Part shown: piece by piece, positions 1-64,000 of the stretch
Position numbering within the stretch: position 1 is the stretch's first letter
How the letters are laid out: each line of letters begins with the position of its first letter
Assembly: GCF_000144915.1 (NCBI RefSeq)
Contig: NC_014374.1
Coordinates: 682,001 to 746,000 of the forward strand
Source of the DNA: Acidilobus saccharovorans 345-15
GTDB lineage: Archaea > Thermoproteota > Thermoprotei_A > Sulfolobales > Acidilobaceae
Direction of reading: 5' to 3'
DNA: 64,000 nt
The notes under the pieces: generated by a model
The model's input: only the letters and a program-made list of their open reading frames with translations
What the model was told of the DNA's origin: nothing
The model's database searches: none
Made by a program: the position numbers and the translations under genes

Positions 1-435
1 GTTCACCAGGACAAGCCTGTTGTTCTCCTTCACTCTCTCAAGGAACCTCCTCCTGATCTCCCACTGGGGGAGGAGCTTCAGCCTGACCCTAGCGCTGCTC
101 CTGAAGCCGTAGTCTACGTTGAACTGGTGAAAGTAAATTATGTCGGCGTCCACGGGCTGCACGTCGCCGTGAAAGTTAAACCTCAGCCCGCAGTCGGAGG
201 GAAAGGACTGAACCGCATCCAGTATTATGTTAGCCGTGGAGGTCGGTAGGGGCCTCCTGAGAGCTACCTGCACACTTCCCATGGACAGAAGCCTCCTTAA
301 GAACCAGCTGCCCACTCGCCTAGTGACCAGTGTCACGCGAAAGCCGCCCTTAAACAGTGACTCAACGGTGTCAAGAGCCATTAGCTGGATGCCGCCCAGC
401 GTCTCGGCATCGTCTAACAGCAGACAAACGTTCAA
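1..435 (-). CDS. GT-B glycosyltransferase, N-terminal part (cut by window edge)
   Basis: An open frame runs without a stop from the TTG at 433-435 to the left edge, 145 codons. The N-terminus NVCLLLDDAETLGGIQ has the hydrophobic strand and Gly-rich loop that open GT-B (GT4-like) sugar transferases. An in-frame TGA lies just upstream of the TTG and a GGTGA ribosome site sits a few bases before it, which fixes the start. It is divergent from the GT2 gene at 503, with a short shared promoter region. Only the acceptor-side domain is visible, so the donor site and substrate cannot be judged. Family call is from pattern; moderately sure. Confidence 0.6.
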   Translation of the reverse strand, partial: MNVCLLLDDAETLGGIQLMALDTVESLFKGGFRVTLVTRRVGSWFLRRLLSMGSVQVALRRPLPTSTANIILDAVQSFPSDCGLRFNFHGDVQPVDADIIYFHQFNVDYGFRSSARVRLKLLPQWEIRRRFLERVKENNRLVLVN

Positions 436-465
436 GCTCCATCACCCGTTAAGGCTACGCCTCAG

Positions 466-475
466 CTTTAATTTA
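466..475 (+). promoter_or_regulatory. TATA box for the GT2 gene at 503
   Basis: CTTTAATTTA lies about 32 bases before the ATG at 503. Transcription would start a few bases before the codon, giving a leaderless or nearly leaderless mRNA. Confidence 0.5.
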
Positions 476-502
476 TTTCTACCAGGCTTTAGCAGATTTA
501 TC

Positions 503-1513
503 ATGGATTCAAAAGCTTTGGTGGTTGCAGTGGCGTCCCAAGGCCTCTGCCTCTACGGCACTGTGCTTAACTCCGTTGACACCGTAGAGCGGTCGATACG
601 CAGCGTCTACAGGCCCGACGCGGAGATAGTGGTTGTAGACGGAGGCTCAAGGGACAGCACCTACGAGAGGCTCCTTGAGATTGCCAAGGACTACAACGTG
701 AAGGTGTACAGGCTGCCTGGCTCAAGCAGGGGCAGGGGCAGGGACTACGCGCTGCGCATGTGCCCAGAGGGCTCCTATGCAGCATACTTTGACCTTGACG
801 ACGAGTACAACGCTTACTTCCACAGGGCTATAGAGTGGGGCATGGCCACCGGCAGCCAGAGGCCTCTGTACTACCTTGTAAAGAGGGACTACGCGGTTGC
901 CAGGGGAGGCTGGAGGGACCTTAACGTGGCTGAGGACGTGGAGTTCTTCGCAAGGGTTGGGCTTGACTTTCATGTGCCGGTGCTGTTCAGGAGGCCTTTA
1001 TCAGGGCCTCGCAGAGGGAGCCTGATGGGAGACGCCAGGCGTTACGTGAGGGGAACCCTTGGCGCGGTCTCTAGGTCTGTAAGAAACGTCGTTGACCTAA
1101 TTAGAGGTAACGGATTTAAATATGGCGAGTTAGCGTCCCTACCTTACATAAGGCGAAGGCCTTACCTACTTGTGGCCCCAGTCCCGCTGATTTACACTAT
1201 GGCCCTTGTTAAAGGCATATACAGGTACGATCCGCTGCTTAACAACCACGACTTAATGTTTAAGTACATGGTTAGCGGGCTTGTAGACCCAATTAAGGAG
1301 GTCGGGGCCGACGACGACCATGCAGTGTTCTCGGTACCCCTCTCAACAGCCAGTAGGCTAGGTTTTAATTGGGTAGTCGCAAAGGTCAGGTCAGCTAACC
1401 TTAAACCCTACACATGCAGCCAGGGCGGCTCAAAGGTGTTGATAGGCGTGACCTCAAGCGGAGCCCTGGCATCAGTGGGCTTCAGGGACTGCGATGAGGT
1501 GGATTCGCCATGA
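503..1513 (+). CDS. GT-A glycosyltransferase (GT2-like)
   Basis: 336 residues. The N-terminal half has the GT-A nucleotide-sugar fold: strands ending EIVVVDGGSRDSTYERL, then a donor motif in AAYFDLDDEY that stands in for the DxD metal site. It likely transfers a sugar to a lipid-linked or surface glycan at the cytosolic face; the sugar is unknown. The frame is open further upstream, but I place the start at ATG 503 because the family fold begins there and a TATA box sits about 32 bases before it. The last codons overlap the next gene by 4 bases (ATGA), so the two GT2 genes form an operon. The C-terminal half (about 200-336) is unlike standard GT2 tails and I do not recognise it. Confidence 0.72.
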   Translation: MDSKALVVAVASQGLCLYGTVLNSVDTVERSIRSVYRPDAEIVVVDGGSRDSTYERLLEIAKDYNVKVYRLPGSSRGRGRDYALRMCPEGSYAAYFDLDDEYNAYFHRAIEWGMATGSQRPLYYLVKRDYAVARGGWRDLNVAEDVEFFARVGLDFHVPVLFRRPLSGPRRGSLMGDARRYVRGTLGAVSRSVRNVVDLIRGNGFKYGELASLPYIRRRPYLLVAPVPLIYTMALVKGIYRYDPLLNNHDLMFKYMVSGLVDPIKEVGADDDHAVFSVPLSTASRLGFNWVVAKVRSANLKPYTCSQGGSKVLIGVTSSGALASVGFRDCDEVDSP

Positions 1514-2322
1514 CGAGGGTTTCCGTCGTCATCCCCACCCTGTGCAGGCCTGAGCTCAGGGACCTCCTCTCGTCCCTGGGCCTGCAGAGGAGGCGGCCAG
1601 ACGATGTGATTATAATATACGCGTGCGAGACTGCAAGGCTTAGACCCCTGATAGAGGACGAGCCACTGCCTATACAGGCCTACCCCCAGAGGGGCGTTGG
1701 GGTCACGGGGGCCGTCAACCAGGGCCTGGAGTCCGCCGAGGGGGAAATCATAGTAATCATAGACGATGATGCAGTGGCCCCCTCCCCCCTCCTGCTGAAG
1801 TACGAGGAGCTGTTAGGAAGGCTGCCCAGGGCCTTCGCCGGGGCGTGCAGCCGCGACATACTTTATGAGAGGGACAGGGGCCCTGTGAAGGGTCCCGACG
1901 ACAGCGCCCTCGTAAAGCTCTACAGGAGGCTCTACGTGGCTAACCTAGTGAGACCCTACCCAGGCCTTGAGGCGTTTGCAAGGGGGGTCTTCGTTGACAG
2001 GGGACTGAGAGTCAGGCACGGGCCCTGCATACCTAACGGCGACTGCATATCCCTCCCCTTCAGGGCCGTAAACATGGCCCTTAGAAAGGAGGCGGTTGAC
2101 GGCTTGAGGCTCCCAGAGGACAGGGACCTGGGGGCGGCGAGGGGCTTCGAGCAGCTCCTTGGGGTAATGCTGGCAGCAAAGGGGTACCTCTACGCATACA
2201 CGTCGGGCAACCCAGTTTACCATCTTCACCACGCTAGCATCTCCAGGTCCCATAGGTCAGAGGCCGAGGAGAGGGCCATGAGGAGGTACATGGCTGAGGC
2301 CCTGAGCAGGCTAAACGGATGA
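1510..2322 (+). CDS. GT-A glycosyltransferase (GT2 family)
   Basis: 270 residues. It starts TRVSVVIPTLCRPE, the first beta strand of GT2 enzymes, and carries the metal/donor motif IIVIIDDDAV at about residues 80-90. GNPVYHLHHASISRS near the C-terminus resembles the acceptor-side His/basic segment of rhamnosyl- or galactosyltransferase-like GT2 enzymes. Translation is probably coupled to the upstream GT2 gene (ATGA overlap). The 3' end overlaps a decayed GT-B gene on the other strand by 12 bases. Donor and acceptor cannot be deduced. Confidence 0.75.
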   Translation: MTRVSVVIPTLCRPELRDLLSSLGLQRRRPDDVIIIYACETARLRPLIEDEPLPIQAYPQRGVGVTGAVNQGLESAEGEIIVIIDDDAVAPSPLLLKYEELLGRLPRAFAGACSRDILYERDRGPVKGPDDSALVKLYRRLYVANLVRPYPGLEAFARGVFVDRGLRVRHGPCIPNGDCISLPFRAVNMALRKEAVDGLRLPEDRDLGAARGFEQLLGVMLAAKGYLYAYTSGNPVYHLHHASISRSHRSEAEERAMRRYMAEALSRLNG

Positions 2323-2766
2323 GAGGAAGTCAAGGAGCCTTGAGGCCTGCTCGTCCCACGTAGGGAGCTTGGCCCTGCCTGAGAAGGGCCCCCTGGCCCT
2401 CCCCGCAAGGTTGGTTACGATGCTGCCCAGGTCTTGGCTAATGCTGAACAAGGCCCTGGGACAAGGGACGCCCACCTGTTAATGCCGTATACGTGCTCAG
2501 CAATTATGAACTCAGAGCCTCTGGTAGCCTCCGTTATTGCGGGCCAGCGAGCTTATGCCTCCGACCCAGGCGGCAGCCCTACCTGGGAGCGGCCTGACGA
2601 CCCTGAGCTCTGAGGCCCAGGCGAGCCTCTCGGGGTGGCTGGCCCCCTGCGTCACGAGTCTGACCTCAGCTTTCCTGGCGACCCTCGAGTACAGCTCGTA
2701 GGTCCTGACCTGCTGCCCCTTCCCAGGCACGGAGAGGTCTGTGTCGTCAACCAGGGTTATTATCAA
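2311..2766 (-). pseudogene. Decayed GT-B glycosyltransferase
   Basis: Three pieces of one GT-B gene remain in different frames. Reading from 2766: an 84-codon N-terminus (MIITLVDDTDLSVPGKGQQV, then a strand with EVRLVTQG) stops at 2512. A second frame carries FIIAEHVYGINRW, an acceptor-domain motif. A third frame ends with a typical GT4 C-terminus, WDEQASRLLDFLSSV, with its stop at 2311-2313. The whole donor domain of about 200 residues is missing, so this is an internally deleted, frameshifted remnant. It is convergent with, and overlaps, the GT2 gene at 1510. Confidence 0.65.
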
Positions 2767-3077
2767 GTTTTCAGTCCTACACTGATAACATAGCTATGCA
2801 AGAATATAGCCTATGTTCCTGTAGGCCCTTTATATGCAGAAACCTCTTTTGAGCAAGCCTAGCACTGTGCCAGAGGAAACTGAGGTTGATAGAGTTTGCT
2901 CTTTGGCATGACACGTTTCATCAAATCATGTTAAAATTTCTGTTTCATATCATATATTATATATACTGTTACGCGAAGGAAAAGCCTTATCCAAATAGGG
3001 CAGTAGAACTTGACAAGAAGTCGTGATCCCATAAACCATTTTTAATGTGCCTAAGATAGTGAAGCGAGGCCTCGGCA
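2767..3077. other. AT-rich intergenic region with promoters
   Basis: 311 bases without a credible gene, much richer in A+T than its surroundings. A TATA-like TTTTAATG at about 3040-3047 precedes the membrane protein gene at 3078, and GAGG at 3065-3068 can serve as its ribosome site. The alternating AT stretch at 2948-2967 could be a second promoter or a relic. I see no RNA gene. Confidence 0.4.
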
Positions 3078-4814
3078 GTGACTAGACAGGGCCGCACATC
3101 ATTAATTACGCTTGCAATAGCTGTCCTTCTTGCCCTCATTATATATTATGTCGTCATTTTCGAGGAGGTGGGCAATGAGGTGTTTGGGGTCAGCGACGTC
3201 TATGGACCCCTTTCACACGCGACTGCCTTAGGCGTTATTGGAACGCTTATAACGCTTCTGTCGCTGATGATGGCATTTTACGCGGCCCTCAGCGAGAGTT
3301 TCAGCAGCAGGTGGACTGCCCTCATTATAGTGATGTCTGCCCTAACTGTCGTTAGCGTCAGGTTCCTGGTCCCTGACCTTGCAGATAGGTATTACATAAC
3401 TGACTTCGAGGACTCCTTTAATCACATGTTCCGTGCCATGTATATAGCGGAGTACGGCCACCTAACTCCATGGCCTGACTTCATGTGGCTCAACAGGTCC
3501 CTCTGGTTCACTCTAGCTGAGGCGATACTTGTCCTCTGGGGCCACCCCACCTGGTTTAAGGACCCGCCGTTCTACTTCGTGATTAAGTGGGTTCCGGAGC
3601 TCATGTCGCTTCTCATGGCTCCCGCGACCTACCTATTAGCGAGGTCGCTGGGCCTCAGCAGGAGAGCCGCAGCGGTAGCGATACCTCTTTCCATAGTTCT
3701 GTGGTCCGACATTCCAGAGTCCGTGTCGGATCACTATGGAACGGTGACTTTTACCATAGCGGCGGCCACCTTCGTGTTAGCCTTAAGGGAAAGGGACAGA
3801 AGGTCCCTAGCTATGCTCCTCGTGGCGACTCTCGCGGCGGTCTATACTCACGAGCTCATAGCGGCCCTAGCAGGGGTGGCCTTTTTCGGGGGCGGGCTCC
3901 TCTACTTAATGTTCCCAGGCAAGTCGAACTCAAGGACGTTTACAGCTAAGGCGCTGCTGACGGTAACGGCGGCCTACCTAATAATGGGCGTCTACGACTC
4001 TTACGGCTTTGTTCAGCAGGGAATTCACTACTACTGGAGCCTGACTATAAGCACCTTGAGGAGGCTCACCTCCCGCGCCCCTCAGCTAATATACCAGGCC
4101 ACTGTGAGGGCCATGCCCTCATATCACGTCGCAGTTGAAGTTAAGGCTGCGGCCTACATCGCCGAGCTTCTCATACCCTTTGCAATAGCGGTAGCGCTGA
4201 GCCTCAGGAGGCCCGAGCACAGGGCCCTCATGGGGGCTCTGGGGCTTTCGGGACTTGTCGGGGCAGCCTTGACTTTAGGCCTTGGCGCTGTTGGCTGGGC
4301 TGACAGGGTGCCTCTGATGTTCATAGGCGTCCTCGCGGTAATACTTGCGTCCCTAGTTGAAGTTAAATCACACAGGAGGGCCGCCGTTGCAGTGGCTTTA
4401 GCCCCAGTCATTGTCTTAACGCCTTTATGCCTTTACGCTTCCTTCGCTGGGTACCCAGCTGTAGCATTCCCCGAAGTTGGGTGGGACCTGGGGATTTGGT
4501 GGATAGTTACAAGTAACGGAGAACCAGCGTTGACTTCTAACTTCACTGTGGCGGTGCCCGGTGAACTGGCGCCCAACACAATAATAGCCTACTGGCTGCC
4601 ACCTATACCAGCGGAAGAGTGGTGCAACGAGACCCTCAGCGAGAGCTGGTTCACGCCTGGCTACATGGGGTTCTATTATCAGCCTTACTCTGTTTACTCC
4701 GCGTACTCCTCCTGCAGCGATTATCTAAAGCTTTACTCCAACGTCCTTCTCGCAGAATACAATAACAGCATTGTGATAGATGCCCCGGTGGGGTTCCTGG
4801 CCCTGATGAGGTAA
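3078..4814 (+). CDS. Polytopic membrane protein, GT-C-like candidate
   Basis: 578 residues. About ten hydrophobic segments lie between residues 8 and 450, followed by a non-membrane C-terminal domain (about 470-578) rich in Asn-X-Ser/Thr sites and Tyr/Trp. The first extracytoplasmic loop carries an acidic cluster with a downstream His (DFEDSFNHMFRAMYIAEYG, about 112-130), which recalls the acidic catalytic loop of GT-C enzymes such as Stt3 or the ArnT/PMT families. Its position among soluble glycosyltransferases supports a role in glycan assembly or transfer at the outer face. The start is GTG. No exact family was recognised; it could also be a polymerase or an unrelated transporter. Confidence 0.6.
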   Translation: MTRQGRTSLITLAIAVLLALIIYYVVIFEEVGNEVFGVSDVYGPLSHATALGVIGTLITLLSLMMAFYAALSESFSSRWTALIIVMSALTVVSVRFLVPDLADRYYITDFEDSFNHMFRAMYIAEYGHLTPWPDFMWLNRSLWFTLAEAILVLWGHPTWFKDPPFYFVIKWVPELMSLLMAPATYLLARSLGLSRRAAAVAIPLSIVLWSDIPESVSDHYGTVTFTIAAATFVLALRERDRRSLAMLLVATLAAVYTHELIAALAGVAFFGGGLLYLMFPGKSNSRTFTAKALLTVTAAYLIMGVYDSYGFVQQGIHYYWSLTISTLRRLTSRAPQLIYQATVRAMPSYHVAVEVKAAAYIAELLIPFAIAVALSLRRPEHRALMGALGLSGLVGAALTLGLGAVGWADRVPLMFIGVLAVILASLVEVKSHRRAAVAVALAPVIVLTPLCLYASFAGYPAVAFPEVGWDLGIWWIVTSNGEPALTSNFTVAVPGELAPNTIIAYWLPPIPAEEWCNETLSESWFTPGYMGFYYQPYSVYSAYSSCSDYLKLYSNVLLAEYNNSIVIDAPVGFLALMR

Positions 4815-4863
4815 ACCTTAATTTCTTGTTAACGCTATGTGCAAAGGGCGGGGTCAGGAGTCC

Positions 4864-5937
4864 GTGAGGATAGTGGTTGCTAGGAGGGATTCACTGACTC
4901 ACATGGATGGCGTCACAAGGTTCACGGCGACCCTGGCTAAGGGCCTGGCCCTCCTTGGCCACAGGGTCGCGCTGATGAGCTGGGGCCTGCTGGACGCGCC
5001 AAATGGCTACAGCGACTTTAACGACTACCTTAAGGGAGTTTATGGTATAGAGTCTATTGACGTCTTGACCATACGAGGCCACGTAAGCTCTCACCCGGAG
5101 CCGCGCGTGTCCATTGACTGGCTCCTCAGGGGGAGTAGGGTCCTCAGGGAGTGGGACGCCGACGCCATTATAATTAGCGGCGTCGCCCCCTTAACCTTCA
5201 GGCCAAGGGTGGCTGTGCTTCATAATGTGACAAGGCTTCGCTCCAGGGTCGCGAGGTGGCTTTATAGGAGGCTTTACAAATCCTATGATGTTGTAGTGTG
5301 CGTCTCCAAAAAGTCCAGCTCAGAGGCGTTATCAGCTGGCGTCAGGTGTGGCAGGGTAATCTACAACCCAGTTGACCTGAAGCCCTTTAGGCCAAGAGGT
5401 GACAGGGAGCCGCTGGTTGTCCATATAGGAACCAGGGGTGAGAAGAACGTCGACATAAGCATTCACGCGGTTAAAATGATGAGGGACAGGGGCTATAACT
5501 TAAGGCTGGCGGTAATAGGCCCCGGCGCCTCAAATTCTGTAAAAAACTTCTTAGGTGAAGTGCCCGAGTGGGTCCTGCCTCTTGACAATGCCAGTGAGGA
5601 AGTCAAGGCTGACATGCTTTCGAGGTCAAAGGCCCTGTTGCTGCCGTCTAGCTATGAGACCTTTTCTTACGTAGCAGTTGAGGCCATGGCAAGCGGAACG
5701 CCTCCCATCGTCTCCGAGGCCGTCCCTGAAGAAGTAGTTATGGATGGCGTCAACGGGCTAAGGGTCCCAGAGCTGAGGCCTGAGGCATTTGCGGAGGCCC
5801 TGGCGAGACTCATTAACGACGAGGACCTCTGGTGGAGGCTTAGTGAGGCAGGGGTCAATTGGGCTAAGCGGTATGATTACATGACTGTGGCTAAGGAGTA
5901 CGAGTCCCTGCTCCACGAAATTATCAATAAGGGCTAA
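4864..5937 (+). CDS. GT-B glycosyltransferase (GT4 family)
   Basis: 357 residues from the GTG at 4864. The fold begins here (VRIVVARRDSLTHMDGVTR) and an AGGAG site sits 4 bases upstream; an in-frame ATG at 4837 would only add nine polar residues. The acceptor domain has the HMDGVTRF loop. The donor domain has VVHIGTRGEKNVDISI and the EX7E-type motif in SSYETFSYVAVEAMASG, whose two Glu bind the nucleotide sugar. It is a retaining enzyme, probably cytosolic or membrane-associated. It lies just downstream of the polytopic GT-C-like gene on the same strand and is likely co-transcribed with it. Confidence 0.8.
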   Translation: MRIVVARRDSLTHMDGVTRFTATLAKGLALLGHRVALMSWGLLDAPNGYSDFNDYLKGVYGIESIDVLTIRGHVSSHPEPRVSIDWLLRGSRVLREWDADAIIISGVAPLTFRPRVAVLHNVTRLRSRVARWLYRRLYKSYDVVVCVSKKSSSEALSAGVRCGRVIYNPVDLKPFRPRGDREPLVVHIGTRGEKNVDISIHAVKMMRDRGYNLRLAVIGPGASNSVKNFLGEVPEWVLPLDNASEEVKADMLSRSKALLLPSSYETFSYVAVEAMASGTPPIVSEAVPEEVVMDGVNGLRVPELRPEAFAEALARLINDEDLWWRLSEAGVNWAKRYDYMTVAKEYESLLHEIINKG

Positions 5938-5961
5938 CTTGGTCGCTAGCGTGCGAGACAC

Positions 5962-6140
5962 CTAAGCCTTGCCGGCAGCGTATAGTGACAGTAGTTTATC
6001 AGTGACCTGATTCCACGTATATACTCCGTCCCTTCCTTTAAGGCCTAGCTTGTAAGCCAGGCCGCTGTCATTATATATCGTGATTATGGCAGCAGCCAAG
6101 GCTCTCGGGTTCTTAGGGGAACTAGGAGGCGTTGACTGTG
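5962..6140 (-). pseudogene. C-terminal relic of a GT4 glycosyltransferase
   Basis: The reverse strand encodes KNPRALAAAIITIYNDSGLA and ends in a W..VTDKLLSLY tail. This matches the C-terminus of the intact GT4 gene at 7519 (PPRDPRALAEAILLLARDPS, then W..VIDHLLRIY). Just before it the usual NGLLVPP segment is present but scattered over other frames, consistent with two single-base losses. No donor-domain motif remains upstream, where the gene at 6297 begins. It is a truncated, frameshifted copy. Confidence 0.65.
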
Positions 6141-6254
6141 AGTTCCGCCTCCTCAAGGCAGCGTCCTTCTGTTAGCTTACGCGGAACTACAAGGGTTCTA
6201 CTACAACATCTCGATAATCGCTATTGCAAGAAACTTAAGAACCGCTGCCTCAAT

Positions 6255-6264
6255 AAATTTAAAA
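6255..6264 (+). promoter_or_regulatory. TATA box for the GT2 gene at 6297
   Basis: AAATTTAAAA lies about 37 bases before the TTG at 6297, implying a leader of roughly 10 bases. The segment between box and start aligns with the promoter of the paralogue at 10285 (both contain CGGTCTRCAG just before the TTG), so the promoter was duplicated with the gene. Confidence 0.5.
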
Positions 6265-6296
6265 CGTGCCTAGAAGGCCAATACTCGGTCTACAGA

Positions 6297-7433
6297 TTGA
6301 GCTCAAAAGGCCTGATCTCCGTTATTGTCACCGCCTACAACAGGAAACAGTACCTTCCCCACGCGCTGCGAAGCCTCGAGGCGCAGACCCTCCCCAGGGA
6401 CAGGTTCGAGGTAATTGTGGTCAAGAACTTCGAGGATCCAGTTAGCGACAGCATAATTCGCAGGAACGGCTGGAAGGAAGTCTACAGCGACGAGCAGTAC
6501 CAGGGCAGGTTCCTATTAGCGGGCCTCGAGGAGGCAAAGGGCGACATAATAACCTTCCTGGATGACGACGACATGTACAGGGAGGACAGGCTCGAGAAGG
6601 TCTACACTACTTTTAAATCTGTTACTGACGTTGTCTATTTCTACAACTCACAAAAACCTATTGATGAACAAGGGAACATCCTATATACTCAACTGAAATC
6701 CTCGGCTACAGAAAGGCTTTATTTAGTAAAGTCTAGAGCTCTTCTAAAAGTCAACCAAAGACTTGGCCTATGCCTTTTTGAAGAGCCCTCCCTTATTAGG
6801 GTGATCGGGCTTCACGATTTTAACAGCAGCTCTATGGCTATCGGAAAAGCCGTGCTAGAGGATTACAAGGAGAACCTAAGATCACTTAAACTAGCTCTTG
6901 ACTTCTTTATAGGCTCGGTAGCTAGGAACTCTGAGGGCCTACTTGCTATATATATGGGACAACTAACCTACTATAGGCTTCATCAAAAAAATACATCGTC
7001 TTTCAGCAATGCATGGAAGGAACGTAGTAAACGCTTAGAAGCCTTATACAGGGAGGCTCTCTATCAAATCTTTTATATTAATGGCAATCAACTTATAGGG
7101 AACCTTTACCCAAAGAGTTGCAGGTGTAACAGGTATAGACTGTTTGCCGTAGGTAGTAAACTTCACCTTTACGCTATACCTCTTAAAGAGCTGCGTTACG
7201 TCTATAACGAGTTCCCGACATCGTTGAAGGAGCTATATGGTTACCTCAGATGCGCCATAAAGCTTAAGCAGTTACATGATGAAAACAAAGCTAGGGCTGC
7301 GATGAGCTCGATCATATTAACGTTTGGGTCGCTCTTATTATGGATCGGAGGCTATATGCCCATCACGCCCTTAAGGAGATCGCTATATGATCTTGCAGGA
7401 GGCGTTACTAGGAAGATTTACTACGCCATATAG
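6297..7433 (+). CDS. GT-A glycosyltransferase (GT2), chimeric-looking
   Basis: 378 residues from TTG 6297, chosen because the paralogue at 10285 begins at the same point with the same upstream bases; an upstream ATG at 6132 would run through promoter sequence. The N-terminus SVIVTAYNRKQYLPHALRSL and donor motif ITFLDDDDMY are clear GT2 signatures. The first 300 bases or so are nearly the same as the paralogue and GC-rich. From about 6600 the gene turns AT-rich with different codon use, to its end. This suggests a recombinant of a local 5' part and an imported 3' part. The C-terminal region has one hydrophobic stretch (about residues 335-355). Acceptor unknown. Confidence 0.75.
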   Translation: MSSKGLISVIVTAYNRKQYLPHALRSLEAQTLPRDRFEVIVVKNFEDPVSDSIIRRNGWKEVYSDEQYQGRFLLAGLEEAKGDIITFLDDDDMYREDRLEKVYTTFKSVTDVVYFYNSQKPIDEQGNILYTQLKSSATERLYLVKSRALLKVNQRLGLCLFEEPSLIRVIGLHDFNSSSMAIGKAVLEDYKENLRSLKLALDFFIGSVARNSEGLLAIYMGQLTYYRLHQKNTSSFSNAWKERSKRLEALYREALYQIFYINGNQLIGNLYPKSCRCNRYRLFAVGSKLHLYAIPLKELRYVYNEFPTSLKELYGYLRCAIKLKQLHDENKARAAMSSIILTFGSLLLWIGGYMPITPLRRSLYDLAGGVTRKIYYAI

Positions 7434-7518
7434 CGTTCAGGCATTCATGCAATCCCTTACAAAATAGCGCCATTGACATTTAATCTAAACGATGCAGATC
7501 CTAATCTTATATTAACAT

Positions 7519-8640
7519 TCAAGCTTGATATATACGCAATAGATGGTCTATAACTTCGCTCCATGACAATACCGATTTACTCCCTTCTGCTCCTAGCTTC
7601 CCCCCCAGCGAGGGGTCGCGTGCTAATAAAAGTATGGCCTCAGCCAAGGCCCGTGGGTCCCTAGGGGGGACCAGGAGGCCGTTGACCATGTTCTTGACCC
7701 TGTATGGCACCTCGCCGACCGCGGACGCTATGACTGGTTTGCCCCTGGCCCAGGCCTCAGTTATTGCCAGGGAGAAGGCCTCGGCGTAGTCGCTGACGCT
7801 CGGCAGCGCGAGGGCCAGGGACGCGTCTATGGCCCCAACCTTTGCCTCCTCGTCAACGTAGCCGGTGAAGAGCACCCTGTCCCTGACCCCGAGCCTCTCG
7901 GCGAGCGCCAGGTAAGGCCCCTGGTCCCCCGGCCCCACGACCACTGCCTTGAGCTCTGGTGACTCCCTCTTTACAACAGTCATGGCCCTTATGAGCACGT
8001 CCACGCCCTTGAGCCTGTGCAGCCTCCCCACGTAGACCACGAACGGGTCGTGAACCCCGAACCTCTCCCTGAACTTCTCAGCCATGTTGGGCATTGTCAG
8101 GAGCCTCTCGTCGACGCCGTCTGGCACGTAAACCGTTTCAACCCCATACCTTGCCCTTAGCAACTCAGCGTCCCTGTGGCTCTTGACCAGCCTGAGGTCA
8201 CTGGCCTTAAGGGCGACCCTGACGTTCCTCCTGCCGTAAAGCGGGCCTATGAGCCTCACCAGGGGGTTTGGGTGGTCCCCCAGGGAGTCAACCGCCATGA
8301 AGTGCAGCGCTGTCTTAGCGCCGAGGCCCTTCGCCTCCTCCAGGATTTTTACCGTGAAGAGGCTGTTCTGGCTGTGCCCGTGAACTATGTCAGCTGACCT
8401 GAGCAGCTCCCTGGGCACATAGAGGGGGTACGTCAGGTCAGGGAAGCCAAGCCTAATAGACTTGGCCCTGTGCACGTGAACCCCATTAACGACCTCCTCC
8501 CTGGGCCTGCCCCCGTAAGCTGCCGTTACAACGTGGACCTCGTGGCCCCTCGAGGCCATGCCTTCAGCTAAGGCCCTCACGACGTTCTCAATCCCGCCTG
8601 CTGCGGGCCAGTAGCTGTGAACCACGTGAACTATCCTCAA
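7519..8640 (-). CDS. GT-B glycosyltransferase (GT4 family)
   Basis: 373 residues from TTG at 8640, the point where the family fold begins (LRIVHVVHSYWPAAGGIENV); the frame is open 44 codons further but that part overlaps the relic at 8681. The Gly-rich acceptor loop is WPAAGGIENVV. The donor domain has VVYVGRLHRLKGVDVLIRAM and the paired Glu motif in SDYAEAFSLAITEAWARGKP. Length and N-terminus match the GT4 gene at 9010 (also 373 residues, LRIVQVSPFYSPVVGGVEEV), so the two are tandem paralogues. It probably adds a hexose in surface-glycan synthesis; substrate unknown. Confidence 0.82.
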   Translation of the reverse strand: MRIVHVVHSYWPAAGGIENVVRALAEGMASRGHEVHVVTAAYGGRPREEVVNGVHVHRAKSIRLGFPDLTYPLYVPRELLRSADIVHGHSQNSLFTVKILEEAKGLGAKTALHFMAVDSLGDHPNPLVRLIGPLYGRRNVRVALKASDLRLVKSHRDAELLRARYGVETVYVPDGVDERLLTMPNMAEKFRERFGVHDPFVVYVGRLHRLKGVDVLIRAMTVVKRESPELKAVVVGPGDQGPYLALAERLGVRDRVLFTGYVDEEAKVGAIDASLALALPSVSDYAEAFSLAITEAWARGKPVIASAVGEVPYRVKNMVNGLLVPPRDPRALAEAILLLARDPSLGGKLGAEGSKSVLSWSEVIDHLLRIYQA

Positions 8641-8680
8641 CCCGCTGCCAGCTCCCCTAATGCTGGTCGCTGGGGCCCTC

Positions 8681-8830
8681 TTAGTTCCTTTCGCCCACAG
8701 CCTCTCTGTAAAGCGAGGCGTACTCCATGGCCATGATGTCTCAGCCAAAGGACCTGATGAACTCAACCCCATGCTTTGGAAGGTACTCGGCCAGGGAGTT
8801 CACCACAGTGACTAAGCCCCTTCGTAGTAG
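8681..8830 (-). pseudogene. GT4 glycosyltransferase relic, N- and C-terminal ends fused
   Basis: The reverse strand encodes LVTVVNSLAEYLPKHGVEF, like the first helix of a GT4 acceptor domain. It runs straight into RSFG-stop-DIMAMEYASLYREAV, like a GT4 C-terminus in which the usual Trp (TGG) of F.W has become TGA. A TAA stop lies at 8681-8683. The middle of the gene is gone. It sits immediately upstream of the intact GT4 gene at 7519. Confidence 0.5.
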
Positions 8831-9009
8831 CCAAGGCCCATCAATACCTTAGCGCCTTGCACTATACTACCTTGTCCCCTTTACCTTTTAATTACTTTTA
8901 GATGCAAGGTTTATTATGAGTTTACGGCGTGTAACGTAAATGGAAAATTCGATTTGATCTGGCTAGGTTGAGGAGCTTGAAATATACTTGAAATATGAGA
9001 GAAGCAATA
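8831..9009. other. AT-rich intergenic region with an 11-bp tandem repeat
   Basis: 179 bases between two GT4 genes on the same strand. It contains CTTGAAATATA followed directly by CTTGAAATATG (8976-8997). There is no gene-like frame. It probably carries the terminator of the gene at 9010 and the promoter that once served the relic. Confidence 0.35.
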
Positions 9010-10131
9010 CTATGCCGTAAGCTTTCCGTAAAGTTCCTCATACTTGGGGAGCAGCCTGCCCCACGTGAACCTCTGGGACCACTGCCTGGCCTGATAGGCT
9101 AGCTTCCTCCTTAGGCTCTCATTGGTAAGCAGCTCAGCTATGGCCTCGCCGAAGTCCCTTGGCTTAGGCCTAGCCCACAGGCCTACGACGCCTGGAGGGG
9201 CAACCTCCACCTGCCCTCCCTGCCCAGTTATGACTGGCGGCGTGCCATGAGCCTCAGCCTCCAGGAGCGTTATCCCGAAGGGCTCAAAGGTAGACGGGAA
9301 GGCGTAGACGTCGCTTGCAGAGTAGAGCCTGTGCTTCTCGCCCTCGCTGACGGCTCCAAGGTACTCTGCCTTAACTCCGTGGGACCTGACGTAGCTGATA
9401 ACTTCATTAACCAGGCCCTCGTCCGGGCCCGCGATGACCAGCTTCACCTCCTTTGCCTTGCCCCTGACGTACTCCATAGACTTGGCCAGGAGCCCCAAGT
9501 TCTTGGACTTGCTCACCCTCCCAAGGTATAGCACCGCGGAGCCGCTCCTCGAGTCTAAGTCGGCGCTGCACCTGTCCTCGTCGATCCCGTTTGGTATGAC
9601 ATGAATCTTCCCCTCGTCCAGGCCAAGCCCCTGAACTACCCTGGACTCATAGGAGGTCAGCGCGATATACGCATCATACGCAGCCAGGGCGCCCCTGCCG
9701 AAGGCGTCAGCCAGCCTGTGGTAAAGCCAGGTGACGAGGCCCAGCTGGCTTAGCGTGTGAAAGGGGGAGTGGCCGTGAAGCACAGCAGTGAAACCGAGCT
9801 CTCCCTTGAGCCTAGCCACCTGGAAGACGTGGGGGTGCCTCCATACGTGCACGTGAACTACGTCGGGCCTCAGGGACCTTATTACGTCAGGAAGCTCAGG
9901 GCTGTACGAGCCGTGGCTCCAGGTAAACCTTGGCCTCAGCCTTATCACGTGGACCCCGTTGATTACCTCCTCCCTTGGCAGCGAGCCGAGGCCGTCCGAC
10001 CTGAGCCTGTTATACGTTACTACGTGGACCTCGTGGCCCCTTGAGGCCATGTACTCAGCTATTCTCCTCACTACCTCCTCCACGCCGCCCACGACAGGCG
10101 AGTAGAACGGCGAGACTTGCACTATCCTCAA
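9010..10131 (-). CDS. GT-B glycosyltransferase (GT4 family)
   Basis: 373 residues, starting at TTG 10131. The acceptor loop is SPFYSPVVGGVEEVVRR and the HGHSPFHT segment supplies the usual catalytic-side His residues. The donor domain has AVLYLGRVSKSKNLGLLAKS, and PSTFEPFGITLLEAEAHGTP carries the Glu pair that binds the sugar nucleotide. It is a tandem paralogue of the gene at 7519. It is divergent from the GT2 gene at 10285 across a 150-base promoter region. Role in cell-surface glycan assembly is inferred from the cluster. Confidence 0.82.
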   Translation of the reverse strand: MRIVQVSPFYSPVVGGVEEVVRRIAEYMASRGHEVHVVTYNRLRSDGLGSLPREEVINGVHVIRLRPRFTWSHGSYSPELPDVIRSLRPDVVHVHVWRHPHVFQVARLKGELGFTAVLHGHSPFHTLSQLGLVTWLYHRLADAFGRGALAAYDAYIALTSYESRVVQGLGLDEGKIHVIPNGIDEDRCSADLDSRSGSAVLYLGRVSKSKNLGLLAKSMEYVRGKAKEVKLVIAGPDEGLVNEVISYVRSHGVKAEYLGAVSEGEKHRLYSASDVYAFPSTFEPFGITLLEAEAHGTPPVITGQGGQVEVAPPGVVGLWARPKPRDFGEAIAELLTNESLRRKLAYQARQWSQRFTWGRLLPKYEELYGKLTA

Positions 10132-10244
10132 TTGCCGCGGCGCCCAATGCTAACTATCGCACAACAGAAGTATAAGGGTTCTCCACGGTTTGACGTGGTG
10201 GCCCCATTGCAGGGCTTTTACCCTAAGCCGGCTTACCTCATCAA

Positions 10245-10254
10245 CCTAAAAAGG
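10245..10254 (+). promoter_or_regulatory. TATA box for the GT2 gene at 10285
   Basis: CCTAAAAAGG lies about 36 bases before the TTG at 10285. It aligns with the promoter of the paralogue at 6297 at the same distance. Confidence 0.4.
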
Positions 10255-10284
10255 CGTCCAAGATAGCCATACCCGGTCTGCAGC

Positions 10285-11313
10285 TTGAGCTCAGGAGAGC
10301 TGATTTCCGTCATAGTGACAGCGCATAACAGAAAGCAGTACCTGCCCTACGCGCTGCGAAGCCTCGAGGCCCAGACCCTCCCCAGGGACAGGTTCGAGGT
10401 AATAGTTGTCAAGAACTTTGATGACAAAGAGAGCGACGAGATAATTCTCAGGAACGGCTGGAAGAACATAATCACTGACGTAGTGCCCCTCGGGGGCAAG
10501 ATAGCGATTGGCCTCGAGGAGGCCAGGGGGGACGTGGTGACTTTCCTTGAGGACGACGACATGTACTTCCCTGAGAGGCTCTCGGTGGTTTACAAGGCAT
10601 TCGCTGACCTCCCAGGGCTCATATACCTTCACAACGGCCAGGAGGTCATTGACGAGGGCGGCTCCAGCCTGGGACCCCTTCAGGGCCTCAGTCATGACGT
10701 GGTGATCCCGCTGCCCCCCACGGAGGTCGCCTGCTACGCGGCCCTAGTTAACCCCGGGGGCTTCCACAACAACAGCTCAATAGCGGCCAGGAGGCATGTC
10801 CTTGAGGGCGGTCCCCTGAGGTATGTCCGTTCGTCGCCCGACCTCGCCGCGCTGGCCTCTGCGCTCCGCCGCGGCAGGGGCCTCCTCCTGCTCATGGGCA
10901 GGCCGCTGACCTACTGGAGGGTCCACACGGGGGCCACCACGTCGCACTCGTACTCCTCAAGGTCGGGCGACATGGCAAGCTCGCTGAGGGCCCTGGCAAG
11001 GTCATACTACGCCTGGGCCCTCGACGCCCACCTAGTCAAGTCGTACCTGGCCGGCACCCCGTGCGAGAGGTACGTAGAGCACCTTGAGGCCTTCAGGGCC
11101 GTTGAGATCGCCTCCATGCCCTCCTGGGCCGCCGGCCAGAGGCTCACGGTCACGCTGTATCGCAGGCTCCGGCAGGCCCAGGCCCTGAGGAGGCTGGGCT
11201 CGGTGAGCGCAAGGAACTACCTTGTGATGGTGGCGGACTCCCTCATGTCAAAGGCGCCTGACAGGCTAAGGGAGCTGTACTGGAAAGCCAGGTGGCTGGC
11301 CGGCGGACAATAA
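10285..11313 (+). CDS. GT-A glycosyltransferase (GT2 family)
   Basis: 342 residues from TTG. The GT-A core is SVIVTAHNRKQYLPYALRSL, then VVTFLEDDDMYFPERL as the donor/metal motif. It is uniform in GC throughout, unlike its paralogue at 6297, with which it shares the first 100 residues closely; the remainder is only distantly similar. A basic C-terminal tail (about 290-342) has no membrane segment. It closes the glycosyltransferase cluster. Sugar and acceptor unknown. Confidence 0.78.
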   Translation: MSSGELISVIVTAHNRKQYLPYALRSLEAQTLPRDRFEVIVVKNFDDKESDEIILRNGWKNIITDVVPLGGKIAIGLEEARGDVVTFLEDDDMYFPERLSVVYKAFADLPGLIYLHNGQEVIDEGGSSLGPLQGLSHDVVIPLPPTEVACYAALVNPGGFHNNSSIAARRHVLEGGPLRYVRSSPDLAALASALRRGRGLLLLMGRPLTYWRVHTGATTSHSYSSRSGDMASSLRALARSYYAWALDAHLVKSYLAGTPCERYVEHLEAFRAVEIASMPSWAAGQRLTVTLYRRLRQAQALRRLGSVSARNYLVMVADSLMSKAPDRLRELYWKARWLAGGQ

Positions 11314-11340
11314 TAAGAAGTGAGAGAGTAAAAGGGAGGG

Positions 11341-11375
11341 AAGAAGAGAAAAAGAAAGAAAGGGAGGGAAGTCTG
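11341..11375 (-). terminator. Pyrimidine-rich terminator for the reverse-strand gene
   Basis: Downstream of the reverse-strand stop at 11431 the reverse strand is almost pure C/T with repeated short T runs. Such U-rich RNA ends are typical archaeal terminators. Confidence 0.35.
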
Positions 11376-11430
11376 CTGGGCCCCCACACAGGTTTAAAAA
11401 AAGAAGCTAGGTAAGGAAGCGCGACGCGCA

Positions 11431-12470
11431 CTACTTCCTCCTCACGGCCCACACCGCCAGGGCCACCACCACGGCCGTCACGACCACGGCGGCTGCTATG
11501 TCGCCGGCTGAGGTAACGTACCTGTACACAGTTGTTGTGAACGTGCTGGTGCTTGTTGACGTCACCGTTACGGTAGACGTCGTAACCGAGGTCACCGCGG
11601 TGGTGGTCGTAGTTGTAGTGCTCGTGGTGGTCACGGGCGTTGTCGTAGTGACCGTCGTCACGTACGGGTCGTTGCTCGTGACCCACTGCTCAGGCACCTG
11701 GCTCATCGAGTATGCGCTGTAGTAGTACCACCAGGGCTCCGGCACGCTCTGGTTCACCAGGTGCAGGCACAGGAGCGCCGCGGGCCACCCTATGAGCCAG
11801 TAGGACGCCCAGTAGTCGTGGCCCTGGCTCGGGAACCCAGTTATCGTCTCGTTAATGTACTCGTAGGGCGAGTACGGGTAGAGCAGCGATATGGAGGGCA
11901 GAGTCTCAACCCAGAGCATGCCCACGTCGTTTATGTACTTCTCGTAGAGCGTCTCGTTGACGAGTCAGTACTGCATGGCCTCGTTGATGTACTCCATGAA
12001 GGGGTACTGGGAGAGGTTTATCCACATGAAGCCCCCGAAGCCCATTGCAGACTCATTTGTAGTCTTGGGCGAGAGCCTGGCCAGGAACTGCTGGGCCGCC
12101 ACGGGCACTGCCCCCATGCCCCAGAACCTCGCCATCCAGTAGTCCCCGCTGAGCAGGTCCGAGAACCAGGTGCTGAAGGGCAGCGTCTCGGGCACCACGT
12201 TAAGGCCGATGGCCTTCAGCTCGTCGGCTATGAGCACGGCTGACTCGTCGTAGTCGGCCTCGCCGGAGGGCTCAATTATGGTCATCTGTATGTCCGACAC
12301 GTCAGTCCCGTTGGGGGCGTAGAGCTGGCCGTTGACAAACCTCCAGCCGTGGGCCTCTAGCCAGTGTATTGCGCCGCTGACGTTGCCCTCCGGCGGCGCA
12401 AGGAGCTCGCCACGCTCACCACGGTTGAGTTGAACCCGCCTATGAGCGAGGGCGGCACGGGCGGGGCTCA
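11431..12470 (-). pseudogene. Broken family-5 ABC solute-binding protein
   Basis: The C-terminal half of a secreted peptide/sugar-binding lipoprotein-like receptor. Readable parts include AIHWLEAHGWRFVNGQLYAP and a domain ending FMWINLSQYPFMEYINEAMQ. A TGA at 11965-11967 breaks the frame, but the same frame continues directly for another 178 codons: NETLYEKYINDVGMLWV, a Thr-rich tether and a C-terminal membrane anchor (IAAAVVVTAVVVALAVWAVR). Near 12405 a frame change joins to VPPSLIGGFNSTVV in another frame. Upstream, the first 350-400 residues and the signal peptide of this family (usually 600-800 residues) are absent, replaced by a methyltransferase gene. The tether and anchor are typical of crenarchaeal binding proteins. 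Non-functional unless TGA is read through. Confidence 0.75.
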
Positions 12471-12511
12471 GTAATTTTACGTTAAGCGGGCGCAGCAGTC
12501 CGGGTGGCCGC

Positions 12512-13144
12512 TTGGGCTGGGAGCCCTTCGAGAGGCTGCACTCAAGGTACGACTCCTGGTTCTCCAGGAACGCCGTGACCGCGGAGAACGAGGTGAAGGC
12601 TCTTATGAAGGCCGTCGAGGGGGCCGGGAGGCCGTGCGTCGAGGTAGGCTCGGGCACGGGCTTCTTCGCCTCAAGGCTTGGCTGCCTCGGCGTGGAGCCG
12701 AGCGTAAACATGGCCAGGCTCGCCCTGAGGAGGGGGGTGCAGAGCGTCCAGGGCAGGGCCGAGGCGCTGCCGCTGAGGGACTCCTCGGTCAGCGCTGTGA
12801 TCTTCGTTGTGACGCTCTGCTTCCTCAGCGACCCGGCGGCCGCGATGGCTGAGGCCTCGAGGGCCCTCGTTAGGGGAGGCGTCCTGGTGAGCTGCATTGT
12901 TGCCAGGAGCTCGCCCTGGGGGCAGCACTACATCGGCCTCGGCAGGGCCGGGCACCCGTTCTACTCCATTGCTAAGTTCTACGACGTCGACGAGGTGGAG
13001 TCCATGGCGGTCTCGGCCGGGCTAAGGCCAGAGGGACACTTCGCGACCCTGACCTACGGCCCCCTCGACGAGCCAAGGGAGGAGGAGCCGAGGGAGTACA
13101 GCGGGGCTGAGGGCTTCGTGTGCTCAAGGTTCAGGAAGGCCTAA
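12512..13144 (+). CDS. SAM-dependent methyltransferase (class I)
   Basis: 210 residues from TTG with GGGTGG just upstream. The Rossmann SAM motif is CVEVGSGTGFFASRL (about 42-56), followed by the acidic strand end GVEP and the motif LPLRDSSVSAVIFVVTLCFL of Methyltransf_11 proteins. The substrate is not evident. It lies directly against the truncated end of the broken binding-protein gene, so its arrival may have removed that gene's 5' half. The motif is intact and the length is normal. There is no partner gene nearby. Confidence 0.8.
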   Translation: MGWEPFERLHSRYDSWFSRNAVTAENEVKALMKAVEGAGRPCVEVGSGTGFFASRLGCLGVEPSVNMARLALRRGVQSVQGRAEALPLRDSSVSAVIFVVTLCFLSDPAAAMAEASRALVRGGVLVSCIVARSSPWGQHYIGLGRAGHPFYSIAKFYDVDEVESMAVSAGLRPEGHFATLTYGPLDEPREEEPREYSGAEGFVCSRFRKA

Positions 13145-13372
13145 GGCGGCAGCCCCTGGGCGAGCTTGCAATGTGCGACCTGGGCTCGCTAAGGGACATC
13201 CTCAAGGTAGCGGGCAGACCGCAAAGCTGGAGCCCCAGTGAGAGGGCCGCAGACATCAAGGGCGTGACCGACAGGGACGGGCCGGTGAGGAAAAAGAGTC
13301 AGGGGGAGACTTTGCCTAGCGGCCTTCAGGCTTAACTGTTATGCTCGTCGCACCGGCCGGCGCGCCGCTAAG
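13145..13372. other. Intergenic region without a recognised gene
   Basis: 228 bases between the convergent methyltransferase and sugar-binding protein genes. A forward frame overlapping the methyltransferase end stays open to 13335 (SLRDILKVAGRPQSWSPSER) but matches no family I know and has no good ribosome site of its own. I regard it as spurious or a gene fragment. Confidence 0.3.
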
Positions 13373-14764
13373 TCAGCCTCCGCCGCCCAGCGCCTCCACC
13401 CACGCCCTGGCGGCCTGCTGGAGCACCTGCATAGGAGATGATGTCGGCGACGACAGCCACTCGAACACGGGCCCGTTGAAGGAGGGTATGAGCACGGGGT
13501 AGGTCTGGGGGAGGGTTGGCGGCGTGGCAGTGGCGTTCTCGTTAGCGACAAGTATGGCCCTGAGCCACTCCCTCTCATAGGCCGGCAGGGAGGCGTTGTT
13601 CATGACCTGCAGGTAGGCCTCCCTTGATATGGGCAGCGAGCCCTGGGCGTAGAAGGCCCTGACCTGGAACTGTGGGCTCACTATGAACTGCAGGAACTCA
13701 AGGGCGAGCTGCTTGTGCTGCGAGTACCTGCTTATTCCCAGGAACGTGGACCCGGGCTCGCCGTAGCCCCCCGGCAGGGGGGCCATCAGGAGCTGGGAGG
13801 CGACGCTGGAGTTCATGCCCATTATGTCGTTGGCCCACGCTATTGCCCCAGCCGAGCTCCCCTGGGAGAGTATGCTGACCAGGGCGCTGTAGCCTATGGC
13901 AAGCTGCGACGGCGGGGGCTCGTAGCTGACCAGCTCCCTGAGGGTCTCTAGGGCCTCAACGCCTGCAGTGCTGTTGAACGCGGGCGGCGGGAAGCCGTGG
14001 CCCCACCAGCTGGGCACGCACCCCATGAACATTGTGCCGTAGCCCGGGAGGCCGGCCGGGTTGCCGCAGTTGAGGCTCTGGTTGTGCATGTAGTACCACT
14101 CGAAGATAGCCGGGAACGTGTCTATAAGCTCGTGCTTCGGCTCGTCCTCCACCAGGAAGCCGTACTTTGTTATGTTGTGGCTCACGAAGAACTTGTCTGC
14201 GTCTACAACCTGGCTCCAGTTGCCCCAGGTCCAGGGGTTGAGGCTGAAGCCGTACTCCTCCTGGAACTCGTGTTGCAGGGTGGCGTTGTTGAAAAGCGTG
14301 GCGTTGTAGGCTAACAGCTCAACCCAGGTCTGGAACGCTATCCCTATGACCTCTGCCCTGCCCGAGGAGGCGTTGTAGTAGAGCCCTCCGAAGTCCTCCT
14401 GGTCAGCTATTATGTCGCTCCAGTTGAAGTAGCTCGTGTTCAGGGGGACCAGGTAGGGGGCTATGAGTTGGGAGGAGGTGGGGGTGAAGGTTACTACGTC
14501 GTACTCCAGGCTCCCGGCCTTGAGCACCGTGATCTCCTGCTCCACGTAGGTGTCCCACGGGTACGAGACCACCCTGACCTTGACGCCAGGGTGCTGGGCC
14601 TCGAACTCCTCTGCCGCCATCTCAACTACGGGGGCCACGTCGTTGTAAGTCACCACGGTTATGGTGACCTGCCTCGCTGGCCTGTAGAGGTAGGCTGCCA
14701 GGGAGGCCGCCACCGCGACTACTATTATGATGGCGGCCGCCACGGTCCACCTCACTGGCCCCAC
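13373..14764 (-). CDS. Family-1 (sugar-type) ABC solute-binding protein
   Basis: 463 residues. An N-terminal signal anchor (about 5-27) tethers it to the membrane, followed by a mature domain starting VTITVVTYNDVAPVVEMAAE. The pattern FEAQHPGVKVRVVSY, then VLKAGSLEYDVVTF and many aromatic residues, is that of SBP_bac_1 sugar receptors. More than ten Asn-X-Ser/Thr sites fit N-glycosylation outside the cell. Unlike the binding proteins at 11431 and 44223 it lacks a Thr-rich linker. No permease or ATPase lies nearby, so it is an orphan component that must share a transporter encoded elsewhere. Ligand unknown. Confidence 0.82.
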   Translation of the reverse strand: MGPVRWTVAAAIIIVVAVAASLAAYLYRPARQVTITVVTYNDVAPVVEMAAEEFEAQHPGVKVRVVSYPWDTYVEQEITVLKAGSLEYDVVTFTPTSSQLIAPYLVPLNTSYFNWSDIIADQEDFGGLYYNASSGRAEVIGIAFQTWVELLAYNATLFNNATLQHEFQEEYGFSLNPWTWGNWSQVVDADKFFVSHNITKYGFLVEDEPKHELIDTFPAIFEWYYMHNQSLNCGNPAGLPGYGTMFMGCVPSWWGHGFPPPAFNSTAGVEALETLRELVSYEPPPSQLAIGYSALVSILSQGSSAGAIAWANDIMGMNSSVASQLLMAPLPGGYGEPGSTFLGISRYSQHKQLALEFLQFIVSPQFQVRAFYAQGSLPISREAYLQVMNNASLPAYEREWLRAILVANENATATPPTLPQTYPVLIPSFNGPVFEWLSSPTSSPMQVLQQAARAWVEALGGGG

Positions 14765-14865
14765 CGGGGTTTACTTGAAACCCATAAGTAATCAGCCCTG
14801 CTGAACGTTCATCTCCGGGCCCCGCGGCGGGGCGGCAGGCCCCGTTGGCCGTCGGAGGCCCCTTC

Positions 14866-16062
14866 ATGGCATCCCGCCTCACGGGCTGGGCCTCGGCCGC
14901 GCGGCCCTTATTGGCTGGGGAGGTACCCAGTTACTGGGGAGGTACCCTGCTATTCGACCCCAGGCCGAAGGAGGACCCCAGGGACCTCTTTGACAGGGAG
15001 GAGGAGCTGAAGGCGCTCAGGTCAGGGATCAACTACCCGGTGACGCTCCTCCTCGGCCTCAGGAGGAGCGGCAAGTCGTCCATTGTTAAGGTGCTGATGA
15101 GACAGGAGGACGCCCTGTGGGTCTACCTTGACATGAGGAAGTTCGAGGGGAGGGCGTACATAACCTACAGGGACCTGGTGCAGGAGCTTGAGGGGGCCAT
15201 CAACTCGTGGCCCGAGAGGCTCAGGCAGGCCTTCAGGGGGCTGAGGGGTGTCAGGCTGGCGGGCGTCGAGGTCAGGCTCTCCTGGGGCCCAGGGGACAGG
15301 GCGGAGATAAGCGACGTCCTTGAGAGGCTCTCGGAGGTAGCTGAGGAAGAGGGGAGGAGGCCAGTCGTGGTGTTTGACGAGTCGCAGGAGCTGAGGAGGC
15401 TGAAGGGCTACGACCTGCTGTACCCCATAGCCTACGCATACGACAACCTGAGGGTCAGGTTCATATTCACCGGGAGCGAGGTTGGCATGGTGTACAGGTT
15501 CCTTAGGCTTAACGACCCTGGGTCGCCGCTCTACGGCAGGGCCGTGACGGAGATCAACGTGGGCCCCTTCAGCAGGGGGCTCTCGCTCGAGTTCCTGAGG
15601 AGGGGGTTTGAGGAGGTCGGCATGAAGGTCCCCGAGGCCGAGGTCGAGGAGGCCTACGACAGCCTCGGAGGGATCCCCGGGTGGCTGACGTACTACGGCT
15701 TCTACTACATGCAGCTCAGGGACCACAGGGAGGCCCTCAACAAAACCATATCAACGGGCGTCGAGCTGGTCAGGCAGGAGTTCAGGGGCTTCCTCGTTGG
15801 CAGGGAGGCTGCAAGGGAGAGGTACTACACTATCATGGAGGCCTGCAGGGAGGGCTGCACGTGGAGCGACGTGAAGAGGGCCCTTGAGGCCAGGGAGGGG
15901 GCTAGGGTCGACGACAAGCAGGTCACACTGCTCATCAGGAACCTCGTGGACGCCTCGTTCCTCACGAGGGAGGGCGACCTTTACAGGCCCGCTGACGTCC
16001 TTATCAGGAGGGCGTTCCAACGGCAGGGCGGGAGCGAGACTACTCACAGCCTTAGGATCTGA
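14866..16062 (+). CDS. Archaeal ATPase (ATPase_2 / STAND-like)
   Basis: 398 residues from the ATG at 14866, preferred over the TTG at 14845 because GGAGG sits 7 bases before it. DLFDREEELKAL introduces the domain, Walker A is LLLGLRRSGKSS and Walker B is PVVVFDESQELR, with IFTGSEVGMV as sensor 1; all are hallmarks of the archaeal ATPase_2 family (PF01637). The C-terminal 90 residues form a winged helix, as usual for the family. These proteins are common in thermophilic archaea and often mobile; their cellular job is mostly unknown. It is divergent from the sugar-binding protein gene. Confidence 0.85.
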   Translation: MASRLTGWASAARPLLAGEVPSYWGGTLLFDPRPKEDPRDLFDREEELKALRSGINYPVTLLLGLRRSGKSSIVKVLMRQEDALWVYLDMRKFEGRAYITYRDLVQELEGAINSWPERLRQAFRGLRGVRLAGVEVRLSWGPGDRAEISDVLERLSEVAEEEGRRPVVVFDESQELRRLKGYDLLYPIAYAYDNLRVRFIFTGSEVGMVYRFLRLNDPGSPLYGRAVTEINVGPFSRGLSLEFLRRGFEEVGMKVPEAEVEEAYDSLGGIPGWLTYYGFYYMQLRDHREALNKTISTGVELVRQEFRGFLVGREAARERYYTIMEACREGCTWSDVKRALEAREGARVDDKQVTLLIRNLVDASFLTREGDLYRPADVLIRRAFQRQGGSETTHSLRI

Positions 16063-16151
16063 CTTCCTCCCGCCTCTTCCAGGGCGAGGCCTGCCAACCT
16101 TTTGTTACCTCACCCAGTATCCGCGCAATTGTTTATAAATAATTATAATTA
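16063..16151. other. AT-rich intergenic stretch
   Basis: It contains TTTATAAATAATTATAATTA (16131-16150), a strong AT tract between the ATPase gene and the stop of the frameshifted gene on the other strand. In reverse orientation it could act as a T-rich terminator. Confidence 0.35.
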
Positions 16152-16623
16152 TTAGCTAATAAACGCGGCGTTGGACACGCTTGACATCACGTCGCCGTTA
16201 AGCATGTGAAGCTGGAACTCATAGATGACCCCAGAAGACAGAGCGTTGCCGCCGTTCACGGCCCAGGCGCTGCTGACCCCGGACAGGGTGCCAGTTATGT
16301 AGGCAGCTGTGCCAGAGCCCACAAGAGTGATTATAGCGGTGCCGAAGCTTGCGCAGCAAAGCTGAGGGCGTGGTAGAAGTAACCGGATAGGTTAGTTATA
16401 ACGTTAGGTTTATTGGAAACATTAGCACTGGGAGTATTAGCAACGTTAACGCTTGGGACGTTAGCCGCGCTGACAGATGGCATGTTTGTCGCACTCACAG
16501 TTGCCCTTTTTCTTAACGGGCCTCCTGCTGGACTACTGGCATCGGTACTGGCTGTAGAGGTGACCACGGGGAGGCCGCTGGGGGCGCCTGCGCCTCTGCC
16601 GACCTTATCCTAGCCATCTTCAT
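16152..16623 (-). pseudogene. Frameshifted secreted or structural protein, unknown family
   Basis: Read from ATG 16623 in three successive frames: MKMARIRSAEAQAPPAASP; then VTSTASTDASSP and a run of near-heptads (SVSAANVPSVNVANTPSANV, followed by NLSGYFYHALSF); then FGTAIITLVGSGTAAYITGT to a TAA at 16152. Two frame changes are needed, near 16560 and 16345. Together they would give a protein of about 150 residues with a repetitive linker and a Gly/Ala/Ser-rich beta-like C-terminus. Low-complexity repeats followed by a small beta domain suggest a surface or virion-type protein, but I recognise no family. It follows the small membrane protein gene at 16662 on the same strand. Confidence 0.4.
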
Positions 16624-16661
16624 GCCAACTGCGTTAGCGGCGGCAAGAGCAGCTGACGCGG

Positions 16662-16964
16662 CTAGCTGACGTCCTTCTCGAGGAAGTAGTTCAGCAGGTC
16701 GTATATGGATATGGCAATTATAGTGCCTGCGGTCATCGCGGCCCACGCTGGCTTCTTGAGGTAGTTGAAGAGAACGTAGAACATCCATGCGGAGACTAGC
16801 CTCGTGGCCTCCTTAACGATGAACGTGACGTTCTTATTGGTAACGCCCTCGTGTGCAAGGGCGCTTGTAGCGGACATTGTTATGAACTCCTCAAACAGCG
16901 TTGAGACCGCATGTACTACGAGGCCCTCCCAGAACTGCTTGTCGTGCAACACATCTCCTGTCAC
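16662..16964 (-). CDS. Small membrane protein, unknown family
   Basis: 100 residues. GTG start; an in-frame TTG five codons later follows GGAG and is an alternative. Two or three hydrophobic segments (about 50-66 and 73-92) follow an amphipathic N-terminal half containing VVHAVSTLFEEFITMSATSA. The C-terminus is YDLLNYFLEKDVS. A TATA-like GATATAAG lies just upstream on the reverse strand. It is probably co-transcribed with the frameshifted gene at 16152. No family recognised; a phage/plasmid-type or membrane-scaffold protein is possible. Confidence 0.5.
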   Translation of the reverse strand: MTGDVLHDKQFWEGLVVHAVSTLFEEFITMSATSALAHEGVTNKNVTFIVKEATRLVSAWMFYVLFNYLKKPAWAAMTAGTIIAISIYDLLNYFLEKDVS

Positions 16965-17345
16965 TTATATCGCCAGTTAACTATTTTGTAACTTCAATGC
17001 TTAAAAATGTCACGTTGATTAGCAGAGCGCATGATCATAACTGTGCTTGCATCGTAGGAGTGATGCAAAACTGTCCTGACACCCTCCCCGCCCTGAAGGA
17101 TGAAGGCTTACAGGACTGCCCACAGGCCTGCAGCTCACCGCCCTCACCTTATCACCTCGCGGCTGGCGGCGCTGAAGGTATCCGCCCCGCCCGTCCAGAG
17201 ATAGGCCTGCGAGCCTTGGTCAAGCAAGCCATGATGTGGCCGCCGAGCGTTAGGGTTCGCGTTGCTGGTCCTGCAGTTTACGGGCGGACGACCTAAACAG
17301 CTACCAGGGAGTGGGCCCTGGCGCGGTAAGTCCAGCCACAGGCCC
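16965..17345. other. Decayed region
   Basis: About 380 bases with no credible gene; the long forward frames across it lack starts and family features. The left part is the AT-rich promoter region of the small membrane protein gene. The right part holds the IS200/IS605-like end relic at 17072. Confidence 0.4.
17072..17115 (-). mobile_element. Relic of an IS200/IS605-type TnpB right end
   Basis: On the reverse strand, CTTCATCCTTCAGGGCGGGG followed by AGGGTGTCAG resembles the conserved 3' terminal hairpin region of archaeal IS605-family tnpB elements. No complete tnpB frame is left beside it. Recognition is by eye and no second end was found. Confidence 0.4.
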
Positions 17346-17849
17346 TCAGCTCGTCGAGCCCCTGGCCGGGTAGGGGACTATGGGAACCATGAACTTCTCC
17401 TGCAGCTTGGCGAAGAAGTACCTCTTGTAGTAGGCGGCCTCGTTGACGTCAACGTATGCCAGGGCGTTCTCAGGGCACGCCTTGACGCACTGCGGGTCGC
17501 CGCCGCAGAGGTCGCACTTCACGGCCTTCTTCTCGAGGTGGTCAATCGTTATCACTCCGTAGGGGCAGACCTCCACGCACCTCTCGCAGCCGTCGCACCT
17601 TGCCCTGTCTATCGCCACCGAGAACGTGTTGGGGTCCCTGTAGATGGCGTTGTGCGGGCACACTCCGTCCACGGCGCAGAGGCCGCACTGTATGCAGAAT
17701 AGGGGGGCGTCCAGGGGCTCCCTCTCGAGCCTCAGCACGTGGATAGCGGAGAGCTCCGGGTCGAAGACCTTGAAGTGCTCAAAGCTGCAGGCGAGCTCAC
17801 ACCTCCCGCAGCCCGTGCACCTTTCAGGAATGGCAATGAGCTGCTTCAA
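17346..17849 (-). CDS. Ferredoxin-like protein with four [4Fe-4S] motifs
   Basis: 167 residues from TTG 17849, with GGAGG 5 bases upstream. Sixteen Cys form four clusters: CTGCGRCELAC (residues 11-21), CIQCGLCAVDGVC (about 52-64), CDGCERCVEVC and CDLCGGDPQCVKAC. Such polyferredoxin-type subunits of about 17 kDa accompany tungsten aldehyde:ferredoxin oxidoreductases and molybdopterin enzymes in crenarchaea as electron-transfer partners. The AOR gene at 21605 on the same strand is the obvious partner, but the filament locus lies between them. Cytosolic (no signal peptide). Direct pairing is inference. Confidence 0.85.
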   Translation of the reverse strand: MKQLIAIPERCTGCGRCELACSFEHFKVFDPELSAIHVLRLEREPLDAPLFCIQCGLCAVDGVCPHNAIYRDPNTFSVAIDRARCDGCERCVEVCPYGVITIDHLEKKAVKCDLCGGDPQCVKACPENALAYVDVNEAAYYKRYFFAKLQEKFMVPIVPYPARGSTS

Positions 17850-17916
17850 GGGGTCCTCCCAGGGTATCAGGCCGACTAGAGTATTTCAATATATCCACGG
17901 GGGCCCGAAAAGGCTT

Positions 17917-19338
17917 CTAAGGCCCCGCCCAGGCCCACACGAGGCCCCAGTCCGCCGCGTAGAGGTAGCCCGTGCCTGAGCCGACGCCGACGTAGTAGGC
18001 TCCAGCCGCCGGCGGGCTGAAGTAGCTGCCCACGTACTCGCTGAAGGTGGAGTTGTAGAAGGGGTAGTTCAGGTCCACGGCCCTGCCGTATATGTAGCCG
18101 TTGGACGGGTCGTAGGTGACGCACACGAGGACGTAGTCGCCTGGCCCTGGGACCCAGGGGGTCGGGCTCCAGGAGCCGACGCCGTCCCATCCGCTCCACG
18201 GAGGGCCAAGGTTAGGGCTCGGGCTTGGCTCAAAGTTTGCTGTGAGCCCAGCTTTCTTCCCCTTGCCGGCGACGGTGACGCTCACCACCCAGGCGTTCCA
18301 GGGGCCGCTGCTGCCCCCGATGCCCGGGCCCGTGGCCAACGAGAGGTTGTAGTACCAGGCCGGGTCGAACTGGACCACCAGGTAGGAGCCATTGGAGGCC
18401 GGGTACATGACGTCGCCCATGACTGGCGAAGGGGGCTGGCTCAGGCTCTCCGAGGAAACGTATGGTATTGACTGGTTGGCCGCCTTGCCCTGCGGCGCCA
18501 GGAAGAGGTAGAAGTAGACCCCGTGGCCCAGGGCCAGGCTTGGGCTGCTGTAGGTTACCACTGCGGCGATCGTCAGGTTATGCCCTCCTGCATAGCTGTA
18601 GCTCCAGAGGACCGCCCCGGCCGAGGGGGCGTACTGAAGATTGCCGTAGTACTCCTGCAGGTAGCCAGTCATGTCCATTACTGGCTGGGCGGCCGAGCCC
18701 GCGTACCACAGGTCCCAGTAGTAGGCCTCGGCCGCCGAGGGGCCTAGGTCGTAGGGCCACCCGCCGCTTGGCGTGCCGTCATAGTCGCCCTGGTAGTACA
18801 TAGTGGTCTGGAGCGACTGGCCGTCAACGAAGCTCAGCGCCGCCCCCTGGGGCGGCTGGTGGACCGCCGTCCTCAGGCCGTAGACGAAGCTGAGCCCCAG
18901 GGCCGAGGAGGGGCTGAAGGCAAGGCTGCCGGAGAGGCTAACGCTCGACAGCGGGGCGCCGGAGAGCAGGTACAACAGGTAGGTGTCCCCCCTCCGAACG
19001 CTGATGGTAGTCGAGCCCCCTCCAAGGGATATCGTCGCGGTGCCGTTCTCCGCCGCCGTGAACACTGATATGGGCCACTGCAGCTTGTACTCATAGCCCC
19101 GCTGGGCTGGGACCAGGAGCGTGAAGGCGTAGCCGCTTGAGCCCTGAACAGCGCCGTAGTAGAGCACGGAGAGGTTGGGAGCAAACCCGCACGCGGGCGC
19201 CGAGGCCTTATAAACTACAGGGCTTGCCACGGGCTCCAGGCTTACAGCTGCCCTGTAAACTATGATAAGGTCCGCCTCCGCCACCGCCAGGGCGGCGAGC
19301 ACTGCAAATGCTAGCAGCAGCGGGGCTGCCCTCCTCAA
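17917..19338 (-). CDS. Large secreted filament-associated (adhesin-like) protein
   Basis: 473 residues from the TTG at 19338. That start is chosen because GGAGG lies 7 bases upstream and the TTG overlaps the previous gene's stop (TTGA); the frame is open further but would overlap that gene by 58 bases. The signal peptide (about 1-22) ends before DLIIVYRAAVSLEPVASPVV. This N-terminal module of about 65 residues resembles that of the small subunit at 20893 (HIIFVYKEQVNFNAVTPVLF). The rest is rich in Gly, Ser, Tyr and Trp, beta-like, with Asn-X-Ser/Thr sites and no membrane segment. It is last in the four-gene operon, so likely the tip, cap or adhesive component. No known family recognised. Confidence 0.7.
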   Translation of the reverse strand: MRRAAPLLLAFAVLAALAVAEADLIIVYRAAVSLEPVASPVVYKASAPACGFAPNLSVLYYGAVQGSSGYAFTLLVPAQRGYEYKLQWPISVFTAAENGTATISLGGGSTTISVRRGDTYLLYLLSGAPLSSVSLSGSLAFSPSSALGLSFVYGLRTAVHQPPQGAALSFVDGQSLQTTMYYQGDYDGTPSGGWPYDLGPSAAEAYYWDLWYAGSAAQPVMDMTGYLQEYYGNLQYAPSAGAVLWSYSYAGGHNLTIAAVVTYSSPSLALGHGVYFYLFLAPQGKAANQSIPYVSSESLSQPPSPVMGDVMYPASNGSYLVVQFDPAWYYNLSLATGPGIGGSSGPWNAWVVSVTVAGKGKKAGLTANFEPSPSPNLGPPWSGWDGVGSWSPTPWVPGPGDYVLVCVTYDPSNGYIYGRAVDLNYPFYNSTFSEYVGSYFSPPAAGAYYVGVGSGTGYLYAADWGLVWAWAGP

Positions 19339-20093
19339 GCCCTGCGCCTCCTTATGTACCTGGCCCTCCTCATTATCTCCCTGGCTGCCCACGGCTTCGT
19401 CCTCTCCAGCTCATCTATGCCTACCCCGAAGATCCTCCTGGCCTCCCTGTCGGCGACCTCCCTTACCGGCTCCCCCTCGTCATATATGTGCGACCTGGCC
19501 TCGCCGTAGCCCGGCGAGTACCTTGAGTAGAGCTCAACCGCCCTGGCGAGCCCCGGGCTCCTCCTCCTGAGCTCCTCAAGGCCGACGCCGAACCTCCTCC
19601 TCGCCAGGGCCTCAGCGGCCTCAACAATCTTCCTGACCTCGCCCCAGGCCGAGGCAGCCAAGGCGGCCCCCGCTGAAGCCGTGAGCAGGGCCACGGAGGC
19701 GTAGTTGAGGCTGACCGAGGCGCCGGGCACCACGAGGGCTGACGAGGGGCCGTAGTTTATGGTGAGGCCCCCGAGCCCCCTGAGGCCCTCGGCCACCTCC
19801 AGGGCTGCGGTGAAGTAATAGGATAGGGCCGCGAGCGCGAGGTAGGCCGCCCTGGCCCTCCTGTTAAACGCTATGTAAACTGCTGAGGCCCCCAGGAGCA
19901 CCTCGGGGACGGCCATGGGAGGGTAGACTGTTACCTTGGAGTAGGTGGGCGTGACTACCCTTGAGACCAGGCCAACTCCTATGTAGTAGTACCTCGCGTC
20001 TGCGACCACCGCCGGCAGGGCGGCCAAGGCGCCGAGGGAGGCTATTATCAGGGACGCGGCGGCCGCGGCCAAGATCCTAGCCCTGGTAGCCAA
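19335..20093 (-). CDS. Four-segment membrane protein with duplicated cytosolic motif
   Basis: 252 residues. Hydrophobic segments at about 10-30, 61-77, 82-99 and 130-149 place the C-terminal 100 residues in the cytosol. That tail contains a duplicated 29-residue unit: RRRFGVGLEELRRRSPG (within 163-191) and ARRIFGVGIDELERTKPW (within 217-245). The gene overlaps the upstream gene by 17 bases and the downstream start by 4, so translation is probably coupled. In a filament operon it could be an assembly platform or export gate, but it resembles neither the SipW-type signal peptidases nor the type IV pilus platforms I know. The role is inference. Confidence 0.6.
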   Translation of the reverse strand: MATRARILAAAAASLIIASLGALAALPAVVADARYYYIGVGLVSRVVTPTYSKVTVYPPMAVPEVLLGASAVYIAFNRRARAAYLALAALSYYFTAALEVAEGLRGLGGLTINYGPSSALVVPGASVSLNYASVALLTASAGAALAASAWGEVRKIVEAAEALARRRFGVGLEELRRRSPGLARAVELYSRYSPGYGEARSHIYDEGEPVREVADREARRIFGVGIDELERTKPWAAREIMRRARYIRRRRA

Positions 20094-20817
20094 GGAGGCC
20101 CACCTCCTGCGTCACGTTGCCGTAAGGTGAGATGTAGGTGACGTTGGCCAGGGCCCTGATCTGGTAGACGTCCCCTGGCCTCAGCGCGCTAAGATCCTCA
20201 TAGCTGCAGTTCAGCAGCTGAAGCTTGACGGTCCCCTGGCCGGCCGGCGCCAGTGCCCTGGGGGTCACGCACCCTGAGAGCGCCAGGGCGGACAGGTTGT
20301 AGTTTATGTAGGTGACCTGACCCGCGGAGATCATAACGGGGAACGGCGAGACGTAGCTCAGGAACAGGAGCGGCTCGCCGTCCTCGAAGGTTACGTTAAC
20401 GGGCCTCAGCGACATGACCGCCGTGACCAGCCTCTCGAAGTATGAGATCACGTAGCCCCTGTCGCCCAGGGACACGTTGACAGCGAACCTGGCCTCAGAG
20501 CCCACCAGCTGGGGCTGGAGGGGCAGCGAGACAGTGTTGATTCCGCAAGTCGCGTTAAAGGTGCTGTAGCCCACCACCCTGTCGCCCAGGTAGACCTCCA
20601 CTGAGCCCCCGAGGGGCCTCACGCGGCAGTCGCTTATCGTTATGTTAACGTAAAGCCTGTCGCCTACGCCGCTGACGTTAACCAGGCTGACGTTAAACGG
20701 GGGCTCGGGCAGGGGGCGGCCAAGGGGTCCCAGGTACCTCAGCACTACAAGCGCGCCTAGGACCGAGACCACTATTACAACGGCGGCGTAAGCGTAGTTG
20801 ACCTCATCGTTGCCCAA
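20077..20817 (-). CDS. Membrane-anchored extracellular beta-rich protein
   Basis: 246 residues from TTG 20817. One N-terminal membrane anchor (about 9-28), then an extracellular domain of about 215 residues with many Asn-X-Ser/Thr sites, alternating beta-type sequence (FNVSLVNVSGVGDRLYVNIT) and a few Cys that could pair. Second gene of the filament operon, 75 bases after the subunit gene. By position it could anchor the filament to the membrane or act as a minor subunit or chaperone. No family recognised. Confidence 0.6.
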   Translation of the reverse strand: MGNDEVNYAYAAVVIVVSVLGALVVLRYLGPLGRPLPEPPFNVSLVNVSGVGDRLYVNITISDCRVRPLGGSVEVYLGDRVVGYSTFNATCGINTVSLPLQPQLVGSEARFAVNVSLGDRGYVISYFERLVTAVMSLRPVNVTFEDGEPLLFLSYVSPFPVMISAGQVTYINYNLSALALSGCVTPRALAPAGQGTVKLQLLNCSYEDLSALRPGDVYQIRALANVTYISPYGNVTQEVGLLGYQG

Positions 20818-20892
20818 GGCTGCCCCCTGCCGCCCTTTAAGGCCTCCTTCTAGTAAGCAGGGCAGCGCGAACGTAAAAGGGGCCGTGAGACG

Positions 20893-21477
20893 TCACGACG
20901 ACGTTACGTTCTCGACCTCAAGGTACAGGGTTAGGGTGCCGCTGCTGCCATACGGCACTGGTATGGTAGGGAGCACCTTGAAGTCAACGTAATACGTTGT
21001 GCCCTGGGTCAACGTCGCAGTGCCAGAGGCCGTGCAGGCTGAAGTCGACGGTGTTATAGTTATGTTCTGCCCCTGGCCGGGGCTGCTGTCGGTGGTTGGA
21101 TAGACCACGAGCGTCACGCTGGTCAAAGTGGCTGAGCCCGTGTAGCTGCAAGAGGCCACCGAGAGCTCCGGGGTGCCTTGCCCGAAGGCGTTGTTGACGT
21201 AGAGCTCAAGGGCCTGATACACGTACTCGTAGGTCGCGTTAGTCACTGGTATGGTAAGCTGTATGAAAGCCCCGCTCTGGCCCGTCTTGCCCGTCACATT
21301 ATATAAGCTCAGCTGGACGGCTGCTGCCTCGGGGCCGGGCTTGAAGAGCACCGGCGTTACCGCGTTGAAGTTAACCTGCTCCTTGTAGACAAATATGATG
21401 TGCGCCGCCGCCATGGGGGCCGCCAGGGCCACCGCCAGCAAGGATGCCAGCATGGCTACCTTCAAGTAACCCTTCAT
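20893..21477 (-). CDS. Secreted filament subunit candidate (TasA/AbpA-like)
   Basis: 194 residues. The signal peptide (1 to about 26) ends MAAA before HIIFVYKEQVNFNAVTPVLF. The mature protein of about 168 residues is rich in Thr, Ser, Val and Tyr, beta-type throughout, with one Cys pair (CSYTG and the CTASGTATL segment) and five or so glycosylation sites. Size, Sec-type signal and hydrophobic N-terminal strand are like archaeal bundling-pilin (AbpA), cannula and TasA proteins, which polymerise by inserting the N-terminal strand into the next subunit. It lacks a class III (type IV pilin) signal. First gene of the operon, with its own promoter and GGTGAG ribosome site. Polymerisation is inferred, not shown. 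Confidence 0.62.
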   Translation of the reverse strand: MKGYLKVAMLASLLAVALAAPMAAAHIIFVYKEQVNFNAVTPVLFKPGPEAAAVQLSLYNVTGKTGQSGAFIQLTIPVTNATYEYVYQALELYVNNAFGQGTPELSVASCSYTGSATLTSVTLVVYPTTDSSPGQGQNITITPSTSACTASGTATLTQGTTYYVDFKVLPTIPVPYGSSGTLTLYLEVENVTSS

Positions 21478-21507
21478 GCTCTCACCGCTAAGTGCCTGTT
21501 GGAGCCG

Positions 21508-21517
21508 CTTAAAAACT
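21508..21517 (-). promoter_or_regulatory. Promoter of the filament operon
   Basis: On the reverse strand, AGTTTTTAAG about 35 bases before the ATG, preceded by a purine-rich BRE-like AAAGAA. It is embedded in a strongly AT-rich stretch (21510-21580), unlike the rest of the locus. Confidence 0.5.
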
Positions 21518-21604
21518 TTCTTTTTAATTAATATGTTTTTTCTTAAGAAAAAGTGATTTAAGTATTACTTTAACTCTAATTTCACAGGGGGCAGGTCATG
21601 GCCT

Positions 21605-23398
21605 TCAGCCGCCGGCGGCCTTAAGTATGCCCAGCCTCTCAAGGGTCTCCCTTGTTGGCCTCCCCTCCTCGTCGTAGCCCCTGAGCTTATAGTACGTCAT
21701 AACCATGCGCCTCCACTCCTCCTCAGCCACGACGTACCTCTTGCCATCGAACTCCACGGGCTCATTGAGCCACCTGGGCGGCAGCTTGTCATCCTCTACC
21801 GTGGTCCCGTTCATGTACCTGTGTATAACTATTATCCTCTCTGCCGTCTCCCTCAGCGAGGCCTGGTCGTAGCTGAAGCCGGTCACGGCGTTGAGCACCT
21901 GGACCAGCTCGCTCCAGCCGTAGGCGTTCCTGCCGAACTTGCAGAGCACCGCGCTGTCGTAAATCGCGTTCCTCTCCTCAAGGTCCATGACGGCCCTGAC
22001 CTTCTCCTCGCCCGTGGCCTGCCTGCCCCCGGCCAGCCCAGGTATGTCTATGGCGTAGCCGCTGCTCCACAGGTGGTCCGCGCCCCTCTCCGCTACAGCA
22101 TATGTCAGTATCATGCCCTTCAGCGTCCTCGGGTCGTAGCCCGCAGGTTCAAGGCCCTTGACCTCTATGGCCACCTCGGGGTGCCCCAGGGCCCTGGCGG
22201 CCTCCCTGGTCCCCATGGAGAGCACCTTGCCTATGCCCTCCCTCTTTGCTATGGCCGTTATGAGCTCCCTGAAGCGCTGCGCGTCCCCAAACCTCACGCC
22301 CTCTGATGGGTCCACGTAGCCCTTCTCCGTCAGGTACGCCAGCAGGCCGAGCACGTTGCCAGTGCTTATGGTGTCCAGCCCCACGTCGTCAACCAGGGAG
22401 GCGAGCTGTATAAGCTCGTCCGGGTCCACGACGCCCGTCAGGCCGGCCAAGGCCATTGTGGTCTCGTACTCCAGCTCGTAGTAGCCCCCGTACCTCCTGG
22501 AGGTGACCACCTTGTGGCAGGCCACGGGGCAGTGGAGGCACGTGGCCCTCTTCCCGACGTAGTAGTTCTTGCTGAGCACCTCGTACCACGAGATCCTCCT
22601 CCAGCCCGGGGCCGACACCCCGGTCCAGTAGAGCGAGGGGAAGAAGCCGGTGCCGTTGGCCGCGTCTATGGTGCCCAGGGTCCCGTTGTCCCTGTAGCTT
22701 TTAGCTGCCGTCGCGAGCCTCTGGGTCATGTAGCTTATCATTGACCAGGTCCTCTCGGGGTCCGCGACCTCGATGGACCTGCCGCTCGGCACGAAGACTA
22801 CAGCCTTCAGGTTCTTTGAGCCCATGACCGCGCCTCCGCCTGACCTGCCGAACTGCCTCCACGTCTCATGATTTATGGAGGCGAATGGCACCAGGTTCTC
22901 CCCCGCCGGGCCTATGACCGCCACCGCCGCCTCCTGGCCGTGGACCTCCTTAAGCGCCCTCTCGGCGTCGAAGGTCCCCATGCCCCAGAGGCCCGAGGCG
23001 TCCCTGACCTCGGCCCTGCCCCCCTCGACCACTATGTATGAGGGCCTCTGGGCCCTGCCCGTCACCATTAGCACGTCGGCCCCCGCGTACCTCATTATCA
23101 CAGCCAGGGAGCCCCCCACCGTGGAGTAGCTCCACCTCCTGCTCAGCGGCGAGAAGAACACGGCCGTGGCCCTCGACGAGAGGGGTATTCCGGCGCCTGA
23201 GAGGGGGCCGGACGCAATTATGAGGGGCAGCTCCGGCGAGAGGGGGTCCTGGGGCCTGCCGTAGCCCCCCTTAAGCGCGAGCAGGAGTCCTATGCCCCTG
23301 CCCCCCAGGTAGGCCCTCACGTCCTCGTCCCTCAGCTCGTCGTACTTCACCTCGCCGCTGCCCAGGTCGACCCTTATGAGCCTGCTGAAGCTCCCCAA
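21605..23398 (-). CDS. aor: Tungsten aldehyde:ferredoxin oxidoreductase
   Basis: 597 residues, full length for the family. It oxidises aldehydes to carboxylic acids with ferredoxin as acceptor, using a tungsten bis-pyranopterin and one [4Fe-4S] cluster. The N-terminal domain has VRAYLGGRGIGLLLAL and IIASGPLSGAGIPLSSRATA, both typical. Cluster ligands are CLHCPVAC (about 287-294) with the fourth Cys in VLCKFGRN (about 485). The pterin loop GRSGGGAVMGSKNLKAV is present. Start TTG with a G-rich ribosome site. In a peptide- or sugar-fermenting archaeon it disposes of aldehydes; the polyferredoxin at 17346 is the likely partner. Which aldehyde is unknown. Confidence 0.93.
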   Translation of the reverse strand: MGSFSRLIRVDLGSGEVKYDELRDEDVRAYLGGRGIGLLLALKGGYGRPQDPLSPELPLIIASGPLSGAGIPLSSRATAVFFSPLSRRWSYSTVGGSLAVIMRYAGADVLMVTGRAQRPSYIVVEGGRAEVRDASGLWGMGTFDAERALKEVHGQEAAVAVIGPAGENLVPFASINHETWRQFGRSGGGAVMGSKNLKAVVFVPSGRSIEVADPERTWSMISYMTQRLATAAKSYRDNGTLGTIDAANGTGFFPSLYWTGVSAPGWRRISWYEVLSKNYYVGKRATCLHCPVACHKVVTSRRYGGYYELEYETTMALAGLTGVVDPDELIQLASLVDDVGLDTISTGNVLGLLAYLTEKGYVDPSEGVRFGDAQRFRELITAIAKREGIGKVLSMGTREAARALGHPEVAIEVKGLEPAGYDPRTLKGMILTYAVAERGADHLWSSGYAIDIPGLAGGRQATGEEKVRAVMDLEERNAIYDSAVLCKFGRNAYGWSELVQVLNAVTGFSYDQASLRETAERIIVIHRYMNGTTVEDDKLPPRWLNEPVEFDGKRYVVAEEEWRRMVMTYYKLRGYDEEGRPTRETLERLGILKAAGG

Positions 23399-23453
23399 GC
23401 CCAGCCCCCTTTCCAGCTGAAAAAGAGAAGTATTAAGACAGCGCCCCTACGGC

Positions 23454-24263
23454 TCAGAACAGGGGCCTGGGTATCCTCGGGTACTTCTGCCAGTTGGTGG
23501 GGTCGTGGGTCATGAACATGTGAACCCTCTTAGATGACGTCCAGAACTTCATCTTCCTTGTGAACGACTCGAACTGGTCCCCGTTGTAGAGCAGCCAGCC
23601 CTTGCTCTCTGTCTCGAACTCCTCAGGCATGTGGAAGAAGTCGCCCATGAAGTACCACGTGTCCCCGTTGGGGGCCTCGACCTTGACAACCATGTGGCCC
23701 GGCGTGTGGCCCCCCGTGTGTATGACCTCTATGCCTGGAAGGATCTCAAGCCTCTCCTCGTCAACCAGCACCCACCTGGCCCCCTTGAGCGGCTCGAAGT
23801 CCGAGGGCACGTAGGCCCCGTACTTGCCCTCCCATATCTGGGTCAGGGCGTGCTGGAGCTCGAGCCTGTGGGCTATTAGGTAGGCGCTGTCCCTGTACAT
23901 GTACGCCTGGCCGGCGTGGTCCAGGTGCAGGTGCGTGAATATTATTGCCCTTATGTCCTCGGGCTTAAGGTTCAGCTGCTTGAGCTGGTTCACCGACACG
24001 TTGTCCTGCGTGAACCTGACCACCGGGAAGGCCTCGAAGGACTCCTTGGGCCACACCCTGGCCGCGTCGGGGCTCGGGCCCGAGTCTATCATTATCCAGC
24101 CGTCCTCGTGCTCTATGAGGGCGCCTGCCATGGGGAACTCGACCCACCTCCTAGGCTTGTCCCTCTGGCCGTTCGTGGCGGGGTCGGGAAGGAACCAGCC
24201 CCACTCCGCCTGCATAAGGCCGTAGTCAAAAAGGTACGCGTGCTTGACGCCCGTCTCAGCCAA
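23454..24263 (-). CDS. Metallo-beta-lactamase hydrolase, lactonase-like
   Basis: 269 residues from the TTG at 24263, preferred because GGTGAG lies 4 bases before it; GTG 24272 is the alternative and would add three residues. The dinuclear zinc motif is FTHLHLDHAGQ (HxHxDH), followed by TGGHTPGHM with the next His ligand, and FMGDFF with the bridging Asp. The early LIEHEDGWIMIDSGPSPD and the overall length match N-acyl-homoserine-lactonase-type (AttM/AiiA) proteins. It may open lactones or esters; quorum quenching in this organism is not implied. It is divergent from the alcohol dehydrogenase gene. Confidence 0.85.
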   Translation of the reverse strand: MAETGVKHAYLFDYGLMQAEWGWFLPDPATNGQRDKPRRWVEFPMAGALIEHEDGWIMIDSGPSPDAARVWPKESFEAFPVVRFTQDNVSVNQLKQLNLKPEDIRAIIFTHLHLDHAGQAYMYRDSAYLIAHRLELQHALTQIWEGKYGAYVPSDFEPLKGARWVLVDEERLEILPGIEVIHTGGHTPGHMVVKVEAPNGDTWYFMGDFFHMPEEFETESKGWLLYNGDQFESFTRKMKFWTSSKRVHMFMTHDPTNWQKYPRIPRPLF

Positions 24264-24308
24264 CCGACTCACCCCTTGGCCTTCCCCCTTTGTCGCTCTT
24301 ATTTTATA

Positions 24309-24322
24309 TATCTTGTAAGATA
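24309..24322. promoter_or_regulatory. Palindrome between divergent promoters
   Basis: TATCTTGTAAGATA: perfect 6-base arms around GT. It lies in the 135-base gap between the divergent hydrolase and alcohol dehydrogenase genes and overlaps the AT-rich core promoter. A candidate operator for both. Confidence 0.4.
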
Positions 24323-24398
24323 AATACAGTGGGACATTAATAATTCAGGCCATGCCCAGGGTTAACACTTCAGGCAGCCCGCGAATCGCGGTGAGAGC

Positions 24399-25682
24399 GT
24401 GGCGTACCTGGCGTACTCGGAGCTCACGGACTCCGTGTTCGTGATAAACCTGCCCTACATCAAGTTCGGCCTAGGTGCCTCGAAGGACGTCGGCTACGAG
24501 GCCAGGAGGCTTGGCATGACAAGCGTGCTCCTGGTCGTCGGCAGGAGGCTCGCCGAGACCAAGCTGGCGGAGCAGGTGAGGGGCAGCCTCGAGTCCCAGG
24601 GCATAAAGGTGGAGGTCTTCACCGACGTCCACGTGGAGCCTGACGACGAGGCCATAGTGCAGGGCTTCTCAAAGGTCAGGGACCTCAGGCTCGACGGCTT
24701 CGTCGCCCTGGGGGGCGGCTCAACGATCGACACGGCCAAGCTGCTGAACCTCCTCTACAGCTACCCGGCGGACCTGATGGACTACGTGAACAGGCCCGTG
24801 GGCAAGGGCATGTCCCCTCCCGGCCCCCTGAAGCCCATGATAGCCATACCTACAACCGCGGGCACGGGCGCTGAGAACACCAACGTGGCCGTGCTGGACA
24901 TAAAGAGGCTCCACGTGAAGACAGGCGTGAGCAACCAGTACCTCAGGCCGTCCGTGGCAATAGTGGACCCGCTGACGACGGTTAGCATGCCCCCAATGGT
25001 GACTGCCTCCACCGGGCTCGACGTGCTTAACCACGCCATAGAGTCCATAACGGCCCACCCTTACACAGCGAGGCCCGCGGTCTCACCAGCGGAGAGGCCC
25101 GTCTACGCCGGCTCAACGCCCATAGGCGACCTCTTCCTGCCGGTGATAACCTGGGCGGCCAAGTACATAAGGAGGGCCTACGCGGACCCATACGACATAG
25201 AGGCCAGGTACTACATGCAGCTCGGGGCTAACCTGGCAGGCCTGGGCTTCGGCCACGCCGGGGTCCACGTGCCCCACGCCATGGCTTACCCCATAGCTGG
25301 CATGGTGAGGGACTGGCACCCGCCGGACTACGACTTCGGCTACCCGATAGTCCCCCACGGGATAAGCACGGCAATACCCGCGGCTTACGCCTTCAGGTTC
25401 CTGGCCCCATACAACGAGGACAAGTTCAGGGCCGTCGCCAGGGCCCTGGGGCTTGACGACAGCGGCACGCCGAGGGAGGTGGGCGAGAGGATATTTGACT
25501 TCTACCTGAAGCTCCTCGAGGACCTGCACGTGCCGACCAACCTCAAGGAGATAGGGTTCAGCAGGTCAGACCTCGACGGCCTCGTAGAGGGCGCCTGGGC
25601 GCAGCAGAGGCTGCTGGTGCTGTCCCCCAAGGCCATAAGCAAGGACGACCTAAGGAGGCTCTACAGCGAGATGCTCGAGTAG
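24399..25682 (+). CDS. Iron-containing alcohol dehydrogenase
   Basis: 427 residues from GTG 24399 with GGTGAG just upstream. Group III (Fe-ADH) family: the NAD(P) loop is FVALGGGSTIDTAKLLNLL, the family signature AIPTTAGTGAEN follows, and metal ligands come from ASTGLDVLNHAIES and FGHAGVHVPHAMAYP plus the later VPHGIS. The length and the insert after the NHAIES segment resemble hydroxyacid-oxoacid transhydrogenase (ADHFE1-like) members. It interconverts an alcohol or hydroxyacid with the carbonyl compound. Together with AOR and the hydrolase it suggests an aldehyde/alcohol redox module. Confidence 0.9.
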   Translation: MAYLAYSELTDSVFVINLPYIKFGLGASKDVGYEARRLGMTSVLLVVGRRLAETKLAEQVRGSLESQGIKVEVFTDVHVEPDDEAIVQGFSKVRDLRLDGFVALGGGSTIDTAKLLNLLYSYPADLMDYVNRPVGKGMSPPGPLKPMIAIPTTAGTGAENTNVAVLDIKRLHVKTGVSNQYLRPSVAIVDPLTTVSMPPMVTASTGLDVLNHAIESITAHPYTARPAVSPAERPVYAGSTPIGDLFLPVITWAAKYIRRAYADPYDIEARYYMQLGANLAGLGFGHAGVHVPHAMAYPIAGMVRDWHPPDYDFGYPIVPHGISTAIPAAYAFRFLAPYNEDKFRAVARALGLDDSGTPREVGERIFDFYLKLLEDLHVPTNLKEIGFSRSDLDGLVEGAWAQQRLLVLSPKAISKDDLRRLYSEMLE

Positions 25683-25689
25683 CCCCACC

Positions 25690-25697
25690 TTTATATG
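25690..25697 (+). promoter_or_regulatory. TATA box for the YbjQ-like gene
   Basis: TTTATATG. It predicts transcription from about 25719 and so a short leader carrying the GGTGA site before TTG 25742. Confidence 0.5.
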
Positions 25698-25741
25698 AGC
25701 CCTTTTATTTTGGTATGCCCTCCCTCCTCCCAGGTGAAACT

Positions 25742-26086
25742 TTGAGCTTCACGAGCACTGACATAATAATCACGACGTCCAACGACGTGCCGGGCCACAG
25801 GGTTGTCAAGGTCCTGGGCGTGGCCCTGGGCATAACGGTGAGGTCAAGGGGGCTCGGGGGCAACCTGCTCGCGAGCCTCAGGTCCCTGGTCGGGGGCGAG
25901 ATCAAAGAATACACGGAGATGTCAGAGCAGGCTAGGATACAGGCCATACAGAGGATGGTGGAGCACGCCAAGAGCATGGGCGCCAACGCGGTCATAGCCT
26001 TCAGGCTGGACTCAAACGAGATAGGCGAGACGATGGACGAGATAATAGCCTACGGCACCGCCGTGGTGGTCGAGCCCACCGCCTGA
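25742..26086 (+). CDS. YbjQ/UPF0145 family protein
   Basis: 114 residues from the TTG at 25742. GGTGA lies 4 bases before it, the TATA box at 25690 predicts a transcript starting near 25719, and the family fold begins soon after at DIIITTSNDVPGHRVVKVLG; an ATG at 25715 is a poorer start. GANAVIAFRLDSNEIGETMD and the final IAYGTAVVVE are family hallmarks. YbjQ proteins form homopentamers; a metal-binding role has been suggested but the function is unknown. Cytosolic, monocistronic by spacing. Confidence 0.85.
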   Translation: MSFTSTDIIITTSNDVPGHRVVKVLGVALGITVRSRGLGGNLLASLRSLVGGEIKEYTEMSEQARIQAIQRMVEHAKSMGANAVIAFRLDSNEIGETMDEIIAYGTAVVVEPTA

Positions 26087-26128
26087 GGCGTCTGGCCTCG
26101 CGGCTCACACAGCTGGCAAGGCCAAACG

Positions 26129-26138
26129 CTTTAAAGTG
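26129..26138 (+). promoter_or_regulatory. TATA box for the ferritin-like gene
   Basis: CTTTAAAGTG centred about 28 bases before the GTG at 26162, consistent with a leaderless transcript. Confidence 0.5.
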
Positions 26139-26161
26139 TGTGAGGGTCTCCTGTAAGTCGC

Positions 26162-26638
26162 GTGGCACCGATGTCATCAGCTGACCTCAGGGCCAGGCTC
26201 GAGGGCTGGGCCAAGACTGAGGTGGCCCACGCAAACAGGCTCTCCGAGACCGCCAGGAGGGCCAGGAGCCCCCTGGTGAGGGCCGTGCTCACGGCCATAG
26301 CCGTTGACTCTGAGAAGCACTACCAGCTGCTCATGATAGCGGAGGAGCTGCTCACGAAAAGCGAGCTCAGCGTTGACGAGTTCGAGGGCACGCTTAACGA
26401 CATAAGGGAGCACATAGCTACTGAGGAGGACGCGATCAAGTTCTTCGAGTCCCAGCTCAGGGACCCCGCCGTGGCCTCAAACCTGCAGCTGACCTTCGTG
26501 CTCAAGCTCCTGCTGAGGGACGAGAAGTTCCACCACATAGTCCTTCACGACCTCTACCAGGCCCTGGTGAGGGGCAGGATAATTGGGCAGGGCGAGGAGT
26601 GGGAGGAGCTCTACAGGGAGCTCGACAGGTACCTGTAG
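26162..26638 (+). CDS. Ferritin-like / rubrerythrin-type four-helix protein
   Basis: 158 residues, almost all helical. Carboxylate/His positions fit a diiron four-helix bundle: TEVAHANRL in helix 1, AVDSEKHYQLL in helix 2, IATEEDAIKFFESQL in helix 3 and RDEKFHHIVLHDL in helix 4. There is no rubredoxin CxxC domain, so it is a short ferritin-like protein, probably for iron or peroxide handling. GTG 26162 is the leaderless start; an ATG three codons in is the alternative. Its own promoter separates it from the YbjQ gene. Confidence 0.78.
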   Translation: MAPMSSADLRARLEGWAKTEVAHANRLSETARRARSPLVRAVLTAIAVDSEKHYQLLMIAEELLTKSELSVDEFEGTLNDIREHIATEEDAIKFFESQLRDPAVASNLQLTFVLKLLLRDEKFHHIVLHDLYQALVRGRIIGQGEEWEELYRELDRYL

Positions 26639-26681
26639 CCAGCTTAAAGCTTAGCCCTGCCCAGGACGTTGGGGCAGGCCC

Positions 26682-27812
26682 TTGGACAGGGGCTCGAGGC
26701 TGCTGTGGGCCAGCTGGACCTTCAGCGTAGCCAACGGCCTATCGTCGCCGGTCCTGGGCCTCTACCTCTTCACCGGGGGCTCCATGGAGGTCTCCGTGGA
26801 GTTCTACATAGTGGGCGCGGCCTTCATACTGGCGACCTACATAGCCGTCGGCATGTCAAGCGGCAGGCTCAGGTCGACGGCCTCCCTCTACAGGCCGGGC
26901 CTCGCCCTGCTGGCGGCCTTCTACTTCACCCTCCTGGCCCTGGGCCCCAGGGCCCACAGCTGCGTGCCTCCCTTGGCTGCACTCTACGGGGTGGCCTCCG
27001 GGCTTTACTGGAGCGGCTGGGACATAGTCTACTACGAGTTCATAAGCGACAGGCTGACGTTCTTCAACAGGCTCTCCTACCTGGGGTTCGCCTCGTCCCT
27101 GGCGCTGCCAGCCATTTACGGCGGCGTCCTGGCGGCGCTCAGGTCCTCGGGCTACTACGTGCTCTTCGCCTCATCGGCTGTCGGCCTCGCGGTGGCCAGC
27201 GCCCTAATGCCGAGCCTCAGGCCGAGCCTGGGGAGCTTCTCGGTGCTCCACATGGCCTCGCTCCCAGCCAGGGACAGGAGGTACGGGGGCCTCGTGACCG
27301 CGCTCTCGATGCTCTTCGGCTACGGCTACTCCACGTCCTACGTTAACCCCATACTGACGTACGTCTACTTCGGCGACAGCTACTCCAGGTTCGCCGAGTT
27401 CAACTACGCGCTCAACGTCCTCGGGGTTGCCGTCGTGAGGGCCAGGAGGTGGATGGCGAGCAGGCTCGGCGCTGGCAACCTGGTGCTGTACTCCTCCGCC
27501 GCCCTTATGGCGTCAGCCGCCGCCACTGCTGTGACCTGGAGGGCGGCCCCGGCGTACCTAGTGGCCTCCTCGTTCATGGGGCAGATGGTGACCTTCGTTG
27601 ACGTAGAGACGTGGAACTCCATGAGGCACGACAGGTTCGCCGAGTACATGACCAACAGGCACCTCATGCTCAACACCGGCAGGGTGACGGCCAGCCTCCT
27701 GGTCCTCGCCGTAGTGAACTTCCTGGGCCCCTTCACCTCGCCCCTGGTGCCAGGCGCCTTCGCCCTGGCCGGGGGGTCGTACTTCAAGGTCATCAGGAGG
27801 GACAAGCCTTAA
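26682..27812 (+). CDS. MFS-type membrane transporter
   Basis: 376 residues with 10-12 hydrophobic segments and short loops (for example GVAVVRARRWMASRLGAGNL between the halves). The pattern fits a major facilitator permease, though the classical loop motif after segment 2 is weak. TTG start. No ligand can be inferred; neighbours (ferritin-like protein, amidohydrolase) give no clear clue. A short intergenic gap to the amidohydrolase suggests co-transcription is possible, but a TATA-like AAGCTTATATTTTA also precedes that gene. Confidence 0.65.
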   Translation: MDRGSRLLWASWTFSVANGLSSPVLGLYLFTGGSMEVSVEFYIVGAAFILATYIAVGMSSGRLRSTASLYRPGLALLAAFYFTLLALGPRAHSCVPPLAALYGVASGLYWSGWDIVYYEFISDRLTFFNRLSYLGFASSLALPAIYGGVLAALRSSGYYVLFASSAVGLAVASALMPSLRPSLGSFSVLHMASLPARDRRYGGLVTALSMLFGYGYSTSYVNPILTYVYFGDSYSRFAEFNYALNVLGVAVVRARRWMASRLGAGNLVLYSSAALMASAAATAVTWRAAPAYLVASSFMGQMVTFVDVETWNSMRHDRFAEYMTNRHLMLNTGRVTASLLVLAVVNFLGPFTSPLVPGAFALAGGSYFKVIRRDKP

Positions 27813-27854
27813 GCTTATATTTTAGCCTGGCCTCCCTGGGCCAGGTGCCTGACG

Positions 27855-29117
27855 GTGGGCACGCTCGTTATAGAGGACGCGCTTATCTTCGACTCCTCCG
27901 GGAGGCAGCCCTTCAGGGGCACTGTAGTAGTAAAGGATAACGTAATAGAGGACGTCGGGACCAGGGGCGAGGTCAGCCCCCCTGAGGGGGCCAGGGTGGT
28001 GGAGGCCAGGGGCATGTTCCTGATGCCTGGCCTCATAGACGCCCACCTCCACCTCACGGGCTCAAGGAGCGGGAGGATAGAGGAGGACCTGGTGACCCCC
28101 ATAGGCGTCTTCTTCGCCAGGGCCGTGAGGGACCTGGAGGCCCTGGCCGACGCGGGCTTCACCACAGTGGTGGACGCCGGCAGCATAGTTGGGCTTCACC
28201 TGAGGGACGCCGTGGCCGAGGGCACCGTGAGGGGGCCCAGGGTGGTGGCCGCGGGCCCCGTGCTCTCGCAGACCTTCGGCCACGCCGACGTCCACTACCT
28301 ACCAGTTGAGTGGGTCGACTACAGGACCACCAGGAAGCTCACCCCGTTCGCGTCGCTGATATGCGACGGGGAGGCCGAGTGCAGGAAGGCCGCCAGGCAC
28401 GCCATGAGGGAGGGGGCCGACTTCATAAAGGTCATGGCGTCGGGAGGGGTCCTAAGCCAGAGGGACAGGCCCGAGTACAGGCAGTTCACGCTCGAGGAGC
28501 TGAAGGCTATTGTAGACGAGGCCAGGGCCGCCAACAGGTGGGTCCACGCCCACGCGGAGGGCAAGGCTGGCATAGTGAACGCCGCCAGGGCAGGGGTCAA
28601 GATAGTGGCCCACTGCGACATGATGGACGAGGAGGCCGCGGAGGAGGTCCTCAAGGCCGGGGCGACCTGCGTGCCCACGTTCGCCATCGACTACAGGCTG
28701 CTGGAGGAGGGCCAGAAGCTTGGGGTGCCCGAGTGGGGCATGAGGAAGATAGCTGAGCTGGCGGACATACACCTAGAGAACATAAGGAGGGCCTACAGGA
28801 TGGGCGTGAGGCTGGCCACGGGCACGGACTTCTCGGGCGGCGTGGGCAGGCACGGCGAGAACGCGGAGGAGGTGGCAATCTTTGTCGAGAAGGTCGGCAT
28901 GACCCCGCAGGAGGCCCTCATAGCTGCCACCAGGAACGCAGCTTACGCCGCCGGCCTGGAGGGCAGGGCGGGCATAATAGCCAAGGGGGCCCTGGCGGAC
29001 CTCATACTCGTCGACGGCAACCCGCTTGATAACGTCAGGGCCCTCACCGACAGGTCAAGGGTAAAGCTGGTGGTCAGGGGAGGGGAGGTAATTAAGGACC
29101 TGACCACCAGGGCCTGA
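27855..29117 (+). CDS. Amidohydrolase (imidazolonepropionase/prolidase-like)
   Basis: 420 residues. Metal-dependent TIM-barrel hydrolase: GLIDAHLHLTGS gives the HxH pair (64 and 66), DFIKVMASGGVLS the probable carboxylated Lys 192, HAHAEGK His 231/233, KIVAHCDMMD His 253 and ATGTDFSGG Asp 325. NAAYAAGLEGRAGIIAKGALADLILVDGNP is the usual C-terminal beta-sandwich signature, split here over several elements. Members of this subgroup cleave Xaa-Pro dipeptides or other cyclic amides. GTG/TTG-type start near 27855. Cytosolic. Confidence 0.85.
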   Translation: MGTLVIEDALIFDSSGRQPFRGTVVVKDNVIEDVGTRGEVSPPEGARVVEARGMFLMPGLIDAHLHLTGSRSGRIEEDLVTPIGVFFARAVRDLEALADAGFTTVVDAGSIVGLHLRDAVAEGTVRGPRVVAAGPVLSQTFGHADVHYLPVEWVDYRTTRKLTPFASLICDGEAECRKAARHAMREGADFIKVMASGGVLSQRDRPEYRQFTLEELKAIVDEARAANRWVHAHAEGKAGIVNAARAGVKIVAHCDMMDEEAAEEVLKAGATCVPTFAIDYRLLEEGQKLGVPEWGMRKIAELADIHLENIRRAYRMGVRLATGTDFSGGVGRHGENAEEVAIFVEKVGMTPQEALIAATRNAAYAAGLEGRAGIIAKGALADLILVDGNPLDNVRALTDRSRVKLVVRGGEVIKDLTTRA

Positions 29118-29191
29118 CCTTTCACCTGTTAAAAGTTACCCTAACACGTAAATGCGTCCCTTTCACTCCTTAATGGGAAAAGGGAACCGCG

Positions 29192-31753
29192 TTGAGAGCC
29201 TGCGCCGACCTGGGCCCTGACCTGACGCCCGCGTGCATAAACGTTGAGCTCACGGACGAGGCGCTGCTGGCCGACGGCAGGGTGATAGCCAGGCTCAGCG
29301 ACGTTAGGAGGGCCTTCGTGGAGCCAGGGGTTAACGTCAGCAGGCTTGTGCTTGAGCTGAACGACGGGAGGCAGGTGGAGGCCCTCTACTTCACCAGGCC
29401 CAGGGAGGAGGACTTCAGGAGGATGGCTGAGGCCATAAACAGGAGGCTCAGGGCTGAGGGCGAGCAGGCGGGGCGGGGCGGCAGCAGGAGGGAGAGGAGG
29501 GCGAGCACTATAAGGTGGCTCTACACCTTCGCGAGGCCCTACAGGAGGAGGCTCATAATAGGCACCTCCCTGGCCCTCGTGGCCACCGCCCTCAACCTGG
29601 TCCCCCCGTACCTGCTGAAGGTGCTCATAGACAGCGTCCTTGAAAGTCCAACTCACCCGCGCGGCCTCTTTACAGAGCTCATAGCCACGCTCCTGGGCTC
29701 CTACGTGGCGCTCACCATAGTGTCTGCGGTTCAGAACTACGTGCTGAACTCCACCGGCTCCATGATAATAAACCACATAAGGCATGAGCTCTACAGGCAC
29801 GTGGTCAACAACGTCGAGGCGTCGTTCATAGACAGGGTGACGCCGTCAAGGATACTCTCAAGGCTCACCACGGACGCCGGCAACACCAACTGGCTCATGG
29901 TCTGGGGGCTGCCGACAGTGCTGACCAACGTGCTCACTGTGATAGGCATAGGCGTCATACTCTTCACCATGGACGCCAGGCTGGCCATTTACTTAGTCAT
30001 ACCGGTGCCCCTGGTGGCCTACATGATATACAGCTACAGGAGGAAGTCGCACAGGCTCTACCACAGGAACTGGAGGAACAGCGCTGACGTCACCTCACTC
30101 ATAAACGACACCGTGCCTAACTACGTTGTCATAAGGTCCTTCGGCAAGGAGGAGGCCGTCAGCTCAAGGCTTGAGTCGGGCCTCAGGAGGCTCCTCAGGT
30201 CAAGCATAGACATAACAATCATGAACCAGACCTACTGGCCCCTCCTGGGCTTCCTGCTCTCCCTGGCCACGGTAGTCATATGGTGGGTCGGGGGCACAGA
30301 GGTCATAAGCGGCGCGGTTAAGCTGGGCGTCCTGGTGGCGTTTGTTGCCTACGCGAGCCAGTTCTACGCGCCGATAAACAACCTGGGAAACGTGCTCCCC
30401 TTCGTCCAGCAGTCCCTCACCTCTGCCGACAGGCTCAGGGAGCTGCTCGAGGCCCCAGCCTCGGGCCAGGGAGGCAGTGAGAGGCCCAACATGAGGGGCG
30501 ACGTGGAGTTCAAGGACGTGACGTTCGGCTACGACCCGCTGGTCCCCGTGGTCAAGGGGGTGAACATAAGGGTCAGGGGAGGCTCGAGGGTAGCCGTAGT
30601 GGGCCGCTCCGGCTCAGGCAAGAGCACGCTGGTCAAGCTGCTCCTCGGCCTCTACAGGCCCCAGGAGGGCTCAATAACCGTTGACGGCGTCGACGTGAGC
30701 AGGATTGACAGGAGGTACTTCATGTCGAGGGTGGCCTACGTGCCCCAGGACGTGACCCTGTTCTACGACACGATTGGGAACAACATAGCCTTCGGGGCGG
30801 AGAGGCCCGTGGGCCCCAGGGAGATAATAGAGGCCGCCAGGGCCGCCATGATACATGGCGAGATAGCCCAGTTCCCGCTGGCATATGACACGATAGCCGG
30901 CGAGAGGGGCACGTACCTCTCTGGCGGGCAGAGGCAGAGGGTTGGGATAGCGAGGGCGCTCATAAAGGACCCTGACCTGGTCATACTTGATGAGGCCACG
31001 TCAAACCTTGACGTCGAGAGCGAGACGCTGGTGTACCAGGCCATAACTAACCTGACAAGGGGGAGGACCACCATAATGATAACCCACAACCCGGTCGAGA
31101 TCATGGGGGCCGAGCAGGTGGTGGTAATGGAGGACGGCAGGGTGGTGGAGGTCGGCACGCCGAGGGAGCTCATGGAGTCCCACGGCAAGCTCTACGAGCT
31201 CATGTCGTCCTACGGCTACAGCGAGTACGTCCCGCCCCCGCCCCCCAGGCCCGCGAGGGAGGCGCCGATCGTAGAGGACCCGTCAGCGGTCAAGGTTATG
31301 CCCTCGGGCAGGGGGAGCCTTGTGGACGTAAGCATAGACGGGGTCACGCACAGGGGCCTGAGGCCCAAGCTTCTCTTCCCGATAACCCATCCCGAGGTTG
31401 TTGGCCTCTACGACGGCGAGGGCAACGAGGTCGCCATAATACTTGACATGAACAGGCTTGACGAGGCCTCCAGGAGGGCCCTGGCCGACGCCATAAGGAG
31501 GGGCCTGGTGAAGTACAGGGTCTCCAGGATCAAGGACATCGTGGCCACGGGCGACGGGCTCTCATGGAGGGTGATAGCAGTGGACGGCTCCAGGAGCTTC
31601 GAGGCCTCCGTGCTGTCCCAGAGCAGGGGCGACGTCCTGCTGCTGAACAACAGGATAGCCGTGATAGACAGCAGGAGCGGCGTGATATACGAGGTCTACC
31701 CTGACCAGCTCGACGGCAGGAGCCTTAAGCTGCTCAGGGAGACGGTCGGCTAA
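29192..31753 (+). CDS. ABC exporter with PH-like N-domain and DUF1854 tail
   Basis: 853 residues. Residues 15-90 form a small beta domain (INVELTDEALLADGRVIARL) like a PH/YokE fold. About 110-400 is a six-helix exporter domain. The ATPase domain has Walker A GRSGSGKST (471-479), signature LSGGQRQRVG (from 576), Walker B LVILDEATS and the switch His in ITHNPVE. After residue 700 a DUF1854 domain follows (LFPITHPEVVGLYDGEGNEV). DUF1854 is known alongside ABC exporters in bacteria, in some cases in cyanophycin-related loci; its role is unclear. One polypeptide with both domains, forming a homodimer, would make a complete exporter. Substrate unknown. Confidence 0.88.
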   Translation: MRACADLGPDLTPACINVELTDEALLADGRVIARLSDVRRAFVEPGVNVSRLVLELNDGRQVEALYFTRPREEDFRRMAEAINRRLRAEGEQAGRGGSRRERRASTIRWLYTFARPYRRRLIIGTSLALVATALNLVPPYLLKVLIDSVLESPTHPRGLFTELIATLLGSYVALTIVSAVQNYVLNSTGSMIINHIRHELYRHVVNNVEASFIDRVTPSRILSRLTTDAGNTNWLMVWGLPTVLTNVLTVIGIGVILFTMDARLAIYLVIPVPLVAYMIYSYRRKSHRLYHRNWRNSADVTSLINDTVPNYVVIRSFGKEEAVSSRLESGLRRLLRSSIDITIMNQTYWPLLGFLLSLATVVIWWVGGTEVISGAVKLGVLVAFVAYASQFYAPINNLGNVLPFVQQSLTSADRLRELLEAPASGQGGSERPNMRGDVEFKDVTFGYDPLVPVVKGVNIRVRGGSRVAVVGRSGSGKSTLVKLLLGLYRPQEGSITVDGVDVSRIDRRYFMSRVAYVPQDVTLFYDTIGNNIAFGAERPVGPREIIEAARAAMIHGEIAQFPLAYDTIAGERGTYLSGGQRQRVGIARALIKDPDLVILDEATSNLDVESETLVYQAITNLTRGRTTIMITHNPVEIMGAEQVVVMEDGRVVEVGTPRELMESHGKLYELMSSYGYSEYVPPPPPRPAREAPIVEDPSAVKVMPSGRGSLVDVSIDGVTHRGLRPKLLFPITHPEVVGLYDGEGNEVAIILDMNRLDEASRRALADAIRRGLVKYRVSRIKDIVATGDGLSWRVIAVDGSRSFEASVLSQSRGDVLLLNNRIAVIDSRSGVIYEVYPDQLDGRSLKLLRETVG

Positions 31754-31793
31754 GCCCAAAAGTCCTCGGGGCCCAGGGTCCGCGGGGGCAGGG

Positions 31794-32465
31794 TTGAGCT
31801 GCGACCTGGTCAAGGTCTCCGAGGAGGCCAGGGGAAGGGGCGTCTTTGTGGTCTACACCACGGTTGAGCTCAGGGAAAGGGCCGACGGCGACCCCCTGGG
31901 CGGCGTCGTCTCAGACTACGTGGCCTACTTGAGGTCCTCCCTCACCCTTGATGGGCTCAAGTATCACCCGGTGGTCAGGGCCTACAGGGACTTCTTCTGG
32001 AGGCTCGGCATAGACCCCACCAAGGTGAGGCCGAGCTCCGAGGCGCTGGCGAGGAGGGCCCTGAGGGGCGAGTTTCCCAGGGTGAGCCCGCTGGTTGACG
32101 CGGGAAACCTCGCCTCCCTGAGGACCCTCGTGCCCATAGGCATCTACGACCTCGACCTGGCCTCCCCTCCGTTCACCATAACGCTGTCGAGGGGCAGGGT
32201 CAAGTTCTACCCCATAGGGGGCAGGGAGCAGGAGCTGCCCGAGGGGTACCCAATAATGGTTGACTCCAGGGGCGTGGTGGTGCACCTTTACGCCCACAGG
32301 GACTCATCGCTAACCTCGGTGAGGGAGTCCACCAGGAGGGCGCTGATAGTGGGCACCGGCGTCCCAGGGGTTGAGAAGGGGCTGGTGGGCCAGGCCGTTG
32401 AGCTCACGGTCAAGCTGTCCTCAGCGGTGGGCTGGGCCCAGGAGGGCCCCACCTGCGAGGCCTAA
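31794..32465 (+). CDS. B3/B4 (tRNA-editing-like) domain protein
   Basis: 223 residues. AYRDFFWRLGIDPTKVRPSS followed by ALARRALRG, then NLASLRTLVPIGIYDLDL, is the B3/4 domain found in the PheRS beta subunit and in free-standing COG3382 proteins. LIVGTGVPGV and the preceding RDS segment are typical too. Free-standing versions may hydrolyse mischarged tRNA or unrelated substrates; the function is unproven. Start TTG, 40 bases after the ABC exporter, same strand. Confidence 0.8.
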   Translation: MSCDLVKVSEEARGRGVFVVYTTVELRERADGDPLGGVVSDYVAYLRSSLTLDGLKYHPVVRAYRDFFWRLGIDPTKVRPSSEALARRALRGEFPRVSPLVDAGNLASLRTLVPIGIYDLDLASPPFTITLSRGRVKFYPIGGREQELPEGYPIMVDSRGVVVHLYAHRDSSLTSVRESTRRALIVGTGVPGVEKGLVGQAVELTVKLSSAVGWAQEGPTCEA

Positions 32466-32517
32466 GTGCTGATCAACTTATAACCTTTGCCAAGGCTTTC
32501 CTCCCGGTGGGGAAACG

Positions 32518-32868
32518 GTGAACATGTTCCAGGCCCTGGGAGTCAGCCTCTCGTCGCCGACGGGCATAGCCATCACCATAATAGAGTTCCTGCTCGGCTT
32601 TGGCGCCGGGTACGTGCTGTTCAAGGGGCTTAAGTACATAATTGCGTTCTTCCTTATACTAATAGTAGGCGACCTCCTGAGCGTGTGGAAGATCAGCGCG
32701 CTGAACTTCAAGTCCCTGGCCGCCGGTGTGGCCTCAGGCAACACGACGGAGCTGGCGGAGGGCCTCAGGTCGCTCGCGCCGTTCCTGGGCATCATAGAGC
32801 CCCTGTTCACGTCAATCATAATATTCGTGGGGTTCCTGATAGGGGCCGCGGTGGCCTTCTTCAAGTAA
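32518..32868 (+). CDS. Small membrane protein, unknown
   Basis: 116 residues with three hydrophobic stretches (about 17-35, 40-56 and 92-114) and a short polar segment with NTTELAEGLRS between. GTG 32518 is taken as start; an ATG two codons later follows GGTG and is equally possible. Not recognised. It stands alone, convergent with the DsrE gene. Confidence 0.6.
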   Translation: MNMFQALGVSLSSPTGIAITIIEFLLGFGAGYVLFKGLKYIIAFFLILIVGDLLSVWKISALNFKSLAAGVASGNTTELAEGLRSLAPFLGIIEPLFTSIIIFVGFLIGAAVAFFK

Positions 32869-32870
32869 AT

Positions 32871-32876
32871 AAAAAA
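32871..32876 (-). terminator. T-run terminator of the DsrE-family gene
   Basis: Six T on the reverse strand about 50 bases after the stop at 32923, preceded by a C/T-rich stretch. It abuts the end of the convergent gene. Confidence 0.4.
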
Positions 32877-32922
32877 GGAGAAAGAGAAGGGGGATGGTAG
32901 GGGCTTTTTACGGGCTAGCGGC

Positions 32923-33345
32923 TCATATGTAGAGGATCACATCGGATGAGGCGGCCTCGCTGAGGAAGGTGGCTACCCCGGCTATGTCATCTACTAGGCC
33001 TGGGTCGAAGTCCTCCTTTTTGAGCCCTAGCATGTCAGCCACGAGGCTGCACGCCACGACCCTCACCTTGCCCTCCCTCTTGGCGTCCCTCAGCATCGAG
33101 TGCCAGCTCACGTTCCTCTGCGACAGGTACTTCATGGCCGCGTCCCTGTACTCCTCGTAGTCCTTGCCTAGCTTCGAGAACCTCTCGACCTCGCCCCTCC
33201 TGAAGGCCACCTGGGCGAAGCTGAGGAAAATGAAGACCTCCATGCCCTCAGCGACCGCGCCCTGAGCTATCACCGCGGCCGAGAGGAGCTTCTCGTAGGT
33301 CGGGGATATGAGGAATATCGAGACCTTCCCTGCCAAGCCCCGCAC
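32923..33345 (-). CDS. DsrE/DsrF-family protein
   Basis: 140 residues. VSIFLISPTYEKLLSAAVIA and the amphipathic EGMEVFIFLSFAQVAF give the Rossmann-like DsrE fold, and VRVVACSLVADMLGLKKEDF carries the single Cys of the DsrE2-like peroxiredoxin group. These proteins bind or transfer sulfane sulfur. It is divergent from the encapsulin fusion gene with about 130 bases between, so the two may be co-regulated. Thiol/sulfur role is from family knowledge. Confidence 0.75.
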   Translation of the reverse strand: MRGLAGKVSIFLISPTYEKLLSAAVIAQGAVAEGMEVFIFLSFAQVAFRRGEVERFSKLGKDYEEYRDAAMKYLSQRNVSWHSMLRDAKREGKVRVVACSLVADMLGLKKEDFDPGLVDDIAGVATFLSEAASSDVILYI

Positions 33346-33350
33346 CCACT

Positions 33351-33394
33351 TTCTATAAATAGAGAGGGTCCATTTATTTTTTCTATTTAGAGAA
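33351..33394. promoter_or_regulatory. Two related operator-like sites
   Basis: TTCTATAAATAGAGAG (33351-33366; arms TCTAT/ATAGA around AA) and TTCTATTTAGAGAA (33381-33394) lie 30 bases apart start to start. They sit just upstream of the DsrE gene and about 90 bases before the encapsulin start. The spacing of about three helical turns suggests a regulator binding side by side. Confidence 0.35.
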
Positions 33395-33482
33395 AAACGT
33401 GCAGCTCACGGCTTGGCCCCTTCGCCTCCCACGACTGCATATCAATATTAACCTGCAGCTCCACAAAAGCGCGGTGCAGCGC

Positions 33483-34538
33483 TTGCTCTCAAGGAATCCA
33501 ACGGAGCCCTCGCAGAGGGTTGAGGGCTCAGGGGTCGCCCAGGCGGTGAGGCTTGCCATAATAGCTGAGCTCGACGCCATAAACCTCTACCAGCAGCTCG
33601 CCGACGCCGTGAGCGACGAATCCGTGAGGAAGGTCCTCCTGGACGTGGCCGGCGAGGAGAAGACCCACTTCGGCGAGTTCCTCGAGCTGCTCAGGAGGCT
33701 TGACCCGGAGCAGGTCAAGGAGCTGGAGGCTGGGTCCAAGGAGGTGGCCTCGCTGGTCAGCGGCCAGGTTAAGGTCCAGGGCGACCCGAGGGACCCACAG
33801 CCGCTTGGGCCGCTGAGCGGCGAGGAGGCCGAGTCCCTCAGGTCGGCCATAGCCGAGGCCCTGGGCAGGGCCAGGGCCCTGAGGTCTTCACTGCCAGTGA
33901 CGGTGCTGGGCGACGGCTCCCTCGTGGCCCCATCAGAGGCCATAACCGAGGGGGACGTGATTAAGGCCTCCTCCCAGCCCGTGCAGCTCTCGAGGCTCAT
34001 AACCTACTTCGATGTGGAGCAGGACCTCATAGACTACTCCCGCAGGCTCTCCGCCCCCCTCAGGCCGGCCTCAGCCGCCAGGGCCGCCTCGCTCCTTGGC
34101 CTCGAGGAGGACGCGCTCATAGCCAACTCGCTGGCGTCCTCGGCCTCGGTCAAGGAGGCCGGCAGCTGGTCGTCCCCAGGCTCGTTCACCTCCCTCCTGG
34201 CCAAGGCCCTGGAGGACCTGAAGGTCAGGTACCCCTCCTACCTGCTGATAATTTCCCCCTCGACGAGGGCCAGGCTGGCCTCGGTGGTTGACCCAGCCGG
34301 GGTTGACGAGCTGAGCAGGGCCTCGAGGCTGGTCGACAGGGTCGTCGTCTCCCCTGGCGTGGGCGACGGCGTAGCCATCCTGGTTCCGCCCTACCCTGAC
34401 GTCGCTGACGTAGTGGTGGGCTCGGACCTGAGGCTTGACTACCTTGGCCCCAGCGGGAGCTCCCACAGGTTCGCCATCTGGGAGACCGCAGCCGTGAGGG
34501 TCAAGTCGCCCCAGGCCATAGCCGTAATTACGGGCTGA
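33483..34538 (+). CDS. Ferritin-like/encapsulin shell fusion protein
   Basis: 351 residues from TTG 33483; GGTG lies 6 bases upstream and the N-terminus LLSRNPT matches the Pyrococcus furiosus fusion (LSINPT as I recall it). GTG 33474 is the alternative. Residues 22-75 are a ferritin-like cargo domain: AIIAELDAINLYQQLADAV and DVAGEEKTHFGEFLELL, with Glu 29, Glu 58/59 and His 62 as iron ligands. From about 115 the HK97-fold encapsulin domain follows: RYPSYLLIISPSTRARL, VVVSPGVGDGVAILV, DVVVGSDLRLDYLG and the final HRFAIWETAAVRVKSPQAI split across strands. It should self-assemble into a protein compartment holding its own ferroxidase. Known in euryarchaea; protects from iron/oxidative stress. 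Confidence 0.9.
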   Translation: MLSRNPTEPSQRVEGSGVAQAVRLAIIAELDAINLYQQLADAVSDESVRKVLLDVAGEEKTHFGEFLELLRRLDPEQVKELEAGSKEVASLVSGQVKVQGDPRDPQPLGPLSGEEAESLRSAIAEALGRARALRSSLPVTVLGDGSLVAPSEAITEGDVIKASSQPVQLSRLITYFDVEQDLIDYSRRLSAPLRPASAARAASLLGLEEDALIANSLASSASVKEAGSWSSPGSFTSLLAKALEDLKVRYPSYLLIISPSTRARLASVVDPAGVDELSRASRLVDRVVVSPGVGDGVAILVPPYPDVADVVVGSDLRLDYLGPSGSSHRFAIWETAAVRVKSPQAIAVITG

Positions 34539-34543
34539 TTTTT
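34539..34543 (+). terminator. T-run terminator after the encapsulin gene
   Basis: TTTTTATTTATAATTATT follows the stop codon directly, a typical archaeal T-rich end. The next promoter (TATTTTTAAG at 34563-34572) lies just beyond and serves the Stt3 gene. Confidence 0.45.
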
Positions 34544-34601
34544 ATTTATAATTATTCACAAAGTATTTTTAAGTTGGCCCCTGTCATTCTCGTGAGAAGA
34601 C

Positions 34602-36914
34602 TTGATGAGGGGAAAGGCCTTCAGGGGAGCCCTCGAGTACGTCCTGCTGGCCCTGATCGCGGCCCTCACTGCAGCCCTGAGGCTAGTGCCGTACCTGAGG
34701 TACGGGCCGACGCTTAGCGAGGTCGACCCATATGAGTACCTCTGGCTTGCTAACTACTTCTACTCCCACGGCCTCGGCGGCCTCCATGGCCTCGCCCACT
34801 CGGCCCTCTGGTGGTACCCGTGGGGCAGGGACTTCCTGAGCAGCGAGTACCTCGGGCTCCCGTGGCTCTCGGCCCTGGCGTCAAGGCTCACGGGGGCCAG
34901 CGTCGAGGTCGCCCTCTCGCTGTCCCCGGTGGCCTTTGCGGTGCTCGGCGTGATAGGCGTTTACCTTGCTGTGAAGGAGGCCAGGGGCAGCTCCGTGGCT
35001 GCCCTGACGGCCGCGGCGGGCTTCGCCTTCCTGCCGATAACTGTGCTGGACCACGGCTTTGCCACCGACCCAGCCAAGGTCTTTGACGGCATAGCCCTGC
35101 TCCCCTACCCGCTCTACTTCATGGCCAGGTCGTACAGGGCGCCGAAAGCGACCACGTCAATAGCGATGGCGGCCGCCGCCGGGGCCTCAGGGGGGCTCAT
35201 AGCGTGGCTCTGGGGAGGCTACCAGTACATGGCCCTCGTCGTGGCCCTGTTAGCGGTAACTGAGCCGTTCCTGAACGAGCCCTCCCTGCCGGGCCTCCTG
35301 AGGCTTCTAGCCGCCTGGGCGGCCTTTGCAGCCGTGGCCCTGACCTCGCCGGCCGTGAGCCCCCACGTCTTCACCAGGGGGGTCGGGCTGGCGGCCGAGG
35401 CGTCCCTGCTCGCCTACGCCTTTGAGTACCTCGCGCTTACCAGGCTAAGGGGCCTCAGCAGGCTCAGGGTGCACGCGTGGACCCTCGCGGTGTTGGCCGG
35501 CCTCGCGGCGGTCGCTGTGGCCTCAGGCATGGTGAGCCTCCCCTCCAGGGTCCTCATGGGCCTCGGCGTGACCCCGCCGCCCGGGGCTGTGGTGCCCCTG
35601 ACGGTGCAGGAGTACATGGGCGTCCCGCCGCAGCAGGTGATATCATCGTATGCGCCCTTCTTCGTCCTGTCGCTGATAGGCGTGGCTACCATGATCGCGG
35701 GCAGGGCCACCGGAAGGCTGGCGCCATCCCCCACTGACGCCATGGTCGTGGTGTCGCTGGAGCTCATGGTTATCTTCACCTACGCCTCCGTCAACCAGGC
35801 CTACTACCTGCCGTCGGCGGCCCTCTACGCGATAATAGCGGGAGGGGTGTCAGTGGCCCTGGTCGGGTCGCTTAGGCCCGCTTACGGCGCCTCGCGGCGC
35901 CGCAGGCCCCGGCAGGCTGCTGGCAGGGGCGCGGCGATAGGGGCCGCCCTGCTGGCGGCAATAGTGCTGGCGTCCATGGCCTACTACGCCTCCGTCGACT
36001 ACAGCGCGCTCCAGCTCGAGGCGCCCTCAATAGAGACCGGCTGGCTTGGGGCCCTGAGGTCCCCCGACGGGAAGGTTATAGTTCCAGTCAACAACGCCTG
36101 GCCCCTCGCGCTCAGCTACGTCAAGGAAAGGACGCCCCCGGGCTCGGTGGTGGTGACCTGGTGGGACTACGGCTACTGGGTGGGCGTCCTGGCCAACAGG
36201 GCGTCCGTGGTCGACGGCTCAACTATAAACGGCACCCAGATAGAGCTCGTCGCCGACGCCCTCACGGCCCCCGTAGAGCAGTCCGGGGCCTACCTGAGGA
36301 TGCTGAGGCTCCCGGCGAACGAGACGTACGTCATGGTATACGACGTCTTCCTCGGCATATACGACAACTCCACGGGCTCCGTCACCATAATGCCGTTCCC
36401 CAACGTGGTCAGCGTGGGCCCAGGGGTCTACGCGGTGACCTACGGCCTGGGCGACATGGCCAAGTCATACCAGATGCTCAGGATAGCCGGCAGGGTCAAC
36501 CCTTACTCGGGCCAGGCGCTGTTCACAGGCTACTCCTCCGTCAGCTACCAGTCCAACGTCGAGGTGCTCCAGTTCCCCGGCCTTGCGGGCGGCCCGGCCA
36601 AGAACGTGAGTAACACGCTCAACACCACCATATACGACCTCATTATGTACGGCCTCTCGCAGCTGGGCAACTACGGCGTCCTGGGCCAGGGGGCCTCGTG
36701 GCTCAGGAGCGCCTCCTCGTTCACCCCGGCGGCCGTGGCCTACGTGACCCCCACGGGAGGCATTGTCCCGGCCCCCGTGAGCGCCCCGAGCCCTGAGCCC
36801 TACTACGTGCCCGTGGCGTTCTTCGTCTCAGTGCCGTACTCCTGGCAGGGGGCAGGGGTCACGTACTTCTACGCGGTCATAGTGTTCCTCTACAGGTGGG
36901 GAGGACTGCCTTAA
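34602..36914 (+). CDS. aglB: Oligosaccharyltransferase AglB/Stt3
   Basis: 770 residues. It transfers the lipid-linked glycan to Asn of Asn-X-Ser/Thr sequons on the outer membrane face. About 11-13 membrane segments fill residues 10-470. The first external loop has TLSEVDPYEYLWLANYFY with the catalytic Asp, and the later loops EYLG and DHGFATDPAKVFDG fit the GT-C catalytic site. The C-terminal domain begins with the acceptor-binding WWDYGYW (520-526), followed by NRASVVDGSTINGTQI. Many own sequons are present. It lies 23 kb from the glycosyltransferase cluster, which probably makes its lipid-linked donor. Confidence 0.93.
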   Translation: MMRGKAFRGALEYVLLALIAALTAALRLVPYLRYGPTLSEVDPYEYLWLANYFYSHGLGGLHGLAHSALWWYPWGRDFLSSEYLGLPWLSALASRLTGASVEVALSLSPVAFAVLGVIGVYLAVKEARGSSVAALTAAAGFAFLPITVLDHGFATDPAKVFDGIALLPYPLYFMARSYRAPKATTSIAMAAAAGASGGLIAWLWGGYQYMALVVALLAVTEPFLNEPSLPGLLRLLAAWAAFAAVALTSPAVSPHVFTRGVGLAAEASLLAYAFEYLALTRLRGLSRLRVHAWTLAVLAGLAAVAVASGMVSLPSRVLMGLGVTPPPGAVVPLTVQEYMGVPPQQVISSYAPFFVLSLIGVATMIAGRATGRLAPSPTDAMVVVSLELMVIFTYASVNQAYYLPSAALYAIIAGGVSVALVGSLRPAYGASRRRRPRQAAGRGAAIGAALLAAIVLASMAYYASVDYSALQLEAPSIETGWLGALRSPDGKVIVPVNNAWPLALSYVKERTPPGSVVVTWWDYGYWVGVLANRASVVDGSTINGTQIELVADALTAPVEQSGAYLRMLRLPANETYVMVYDVFLGIYDNSTGSVTIMPFPNVVSVGPGVYAVTYGLGDMAKSYQMLRIAGRVNPYSGQALFTGYSSVSYQSNVEVLQFPGLAGGPAKNVSNTLNTTIYDLIMYGLSQLGNYGVLGQGASWLRSASSFTPAAVAYVTPTGGIVPAPVSAPSPEPYYVPVAFFVSVPYSWQGAGVTYFYAVIVFLYRWGGLP

Positions 36915-36947
36915 AGCTGGGGCCGCGAGAGGGCTCAGGGGAACGCC

Positions 36948-37640
36948 TTGGACTCCCCCTCGAGGCTCGCCAGGGAGCTGGCCAAAGAGCTGGAGTCGGA
37001 GCCCTCGGCCGAGGAGTTCGCCAAGAGGTGCCTCAACTCCATGAGGTGGGGAGGCAGCGCGGTCCTCATGGTTGTTGACGCCTCCTTCACGTCGGCGGGG
37101 CTCAGCTACTTCACCGCCGTGGTCCCCAGGGTGCTCAGGTTCAAGGAGGAGCTCGTGGACTCCGGCAGGATAAGGGGGCTGGAGGACCTCGCCTCGGCTG
37201 ACGAGGGCCTCCTGCTGAGGTACTGGAGGAACAGGAGGTCGTGGTCTGTCGCCAAGGGGGTGGCCTCCTCCCTGCTGCGCTTCGGGGGCGACGACAGGTC
37301 AAGGCTCAGGTCCTGGGCGTCGCAGTCAAGGCTTGAGGGCTGGAGGTCTGACCCGGTGGGCTCAGTGAGGGGCGTGGGGCTCATAACTTACCAGTACCTC
37401 AGGATGATGGGTGGCGTGGACACCGCCATGCCGGACAGGATAGTCAAGAAGTACGTTAAGGCCGTGGGGGAGAGGGCTGGCGTCCCCGTGCCGCAGGGCG
37501 ACGTGGAGTTCGTGAGGCTCCTCGAGTCCCTGAGGCAGCACGGCGTCAGCCCCGTGGCCGTCACCTGGCTCTCGTGGCTTAAGCTCTCAGAGGGCGAGGA
37601 GGTGCTGAGGAGGTACGGGGACCTGGTTAACCTGCTCTAG
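36948..37640 (+). CDS. Helical protein with HhH/GPD-like segment
   Basis: 230 residues from TTG, 34 bases after aglB. The first 140 residues are helical and unrecognised. SVRGVGLITYQYLRMMGGVD and the following DRIVKKYVKAV resemble the helix-hairpin-helix and catalytic-Asp region of endonuclease III-type DNA glycosylases (GVG...T..yLR..g.d...PD). The Fe-S Cys of EndoIII are absent. A DNA-repair or DNA-binding function is possible but the overall family was not recognised. Confidence 0.5.
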   Translation: MDSPSRLARELAKELESEPSAEEFAKRCLNSMRWGGSAVLMVVDASFTSAGLSYFTAVVPRVLRFKEELVDSGRIRGLEDLASADEGLLLRYWRNRRSWSVAKGVASSLLRFGGDDRSRLRSWASQSRLEGWRSDPVGSVRGVGLITYQYLRMMGGVDTAMPDRIVKKYVKAVGERAGVPVPQGDVEFVRLLESLRQHGVSPVAVTWLSWLKLSEGEEVLRRYGDLVNLL

Positions 37641-37857
37641 GGAGCACGGCTATGCCGGTCAACGTCCTTGATATCAGCAGGTTGGAGGGTCCGCTGGACG
37701 TGACGGGCCCCCTGGGGCCGGCGCGGCCAGCGGCGTGAATGACGTGGACCACCCTGAGGAGGTGGACCAGGAACAGGCCGTGGCCAAGGGCCACGTGCGC
37801 GGTTACGCCGAGCCCTCCGGCGGCCGCGAGGAGGACAACTAAGAGCAGCAGCCTCAC
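37627..37857 (-). CDS. Possible small hydrophobic protein
   Basis: 76 residues from GTG 37857 behind a GGGGAAGGG stretch, 35 bases downstream of the ribokinase gene. The first 50 residues are hydrophobic (LLLLVVLLAAAGGLGVTAHV). The rest is basic and low in complexity and overlaps the convergent gene's end by 14 bases. It may be a real tail gene of the ribokinase transcript or a chance frame; I lean to chance. Confidence 0.25.
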   Translation of the reverse strand: MRLLLLVVLLAAAGGLGVTAHVALGHGLFLVHLLRVVHVIHAAGRAGPRGPVTSSGPSNLLISRTLTGIAVLPRAG

Positions 37858-37892
37858 TTCCCTTCCCCGGCCTGAGACGGCGGGCGGGCCTA

Positions 37893-38795
37893 TTATCTGC
37901 TGCAGGGGATCTCAAGGCCGAGGCTGAGCAGCTCGGAGGCCCTGAGGCCCAGGGCCCCCTTCCTGGTGACCTTATATGATGCCGCCCTAACCGCAACTGA
38001 AGTCGCCTCCACGAGGTCAAGGCCGCAGGCCAGCGAGTGGGCCAGGGCGGCGTTGAACGCGTCCCCTGCCCCCGTGGGGTCCACTGCCTCAACCCTGGGG
38101 GCCTCTATGATAGCCTTGCCCCTGCCCCTCTCGGCCACCAGGGCGCCCCTCTCGCCCAGAGTTATGACCACCGCGGGGACAAGCTCAAGGAGCCTCTCAG
38201 CGGCCTCGGCCGGCGAGGAGGCCCCTGTGAGCTGGAGCGCCTCCACCTCGTTTGGTGTTATCACGTCAGCCAGCCTTGCTAGATCCCTCGCCTCAGGGGT
38301 CGCCGGAGCTGGGTTGAGCACCCTGACCCCGTTGAAGGCCTCCAGTGCGGCCCTGACGGCGCTCAGCGGGACCTCAAGTGATGCCATCAGCGCCCCTCCC
38401 CTCGGCAGCGACCTGAGGACGTCCTCCTCGCTTAGCATGGAGTTAGCGCCTGGGTCCACAACTATCATGTTCTGGCCGCCGCCCACAATTATGTACGCCC
38501 TGCCGGTCCTCGCCGGCTTCACGGAGACCCCTGAGGCGTCAACCCCCTCCGAAGAGAGGAACCTCAGGGCCTCTCTGCCCTCCTCGTCGTTGCCAACGGC
38601 CGCTATGAGCCTTGCAGAGGCGCCGAGCCTGGCCGCCGAGACTGCCTGGTTTGAGCCCTTGCCTCCGTGGCCAACGTAGAGCTCCCTGGCCTTGAGGGTC
38701 TCGCCCGGCATGGGCAGCCTGTCGACCACAATGTAGTAATCTACGTTGTAGCTTCCCACCGAGGTTAGCTGGGGCCTCACGGCGGCTGCCGGCAA
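37893..38795 (-). CDS. rbsK: PfkB-family kinase, ribokinase-like
   Basis: 300 residues. It probably phosphorylates ribose (or another small sugar/nucleoside) with ATP. Substrate motifs are SYNVDYYIVVDRLPMPGET and VGHGGKGSNQAVSAARLGA (the GGKGxNQA of ribokinases). NPAPATPEARDLARLADVITPNEVEA is the central strand-loop region, and the catalytic anion hole with Asp is VDPTGAGDAFNAALAHSLA. The start is given at 38795 (TTG/ATG-type). No ribose transporter lies beside it. Confidence 0.88.
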   Translation of the reverse strand: MPAAAVRPQLTSVGSYNVDYYIVVDRLPMPGETLKARELYVGHGGKGSNQAVSAARLGASARLIAAVGNDEEGREALRFLSSEGVDASGVSVKPARTGRAYIIVGGGQNMIVVDPGANSMLSEEDVLRSLPRGGALMASLEVPLSAVRAALEAFNGVRVLNPAPATPEARDLARLADVITPNEVEALQLTGASSPAEAAERLLELVPAVVITLGERGALVAERGRGKAIIEAPRVEAVDPTGAGDAFNAALAHSLACGLDLVEATSVAVRAASYKVTRKGALGLRASELLSLGLEIPCSR

Positions 38796-39170
38796 GGGCA
38801 GTCCTGGCCTGGGCTTTAGCCTTCACGGTCGCCGCGGCCCAGCTGAGCCATGCTGAGGGCCCTGCACATGGGATATAACCTGGATGTCTAGGTGCCAGAG
38901 TGGGCGGCTTCAGCTACCCGCTGCCGAGCGGCTGGAGGACCCTGCCCTGCGACCTCAAGGGAAACGCCTTTGTGCACGTAGATCCCGAAGAGGCCAGCGG
39001 CGGTTATGCTAACTGACGGCGGGAGCCGAAAGTCTTCGGCCAGCGGGGCTCCTTCCCTGCGACCAGTGAAGAGCCGTGGCGCGGGCCCACAGCGATGAAC
39101 GCGTGTGGAGCGCGGATCGCCTTCAGGGGCTGAGGGACACTCGCAAGGGCCTCGGTGAAGGGCCTCCTGG
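38796..39170. other. Intergenic region with one short open frame
   Basis: 375 bases between two reverse-strand genes. A forward frame from GTG 38900 to TGA 39016 (38 codons, GGFSYPLPSGWRTLPCDL) follows a GGTG site and a TATA-like GATATAAC, but matches nothing I recognise. The remainder seems empty. It probably includes the ribokinase promoter on the reverse strand. Confidence 0.3.
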
Positions 39171-40034
39171 CTAGGCCATGAAGGCGACTGCAACGGCGAC
39201 AACCACGGCCGCCGCCCCTGCCACCTCGGTTGGCCTGGGCCTCTCAGCCCCCGAGAGCCACGCCATGAGTTGAGCGAAGAGGGGGAGCGAGCTGACAATC
39301 ACAACGGCCTGGTCGAAGCCCGATGCCCTGACCGAGAGGGCGAACAGCGTGACGCCGAGGCCGAGGTCCAGGGCGGCCACCAGCGGGAGGGAGGAGCGGG
39401 CCGTCCTCCTGAGCGCGCTCATCAGGCCGGCGTCGCCTCCCCTGAGGCGAGCCGCCAGCTTCAGCCCCGCCGCCAGCAGGGCCCCCGAGGCGGCCACCCT
39501 CAGGAAGGCTATGACCACGGGCGGCACCCCTCCGGCGTCGGCGAGGCCTATCATCACCTGCCCGAGGGCCCAGGCCCCCGAGGCCCCCAGGGCCATTGCC
39601 ACGCCCCTCGGCGACGCCCTGCCGCCCGGGCCAACGCTGATAAGCGCGACGCCAGCCACTATGAGGGCCCCAGCCGCCGCCAGGCCCGGCGTGAGCCTCT
39701 CGCCCAGGAGCACGGTTGATATCACCTCGGCCAGTATGACGTAGGTGTAGGAGAGCGGGGCCGCCACGGAGAGGCCCGCCGAGCCTATGGAGGCGAGGTA
39801 CATGGTGTCCCCGACGCTGAGCGAGAGGACCCCGCTCAGGACGGCAAAGGCCTCCCCCTCCTTAAACGTCATGAGGGCCAGGGCGAAGGGGAGGGTGGCC
39901 AGCGAGGCGTAGAGCATCCTCATCACGTTGGTCCTGAGGGCGCCGAGCCTGGCTATGAAGGGCTTGTATGCCAGGCTGGCGTAGGCCCATATCATCGCTG
40001 TGGCCAGGGCCGCGGCGTCCCCGAGGGGTCTCAA
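39171..40034 (-). CDS. EamA/DMT-family transporter
   Basis: 287 residues, ten hydrophobic segments as two EamA repeats. Hallmarks are AMIWAYASLAYKPFIARLGA in segment 1, AAPLSYTYVILAEVISTVLLGERLT at the end of the first repeat (helices 4-5), and VIVSSLPLFAQLMAWL in the second. The start ATG overlaps the stop of the upstream amidotransferase gene (ATGA), so they are co-translated. Drug/metabolite exporters; substrate unknown. Confidence 0.85.
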   Translation of the reverse strand: MRPLGDAAALATAMIWAYASLAYKPFIARLGALRTNVMRMLYASLATLPFALALMTFKEGEAFAVLSGVLSLSVGDTMYLASIGSAGLSVAAPLSYTYVILAEVISTVLLGERLTPGLAAAGALIVAGVALISVGPGGRASPRGVAMALGASGAWALGQVMIGLADAGGVPPVVIAFLRVAASGALLAAGLKLAARLRGGDAGLMSALRRTARSSLPLVAALDLGLGVTLFALSVRASGFDQAVVIVSSLPLFAQLMAWLSGAERPRPTEVAGAAAVVVAVAVAFMA

Positions 40035-40816
40035 GGCGTTGGCCCCCGCCAGCGGCTGAAGCCCGTGAGGCCCCCTGAGCTGTTGACGGAGAGCTCGCCC
40101 ACCATGACCAGCCTGCCTGGGCCAAGGCCGCTGTGCCTCAGCCCGAGCGCCTCGCAGTACTTGGCGACGGTAGATGAAACAACGGCAGTTGTCGAGCCCG
40201 CGCTGATGACCCTGAGCTCGTAGTACTCGCCCTCGCCTGGGTCCCTCCAGTAGCTGTAGGCGTAGAGCCTCGCGGCGCCCGAGGGCCTGTCGACCTCCAT
40301 TATCAGGAGGTCCAGGGCCGTCTCCGTGTAGTTCCTCAGGAGCTCAAGCGCCCCCTCGCTGAGCCCCTCCCTGGCTATCACCATAAGGGCCAGCTCGCTG
40401 TCCACGTAGTTGCCCGAGAGCTCCCCGAGGCCCAGGGCCCTGCCCAGGCCTTCCCTGTCCACTGAGCCGTTGTGGGCAAGGAGGTAGAGCCTCCTGCCGT
40501 CAGCGCTGAGGGCCTCATAGGGGTGGGAGTAGGCTATGCCGACCTTCGAGCTGTCCGAGGCCGCCCTGGCGTGCACCATGACAAGCTGTTCCCCGGCGGG
40601 CAGCTGAAGGGAGTTCGCATTACTGAGCTCATCAAATATGGGCCTGGCGCTCCTCCTGACTAACAGCCCCTCGCGCGAGTAGGCCGCCATGCCCCACCCG
40701 TCGCCGTGGACCTCGTCATGCCTCAGCACGTCCCTCTGGGCGGCCCTGGCCAGGCATGAGACCAGCAGCCTGACCTCGCCCGGCGAGGAGGAGGCCGCCC
40801 CCAACATCCTGCACAT
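40031..40816 (-). CDS. Class II glutamine amidotransferase-like protein (YafJ type)
   Basis: 261 residues. The N-terminal nucleophile Cys2 follows directly on Met (MCRMLGAAS). HGDGWGMAAY, then VMVHARAASDSSKVG and LLAHNGSVD, are the glutamine-binding and oxyanion motifs of the Ntn-hydrolase fold; NYVDSELAL follows. No synthase domain is attached, so the ammonia acceptor is unknown; YafJ-type proteins are hypothetical amidotransferases or hydrolases. Overlaps the downstream EamA gene by 4 bases. Confidence 0.85.
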   Translation of the reverse strand: MCRMLGAASSSPGEVRLLVSCLARAAQRDVLRHDEVHGDGWGMAAYSREGLLVRRSARPIFDELSNANSLQLPAGEQLVMVHARAASDSSKVGIAYSHPYEALSADGRRLYLLAHNGSVDREGLGRALGLGELSGNYVDSELALMVIAREGLSEGALELLRNYTETALDLLIMEVDRPSGAARLYAYSYWRDPGEGEYYELRVISAGSTTAVVSSTVAKYCEALGLRHSGLGPGRLVMVGELSVNSSGGLTGFSRWRGPTP

Positions 40817-40861
40817 AGGGCTCCCGGGGAGGACGAGGCGGTGAGGCTCTTATGCCTAGCC

Positions 40862-41746
40862 TCACCTGCAGCCGGGCCTCCTGCACCTGTAGACCTTGAC
40901 CCCTCCCTTCATGTACTCGTCTATGTAGCCCATGCTCTCGAGCTTGGAGAGCCTCCTGTACATGGGCGTCTTAGGTATGCCCGTGTCCTTCATCAGGTCC
41001 GACGCAGTCGCCTCCCCTCCCCTCCTGGCCAGGGCGTCGAGTATGGCCCTGTCCCTGTCGTCAAGCGCGTTCTCGGGCCCAGCGGCCTCCCCCTCCTTGG
41101 ACCCCCTGGCCGCCCTGAGGCCGAGGAACGCGGCGACCGCAGCTATCACCACAGCTGCGGCCGCCACCATGTAATACTCAGAGCTCGCGGGGTGCCTGGT
41201 GACCGTGGTGGTCGGGGTGCTCGATGTTGTTGTCACGGGCGCCGGCGTGGTAGTAATGGGCGACAGCATGTAGTCCACCGAGACCTGGCCCTCGGGCAGG
41301 AGGAGCTCCGGTGAGCTGTCGGTGTAGCTCACCTGTATGGGGATCGGGCTCACCTGGACCGGGGCTGAGCCAGGGGGCATGACAAGCCAGCCCTCGCAGG
41401 GCATGTAGAGCTGCGCCTGCCACAGGTCGCCGGCCTTTGAGGTGGCCTGGAGCGTCAGGTAGCTCACGTTAACTATCCCGGGCTCGTCAACCGCGACCTC
41501 CAGGTCAGTCCCGTTGTAGCTTACCGGCAGGGGCGTCGTGCCGTTCTCCACCGCCTGGTAGGCCACTGGGGAGGTCGCAGGGAGCGCTATGAGCGCGGGG
41601 GCCCTGGTGACGTTGTAGGCCGCCCAGAGGCTCAGGTCGCCGGCCACATCTATAGAGGCGCGTGACGAGTAACAGGTGGCCTGCGCCCTTGCAGCGGGGA
41701 GCATGGCCAACAGCAGTATGGCCAGGGCGACAGCCATAAGCCTCAT
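40862..41746 (-). CDS. Membrane-anchored winged-helix regulator
   Basis: 294 residues. Signal peptide 1-21, an extracellular beta-rich domain (about 22-165) with sequons and two Cys, a Thr/Pro-rich stalk (about 168-190), one membrane helix (MVAAAAVVIAAVAAFLGL), then a cytosolic winged helix from about 225: DRDRAILDALARRGGEATAS, then TPMYRRLSKLESMGYIDEYM. This is a one-component architecture that could pass an outside signal to DNA without a kinase. It stands upstream of the amidotransferase/EamA pair on the same strand, so it may control them. Known relatives exist in crenarchaea but ligands are unknown. Confidence 0.78.
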   Translation of the reverse strand: MRLMAVALAILLLAMLPAARAQATCYSSRASIDVAGDLSLWAAYNVTRAPALIALPATSPVAYQAVENGTTPLPVSYNGTDLEVAVDEPGIVNVSYLTLQATSKAGDLWQAQLYMPCEGWLVMPPGSAPVQVSPIPIQVSYTDSSPELLLPEGQVSVDYMLSPITTTPAPVTTTSSTPTTTVTRHPASSEYYMVAAAAVVIAAVAAFLGLRAARGSKEGEAAGPENALDDRDRAILDALARRGGEATASDLMKDTGIPKTPMYRRLSKLESMGYIDEYMKGGVKVYRCRRPGCR

Positions 41747-41836
41747 GAGGGCGACCTGTGGTATCAGGCTTGGCCTGGCTCTTAAGCTTTAGCAACTTAG
41801 CGATGCCAAAAAAGTTGACGTTAACTGCCCGCGGCC

Positions 41837-41896
41837 TCACTGGCCGCAGCCGCCCCTCCTCTTCTTGGCCTTCTGCTCCTGGGACGTCCTGACCAC
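41837..41896 (-). CDS. Possible leaderless microprotein, 19 residues
   Basis: From GTG 41896 the frame reads VVRTSQEQKAKKRRGGCGQ (first residue Met) and ends at TGA 41837. A good TATA box (TTATATTTT, reverse strand) is centred 26-27 bases before the GTG, exactly where a leaderless archaeal gene needs it, and the sequence is highly basic with a single Cys. It could equally be the start of a small RNA. It is independent of the flanking membrane-protein genes. Confidence 0.35.
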   Translation of the reverse strand: MVRTSQEQKAKKRRGGCGQ

Positions 41897-41917
41897 CGCT
41901 ATGCCTTTGATTAAGAC

Positions 41918-41927
41918 AAAATATAAG
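41918..41927 (-). promoter_or_regulatory. TATA box before the microprotein
   Basis: TTATATTTT on the reverse strand, centred at about 41922. It predicts transcription from about 41896, which is the GTG itself. Confidence 0.5.
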
Positions 41928-41999
41928 GCGGAGTACTGACGCCTTGCGTGCCGGGCCCCCACAACTTAAATGCATAAATGTCGCTGAGCCTATGCCTGG

Positions 42000-42392
42000 G
42001 TGGGATGCGGCTTGAAGTACTCGACCTACCTGATGGTCGGGGCCCTGCTCGCGGACCTGATCATAGCCATAGTCTTCCTCCTGGTGGCCCTGGCCGTGGG
42101 AGGGCCTGCCCTAAGGCATGACTTCTACACCTTCTTTGGCGGCATGATATTCATACTGATAGGCATGGCCGGCTCCCTCGGCCTCACCATGGCCGGCTAC
42201 AGGAGGTCCATGCTTGCCGTGAGCGTCATATTTAACGTCGTGATCGCCTGGCTGCTGGTGCAGTCAAACCTTGACGTGACCACCGAGGTAGTGAGCCTGC
42301 TCGTGGTCCTCATAAACCTGGCCATAACGGCCGTGGCCTACGCCTACATGAACAGCGGCAGGGAGGTGCCCCTGCCCATAATAGGCGCCTAA
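42000..42392 (+). CDS. Four-helix small membrane protein, unknown
   Basis: 130 residues with four hydrophobic segments (about 10-34, 45-66, 71-87 and 94-114). GTG start; the N-terminus is GCGLKYSTYLMVGALLADLI. Its end overlaps the convergent methyltransferase by 4 bases. No family recognised. Confidence 0.6.
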   Translation: MGCGLKYSTYLMVGALLADLIIAIVFLLVALAVGGPALRHDFYTFFGGMIFILIGMAGSLGLTMAGYRRSMLAVSVIFNVVIAWLLVQSNLDVTTEVVSLLVVLINLAITAVAYAYMNSGREVPLPIIGA

Positions 42393-42904
42393 GGCCTCAC
42401 GTAGGCCTCGTCCTTCCCGGCCATGCCCGCGCGCCTCCAGCCGCCCGGCCTGTAGTCGCTCACCCTGGGGACCAGGGTGACCAGCGAGGACCTGGAGACC
42501 CTGGCTATCTCCGCGACGGCCGCCGCGGGGTACTCGAGGAGGTTCACCACAGAGAAGGAGTAGGCCACGTCGAACGTCGCGTCCCTGAAGGGCAGGGCCT
42601 CAGCGTTAGCTATGATGGCCGCGCACCTTTCAGGGCACAGGGCCGATATCCTCCTGGACGCCAGCGAGAGCATGGAGCCGCTGATGTCGACGCACACTAG
42701 CTCTTCCACGTCGCTCATGAGGCCCGTGGATGCCATGTACTCCAGCAGGAGCCCCGTGCCGCAGCCCACGTCAATAACTCTGCCCCTGGGCGGCAGGAGC
42801 CTGAGGCCGACCTCGTACTTCTCTACCTGCTCCTGGCCGTAGAGCTCGTCGTAGGCCTCTGCGCCGTAGTCATACCTGGCCGCCAGCTCCCTGTCGCCGA
42901 CCAA
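42389..42904 (-). CDS. SAM-dependent methyltransferase (Methyltransf_11)
   Basis: 171 residues from TTG 42904. The SAM motif is GRVIDVGCGTGLLLEYMAST, then ELVCVDISGSML, ANAEALPFRDATFDVAYSFS and the post-motif VVNLLEYP. Shorter than most family members (220-260), with an abbreviated C-terminus. It follows the cyclo-ligase-like gene without a gap (TAATTG), so the two are co-transcribed. Substrate unknown. Confidence 0.8.
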   Translation of the reverse strand: MVGDRELAARYDYGAEAYDELYGQEQVEKYEVGLRLLPPRGRVIDVGCGTGLLLEYMASTGLMSDVEELVCVDISGSMLSLASRRISALCPERCAAIIANAEALPFRDATFDVAYSFSVVNLLEYPAAAVAEIARVSRSSLVTLVPRVSDYRPGGWRRAGMAGKDEAYVRP

Positions 42905-43630
42905 TTATGACCTCCTCGGCCACCTTCCAGTCCTCTGGAGGTAGGCCTTAAGGTACGGCGTGTCCTGAACCTTCCCGTCGCTCAGGTACTCCATGAGCAG
43001 CCCGGGGGGCCTGGGCCGCCTCGGCGACACCCTTATGACCCTGGTGGGAGTCGCTATTATGTCAACAGGCACGTCGTAGGGCATGTGGGGGACGTCGCTG
43101 ACTACCTGAACGTCGTGCACTGTGGTGGCTATTGGCGTGGAGTCGCTCACCTTCCCCATCTCCCTCAACATGGCGTACTCGAGCTCGCTGTAGCCCTCCC
43201 CCTTGCCCACCCTGAAGCCGCCCGGCGACACGGCCACGGAGCCGACCACTATAAGGTCTATGTTAGGCGCCGACTCCACGTCTATCTTCTCGCCTACCCT
43301 GGTGAAGCCCGTTATTGAGGACGCGTAGCCCGGGTCCACCCTGGACGGGTCAAGGAGGTAGAACTGGCCCCGCAGCCTCGGCGTCGGCACGAGCACCAGC
43401 TTCCCGGCCCTCAGGGCCAGCTCCCTGACAGGCCTCTGCGGGGAGTCCGGGTTGACCTTGATTACCCTGGCCCTCCTGAACTCCTCTGTTGACGCCAGGT
43501 TCTCGGCCGCCCTCCTGGAGCCCACGAAGTTGGGTATCCTCCCGTGGACTGGCCTTGGAAACGAGGCCACGTTGGTCCTCTCCATGAGGTCCCATATCAT
43601 CTGCCTGAGCGACTGCTTCTCGTCAGCCAC
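42905..43630 (-). CDS. 5-formyltetrahydrofolate cyclo-ligase family protein
   Basis: 241 residues from the GTG at 43630, which has GGGAG 8 bases upstream; TTG 43636 is the alternative, and the frame is open further into the divergent gene. SLRQMIWDLMERTNVASFPR, then GRIPNFVGSRRAAENLA and LVPTPRLRGQFYLLDPSRVD, are typical of the archaeal/MTHFSD-like branch. VSPGGFRVGKGEGYSELEY carries the phosphate-binding GKGEGYSDLE motif of the family. It may isomerise 5-formyl-folate to 5,10-methenyl; archaeal relatives may act on tetrahydromethanopterin-type pterins or have another role. Confidence 0.82.
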   Translation of the reverse strand: MADEKQSLRQMIWDLMERTNVASFPRPVHGRIPNFVGSRRAAENLASTEEFRRARVIKVNPDSPQRPVRELALRAGKLVLVPTPRLRGQFYLLDPSRVDPGYASSITGFTRVGEKIDVESAPNIDLIVVGSVAVSPGGFRVGKGEGYSELEYAMLREMGKVSDSTPIATTVHDVQVVSDVPHMPYDVPVDIIATPTRVIRVSPRRPRPPGLLMEYLSDGKVQDTPYLKAYLQRTGRWPRRS

Positions 43631-43716
43631 ATCCAAGGCTCCCAGCTCTCGCCCTGAGTTATGGGCCCGGGGCCTTTTAGCTTGGCCCGCGGCCTCAGCC
43701 TGGGAGCCTGGGAGCG

Positions 43717-44166
43717 TTGAGGCTCTGGTCCATAGATCCGTCATACCTTGACGCCAGGGGGCTTGTAGCCCTCTGGAGGGAGGGCCTCCTGGCCCAGAGG
43801 GCGTTGATGGGCATGACCAGGGGCTACGTCAACCACCCGCAGCTGCTCAGGTTCAGTGCCACCAGGGACCCTGTGCTCTACATAGGCAGCTACCTCTACT
43901 ACGTCTACCTTGAGGGGGTCAGGAGGGGCTACAGGTTTGACCTGGGCAGGGTCGTTAAGTACAGCACCTCAGTGAAGAGGGTCCCAGTCACAAGCGGGCA
44001 GCTTGCCTATGAGTTCAGGCACCTTCTCGCCAAGCTCACGGCAAGGGACCCAGAGAGGTACAGGGCGCTTGTCAACGTCAGGGAGGTGAGGCCGCACCCG
44101 CTGTTTTACGTAATTGAAGGCGATGTGGAGCCCTGGGAGAGGGTGAAGGAAAGGAGGGAAGGTTAA
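43717..44166 (+). CDS. T4 endonuclease V-like DNA glycosylase/lyase
   Basis: 149 residues from TTG. RLWSIDPSYLDARGLVALWR and REGLLAQRALMGMTRGYVNH are the start of the Pyr_excise family (PF03013), with the catalytic N-terminal region, and HPQLLRFSATRDP continues the pattern. The T4 enzyme excises pyrimidine dimers as glycosylase and AP lyase; archaeal members are probably base-excision enzymes but little tested. Divergent from the cyclo-ligase-like gene. Confidence 0.8.
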   Translation: MRLWSIDPSYLDARGLVALWREGLLAQRALMGMTRGYVNHPQLLRFSATRDPVLYIGSYLYYVYLEGVRRGYRFDLGRVVKYSTSVKRVPVTSGQLAYEFRHLLAKLTARDPERYRALVNVREVRPHPLFYVIEGDVEPWERVKERREG

Positions 44167-44196
44167 AAAGGAAGTGTTGAGGCAAGGACTTCAGGG

Positions 44197-44202
44197 AAAA
44201 AA
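44197..44202 (-). terminator. T6 terminator of the sugar-binding protein gene
   Basis: Six T on the reverse strand some 20 bases after the stop at 44223, followed by a second T5 run at about 44165-44169. Confidence 0.4.
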
Positions 44203-44222
44203 GACGTTGGGATGCCGCCACC

Positions 44223-45824
44223 TCACGGCAGTGAGTACGTCGGGCACACGTAGCTCGTGTTCACGGAGTTCGTCGAGGCTATGACCCAGGGCGGGTAGTA
44301 GCCGTCGAAGGGCTTGCCCGAGAGGCCCAGGTAGCCGAGGCCTGCCTTGGCGGCGGCATACCACTCGCTGCACTCCTCGTGCATCATTGAGGCGAACTGG
44401 CTGTTGTAGACAGGTATGTAGGGCTTCCCCACCTCCTGCAGGGCCAGGAGCTGAGATATCCAGGTGCCGAAGACGTCAGCGAAGGTGCCCCCGTCGGGCA
44501 TCCACCACACGAACTGGTCGGGCGGCGTCGATATGGCCTGCTCCCAGTCGACGTACCTTGAAGGCGCGAATGACCACCACTTCGGCGAGGTCGCGTTCTT
44601 GTACATGGGCACCGCCTTCCACGTGCCCCACGTCACCTGCCCCTGGTAGGACATGAAGAACTCGGCGAACGTGACGCCCTCCTGGGTGGTCGGGAACCCT
44701 GCGGGCACGCCTATGGAGCCTATGGCTATCGCGTAGACCTCCTGTGTGCCCGGGAACGGCTCGGCGACCACGGTCACGTTGGGCCAGCTTATGTAGGGCT
44801 CGGTGGCAGGGTATATGGTGGTGTTGTCATAGTCGTACGCGTAGGGCGGCACCCAGTTCCCGTTGGCCTGGAACACGGCCTTCCCATCAATGAGGTCGCT
44901 GAGGCCCTGGGTCCAGGTGAGGTCCTGCCAGCCGGGGTAGTCGTAGGAGGTGAAGTTGAGGAAGAGGTAGTCAGTCTCGTTTATTATGCTCTGTATGGTG
45001 GAGTTGCCAAGGTCAACAACGCCGTACATGGTCTCAAGGTATACCCTGGCGCCTCCGACGGGTCCAAAGTTCTGGACCAGCAGGGACAGATATATGTTGT
45101 TCCAGAGCTCCAGCTGGTCCCAGCCGCCGTCCGCGCCTGGCACCATCCACGGGGTGACGCCGTGCTCGGCCAGCTGAACGGTGTCGTAGATGAGCGTGCT
45201 CATGTTTGTTGGCAGCGGCAGGTTGTACTGCCTTAGCGCCTTCATGTTGATGAACAGCAGCGCCCCTCTCTCGAGGTCTATGGGCGCCGAGGGCATTGTG
45301 CCGTTGTAGGCGCTGGCCTCAACTACCGCAGGCACCACATTGTCCCAGAGGCCCTTCATGCTCATCATTATCGGCGTGAAGTTGACGAAGCTCCTCGCCC
45401 CGCTGGGGGCGGCGAGCACGTAGGAGGCTATCAGGGGGCCCGTGTCGGCCTGGAAGGCCGCGGGGGGCTTGCCGGCCGCCATCATGCCAAGCACCACGAA
45501 CTTCGCGTTGGTGCCGCCAGCGCCTGGTATGACCTCAGGGCTTATCACGTACTGGGGGTAGGCGGCCTCAAAGGCGTTGATGACGTGGTCTAACGCTATC
45601 CTGCCCTCAGTGGCCCACCACGTGTAGAACGTTATGGTAGTGACCGTTGTAGTTGTAGTTGTCGTTATCGGCGTCGTCACGCTGGTTGTGGTAGTGGTCG
45701 GCGTTGTCGTGGTCACGTGGTGCCTCGTCGAGACGTACGCGAGGTAGCCGCCAACGGCGGCGACCACCACGATGACTATAACTATGGCCGCTATGGCCGC
45801 TGAGCTCAAGGACCTCGAGCTCAT
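44223..45824 (-). CDS. Sugar-type ABC solute-binding protein (GlcS-like)
   Basis: 533 residues from ATG 45824; GGTG lies 8 bases upstream, and the GTG at 45833 is the alternative. An N-terminal anchor (about 8-30) precedes a Thr-rich tether (about 36-65), then the binding domain starting ITFYTWWATEGRIALDHVIN. The FEAAYPQYVISPEV and GTNAKFVVLGMMAAGKPPAAF segments are SBP_bac_1 patterns, close to the Sulfolobus glucose receptor type. About ten sequons. The anchor-plus-tether order is the reverse of the C-terminal tether in the broken protein at 11431. No transport partners are adjacent. Confidence 0.87.
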   Translation of the reverse strand: MSSRSLSSAAIAAIVIVIVVVAAVGGYLAYVSTRHHVTTTTPTTTTTSVTTPITTTTTTTVTTITFYTWWATEGRIALDHVINAFEAAYPQYVISPEVIPGAGGTNAKFVVLGMMAAGKPPAAFQADTGPLIASYVLAAPSGARSFVNFTPIMMSMKGLWDNVVPAVVEASAYNGTMPSAPIDLERGALLFINMKALRQYNLPLPTNMSTLIYDTVQLAEHGVTPWMVPGADGGWDQLELWNNIYLSLLVQNFGPVGGARVYLETMYGVVDLGNSTIQSIINETDYLFLNFTSYDYPGWQDLTWTQGLSDLIDGKAVFQANGNWVPPYAYDYDNTTIYPATEPYISWPNVTVVAEPFPGTQEVYAIAIGSIGVPAGFPTTQEGVTFAEFFMSYQGQVTWGTWKAVPMYKNATSPKWWSFAPSRYVDWEQAISTPPDQFVWWMPDGGTFADVFGTWISQLLALQEVGKPYIPVYNSQFASMMHEECSEWYAAAKAGLGYLGLSGKPFDGYYPPWVIASTNSVNTSYVCPTYSLP

Positions 45825-45926
45825 TTCATTCACACCTTTTAGCCACAGCCCTGAGAGTTAAAAGCCTGACATGTATACACGTAGGTATTGCCGTTTTTTA
45901 TCAAGCGTTGCCGAGGCGCAGGCCTA

Positions 45927-45936
45927 CAATTAAAAT
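45927..45936 (+). promoter_or_regulatory. TATA box for the DedA gene
   Basis: CAATTAAAAT centred 26 bases before the ATG at 45957; leaderless transcript expected. Confidence 0.55.
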
Positions 45937-45956
45937 GCCCTGCGTAGGTACCACGT

Positions 45957-46628
45957 ATGGGAGAACAATTGAACGCCGTCCGCTGGCTCGCCGTCGCAGT
46001 AATAGCAGTTGGCGCCGGGCTGGCAGCGTTCAAGGCCGTGAGGCCTGACTCGGCGCTGATATCGTATATTGCAGGGCTGACGGAGCTCGCCATAGGCAGG
46101 CTGGGCTACGCGGGGGTCGCGGGGCTCATGGCCCTTGAAAGCGCTGCCATACCAGTGCCAAGCGAGGTCGTCGTCCCCCTGGCGGCCCTTCACTTCAGGT
46201 CGCCGCAGGGGCTCATCAGCGTGGTCCTGGCGTCAACTGCCGGCAACCTGCTGGGGTCAGCAGCGCTTTACTTTATAGCAAGGGAGGGCGGGAGAGGGCT
46301 CCTCTACAGGTACTCATCGACCCTTGGCATAGGCAGGGAGGAGCTGAGGAGGGCCGAGGAGTTCTTCGCCAGCAGGGGAGGCCTGGCCGTTATAGTTGGC
46401 AGGGTGCTGCCCGCCGTGAGGACGTACATATCAGCCCCTCCTGGGCTCTTCAGGATGGCCGTTGCAAGGTTTCTGGCGTACACCCTGGCGGGCTCGGTGG
46501 CCTGGAACTCCCTCCTGGCCTGGCTGGGCTACAGCTTCGGTTACGCCATAATATCCTCGCCGTGGCTTGACTACGCCGGGGCCGCGGGGCTAGTGATCCT
46601 TGGCCTCGTGATGCTTTTCAGGGCGTAG
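45957..46628 (+). CDS. DedA-family membrane protein
   Basis: 223 residues. MALESAAIPVPSEVVVPLAA is the re-entrant loop with the essential Pro/Glu of DedA/SNARE-associated (PF09335) proteins. EEFFASRGGLAVIVGRVLPA and RTYISAPPGLFRMAVARFLA carry the second conserved helix-loop with the conserved Arg residues. Four to five other membrane segments. DedA proteins scramble or flip lipids such as polyprenyl phosphate in bacteria; in this organism it might recycle the glycan lipid carrier, which is inference. Confidence 0.88.
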   Translation: MGEQLNAVRWLAVAVIAVGAGLAAFKAVRPDSALISYIAGLTELAIGRLGYAGVAGLMALESAAIPVPSEVVVPLAALHFRSPQGLISVVLASTAGNLLGSAALYFIAREGGRGLLYRYSSTLGIGREELRRAEEFFASRGGLAVIVGRVLPAVRTYISAPPGLFRMAVARFLAYTLAGSVAWNSLLAWLGYSFGYAIISSPWLDYAGAAGLVILGLVMLFRA

Positions 46629-46683
46629 GTCCCGGGCCAGCGTTTATTAGCGTCTCAAGCGGAGCAGGGAGTGGCGTCTGAAT

Positions 46684-47583
46684 TTGATAGAACTCAAGGA
46701 CTTGACAAAGTATTATGGAAGGGCCCGAGGGATTGAGCACGTTACGTTCTCCGTCAACAACGGCGAGGTGGTCGGCCTGGTTGGCCTTAACGGCGCCGGC
46801 AAGACAACGACAATAAAGGTCACGGCCGGGGTGCTGAGGCCTACCTCCGGGGACGCGATAATAGACGGCATAAGCATTGTGAGCGACAAGGTCGAGGCGT
46901 CAAGGAGGGTCGGGTGGGTGCCGGAGCTGCCCAACTTCGAGGACGACTTCAGGGCCAAGGACTACCTGGTCTACCTGGCGGGCTACTATAACATAACTGG
47001 GAGGCAGGCAGATGAGCTAGCCGAGAGGCTCCTGGCCGAGGTGGGCCTCTCGGGCGCGGAGGGCAGGAGGCTCAGGGAGTACTCCCAGGGAATGAGGAAG
47101 AGGTTCGCCCTGGCGGCCTCCATGATATCTGACCCTGACAACTACCTCTTTGACGAGGTGCTCAACGGCCTTGACCCCCAGGGCATAGCGTTCTTCAGGA
47201 AGTTCGCCCTCGACTCAAGGCAGGGGGGCAAGGCAATACTGTTCTCCTCGCACATACTGAGCGAGGTGCAGAACGTGGCCAACAGGGTGGTCTTCATACA
47301 CAGGGGCAGGGCGATAGCAGTGAAGGCCATGGATGAGATAATGGCTGAGGCCAGGGCAGCCGTGAAGGTAGTCGTCGCTAACCCTGACGACAAGGTCCTT
47401 GACGTGCTCTCGCAGCTCGGCAAGGCCAGGGCGATGGGCAGGGACTCCTTCGAGGTCTCAGGGGCGAGCCCTGACCAGGTGACGTCGCAGCTGGTGGCCA
47501 GGGGCTACAAGGTCATGCAGGTGACCCAGGTCGGCGGCCTGGAGGAGTACTTCTTCTCCCTCATAGGGGGTGAGGGGAGTTGA
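46684..47583 (+). CDS. ABC transporter ATP-binding protein
   Basis: 299 residues from TTG. Walker A is LVGLNGAGKTTTIK, the Q-loop region is WVPELPNFEDDFRA, the signature is YSQGMRKRFALAASM, Walker B ends YLFDEVLNGLD with the catalytic Glu, and the switch His lies in FSSHILSEV. The C-terminal 90 residues are the accessory domain of ABC-2 (CcmA-type) systems. The stop overlaps the permease start (TTGA). The pair forms a complete ABC-2 exporter. Confidence 0.92.
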   Translation: MIELKDLTKYYGRARGIEHVTFSVNNGEVVGLVGLNGAGKTTTIKVTAGVLRPTSGDAIIDGISIVSDKVEASRRVGWVPELPNFEDDFRAKDYLVYLAGYYNITGRQADELAERLLAEVGLSGAEGRRLREYSQGMRKRFALAASMISDPDNYLFDEVLNGLDPQGIAFFRKFALDSRQGGKAILFSSHILSEVQNVANRVVFIHRGRAIAVKAMDEIMAEARAAVKVVVANPDDKVLDVLSQLGKARAMGRDSFEVSGASPDQVTSQLVARGYKVMQVTQVGGLEEYFFSLIGGEGS

Positions 47584-48857
47584 AGGGGGCGGCGCTCTAC
47601 GACCTGAGGAGGTCGCTCCTCAACAAGGCCCTGATCATAATAGTGATAGCGGTGGTTGCCCTGGGCGCCGGCATAGCTTACCTGGAGCTCAGCCTGTCGA
47701 GGTCAATAGCGCCCTACTACATTGTGATCGAGCCCTTCCACAACGGCAGCTCGCTGGGCCTCCTGCTCAGCCCCTCCGGGAGCCCCCTGGGCAACGCAAG
47801 GATCTACGTGATATACCCCAACTCGTCGCCGGGCGTCTTGGTCACCAACTCCAGCGGCTACGTCCTGATTGGGAGCGGAGTGGGAATAGGGCCCGTCTAC
47901 GTGAACGGAGCCAACAGGTCAGTTATGTTGGGCACCGCGGCGCTGGTTAACGTCAACCTGAGGGCGGGCAGGGCGACGCTGTTCTTCAGCGTCTACCCCG
48001 AGCCTGGGGCCAGGGAGTTCAAGGTCTACGTGCGCCAGGCGGAGCTCGGGCTCAGGGGCAGGATAATCAATTACACGGCCGCGCAGTACCTGGGCGAGTA
48101 CGGGCCCGGCATATGGAGGGCCGAGGTCAAGGTAGGGCCTGAGCCCGCGGTGGTTATCACCGCGGTGCCCGTTAACTCGAGCTCCGCGACAAATGAGACC
48201 ACAGAGCTCATGCCGCCTGAGCTGGAGCTCAAGTCAGTGGCCTTCCAGCCCATGGCCACAGCTGCCAACATAATGGCCGAGTTCCTGCCACTCGTAGCCC
48301 TGTTCCTGACCAATGACCTGTTCGCGAGGCTCAGGTCAACCAGGGCCATAGAGTTCCTCCTGGCCAGGCCCATAACCAAGGGACAGCTGCTGACCTCAAG
48401 GTACTCCGCCGGCCTCCTGGCCCTGCTGATCTCAGCGCTGCTGGCCTCAGCGGCCCTGGGGCTCATAGTTTACCTCATGGCTGGGCCCGTGGTGACCCTA
48501 AGCGACGCGCTCGTGGTCTTCGCTGCCTCCTTTGCAAGCGCGGCGGCGTTTTACTCGCTCCTCTACCTCGTCTCCGCGGCCACCAGGGGGCACTTCATAG
48601 CCATAGCCGTCATCCTTTATATAGTCCTCTACCTGTTCAATTTCAGCTTTATAGCGGCCGCCATAGCGCAGCGGCCCTGGCTCGTCTACGCTGGGCCCCT
48701 GGGGGCCGCGGGCTCCATCATAAGCGGCTACCTGGGGGTCTCCTCGCTGCTTCAGTCAGGCGTCAGCTACTCCGAGGCCGCCGCCTCCCTGGCGGCGTGG
48801 GCTGTGGTCCCCATAGCGGCCGCCATAGCGCTGTACTCAAGGTCTGGCGAGCCATAA
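47580..48857 (+). CDS. ABC-2 type permease
   Basis: 425 residues from TTG with GGGGAG upstream. One N-terminal membrane helix (about 15-38), an unusually long external domain (about 40-220) with sequons and a carboxypeptidase-regulatory-like beta pattern (NARIYVIYPNSSPGVLVTNS), then five to six helices. LRSTRAIEFLLARPITKGQLLTSRY is the typical cytosolic loop of ABC-2 permeases, here spread over the third and fourth segments. Partner of the ATPase at 46684. Substrate unknown. Confidence 0.85.
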   Translation: MKGAALYDLRRSLLNKALIIIVIAVVALGAGIAYLELSLSRSIAPYYIVIEPFHNGSSLGLLLSPSGSPLGNARIYVIYPNSSPGVLVTNSSGYVLIGSGVGIGPVYVNGANRSVMLGTAALVNVNLRAGRATLFFSVYPEPGAREFKVYVRQAELGLRGRIINYTAAQYLGEYGPGIWRAEVKVGPEPAVVITAVPVNSSSATNETTELMPPELELKSVAFQPMATAANIMAEFLPLVALFLTNDLFARLRSTRAIEFLLARPITKGQLLTSRYSAGLLALLISALLASAALGLIVYLMAGPVVTLSDALVVFAASFASAAAFYSLLYLVSAATRGHFIAIAVILYIVLYLFNFSFIAAAIAQRPWLVYAGPLGAAGSIISGYLGVSSLLQSGVSYSEAAASLAAWAVVPIAAAIALYSRSGEP

Positions 48858-48890
48858 TTACCTCCTGGCCACTGGGACTGGGGGAGTCCC

Positions 48891-49781
48891 TTGAGGGAGG
48901 CGTCCCTCATAGGCGTCGAGCTGCCCGAGGTCAGGAAGGGCGACGACCTGGCCTCACTCATATGCTCCTCCGTAAGCCTCCGGGACCGCGACGTGGTAGC
49001 GGTGGCCAGCAAGGTCGTGTCCAAGGCCAAGGGCTACCTGCTTGACGTCAGTAAGGTGAGGCCGAGCGAGAGGGCCATTAGGATAGCGTCGGCCCTGGGC
49101 ATGGACCCCAGGTGGGTTGAGCTTGTGCTAAGCCAGAGCGACGACGTTCTTGGCGTCATACCTGTAAAGGAGCTCTACGACTCTGGCGTGCTGAGGCTCG
49201 AGGACGTGGCGTATGACGCGGAGGCCGCCAGGAGGGCCCTTGAGAGGTTCCCCTACCTCTTCATAGTGAGGCGCTCAGGCATGATATGGACTGACGCGGG
49301 CATAGACGCCTCCAACGTGCCCGGGGGCCTCTACGCAGTGCCTCCCCCAGACCCGGACGCCGAGGCCAGGGAGCTCTCTAACAGCATAGCCTCGAGGTGC
49401 GGCGCCAGGGTGGCCGTCGTCCTCTGCGACACGGAGGTCAGCGTGGCCGGCGCCTCGACTGACAGGGCCATAGGCTCCTACGGCATAAGGCCCGTCGACA
49501 GGGGCTTTGGGAAGCCCGACAGGAACGGGGTGCCCAAGTACGGCGGCGTCGACCATATTGCTAACGAGGTCTGCGCCTCCGCCGCCCTGCTGGCGAGGCA
49601 GACGAGCGAGTCAATACCTGTGGTTGTAGTGAGGGGCATAAGCTACGAGTGGTACGAGGGCGGCCTGAGGGACTTCTCCATGAGGCAGCCCACCGAGGCG
49701 CTGAGGGCCGTGATAAGGGCGAGCCTGAGGGCCCTGGGACCTGACGCGTTAGCCAAGCTTGTTGGCGACCTCGCTCCCTAA
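48891..49781 (+). CDS. cofE: CofE-like F420 gamma-glutamyl ligase
   Basis: 296 residues from TTG. VVAVASKVVSKAKGYLLDVS, followed by VRPSERAIRIA, and WTDAGIDASNVPGG are the nucleotide/metal-binding segments of CofE (PF01996). CDTEVSVAGASTDRAIGSYG then PDRNGVPKYGGVDHIANEV match the second half. CofE adds glutamates to coenzyme F420-0. No other F420 genes lie in the window, and fermentative crenarchaea often lack a known F420 pathway, so a related ligation may be its role. The ABC permease gene ends 33 bases upstream. Confidence 0.82.
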   Translation: MREASLIGVELPEVRKGDDLASLICSSVSLRDRDVVAVASKVVSKAKGYLLDVSKVRPSERAIRIASALGMDPRWVELVLSQSDDVLGVIPVKELYDSGVLRLEDVAYDAEAARRALERFPYLFIVRRSGMIWTDAGIDASNVPGGLYAVPPPDPDAEARELSNSIASRCGARVAVVLCDTEVSVAGASTDRAIGSYGIRPVDRGFGKPDRNGVPKYGGVDHIANEVCASAALLARQTSESIPVVVVRGISYEWYEGGLRDFSMRQPTEALRAVIRASLRALGPDALAKLVGDLAP

Positions 49782-49896
49782 GGCCAGGCCCTCAGTCGCC
49801 CGACAGCGCCGTTTTCTCTTAACATAGAAAGCTTTTATCTCTCCCAGGACTAACTTATACAGGGGACAGCTCACGTTTGAGAGCTTTGTTAAAAAG

Positions 49897-51093
49897 ATGA
49901 TGGACAGATTTAATTTTAACGTTGAGCTGGTCGACGGCCTTGAGCTGTCGGAGCCCGAGGGCCCCCTGCCCCTCTACGTTCACGTCCCCTTCTGCCCCTT
50001 CATGTGCCCCTTCTGCGTGTTCTTCAGCGTCCCCTACAGGGAGGCTGCTGCCAGGGCCTACGTCAAGTCCCTGACGGCTGAGGTCGAGGGCCTCATGAGC
50101 CGCTGGGAGGGCGCCCGCTTCCCTGAGGTCTACGTGGGAGGGGGCACCCCCACCATGCTGACCGAGGGCGTGTGCGAGCTCCTCGACGTTATAAGGTCCT
50201 ACCAGGGGGCCGTGGAGGCCTCTGTCGAGGGCTCGCCCTATGACGTTGACGACAACAAGGTCTCGATGCTGGCCTCCGCCGGGGTCACGAGGATATCGCT
50301 TGGGGTCCAGTCCTTCTTCCCGGACAGGCTTGCCAGGCTTGGGAGGCCCAGGATAAGCTCGGAGGCCATACTCTCGACCATAGAGGCCTGCTCCAGGGTA
50401 AAGACAGTCAACGTTGACATAATCTTCAACTACCCCGGGCAGAGGGAGGGGGACCTCATTGACGAGGTCGAGGCGTTCTACAACAGCAAGGCAAACCAGC
50501 TGACCCTCTACCCCCTCATGCCTTCAATAAGGGAGCCGGCCACCGTTTGCCCGTGCAGTGAGAAAAGGGAGAGGGCCCTCTACAGGCTCGCCGTCAGCCA
50601 GGCCAGGAGGCTTGGCCTGACCCAACTGACGGCCTGGTGTTTCTCTAAGTCGTCCGGCGGCCTCAGTGATGAGTACATAGTGGACTCAGACCTCTTCGTT
50701 GGTGTCGGGGCGGGGGCCATGAGCCACCTCAGGGGGCTCTTCACGGCCAACACATTCAACATATCTAAGTATGAGTCGCTCGTGGCCAAGGGAGAGCCAA
50801 CCGTAAGCCTTGCCAGGAGGCTCAGCAGGGAAGAGGAGGAGAGGCTCTACGCGCTTTACGGCCTCTACGGCCTCGGGCTTGACAAGGACGGCTTCAGGAG
50901 GAAGTTCGGGAGGGGCGTCTACAGGGCCATGCCGAGGGAGCTGCTCTTAATGGAGCTGCTCGGGCTCGTCAAGGACACGGGGAGGAGCATAGTGCCCACC
51001 AGCAGGGGGCTCTACGCGGTCAGCCTGCTCATGAAGCTCTTCTACATTAAGGTCTCCCACATAAGGGCTATGGCTATAAGGGCGAGCCTCTGA
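49897..51093 (+). CDS. Radical SAM protein, HemW/HemN-like
   Basis: 398 residues. The [4Fe-4S]/SAM motif is CPFMCPFC (CX3CX2C, residues 33-40), followed by VYVGGGTPTMLTEGVCELLD and GVTRISLGVQSFFPDRLARL, both diagnostic of the coproporphyrinogen-III-oxidase-like group. LGVGAGAM-type HemW C-terminal sequence appears as FVGVGAGAMSHLRG. The frame stays open 10 codons upstream (QLTFESFVKK) with no usual start codon, so the ATG pair at 49897 is taken. The TATA box at 49831-49840 predicts a 35-base leader. Relatives act in heme delivery or methyl/methylthio chemistry; true function unknown. Confidence 0.82.
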   Translation: MMDRFNFNVELVDGLELSEPEGPLPLYVHVPFCPFMCPFCVFFSVPYREAAARAYVKSLTAEVEGLMSRWEGARFPEVYVGGGTPTMLTEGVCELLDVIRSYQGAVEASVEGSPYDVDDNKVSMLASAGVTRISLGVQSFFPDRLARLGRPRISSEAILSTIEACSRVKTVNVDIIFNYPGQREGDLIDEVEAFYNSKANQLTLYPLMPSIREPATVCPCSEKRERALYRLAVSQARRLGLTQLTAWCFSKSSGGLSDEYIVDSDLFVGVGAGAMSHLRGLFTANTFNISKYESLVAKGEPTVSLARRLSREEEERLYALYGLYGLGLDKDGFRRKFGRGVYRAMPRELLLMELLGLVKDTGRSIVPTSRGLYAVSLLMKLFYIKVSHIRAMAIRASL

Positions 51094-51112
51094 GCCAGCG
51101 CCGGGACCGCCG

Positions 51113-51772
51113 TTGCTGGGCCCCGCCACCGACGTCGCCCTGGCCCTGCTGGGCTCTGAGGGCTGCGTGCCCCTGAGCGACGTCGCTTCGAGGGCCGGGC
51201 TCAGCCGTGACGTTGTCCAGGCCTACCTGAGCAGGATGGAGGAGGTCGGCGGCCTGAGGCTTGAGGGAGATTCCGCGTGCCCCCTCAACAGGGCCCTCCT
51301 GGCGGCAGCGGCTGTGAGGCTCGGGGCTGACCCGGAGGCCGTGTCAAGGCTCCTCAGCTGGAGGGACTTTGAGGGGCTGGTGGCGGAGGCCCTGAGCGAG
51401 GCCGGCCTCCGCGTGTGGAGGAACCTCAGGGTGCCGGGCAGGGGAGGCCTCGAGGTCGACGTGCTTGGCCTTGAGGGCGACCGAGGCGTCGTCGTTGACT
51501 GCAAGAGGTGGTCCTACAGGTCGAGCTCACCTTCAAGGATAGCGGAGGCGGCCTTAAGGCACGCTGAGAGGGCCAGGAGGCTGATAGCCCTCTGGGGGTC
51601 CCTCGGGCTCCCAGACATGCCAAGGAGGCTGCTGCCAGCCCTGGTGGTCCTCAGGGAGGACCTGCCAAAGGTTGTCAACGGGGTCGCCGTGGTGCCCGTG
51701 CTGCAGCTCAGCGGCTTCACCAGGGAACTTGAGGCGGTTGTAGACGAGCTGGGCATCGACACTGGCCTTTAG
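51113..51772 (+). CDS. Winged helix plus PD-(D/E)XK nuclease-like protein
   Basis: 219 residues from TTG. Residues 5-55 are a winged helix (LSDVASRAGLSRDVVQAYLS). From about 85 a nuclease fold: WRDFEGLVAEALSEAGLRVW, then the catalytic core EVDVLGLEGDRGVVVDCKRW with Asp, Asp and Lys in the PD-DXK order. Resembles Mrr/RecB-type archaeal restriction-like nucleases. No methyltransferase or helicase partner is adjacent, so it is an orphan nuclease or repair protein. 20 bases after the radical SAM gene. Confidence 0.75.
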   Translation: MLGPATDVALALLGSEGCVPLSDVASRAGLSRDVVQAYLSRMEEVGGLRLEGDSACPLNRALLAAAAVRLGADPEAVSRLLSWRDFEGLVAEALSEAGLRVWRNLRVPGRGGLEVDVLGLEGDRGVVVDCKRWSYRSSSPSRIAEAALRHAERARRLIALWGSLGLPDMPRRLLPALVVLREDLPKVVNGVAVVPVLQLSGFTRELEAVVDELGIDTGL

Positions 51773-51866
51773 AAGCTGCTAGTAGCTAAGCGGCCGTTGA
51801 TGCAGCCCACTGTGAGCCCCGCTGTACATTTAACTTAGCCCGGCCGCAAAACCGCCGGAGGTAAAT

Positions 51867-52139
51867 GTGAAGTTAATCAAGCTCCTGGCCGTTGTTGTCC
51901 TTGAGGCCGCAGCCCTGGCCTCCTTGCTGATTGGCGTCGCCAGCGCCGCGCCGGTTAGCTTAATCGTGGTCAGCCCTCTGGCCCTGTCAGGGCAGGTCAG
52001 CCTTTTGGCCTACCGCGGGTCCCTGTACATCTACTACACCTACCTGGTCGGCGACAACACCACCAACATGGGCGGCTACGTCCTCAACGAGGGGTACGCG
52101 TCGCCTGCGCCGCTGCCCCCCGTGCCGTTTGTCCCTACG
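51867..52139 (+). pseudogene. 5' part of a surface-protein gene interrupted by IS607
   Basis: GTG 51867 with GGAGGT just upstream. The first 91 codons give a signal peptide (LLAVVVLEAAALASLLIGVA, cleaved before APVSL) and the first blades of a beta-rich surface domain (VSLLAYRGSLYIYYTYLVGD, with a sequon). It breaks off at ACG 52139, after which the transposon begins. Joined in frame to GAT 54064 it makes a 461-residue protein with a C-terminal membrane anchor. As it stands, translation ends at a TAA inside the element. Confidence 0.72.
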
Positions 52140-53373
52140 CCTTCATCTCAATCATTTTAAGTTCACTCACGATCAGGCGTAGGGACTTAGCCCTCAGCCA
52201 CCTGCCTAGCCCAACGGCAGGCGGGTCATGGGACTCCTTCGAGCCCAACGGCACTGGGCTCACATCCCCAGCCCTCCTCCTCAGGTTGTATAACGCCACG
52301 ACGTCCCTGTGCCACCTCTCCCCTCCCTTCTCGCAGACTCCGACCCTCGGGGCAGCGCCCCCATCGGGTCGGTAGACGATCCTCGACCCGTGGACTGGGC
52401 ACGTGGAAGAGGTGTAGGAGGGGCTCACCAAGACCACGGGAACGCCGAACTCCCTGGCCTTCTCAATGATGGCGTTCTTAGTTGAGGAGAACGCCGAGCG
52501 GTAGATCCTCAGCCTGAGCTGGGGATCCTTCACGTCCTTTATCATGTGCTCTGGAACCCTCTTCGGCAGGTCCTCTAAAACTATCGCGCTCCTGCTCTCG
52601 AAGGCCTCCTTAACGATAAGCCTCGCCAGCTTCCTCCTTATGTCGGCCTTCCTGTACTTCTCCCTAAGCCTCTTTAGCCTCCTCCTGACGTCCCTGTCCT
52701 CAGTGGATCTGCCGCTCTGTACCCTCTTCCTCCTGTACTCGTAGCCCAGGGTGATCTTCTTGATGTTGGTCTCCAAGAGGATCGGCCTCCCGCCAACAAG
52801 CACGGAGGCCGAGCCCTCGTTAAGGTCTACTGGGGTGAAGCCCTTCGGCTCATAAGGCTTCGGCTCTTCCTTCTTGAAGACTATGAACAGCTCAACCACG
52901 TTGCCCTTTGCGAGCCTGAACCTGGCCTCGCCCGCTATCCTCCAGCCGCCGTTGTAGTACCTCCAGAAGAGCTTATGGAACGTGGGCGAGATGCGAACCT
53001 TTCCTCCCTTTGTCGCTATCGAGATCTCGTCGAGGCTGAACCTCCAGAGGTGGTCGTCCAAGTGGACGGTGACCCTCCTCACCGAAGGCCTGTCGGTGTA
53101 GGCCCTGCCCCTCCTCTTGAGCTTCTTGAAGCTGTCCAGCCTCTCGCTCGCGTCCTCGCAGGCCGTGTAGATGTAGTGAGACGGTAAGTCCTTATGCTTC
53201 TCCCTTTCAACTCTGTAAACGCCTGCTTTGATCCTAGTGAACGACGTCGTGCTGTTCCGAAGCCCGTAGTCTACTGCGTCCTCAAGGATCTCCCTGTACT
53301 CCCTCTCGACCTCCTTAAGTGCTGAATACGTGGCGTGGTCAACTTTGACCCTCAGCTTAACCGTCCGCTCCAC
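52135..53373 (-). CDS. tnpB: IS607-type TnpB, RNA-guided nuclease
   Basis: 412 residues. RuvC-type triad: Asp 183 in TPVDLNEGSA, Glu 267 in IVLEDLPKR and Asp 357 in RWHRDVVALYN. The zinc ribbon is degenerate (CPVH at 325-328 and a lone Cys 347 where CxxC is usual), as in some crenarchaeal relatives. Its last codon and TAG stop (52135-52140) lie across the element boundary in host DNA. TnpB proteins cut DNA matching a guide taken from the flank of the element, here the host sequence just left of 52140. The start overlaps tnpA by 17 bases. Confidence 0.9.
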   Translation of the reverse strand: MERTVKLRVKVDHATYSALKEVEREYREILEDAVDYGLRNSTTSFTRIKAGVYRVEREKHKDLPSHYIYTACEDASERLDSFKKLKRRGRAYTDRPSVRRVTVHLDDHLWRFSLDEISIATKGGKVRISPTFHKLFWRYYNGGWRIAGEARFRLAKGNVVELFIVFKKEEPKPYEPKGFTPVDLNEGSASVLVGGRPILLETNIKKITLGYEYRRKRVQSGRSTEDRDVRRRLKRLREKYRKADIRRKLARLIVKEAFESRSAIVLEDLPKRVPEHMIKDVKDPQLRLRIYRSAFSSTKNAIIEKAREFGVPVVLVSPSYTSSTCPVHGSRIVYRPDGGAAPRVGVCEKGGERWHRDVVALYNLRRRAGDVSPVPLGSKESHDPPAVGLGRWLRAKSLRLIVSELKMIEMKA

Positions 53374-54063
53374 TCAGCTCACCCAACAGCTTTTTTACTC
53401 CCTGGACGAGGGCCGTCTTCTTGTGGCTCCTCACTCCGTAAATCTTGCCAGCGAACGACGTGATAACGGAGATTAAGTCCTCCACGAGTTCCTGCGCGGC
53501 GTCTTTCGGCTCCTCGCCGAAAACTGCCTCGACCCTGACGCCCATTGCCGAGAAGAACTCTTCGATGTACTCGAAGCCGAACCTCGTCAGCCTGTCCTTG
53601 TATGTTATTAACACGACGTCTACGCCCCTCCCCTCGACCAGCTTGAACAGTTTGAGCAGCCCTTTCCTTTGCGTGTTGAGCCCGCTGGCGACGTCCTTTA
53701 GCACTTCAACTACCCTGTAACCTTTTGCCGTCGCGTAGTTAGTGAGGTAGTTTATCTGCCTCTCCAGGTCCTCCCTCTGGTCTGCTGACGAGACCCTTGC
53801 GTAGATTACCGCCCTTGTCCCCTCCCTCCCCTCCAAGTACCTCTTTACCTCGCTGTAAGGTATCCTGTACCTGCCGCCCTCAGTTGTTGCCGCCCTTATC
53901 TTCCCCTCCCTGATCCACCGCAGGAGCGTTGAGTATGATATCCCTAGGAGCTGGCAGGCCTCCTTAGGCCTCAGCAGCCTCTCCACTCAGGCAAACCCTG
54001 CTAGATTAGTGATAATGAATAGATATAAAAGGATTTCTATTGTAATGAATTATAATGAAAAAG
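52140..54063 (-). mobile_element. IS607-type transposon (serine recombinase + TnpB)
   Basis: 1,924 bases. Contains tnpA (MerR-type helix-turn-helix plus serine recombinase) and tnpB, overlapping. Ends are short imperfect inverted repeats: CCTTCATCTCAATCATT at the left, and CTTTTTCATTATAATTCATT as the reverse complement of the right. There is no target duplication. The flanks are G at 52139 and G at 54064, so the empty site reads ACGGAT, matching the known GG preference of IS607. A terminal omega-RNA would be expected at the left end next to the tnpB 3' end (about 52140-52330). Both genes look intact, so the insertion may be recent. Confidence 0.85.
53357..53986 (-). CDS. tnpA: IS607-type serine recombinase
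   Basis: 209 residues. Residues 4-50 are a MerR-like helix-turn-helix (LLRPKEACQLLGISYSTLLR) at the N-terminus, the reverse of resolvases, as in IS607. The catalytic domain follows: AVIYARVSSADQREDL with the nucleophile Ser 66, then RGVDVVLITYKDRLTRFGFE. It moves the element by a serine-recombinase mechanism, with a dsDNA circle intermediate and no target duplication. Its promoter lies in the AT-rich right end. Confidence 0.92.
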   Translation of the reverse strand: MERLLRPKEACQLLGISYSTLLRWIREGKIRAATTEGGRYRIPYSEVKRYLEGREGTRAVIYARVSSADQREDLERQINYLTNYATAKGYRVVEVLKDVASGLNTQRKGLLKLFKLVEGRGVDVVLITYKDRLTRFGFEYIEEFFSAMGVRVEAVFGEEPKDAAQELVEDLISVITSFAGKIYGVRSHKKTALVQGVKKLLGELSGADG

Positions 54064-55176
54064 GATTTACCCCTAGTTAATGCCACGAGGCTCTACGCCT
54101 TCACGGACCATGGCAAGTTGTGCCTTGCGTGGGCCTACCTGTCGGGAGGGCTTCACCTCTCAAACAGCACGACGGGCTCGCTTAGGTACTCCTGTTATTA
54201 CGACGGCCGCTGGTCAAAGCCCTTAACGCTCGTGAGCGGCGGCATGCCCTGGGGCTTCGTCGAGGTCAATGATGTCTTCTACGTGCTGTGGAGCCCAAGG
54301 TTTAGCCAATCCCTGAGCGGCGTCAGGCTCCTGGAGGTCACGCCCTCCGGCAGGGTTATCATAAACGTCAGCGTCCCTGGAGCGCTCATAGCCGGTGTCA
54401 CGGGGCAGGGCTACCTGGCGCTCGCGAGGCCCAGCTCCATGCGCGGCGTCGGCAGCGTGGAGCTTGTAAACGTCACCCAGCAGGGCTTCGAGGTGCTGGC
54501 TAACCTGAGCATGAAGGGCCTCCTGTTCGCTAACGCCCAGGGGGACCTCCTGGCGCTCTACAACCTCTCCACGCTGCAAATCTACAGGGTTAACGACCTT
54601 GGCCAGGTGACCCTGGCCGCAACCTCGCGGCTTCCAAGCCATCGCTCCCTGCTCTTTGTCATGATAGTGACCCAGGGCAACCAGGACTTTGTAGAAGAGT
54701 ACGGCGACTTCGGCCCTCAGCCCTCCTCGCTTGACTTCTTTAAAGTCTACAGGCTGGCTGACGGCGCGCTCCTGCCAGTGCTTGAGGTCAACGTCACCGG
54801 CGGCCACTACGTTAGCACCGGCTACGTGTCAGCGCTGGGCGACGACGTGTACGCTGCCCTCGAGGTGGGGGGCTTTGGCGCGGGCGGGGGCCTGTTCAGC
54901 CCGATGCCCCTCCTAATAGCTGTGGCGCCGGCGGGCTCAAAGATGACAATTAACTTCACGAGCCCCGATGACGTTTACTCGGGAAGGGCCTTAATTGTTA
55001 TCCCCTCGTCCAACTCTACTACCACCGCCAGCGTGAGCGCTACCGACATAGCTTCAATTATGAGGGAGCAGCCCGCCGCGCGGTCGCCCGCCAAGGCCTA
55101 CCTGTACCTCGCCGTCGGCGCGCTGATAGCCATAATAGCAGCGGTCGCCGCCACGCTTCTAAGGCGCGGGCATTAG
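54064..55176 (+). pseudogene. 3' part of the interrupted surface-protein gene
   Basis: Continues the frame from 52139 after the element: DLPLVNATRLYAFTDHGKLC and a further 370 residues of repeating beta strands (blades with W/Y and sequons, propeller-like), ending in a membrane anchor (YLYLAVGALIAIIAAVAATL) and RRGH. An ATG at 54055 lies in the transposon end and could start a protein without a signal peptide, so the fragment would stay in the cytosol if translated. Together with 51867-52139: signal peptide, extracellular beta domain, C-terminal anchor. Confidence 0.72.
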
Positions 55177-55221
55177 CAACCCTTTTAGTTTTGTCAATGG
55201 CTGCGCGCCTGGTGGGCCAAC

Positions 55222-57135
55222 TTGAGGACCGAGGCCAGGGGGAACCTGGTAGTCACCGACGGCTCCTTCAGGTTCCTGCTCGGGGTCAACTACTGGCCAA
55301 GGAGGACCAACATAAGGATGTGGAGGGACTGGGACGAGGGTGCCTTGCTTGAAGACATAAATGCCATGAAGTCCATAGGGGTCAGGGCCGTGAGGCTGTT
55401 CCTCCTTGACCAGGACTTCGTGAGCTCCAGCGGCGACGTGGACCAGCGGCAGCTTGAGAGGCTCAGGTGGCTTCTTGACAGGCTCGGCGACAACAACATT
55501 GCCGGCTTCGTGACGCTCCTGGTGGGCCACATGAGCGGCAGGAACTGGGGGATACCGTGGGCCCCAGACAACGACATATACTCGCCCAAGGCTGTGGAGG
55601 GCGCCGCCAGCTTCGCCAGGCAGGTGGCAGAGAGGGTCAGGGACAGCAGGGGCCTGGGGGGCTGGATACTGAGCAACGAGATGAGCCTGGTGAGGAGGGC
55701 CTCGAGGCCTGAGGAGGAGCTGACGCTGCTCAGGGCCGTCAGGCAGGCCATAAGCTCAGTGGACAGCGGCCACGTCTTCAGCGCGGGCGACGTGCCTGAC
55801 AGCTACGGGCAGACGCCCCACCTGGTCAGGGGCATAACCGACTACGTGGGCCCCCACCTGTACCTCTACGACAGCGACCCAGTCAGGCACGGCTACCTAT
55901 ACTCTGGCATGCTTGAACTGTTCTCCGACGACGGCCAGAGCCCCGTCATACTCGAGGAGTTCGGCTTCAGCAGCCTTCAGTACTCGGAGGCCGACAGGGC
56001 CGCCTTCATCTACGAGGCGCTCTACGCGGCCCTGGCCCACCGGGCCTCAGGGGCCTTCGTCTGGTGCTTCTCCGACTTCCCTGACGAGGCCGACACGCCC
56101 TACCTCTGGAGGCCCCTTGAGCTTGGCTTCGGCCTGTTCGACAGGGACGGAAGGCCTAAGCCCTCCGCCGAGAGCTTCAGGAGGTTCTCAAGGGAGCTCG
56201 AGGCCCTTGAAGGCCTTGGACTTGAGGGCCTCAGGAGGAGCTCAAAGGCGCTGATAGTGGCCCCCTTCTACGTGTTCGGCGAGTACCAGTTCGCCGACTA
56301 CAGGAGGTGGGCCGGGGGCCTCTACCAGGTGGCCAGGCCGACGCTGCTGGCCCACCAGCTGCTAACCATGGCGGGGGCCCAGGCATCGATAAGGTATGAG
56401 CCCGAGCTCAGGGAGGACGACCCGAGGAAGCTTGTTATGTTCCCCTCAACCATAAGCGGGCTCACCGTGACCTGGAGGAGGCTGCTCAGGCTTGCCGAGG
56501 GCGGGAGGCTCGTCTACGTTTCGCTTCTCAGGGGCCTCGGCCAGATGGTTTTCATGCACGAGTCGGCCACTCACATGTGGGGCGAGCTCTTTGGCGTTGA
56601 GCCCGCCCTGAGGGTGGGCTCCCCTGGCGTGAGGCTTGAGGGCTCTGTCAGGCTGAGGCTCGAGGCGGACCTCGGCGACCTGAGGGCGGGGCACGAGGTT
56701 ACAGTTGGGCTTCAGCAGCCCGTGCTGACCTATGACGTCAGGCCCGTGGACGCTGAGGTAATGGCAACGGCCAACGGCAGGCCAATAGCATTTGCCGCCA
56801 GGAGGGGCGGCGGAAGGATGATCCTGTCGCTGTTCCCGCTTGAGGCCGTGCTGGCGGACCTGTATTACGTGAGCGACTGGTCGCCCTACGCCGCCCTCTA
56901 CAGGGCCCTAGCCGTGCAGGCTGGCGTTGAGCCCACCGCCAGCGACGACCCCAGGGTTGAGGTCCAGGTCTTGAGCGATGGCAGCAGGGGACTCGCCTTC
57001 ATGATAAGCCACTGGCCGGGCGAGCTGACGGCCTCGCTGCCGGTCAAGGGCGACCTGGTCGCCGGCAACTCGCAGGTGAGGGAGGGCAAGGCCGTGATGC
57101 CGCCCAGGGGCGTCGCAGTGATAAGGTTTGGCTGA
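55222..57135 (+). CDS. Clan-A glycoside hydrolase (GH5/GH42-like)
   Basis: 637 residues from TTG with GGTGGG upstream. TIM-barrel of clan GH-A: SFRFLLGVNYWPRRTNIRMW at strand 1, acid/base in GGWILSNEMSLV (Asn 152-Glu 153), nucleophile in PVILEEFGFSS (Glu 246 or 245). Residues after about 370 form a beta-galactosidase-trimerisation-like domain and a small beta sandwich. There is no signal peptide, so it acts on sugars inside the cell. The MFS gene 42 bases downstream would import the substrate. Mannoside, galactoside or glucoside cannot be told apart. Confidence 0.8.
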   Translation: MRTEARGNLVVTDGSFRFLLGVNYWPRRTNIRMWRDWDEGALLEDINAMKSIGVRAVRLFLLDQDFVSSSGDVDQRQLERLRWLLDRLGDNNIAGFVTLLVGHMSGRNWGIPWAPDNDIYSPKAVEGAASFARQVAERVRDSRGLGGWILSNEMSLVRRASRPEEELTLLRAVRQAISSVDSGHVFSAGDVPDSYGQTPHLVRGITDYVGPHLYLYDSDPVRHGYLYSGMLELFSDDGQSPVILEEFGFSSLQYSEADRAAFIYEALYAALAHRASGAFVWCFSDFPDEADTPYLWRPLELGFGLFDRDGRPKPSAESFRRFSRELEALEGLGLEGLRRSSKALIVAPFYVFGEYQFADYRRWAGGLYQVARPTLLAHQLLTMAGAQASIRYEPELREDDPRKLVMFPSTISGLTVTWRRLLRLAEGGRLVYVSLLRGLGQMVFMHESATHMWGELFGVEPALRVGSPGVRLEGSVRLRLEADLGDLRAGHEVTVGLQQPVLTYDVRPVDAEVMATANGRPIAFAARRGGGRMILSLFPLEAVLADLYYVSDWSPYAALYRALAVQAGVEPTASDDPRVEVQVLSDGSRGLAFMISHWPGELTASLPVKGDLVAGNSQVREGKAVMPPRGVAVIRFG

Positions 57136-57177
57136 TAAGTTATTTACCCTCCCAACTCACGGCTCCCCTGAGCTGCC

Positions 57178-58383
57178 TTGAGCGACTACTCCAGGGACAT
57201 CTACATACTTGGCGCCGTGAGGACCCTGAGGAGCTTCAGCTTCGGCTACGTGGCCTTCCTGCTCCCGCTCTACCTCAAGTACGTGGGCTTCTCCTACGAG
57301 ATGATCGGCCTCTACACGCTCATAGCCACGCTGAGCAGCGCCGTTCTAACGCTTGCGAGCGGGTGGCTCGGCGACCTCTACAGCAGGAGGAAGGCCCTGG
57401 CCATAATGTCGCTGCTCCCGGCGGGCACCTACGCCATAGTGCTCTCCACCAGGAGCTACGCCGCGCTCATGGCGTCTGCCGCCTTCGGGCTCACCATGAG
57501 CCCCATAGGCGGGGGCTCCGGCGGCGGCCCGGTGGCGCCGCTCCAGACTGCCATGGTGGCCAGCAGGGTCGGCCCTGAGGCAAGGACAAGGGTCTACTCG
57601 TACCTAATGATGGCGGCCATAGCCTCGGCCCTGGCGGGCTCGGCCTTCTCAGGGGCCATCATGAGGGCCTCAGGGGGCTACTACCTTGAGCTCTTCGCCG
57701 TGGCCCTGCTGATAACTGTGGCCACGTCAGCGCTCGTGCTCCTCGTCTCGGAGGAGCCCGACAGGGCGCACAGGCCCACCAGCGCTGTCCCCAGGAGGTC
57801 CGCCAAGAACATAGGCAAGGTCTCGCTGGCGGGCCTCTTCGGCAGCCTGGGCCTCGGAATGGTCATGTCGCTGCTGCCTGTCTACTTCAGGGAGCTGGGG
57901 GCGAGCGACTTCCAGGTCTCTTTGATATACGACGCCTCCTACGCGGCCGCCGCGGCGGGGGCCCTCATCGCGCCCCTCGCGGAGAAGGCCATGGGGCCCG
58001 TGAGGTCAATACTTGTGCTGAGGGGCCTCGGCTCCCTGCTGCTGGCGGCCATACCGTTCTCAAGGCCCCTGGCCCTGGCTGGGGCCATATATGCAATTAG
58101 GACCGGGCTCTACCAGGCGGCCCTGCCGATAAGGCAGAACGTCAGCATGGAGCTCTACGAGCCCTCGGAGAGGTCCAGGGGCCTCAGCATAACTGGCGTG
58201 TTCAGGAGGCTCCCCTACGGCGCGGCGGCTGCAGCCGGCTCAGTGCTGTTCCAGGTCGGCGCTTTCGTCGCAGTGTTCTCCGCGGCCGCGGGGATCTCCG
58301 TGCTCGACCCAGTGCTCTACTACGCCTTCTTCAGCTACTTCGACAGGGGAGGCAAGGCCTTTAAGGCTCGGGCGGAGGAGTAA
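57178..58383 (+). CDS. MFS transporter, likely sugar
   Basis: 401 residues from TTG, 12 hydrophobic segments. GWLGDLYSRRKALAIMSLLP is the classical loop 2-3 motif (GxLaDrxGRkxxl), and the second half repeats the fold. A Gly-rich insert (MSPIGGGSGGGPVAPLQTAM) follows helix 4. Co-oriented with the glycosidase, so uptake of its oligosaccharide is plausible. Confidence 0.85.
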   Translation: MSDYSRDIYILGAVRTLRSFSFGYVAFLLPLYLKYVGFSYEMIGLYTLIATLSSAVLTLASGWLGDLYSRRKALAIMSLLPAGTYAIVLSTRSYAALMASAAFGLTMSPIGGGSGGGPVAPLQTAMVASRVGPEARTRVYSYLMMAAIASALAGSAFSGAIMRASGGYYLELFAVALLITVATSALVLLVSEEPDRAHRPTSAVPRRSAKNIGKVSLAGLFGSLGLGMVMSLLPVYFRELGASDFQVSLIYDASYAAAAAGALIAPLAEKAMGPVRSILVLRGLGSLLLAAIPFSRPLALAGAIYAIRTGLYQAALPIRQNVSMELYEPSERSRGLSITGVFRRLPYGAAAAAGSVLFQVGAFVAVFSAAAGISVLDPVLYYAFFSYFDRGGKAFKARAEE

Positions 58384-58395
58384 AGTGGTGATTAC

Positions 58396-58704
58396 ATGAA
58401 CGCCGCGGCCTGGTTCCTCATAGGCTTCCTGATAATACTTGTTGGCATGTTCATAATAGTGGCGGCCGGCGTCTACGAGGCCTACAGGCAGTCCTCCCAG
58501 GCCAAGGGCCAGGTGCAGGCCGGCGGCGTCGTCATGATAGGCCCCATACCCATAGTGTTTGGCACCTCGTGGAAGATGGCCATAATAGCCATGGTCCTAG
58601 CAATAGTGCTGATAGTGATATCGATAGCCCTCATGTTGCTGGCCAGGGGCATGACTTTGCCTAGGGCGGAGTCCCTGGCGGCGCTGCTCCTGAGGCCCAC
58701 TTGA
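58396..58704 (+). CDS. DUF131 (TIGR00304) membrane protein
   Basis: 102 residues, two membrane helices (about 6-26 and 60-82). GGVVMIGPIPIVFGTSWKMA is the family signature between them. Conserved in archaea, function unknown. ATG with GGTGAT 6 bases upstream, 12 bases after the MFS gene; may be co-transcribed. Confidence 0.85.
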   Translation: MNAAAWFLIGFLIILVGMFIIVAAGVYEAYRQSSQAKGQVQAGGVVMIGPIPIVFGTSWKMAIIAMVLAIVLIVISIALMLLARGMTLPRAESLAALLLRPT

Positions 58705-58760
58705 AAATAACAGCTTAAGCTTAAGCCCACCGGCCGGCAGAGCCTCCTGGGCGACTGGCT

Positions 58761-61700
58761 CTGAGGGCTAAGCTCATATCAACAGTTCTCCTGGCAATCA
58801 TCATCGCTGCCGCGGCCCTTCCTGTAAGCTACGTTAAGGCCGTCGCTGGGCCCGCCAGCCCTAACAGTATAGTATTTAGCTACATGGGAGGCCTGAGGGG
58901 CTTCAAGTACGTGGGGCCCCTTCCAAGTAATGTCAACGTAGTTGGAGTCCTCTACGTGCCCCTGAGGGACGTGCCCCTCATATTCTACTACGCCCAGGCC
59001 GTCAGCGACCCCGGCTCGCCCCTCTACCGTAAGTTCCTGACGCCCTCCCAGGCGGCAAGCATGTTCTACCCCGAGGCCGAGGTGGCCAAGGCCATAAGCT
59101 ACCTCAGGTCCCACGGCCTGAGGGTGATAGCGGTTGCAGGCTCAATGATTGCCTTCAGCGGCCCGGCCTCAGCCGTTGAGGGTGCCCTCGGCGTCTCCAT
59201 AGGGGTCTTCAGCAACGGCACCTCCAGCTACTACGCCGTCACAGGGTACAGGGGCAAGTTCCCGTGGCCCGTGCCCTACATATCTAACATTACAGGAGTA
59301 GTGCTGGGCACCCCTAAGTTCCTGGTAACTGAGCAGGACCTGATCAGGCTTAGGTCCCTCTATGAAGTTAACGTCTCATACCCCGAGGAGGTATACCCCA
59401 TGACTTCGCTTGCCGAGGCCTACAACGCGACGTACCTCTACTCGCTCGGCGACGAGGGTCAGGGGGTCAACGTAGGAATTATAGACTTCTACGGTAACCC
59501 GACGCTGCTCCAGGACGTAGCTTACTACGACTCCCTCGTCGGCCTCCCGCCGGCGAACATAACGGTCGTCCCCATAGGCCCATATAACCCTAACCTGGGC
59601 GTGCTGACGGGCTGGGACGTGGAGATAGACCTGGACGTGGAGGCAGTGCACTCCATTGCGCCGAGGGCCCACATATACCTGTACGTGGCGGGCGGCGCCC
59701 TTCCGCTGTCCACTATAATAGCCTACATAGACCAGCACGACAACGTCTCAATAGTGAGCCAGAGCTTCGGCATACCGGAGTCCGCGTTCTCCTACTATGG
59801 CTTCAGCTTCTACTACTACAACGTCTACCTGAGCGACGTCTACTACGCCCTAGGAGCGGCTGAGGGCATAACATTCCTGGCGGCCAGCGGCGACGGCGGG
59901 GGCATGGGCTACAGCGCTGGGCCCGTCGGCGACGTCAACTACCCTGCCTCCTCGCCCTGGGTGCTGGCCGTGGGGGGCACGACAACTTATATAAGCGGGA
60001 ACTCGAGCGTCCAGACCGCGTGGTCCTCGGCGGGCTTCGTGCCGTACATGCAGAACGTGGGCGGCTCCACGGGCGGCTACAGCGCGTATGAGCCGATGCC
60101 GTGGTGGCAGGAGGGCGTCGTGCCCAGGCCCCCCGAGGGCTTCCCGCACGGCAGGGCCGTGCCGGACGTCTCGGCCAACGCAAACATATTCCCAGGGGCC
60201 ATTATGGTCGCTGAGGACAACGAGACGGTCCTGGCCGGCGGCACGAGCGAGGCGGTCCAGCTTGTGGCCGGCCTCCTGGCCCTGGTCGAGGGCTACGTGG
60301 GCCACGGGCTCGGCCTCATAGCGCCCACGCTCTACAGCCTGTACTCTAACTCGTCCACGAGGAGCGCGTTCATACCCGTGACATTTGGCTATAACATACC
60401 CTGGGTCGCGTCCAACGGCTACAACCTAGTCACGGGGCTTGGGGCTATAAACGCCGGCAACCTGGCCCGCTACCTCTCAATGGTCCATGAGAGGGGCCTC
60501 TCCATAAAGGTGCTCCTGGGCAACGCGTCCCAGTTCATAGAGCCTGGCTCCACGCTTAACGTGAGCGCGAACATAACCTACGGAGGCTCCGAGGTGGTTA
60601 ACGGCTCCTTCGTCGCCAGCCTGAAGCTCATGAACGGCGTGGTTGCTGAGGAACCCATGTACTTTAACTCCACCAGGGGGCTCTGGGAGGCGTTCCTTCA
60701 CGTGCCCCTGAACTCATCGGGCCCCGCCTTAATCGAGGTAAGCGGCAGCTACAAAGGCTCCTGGGCCTCATACGCGGTCGAGGCCTTCGTGGGCTACTTC
60801 GGCGCCATGTCCCTCCCGACCCCCATGTACCCGTACATGCCGTACCTCGGGGTGCCGCTGGCCGCCTTCGCCACCTCGCCCACGGGGGCCCCGAGCAACG
60901 TCAGCATGGAGGTGGAGGTCCTCAGGTACAACCCGCTCAACAACACCTACACCGAGGTTTACTCGCAGCCCATAACGCTGGGGACCTCGAGCATAAACTT
61001 CACCGCCCCGCCAGGCTACTATATAATCAGGCTGTCAGGTCAGGCCTACGGCCTGACGCCCATATACATGGGCGACCTCATGCAGCTCTTCCTCCTGTTC
61101 CCCCAGGTCCTCTCCATGCCAGGCGCCGTGCCCGAGGGAGGTTATGTAATAGTTGAAGGGATCCCGGTGCCGCCCATAGAGACCACGGCCCTGGTGTCGT
61201 CCCAGACGGGACTTGACCTCTTCAACGCAATACTCTACGGCTCCAACGTCACGGCCAGCCTGGTGAGCCCGGCGGGCTACAACGCCGCTTCCTCGCAGGT
61301 TCCCCTGACGGGCTCCGGCCTCTACTATGGCCTCCTCCGGGTGCCCAGGCAGGCCCAGCCGGGCCTCTACTGGGTCCTGCTCAACGCCTCCTACAACTCC
61401 ACCACGCTGGGCGGCCTCGTGGAGGGCTACGGGGTCGACATGATATACGTGGGGCAGCCCCTGAGCGCTGAGGTGGCCGTGCTGCCGCCCATAGTTGAGG
61501 GCGGCGGGAGGGTCACCATAGAGGCCAGGATCACGTACCAGAACGGGACCCCGGTGAGGTACGGCCTCTTCTCAGCCACCATAGTCCCAGCCAGCCTCAG
61601 GCAGCTCTACGAGAACGCGAGCCAGCAGGTGGAGGTGCCCCTTTACTACAACTCGACCCTCGGCCTCTGGGTGGGCCAGGCTTACCTCCCCGGGCCGAGC

Positions 61701-62390
61701 TCCATAGGCAACGTGAGCCCCTTCGAGGTGGGCAAGGGGGAAGAGTGGTACATAGTGGTCACTGGGGTCAGTCCCTTCGGCAACGTGCTGACGTACTCGC
61801 AGACATCTGTGATAGAGGGCAGGGTGGCTTACTACGCCAACGAGGCCCTGACGCCCCCCTTTGAGGCCAGCGGCGCCATGTTTAACAACGTCACCATAGA
61901 GGGCTACAGGGGCAACATAACCTGGAGCTACTTCGAGGGCGTGAACTACATACGCAACAGCACGCTCGGCCTTGAGTTTGACGACGCTGAGGGCGAGCTC
62001 ATAATATATGACAGCGTCGTCAGCATGAACTACGTGAGCGCCAGCGAGGTGGTTCTCATCAACAGCAGGCTCTACCTCAGGTACTCCAGCGTGGGCAGGC
62101 TTGTGCTGGGGCCGGGCTCGAACTACACCTCGAGCTACTCAACCATAGGCTCCGTCGGGGGCCAGTACCAGATAGCGAGGATAACCGGCTGGACCCCGCA
62201 GCGCTCCATAGCGATCTCCTCCTCGAGGCCCTACATAGCCCCTGTGCAGCAGGCCCGCGCCGTCCAGCCCCAGAGGGAGAGGGCCACAGCGTCGGCGGGC
62301 TACAGGAACCTTGCCGTGGCCGCGTCCCTGGGGGCCGCGCTGCTGGTTGCCGTGCTCCTGCTCATGAGGCGCCCTAGCCGGTCACGTTGA
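58761..62390 (+). CDS. Membrane-tethered S53 protease (sedolisin)
   Basis: 1,209 residues if started at CTG 58761. From there the frame reads a clear signal peptide (LRAKLISTVLLAIIIAAAAL); the first ATG is only at 58884, after it, and a TAA in frame lies upstream, so no ATG, GTG or TTG can start the signal. Numbering from 58884: pro-domain 1-150 (Pro-kumamolisin type); catalytic Glu 247 and Asp 251 (GWDVEIDLDVEAVH), oxyanion Asp 337 (AASGDGGG), Ser 455 (AGGTSEAVQ). Long beta-rich C-terminal region, then an anchor (VAASLGAALLVAVLLLM). Acid peptidase that would digest proteins outside the cell. Many sequons. CTG start is inference. Confidence 0.88.
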   Translation: MRAKLISTVLLAIIIAAAALPVSYVKAVAGPASPNSIVFSYMGGLRGFKYVGPLPSNVNVVGVLYVPLRDVPLIFYYAQAVSDPGSPLYRKFLTPSQAASMFYPEAEVAKAISYLRSHGLRVIAVAGSMIAFSGPASAVEGALGVSIGVFSNGTSSYYAVTGYRGKFPWPVPYISNITGVVLGTPKFLVTEQDLIRLRSLYEVNVSYPEEVYPMTSLAEAYNATYLYSLGDEGQGVNVGIIDFYGNPTLLQDVAYYDSLVGLPPANITVVPIGPYNPNLGVLTGWDVEIDLDVEAVHSIAPRAHIYLYVAGGALPLSTIIAYIDQHDNVSIVSQSFGIPESAFSYYGFSFYYYNVYLSDVYYALGAAEGITFLAASGDGGGMGYSAGPVGDVNYPASSPWVLAVGGTTTYISGNSSVQTAWSSAGFVPYMQNVGGSTGGYSAYEPMPWWQEGVVPRPPEGFPHGRAVPDVSANANIFPGAIMVAEDNETVLAGGTSEAVQLVAGLLALVEGYVGHGLGLIAPTLYSLYSNSSTRSAFIPVTFGYNIPWVASNGYNLVTGLGAINAGNLARYLSMVHERGLSIKVLLGNASQFIEPGSTLNVSANITYGGSEVVNGSFVASLKLMNGVVAEEPMYFNSTRGLWEAFLHVPLNSSGPALIEVSGSYKGSWASYAVEAFVGYFGAMSLPTPMYPYMPYLGVPLAAFATSPTGAPSNVSMEVEVLRYNPLNNTYTEVYSQPITLGTSSINFTAPPGYYIIRLSGQAYGLTPIYMGDLMQLFLLFPQVLSMPGAVPEGGYVIVEGIPVPPIETTALVSSQTGLDLFNAILYGSNVTASLVSPAGYNAASSQVPLTGSGLYYGLLRVPRQAQPGLYWVLLNASYNSTTLGGLVEGYGVDMIYVGQPLSAEVAVLPPIVEGGGRVTIEARITYQNGTPVRYGLFSATIVPASLRQLYENASQQVEVPLYYNSTLGLWVGQAYLPGPSSIGNVSPFEVGKGEEWYIVVTGVSPFGNVLTYSQTSVIEGRVAYYANEALTPPFEASGAMFNNVTIEGYRGNITWSYFEGVNYIRNSTLGLEFDDAEGELIIYDSVVSMNYVSASEVVLINSRLYLRYSSVGRLVLGPGSNYTSSYSTIGSVGGQYQIARITGWTPQRSIAISSSRPYIAPVQQARAVQPQRERATASAGYRNLAVAASLGAALLVAVLLLMRRPSRSR

Positions 62391-63345
62391 AGTAAAGCTG
62401 GTTGAACAGGCCCGAGTAGTAGAAGCTCCCGGTGCTTACATTATAATAATACAGCAGTAGCAGCAGCTTGTACTGCCCCGGCCTCGCGGGGGCCCTCAGC
62501 ACTATGGGCGCCGTGGCGTTGTGGCCCGAGGGTATAACCATGTATAGGTCGTAGCCGCTTATGGACTCGTTAAGCGACGAGGGCCCCGGGGGCAGGGAGG
62601 CGTTGAGCACGCCGACCCTGACCTGGTAGAGCATGACGTCGTTCATCTCGTTCTTTATGAGCACGTATAGCGTCACGTTGGAGTTGGGCAGTAGCTCCTG
62701 AGGGTAATCGCCTATCTCCAGGTTGCTGTTGAGGAGGGCTATGACGCTGAAGGGGCCGGGCCTCCAGTACAGCTGGGCCAGGGTGGCCCCTGACAGGCCT
62801 ATGGCGAGCACTATGAAGAGCCCGGCCACGTAGAGCGGGAACCTCTCGGGGCCCGCCTCGCTGGGCCTGGCCTCCCTCCTGGGGCCCTCCCTGAGGACCA
62901 CCTTGTAGTTCCTGTGCGCGTACATCCAGAGCCTCCAGGTTAGCCTCCTGCCGTACCTGACTGAGGCGAAGGCGCCAAGCGAGAGTGCAACAACTGAGGC
63001 TATGACGGAGCCCATGAGCGTCCAGAAGTCCGACCTGGCCCTCGCGAGGATCAGCGGGCCCTGCGACTCGAGGGCCCTGGCCCTCGACGCCAGCGAGCTG
63101 CACGCCGTGCCGTTCGCGTAAGAGGCGTTTATCATGAGCTCGTTTAGCTCGCTGTCATAGCTCAGGTTCACGAAGAGGTAGCTGTGGTAGGCCCTCTCCG
63201 CATAAGCGAAGGCCGCCTCGCCGCCAGATATGGCGGGCCCGCACTCCGCCATGGCCGGCGCTATTGCCATGAGCGCCACTAGCAGCAGGACTGCTGCCGC
63301 AGCTGGGGCCCTCAACCTGCCTCCCGCCCCGACCAGGAGGGGCAT
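62374..63345 (-). CDS. Membrane protein with DUF1616-like domain
   Basis: 323 residues. Signal peptide or helix (about 14-33), a short external region with Cys pair, a helix (about 112-130), a basic cytosolic loop (MYAHRNYKVVLREGPRREAR), a helix (about 170-190) and a C-terminal external beta domain (NVTLYVLIKNEMNDVMLYQV, then YNVSTGSFYYSGLFNQLYFN) like DUF1616. Overlaps the sedolisin gene's end by 17 bases, convergent. Function unknown; archaeal membrane proteins of this type may bind surface polymers. Confidence 0.7.
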   Translation of the reverse strand: MPLLVGAGGRLRAPAAAAVLLLVALMAIAPAMAECGPAISGGEAAFAYAERAYHSYLFVNLSYDSELNELMINASYANGTACSSLASRARALESQGPLILARARSDFWTLMGSVIASVVALSLGAFASVRYGRRLTWRLWMYAHRNYKVVLREGPRREARPSEAGPERFPLYVAGLFIVLAIGLSGATLAQLYWRPGPFSVIALLNSNLEIGDYPQELLPNSNVTLYVLIKNEMNDVMLYQVRVGVLNASLPPGPSSLNESISGYDLYMVIPSGHNATAPIVLRAPARPGQYKLLLLLYYYNVSTGSFYYSGLFNQLYFNVTG

Positions 63346-63378
63346 GTTATAAAAATGAAATTGATAAAGGGGAGGCGA

Positions 63379-64000
63379 TCACTCGCCTACAGCTCCCCTG
63401 ATGCCCAGCTTCTCCTTTACCGCGGCCTGCGCGGCGGCCAGCCTGGCGACGGGCACCCTGAACGGCGAGGCGCTCACGTAGTCAACTCCGGCCCCGTGGA
63501 AGAAGTTAATTGAGGCCGGGTCGCCGCCGTGCTCGCCGCAGACGCCAACCTCTAGCTTGGGGTTGGCCTCCTTGCCCTCCTTGGTGGCTATCTCCACGAG
63601 CCTCCCGACTCCCTTAACGTCAACCGTGTCGAACGGGTCGTTGGCCAGTATGCCCTTCTCGAGGTACTGGTTCATGAACTTGTTCTCAACGTCGTCCCTG
63701 CTGAAGCTGAAGGTGGCCTGGGTCAGGTCGTTGGTTCCAAAGCTGAAGAAGTCAACCTCCTTAGCTATCTCGCTGGCGGTCAGGGCGGCCCTCACGGTCT
63801 CTATCATGGTGCCTATCTTCACGTTGAGCTTGACGCCGTACTCCTTCTCAACGTCGCTGAGCGCTGGCAGTATGGCGTTGTTCTTGACGAACCTTATCTC
63901 GTTCACGTCGGACACCTGCGGCACCATTATCTCAAGCACGGGGCGCTTGCCCTCCTTTATGAGCTCCGCGGCAGCCTCAGCCATCGCCCTGGTCAGGTAG
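63379..64000 (-). CDS. ppdK: Pyruvate phosphate dikinase, C-terminal part
   Basis: The frame ends at 63379 and runs past the right edge; 207 codons are visible. Motifs: VLEIMVPQVSDVNEIRFVKN, KIGTMIETVRAALTASEIA, FFSFGTNDLTQATFSFSRDD and the catalytic GVCGEHGGDPASINFFHGAG of the PEP/pyruvate-binding TIM barrel, ending FRVPVARLAAAQAAV. It interconverts pyruvate, ATP and phosphate with PEP, AMP and PPi in glycolysis/gluconeogenesis. The ATP-grasp and phosphohistidine domains are outside the window. A MET at 63984 is internal. Confidence 0.93.
   Translation of the reverse strand, partial: YLTRAMAEAAAELIKEGKRPVLEIMVPQVSDVNEIRFVKNNAILPALSDVEKEYGVKLNVKIGTMIETVRAALTASEIAKEVDFFSFGTNDLTQATFSFSRDDVENKFMNQYLEKGILANDPFDTVDVKGVGRLVEIATKEGKEANPKLEVGVCGEHGGDPASINFFHGAGVDYVSASPFRVPVARLAAAQAAVKEKLGIRGAVGE

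Follow-up and report, generated by a model that had tools for sequence, protein, structure and literature searches.

Organization of the locus

The window analysed here is a stretch of 64,000 nucleotides from Acidilobus saccharovorans 345-15 (NC_014374.1, positions 682,001 to 746,000), a closed genome of 1,496,453 bases. It carries four open reading frames, all on the minus strand and in the order A-B-C-D, with the following features (positions are those of the window):

17850 to 21604, minus strand: whole operon, flanked by an aldehyde ferredoxin oxidoreductase-like gene on one side and the 4Fe-4S partner of that gene on the other
21508 to 21520, minus strand: TATA-like promoter element GAAAGTTTTTAAG upstream of A, with a T-rich counterpart at similar distance in the related loci L007, L008 and L009
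20893 to 21477, minus strand: gene A, 194 aa, thread-type pilin (profile A1 against PDB 7pnb and 8rzl; orthologs in the genus)
20077 to 20817, minus strand: gene B, 246 aa, TTG start, homolog of Saci_0407/0408 (hhalign; co-occurrence with thread pilins)
19335 to 20093, minus strand: gene C, 252 aa, TTG start, four hydrophobic helices and an Arg-rich cytoplasmic tail of ~100 aa
17917 to 19338, minus strand: gene D, 473 aa, pilin-domain and lectin-like protein, proposed filament tip or cap (hhalign; cassette exchange)

An earlier sequence-only reading of this DNA had described four co-directional genes in this order, and both the genes and the spacings that it gave (75 bases for A/B, -17 for B/C and -4 for C/D) are exact. 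The corresponding spacings in relatives are 56/-17/-17, 56/-17/-20 and 13 to 16/-71 to 4/-23 to -20, and all A-B-C-D loci measured have an overlap of 4 to 23 bases between C and D. Since orthologous four-gene sets are found in the same order at 42-57% identity, chance open reading frames are very unlikely. The numbers of sequons (4 in A, 10 in B, 0 in C and 7 in D) agree with the predicted topology of the proteins.

Pfam and NCBIfam searches returned no family covering any of the four proteins. As the sequence-only reading had remarked of SipW-like peptidase, class III signal and ATPase, neither a signal peptidase, nor a class III signal, nor a secretion ATPase is present among the open reading frames and family matches of the locus; a SipW-like peptidase does occur in the related type II loci described below. 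The traits of type IV pili (class III signal, secretion ATPase and platform protein) are likewise absent from the four genes, as judged from family searches and inspection.

Reading of their sequences names the flanking genes as an aldehyde ferredoxin oxidoreductase-like gene (21605-23398) and a 4Fe-4S gene (17346-17849). The sister genome G003 has orthologs of these two genes (82% and 93% protein identity) directly next to each other, and its thread operon at another position. This empty site, where the window has its operon, indicates that the operon changed its genomic position. Mobile-element genes were not seen beside the window operon.

Protein A and the archaeal thread

The thread is a strong and thin adhesive fibre known from Sulfolobus. 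In S. acidocaldarius, it is independent of the class III peptidase and assembled by donor-strand complementation (PMC9715654, PMC11607397), the N-terminal strand of the subunit Saci_0406 filling the groove of the neighbouring subunit (PMC9715654). Homologs were already reported in Vulcanisaeta and Acidianus, Acidilobus being unmentioned there (PMC9715654). Two segments of A can be aligned with functional segments of Saci_0406:

21403 to 21477, minus strand: predicted Sec signal peptide of A, residues 1-25, with cleavage AAA/H26, placed by inspection and aligned with the signal peptidase I site (LVA/DV) of Saci_0406
21358 to 21402, minus strand: putative N-terminal donor-strand segment of A, HIIFVYKEQVNFNAV, aligned with the beta-1 tail through which Saci_0406 complements the subunit next to it

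The Sec-type signal ending in AAA bears out the earlier proposal that A is Sec-secreted, and cleavage at this site leaves 169 mature residues, one more than the 168 first counted. Inspection and the alignment with the Saci_0406 site thus both point to a signal of the Sec/signal peptidase I kind and not of the class III (PibD) kind. A has orthologs with 53-54% identity in two of the three other genomes of the genus, and a five-sequence profile of A retrieves the Saci_0406 thread subunit in PDB entries 7pnb (E=2.2e-18) and 8rzl (6e-13). The alignment with 7pnb covers nearly the whole chain, from the signal peptide to the C-terminus, and includes the N-terminal strand, the aromatic and hydrophobic tail of A being conserved and colinear with that of 7pnb. 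Judged from these profile matches, A is a member of the archaeal thread (Saci_0406) family.

In Saci_0406, an isopeptide bond from Asn57 to the N-terminal amino group has been reported. A and most Sulfolobaceae pilins lack the segment carrying Asn57, so that this bond characterises the type member rather than the family as a whole. Acidilobus pilins have a conserved Cys pair (110/148) that could form a disulfide in place of this bond.

The sequence-only reading had assigned the locus to a TasA/AbpA-like type, an assignment that this comparison does not support. With the A profile, no TasA or AbpA chain (their presence in the library being presumed) and no CanA chain is listed up to E=10 by sequence comparison, the sole sequence listed besides Saci_0406 being an unrelated hydrolase (E=5.7). 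A biofilm filament of the TasA/AbpA kind would share with the thread a probably similar mechanism, in which Sec-exported beta subunits are joined by strand donation, and the SipW-like peptidases of the related type II loci speak in its favour; since the locus itself has no SipW-like gene and Saci_0406 is the only filament structure found by the profile search, we consider it very improbable. The broader idea of a self-assembling donor-strand beta filament outside the type IV superfamily stands as the best reading, the family now being, from its sequences, that of the thread. A secreted enzyme or a solute-binding system would fit four proteins falling outside the Pfam and NCBIfam families, but it is scarcely credible given the strong match of A to a solved filament subunit and the conserved synteny with thread genes. 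The four genes most likely build a thread fibre as known from Sulfolobus.

Proteins B and C as candidates for the membrane part

B is predicted to be a membrane-anchored protein with tandem Ig-like domains:

20734 to 20811, minus strand: transmembrane helix of B, residues 3-28 (AlphaFold2, mean pLDDT 67)
20428 to 20694, minus strand: first Ig-like beta domain of B, residues 42-130 (AlphaFold2, seven strands, pLDDT mostly 77-89)
20092 to 20412, minus strand: second beta domain of B, residues 136-242, of low confidence (AlphaFold2, pLDDT about 36-67)

The AlphaFold2 model has a single membrane helix followed by two beta domains of seven strands each in tandem, the first of them confident, and it retrieves generic tandem Ig and FnIII proteins with Foldseek. 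The single N-terminal helix in B and the four hydrophobic helices in C agree with the previous description of a bitopic and a four-helix protein. A decayed SipW-like peptidase was considered for B and gave no profile match; LEA14-like or named Ig families, suspected by eye, were dropped as well since Pfam results were inconsistent and Foldseek returned only generic Ig/FnIII domains.

Profile comparison relates Acidilobus B to the family of thread neighbours in Sulfolobaceae (hhalign probability 92.6, E=4.6e-7, 195 columns) and to the merged Sulfolobaceae/Vulcanisaeta family (probability 97.3, E=2.3e-11). Furthermore, the B profile matches 13 of the 214 genomes of the order, namely all 12 with a type I pilin (see below) and, as a fragment, one 87%-complete draft. 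On this evidence, B is homologous to the protein that accompanies thread pilins in 12 of 12 such genomes of the order. In S. acidocaldarius, B is split into two frames by one extra T in a run of T, as compared with the intact gene of a sister genome, in agreement with the report that Saci_0407 and 0408 are fused in relatives (PMC9715654).

Orthologs of C, 51-52% identical, occur at the same place within the genus, with a 17-base overlap with B, and a gene of similar length with four helices occupies the C position in the type I loci of Acidilobus and Vulcanisaeta; a four-helix gene lies nearby in Sulfolobaceae. There, the form of C with the membrane part is found in exactly the nine Sulfolobaceae genomes that have a type I pilin. 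Homology between Acidilobus C and the Sulfolobaceae/Vulcanisaeta C is not supported, since hhalign gives E about 0.09-0.1 and window-shuffled controls equal the score in 3-10% of cases. Their agreement is limited to position, length and helix pattern, and Acidilobus C is a positional counterpart only of the C found elsewhere.

The sequence-only reading had called the membrane part unfamiliar. Its function is indeed unassigned, the S. acidocaldarius genes 0404, 0407 and 0408 being called only "elusive" in the thread papers (PMC9715654, PMC11607397), but the genes are in part known as neighbours of the Sulfolobus thread pilin. B and C are good candidates for the membrane part of the thread.

Protein D, a pilin domain with a lectin-like region

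D can start at the TTG at 19338 (473 aa) or at an upstream GTG (491 aa); the TTG start is preferred. Two regions are predicted:

18913 to 19272, minus strand: mature N-terminal donor-strand motif DLIIVYRAAVSLEPV and thread-pilin domain (pilin profile; hhalign against A)
17917 to 18855, minus strand: C-terminal lectin-like beta region (PA14, GLEYA and peanut lectin matches)

The pilin profile matches D in the window (3.5e-4) and in G003 (6e-9), and the N-terminus of D aligns with A over 80 columns (hhalign probability 95.6, E=1.1e-8). Mature D starts with DLIIVY, which resembles HIIFVY of A. The C-terminal region gives weak but recurrent matches to PA14 (E=6e-6 for one homolog, above the gathering score), GLEYA (0.007) and peanut lectin (0.022), and structure prediction from two sequences yields a pLDDT of 29 and no usable fold. 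D is thus predicted to join a thread-pilin domain that has an N-terminal strand motif of its own to a C-terminal lectin-like region. The large secreted protein described earlier is not a generic one, the pilin domain and donor-strand motif at its start having been missed.

D also aligns with Vulcanisaeta D (hhalign E=2e-108) and, over 351 columns (E=3.6e-16), with the L046/L047 operon protein encoded directly after Saci_0405 in S. acidocaldarius (G085), which we infer from gene order to be Saci_0404. The window locus has no open reading frame for a stand-alone Saci_0405-like cap. We do not take such a cap as defining, since the capping role of Saci_0405 is itself a proposal and a domain of this type is present in D.

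A could also be the thread pilin while D is not the tip but a lectin-like secreted protein in its own right, or a minor subunit. Indeed, some Sulfolobaceae proteins that have a predicted membrane helix and no connection with threads carry the lectin-like domain of D but lack the pilin part, and several thread loci have no D adjacent to them. On the other hand, the signal peptide and the donor-strand motif are limited to the D forms of thread operons and to one unlinked copy (L137, in a genome with a thread locus), and D overlaps C in each A-B-C-D locus measured; we regard a role away from the tip as distinctly unlikely.

Distribution of related loci

Pilin-like matches were obtained in 42 of the 214 genomes of the order, in loci of two types. 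Within the order, type I loci are found in Acidilobus and in nine Sulfolobaceae genomes. Type II loci comprise a pilin, a large donor-strand-like protein, a four-helix protein and a SipW-related archaeal signal peptidase I (TIGR02228, E about 1e-14 to 9e-21). A scan of contigs with the pilin profile returned three loci, and the phylum sample revealed a third type I set, in another family, which was recognised via locus L074 of Vulcanisaeta distributa.

The order pilin-B-C-D recurs in the relatives of Acidilobus and in the Vulcanisaeta family with variable flanking genes. Order and strand are those of the window in L074, L121, L122, L126, L127, L129 and L130, where the genes overlap, touch or nearly touch, but A, B and C are there only 24-37% identical to the Acidilobus (L009) proteins and D belongs to a type other than that of the window. 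The four-gene thread set therefore recurs in two distant lineages. Many Sulfolobaceae thread loci have no D adjoining the pilin, which counts against reading the four genes as a complete operon.

Type II loci of other Thermoproteota (e.g. L053, L060, L062 and L133) resemble the window locus by their distant pilin relatives (7pnb at 3.6e-5), their large donor-strand-like protein and their four-helix protein, and differ from it in having a dedicated archaeal signal peptidase I where the window has B. No homology was found between B and this peptidase, nor between the two C families.

Exchange of the D cassette

Comparison of the Acidilobus loci L007 and L009 shows A, B and C to be 78, 94 and 88% identical, the pilin domain of D 33% and its C-terminal domain 45%; at the DNA level, about 87-94% identity gives way to 47% at the C/D junction. 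L009 belongs to a closed genome, and its D matches a D of the Vulcanisaeta family with 74% identity across 464 residues; for the A, B and C proteins of these two loci, identity is only 36, 28 and 24%. In the trees for the pilin and for B, the Acidilobus sequences are a separate clade, apart from the Vulcanisaeta group, and L009 D falls inside Vulcanisaeta D (87/98); the window D is a long branch. The window D is of the alpha type and its divergence is in line with that of A, B and C. Genome G001 has two thread loci with different D types, L007 being on a small contig where a mixed population is possible.

At the level of sequence, the loci reveal an A-B-C-D set that is inherited together and in which D is replaceable as a unit, and D looks like a cassette exchanged between distant archaeal lineages. 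The [VI][IV][FY]xY-like tail common to A and D would explain how a foreign D fits a native shaft. We read A-B-C-D as a thread system that is portable and whose tip adhesin can be exchanged.

Proposed mechanism and polarity

Assembly, capping and orientation of the thread are open questions in the thread papers (PMC9715654, PMC11607397). Our main reading, to which we give a probability of roughly three in four, is that the locus is a complete thread operon in which A forms the donor-strand fibre, D its distal carbohydrate-binding tip, and B and C the membrane base. Weighing against it are the weak profile matches behind the lectin-like region of D, the missing Asn57 segment of A, the absence of a stand-alone Saci_0405-like cap and the lack of recognised homology between C and its counterparts elsewhere. 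A would be exported by Sec, cleaved by the general signal peptidase I and N-glycosylated, and its N-terminal strand would then occupy the groove of the adjacent A, so that subunits line up head to tail in a fibre built without ATPase. B, with its anchored tandem Ig-like domains, and C, with its four helices and cytoplasmic tail, would constitute a base where arriving subunits are held and the fibre is anchored. The tails of A would point toward the cell, with new subunits added at the base, and the strand of D would be donated to the last A so that the carbohydrate-binding head ends the fibre. This polarity is favoured since an adhesin serves best at a distance from the cell. A swap of D would then alter the binding target of the fibre.

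The opposite placement would have D proximal to the cell, with its lectin-like head attaching the fibre to glycans of the S-layer and the A tails pointing outward. A proximal cap is permitted by the published model (PMC9715654), and the S-layer, being glycosylated, could be bound by a lectin. However, B and C already provide a membrane base, and the exchange of D between classes is easier to reconcile with a head directed at variable external surfaces than with one directed at the S-layer of the cell itself, even if exchange of an S-layer ligand would work as well; we consider this placement unlikely. Returning to the distal tip, the reading can be extended to pilin-B-C-D as the whole portable thread machine, with D swapped across archaeal classes while shaft and base are kept, the adhesin at the C-terminus of D setting the polarity with tails cellward, and B and C being the missing assembly base. 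We hold this extension tentatively, at somewhat less than even odds; the swap of D with retention of shaft and base would be possible because one donor-strand motif serves all thread subunits.

The comparison gives an assignment to genes 0404, 0407 and 0408, with B as an invariant partner and D as a pilin-lectin tip candidate, and the tip hypothesis is directly testable in S. acidocaldarius, an organism with genetics. Neither these roles of D, B and C nor an exchange of tips turned up in the literature searched, most subscription journals lying outside it. Bacteria diversify adhesion by swapping fibre tips. If tip exchange across archaeal classes is true, archaea would do likewise.

Comparison with other fibres

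The window operon shares with the S. acidocaldarius thread the pilin family, a Sec signal followed by a [VI][IV][FY]xY-type N-terminal strand, an adjoining B gene (Saci_0407/0408) and a D homolog in the pilin operon (at the position of Saci_0404). It differs from it by the lack of a stand-alone Saci_0405-type cap, of a MinD-like gene and of the Asn57 segment of the proposed isopeptide bond, by a mature N-terminus with His instead of Asp, by having all four genes in one direction, and by a C that is unrelated or too diverged to be recognised. By sequence, it is thus a thread-family variant that lacks a separate cap and the isopeptide partner.

Chaperone-usher pili with a FimH-type tip offer an analogy, and no more than that, in their fusion of pilin domain and lectin head at the end of the fibre; the window system differs from them by the reversed order, the pilin domain coming first, and by the absence of an usher. 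More speculatively, B might be viewed as the counterpart of the chaperone in these pili.

Genomic context and variation of thread loci

In the window, the thread operon (17346-23398 with its borders) is flanked on one side by an aldehyde ferredoxin oxidoreductase-like gene and on the other by a 4Fe-4S gene, both named from sequence, and the same two genes adjoin each other in the sister genome G003 (compared at locus L143), which presents an empty site. Another Acidilobus genome assembly (G001) has two thread loci, L007 and L008, whose pilin (A) and membrane-anchored Ig-like protein (B) are 85-94% identical but whose lectin-like proteins (D) differ in type. Each of the two loci is followed downstream by a small retropepsin-like ORF.

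Several Sulfolobaceae thread loci have a MinD/ParA-like ATPase gene adjoining C, the four-helix membrane protein gene:
L010, 5037-5618
L040, 5412-5999
L041, 899-1486
L042, 5668-6300
None is present in the window's thread locus. This ATPase could possibly position threads on the cell.

Type II loci (L053, L060, L062, L064 and L131-L134) combine a distant thread pilin, an adhesin-like gene, a SipW-like signal peptidase and a four-helix protein. The latter carries adhesin-like similarity in L131, L132 and L134, the adhesin-like part being fused to it in L132 and L134.

Split genes and isolated domains

Although Sulfolobus acidocaldarius is a thread-making strain, its B gene (L047, 9152-9983) is split into two frames by a single extra T within a T run, as compared with the intact gene of a sister genome (L046, 9071-9901); this may reflect sequencing error, slippage or real loss. 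In the Vulcanisaeta family, several pilin genes (among L127-L130 and L074) and some D genes are likewise broken into two frames, at points varying from gene to gene, and phase variation, decay or sequencing errors may be responsible.

In a MAG labelled Candidatus Rehaiarchaeum (Parvarchaeota), one 3.5 kb contig (L072) encodes a thread pilin together with a Saci_0405-like protein; gene transfer or binning contamination may account for this. Finally, Sulfolobaceae proteins at L138-L142 display the lectin-like domain of D and a predicted membrane helix without the thread-pilin domain.
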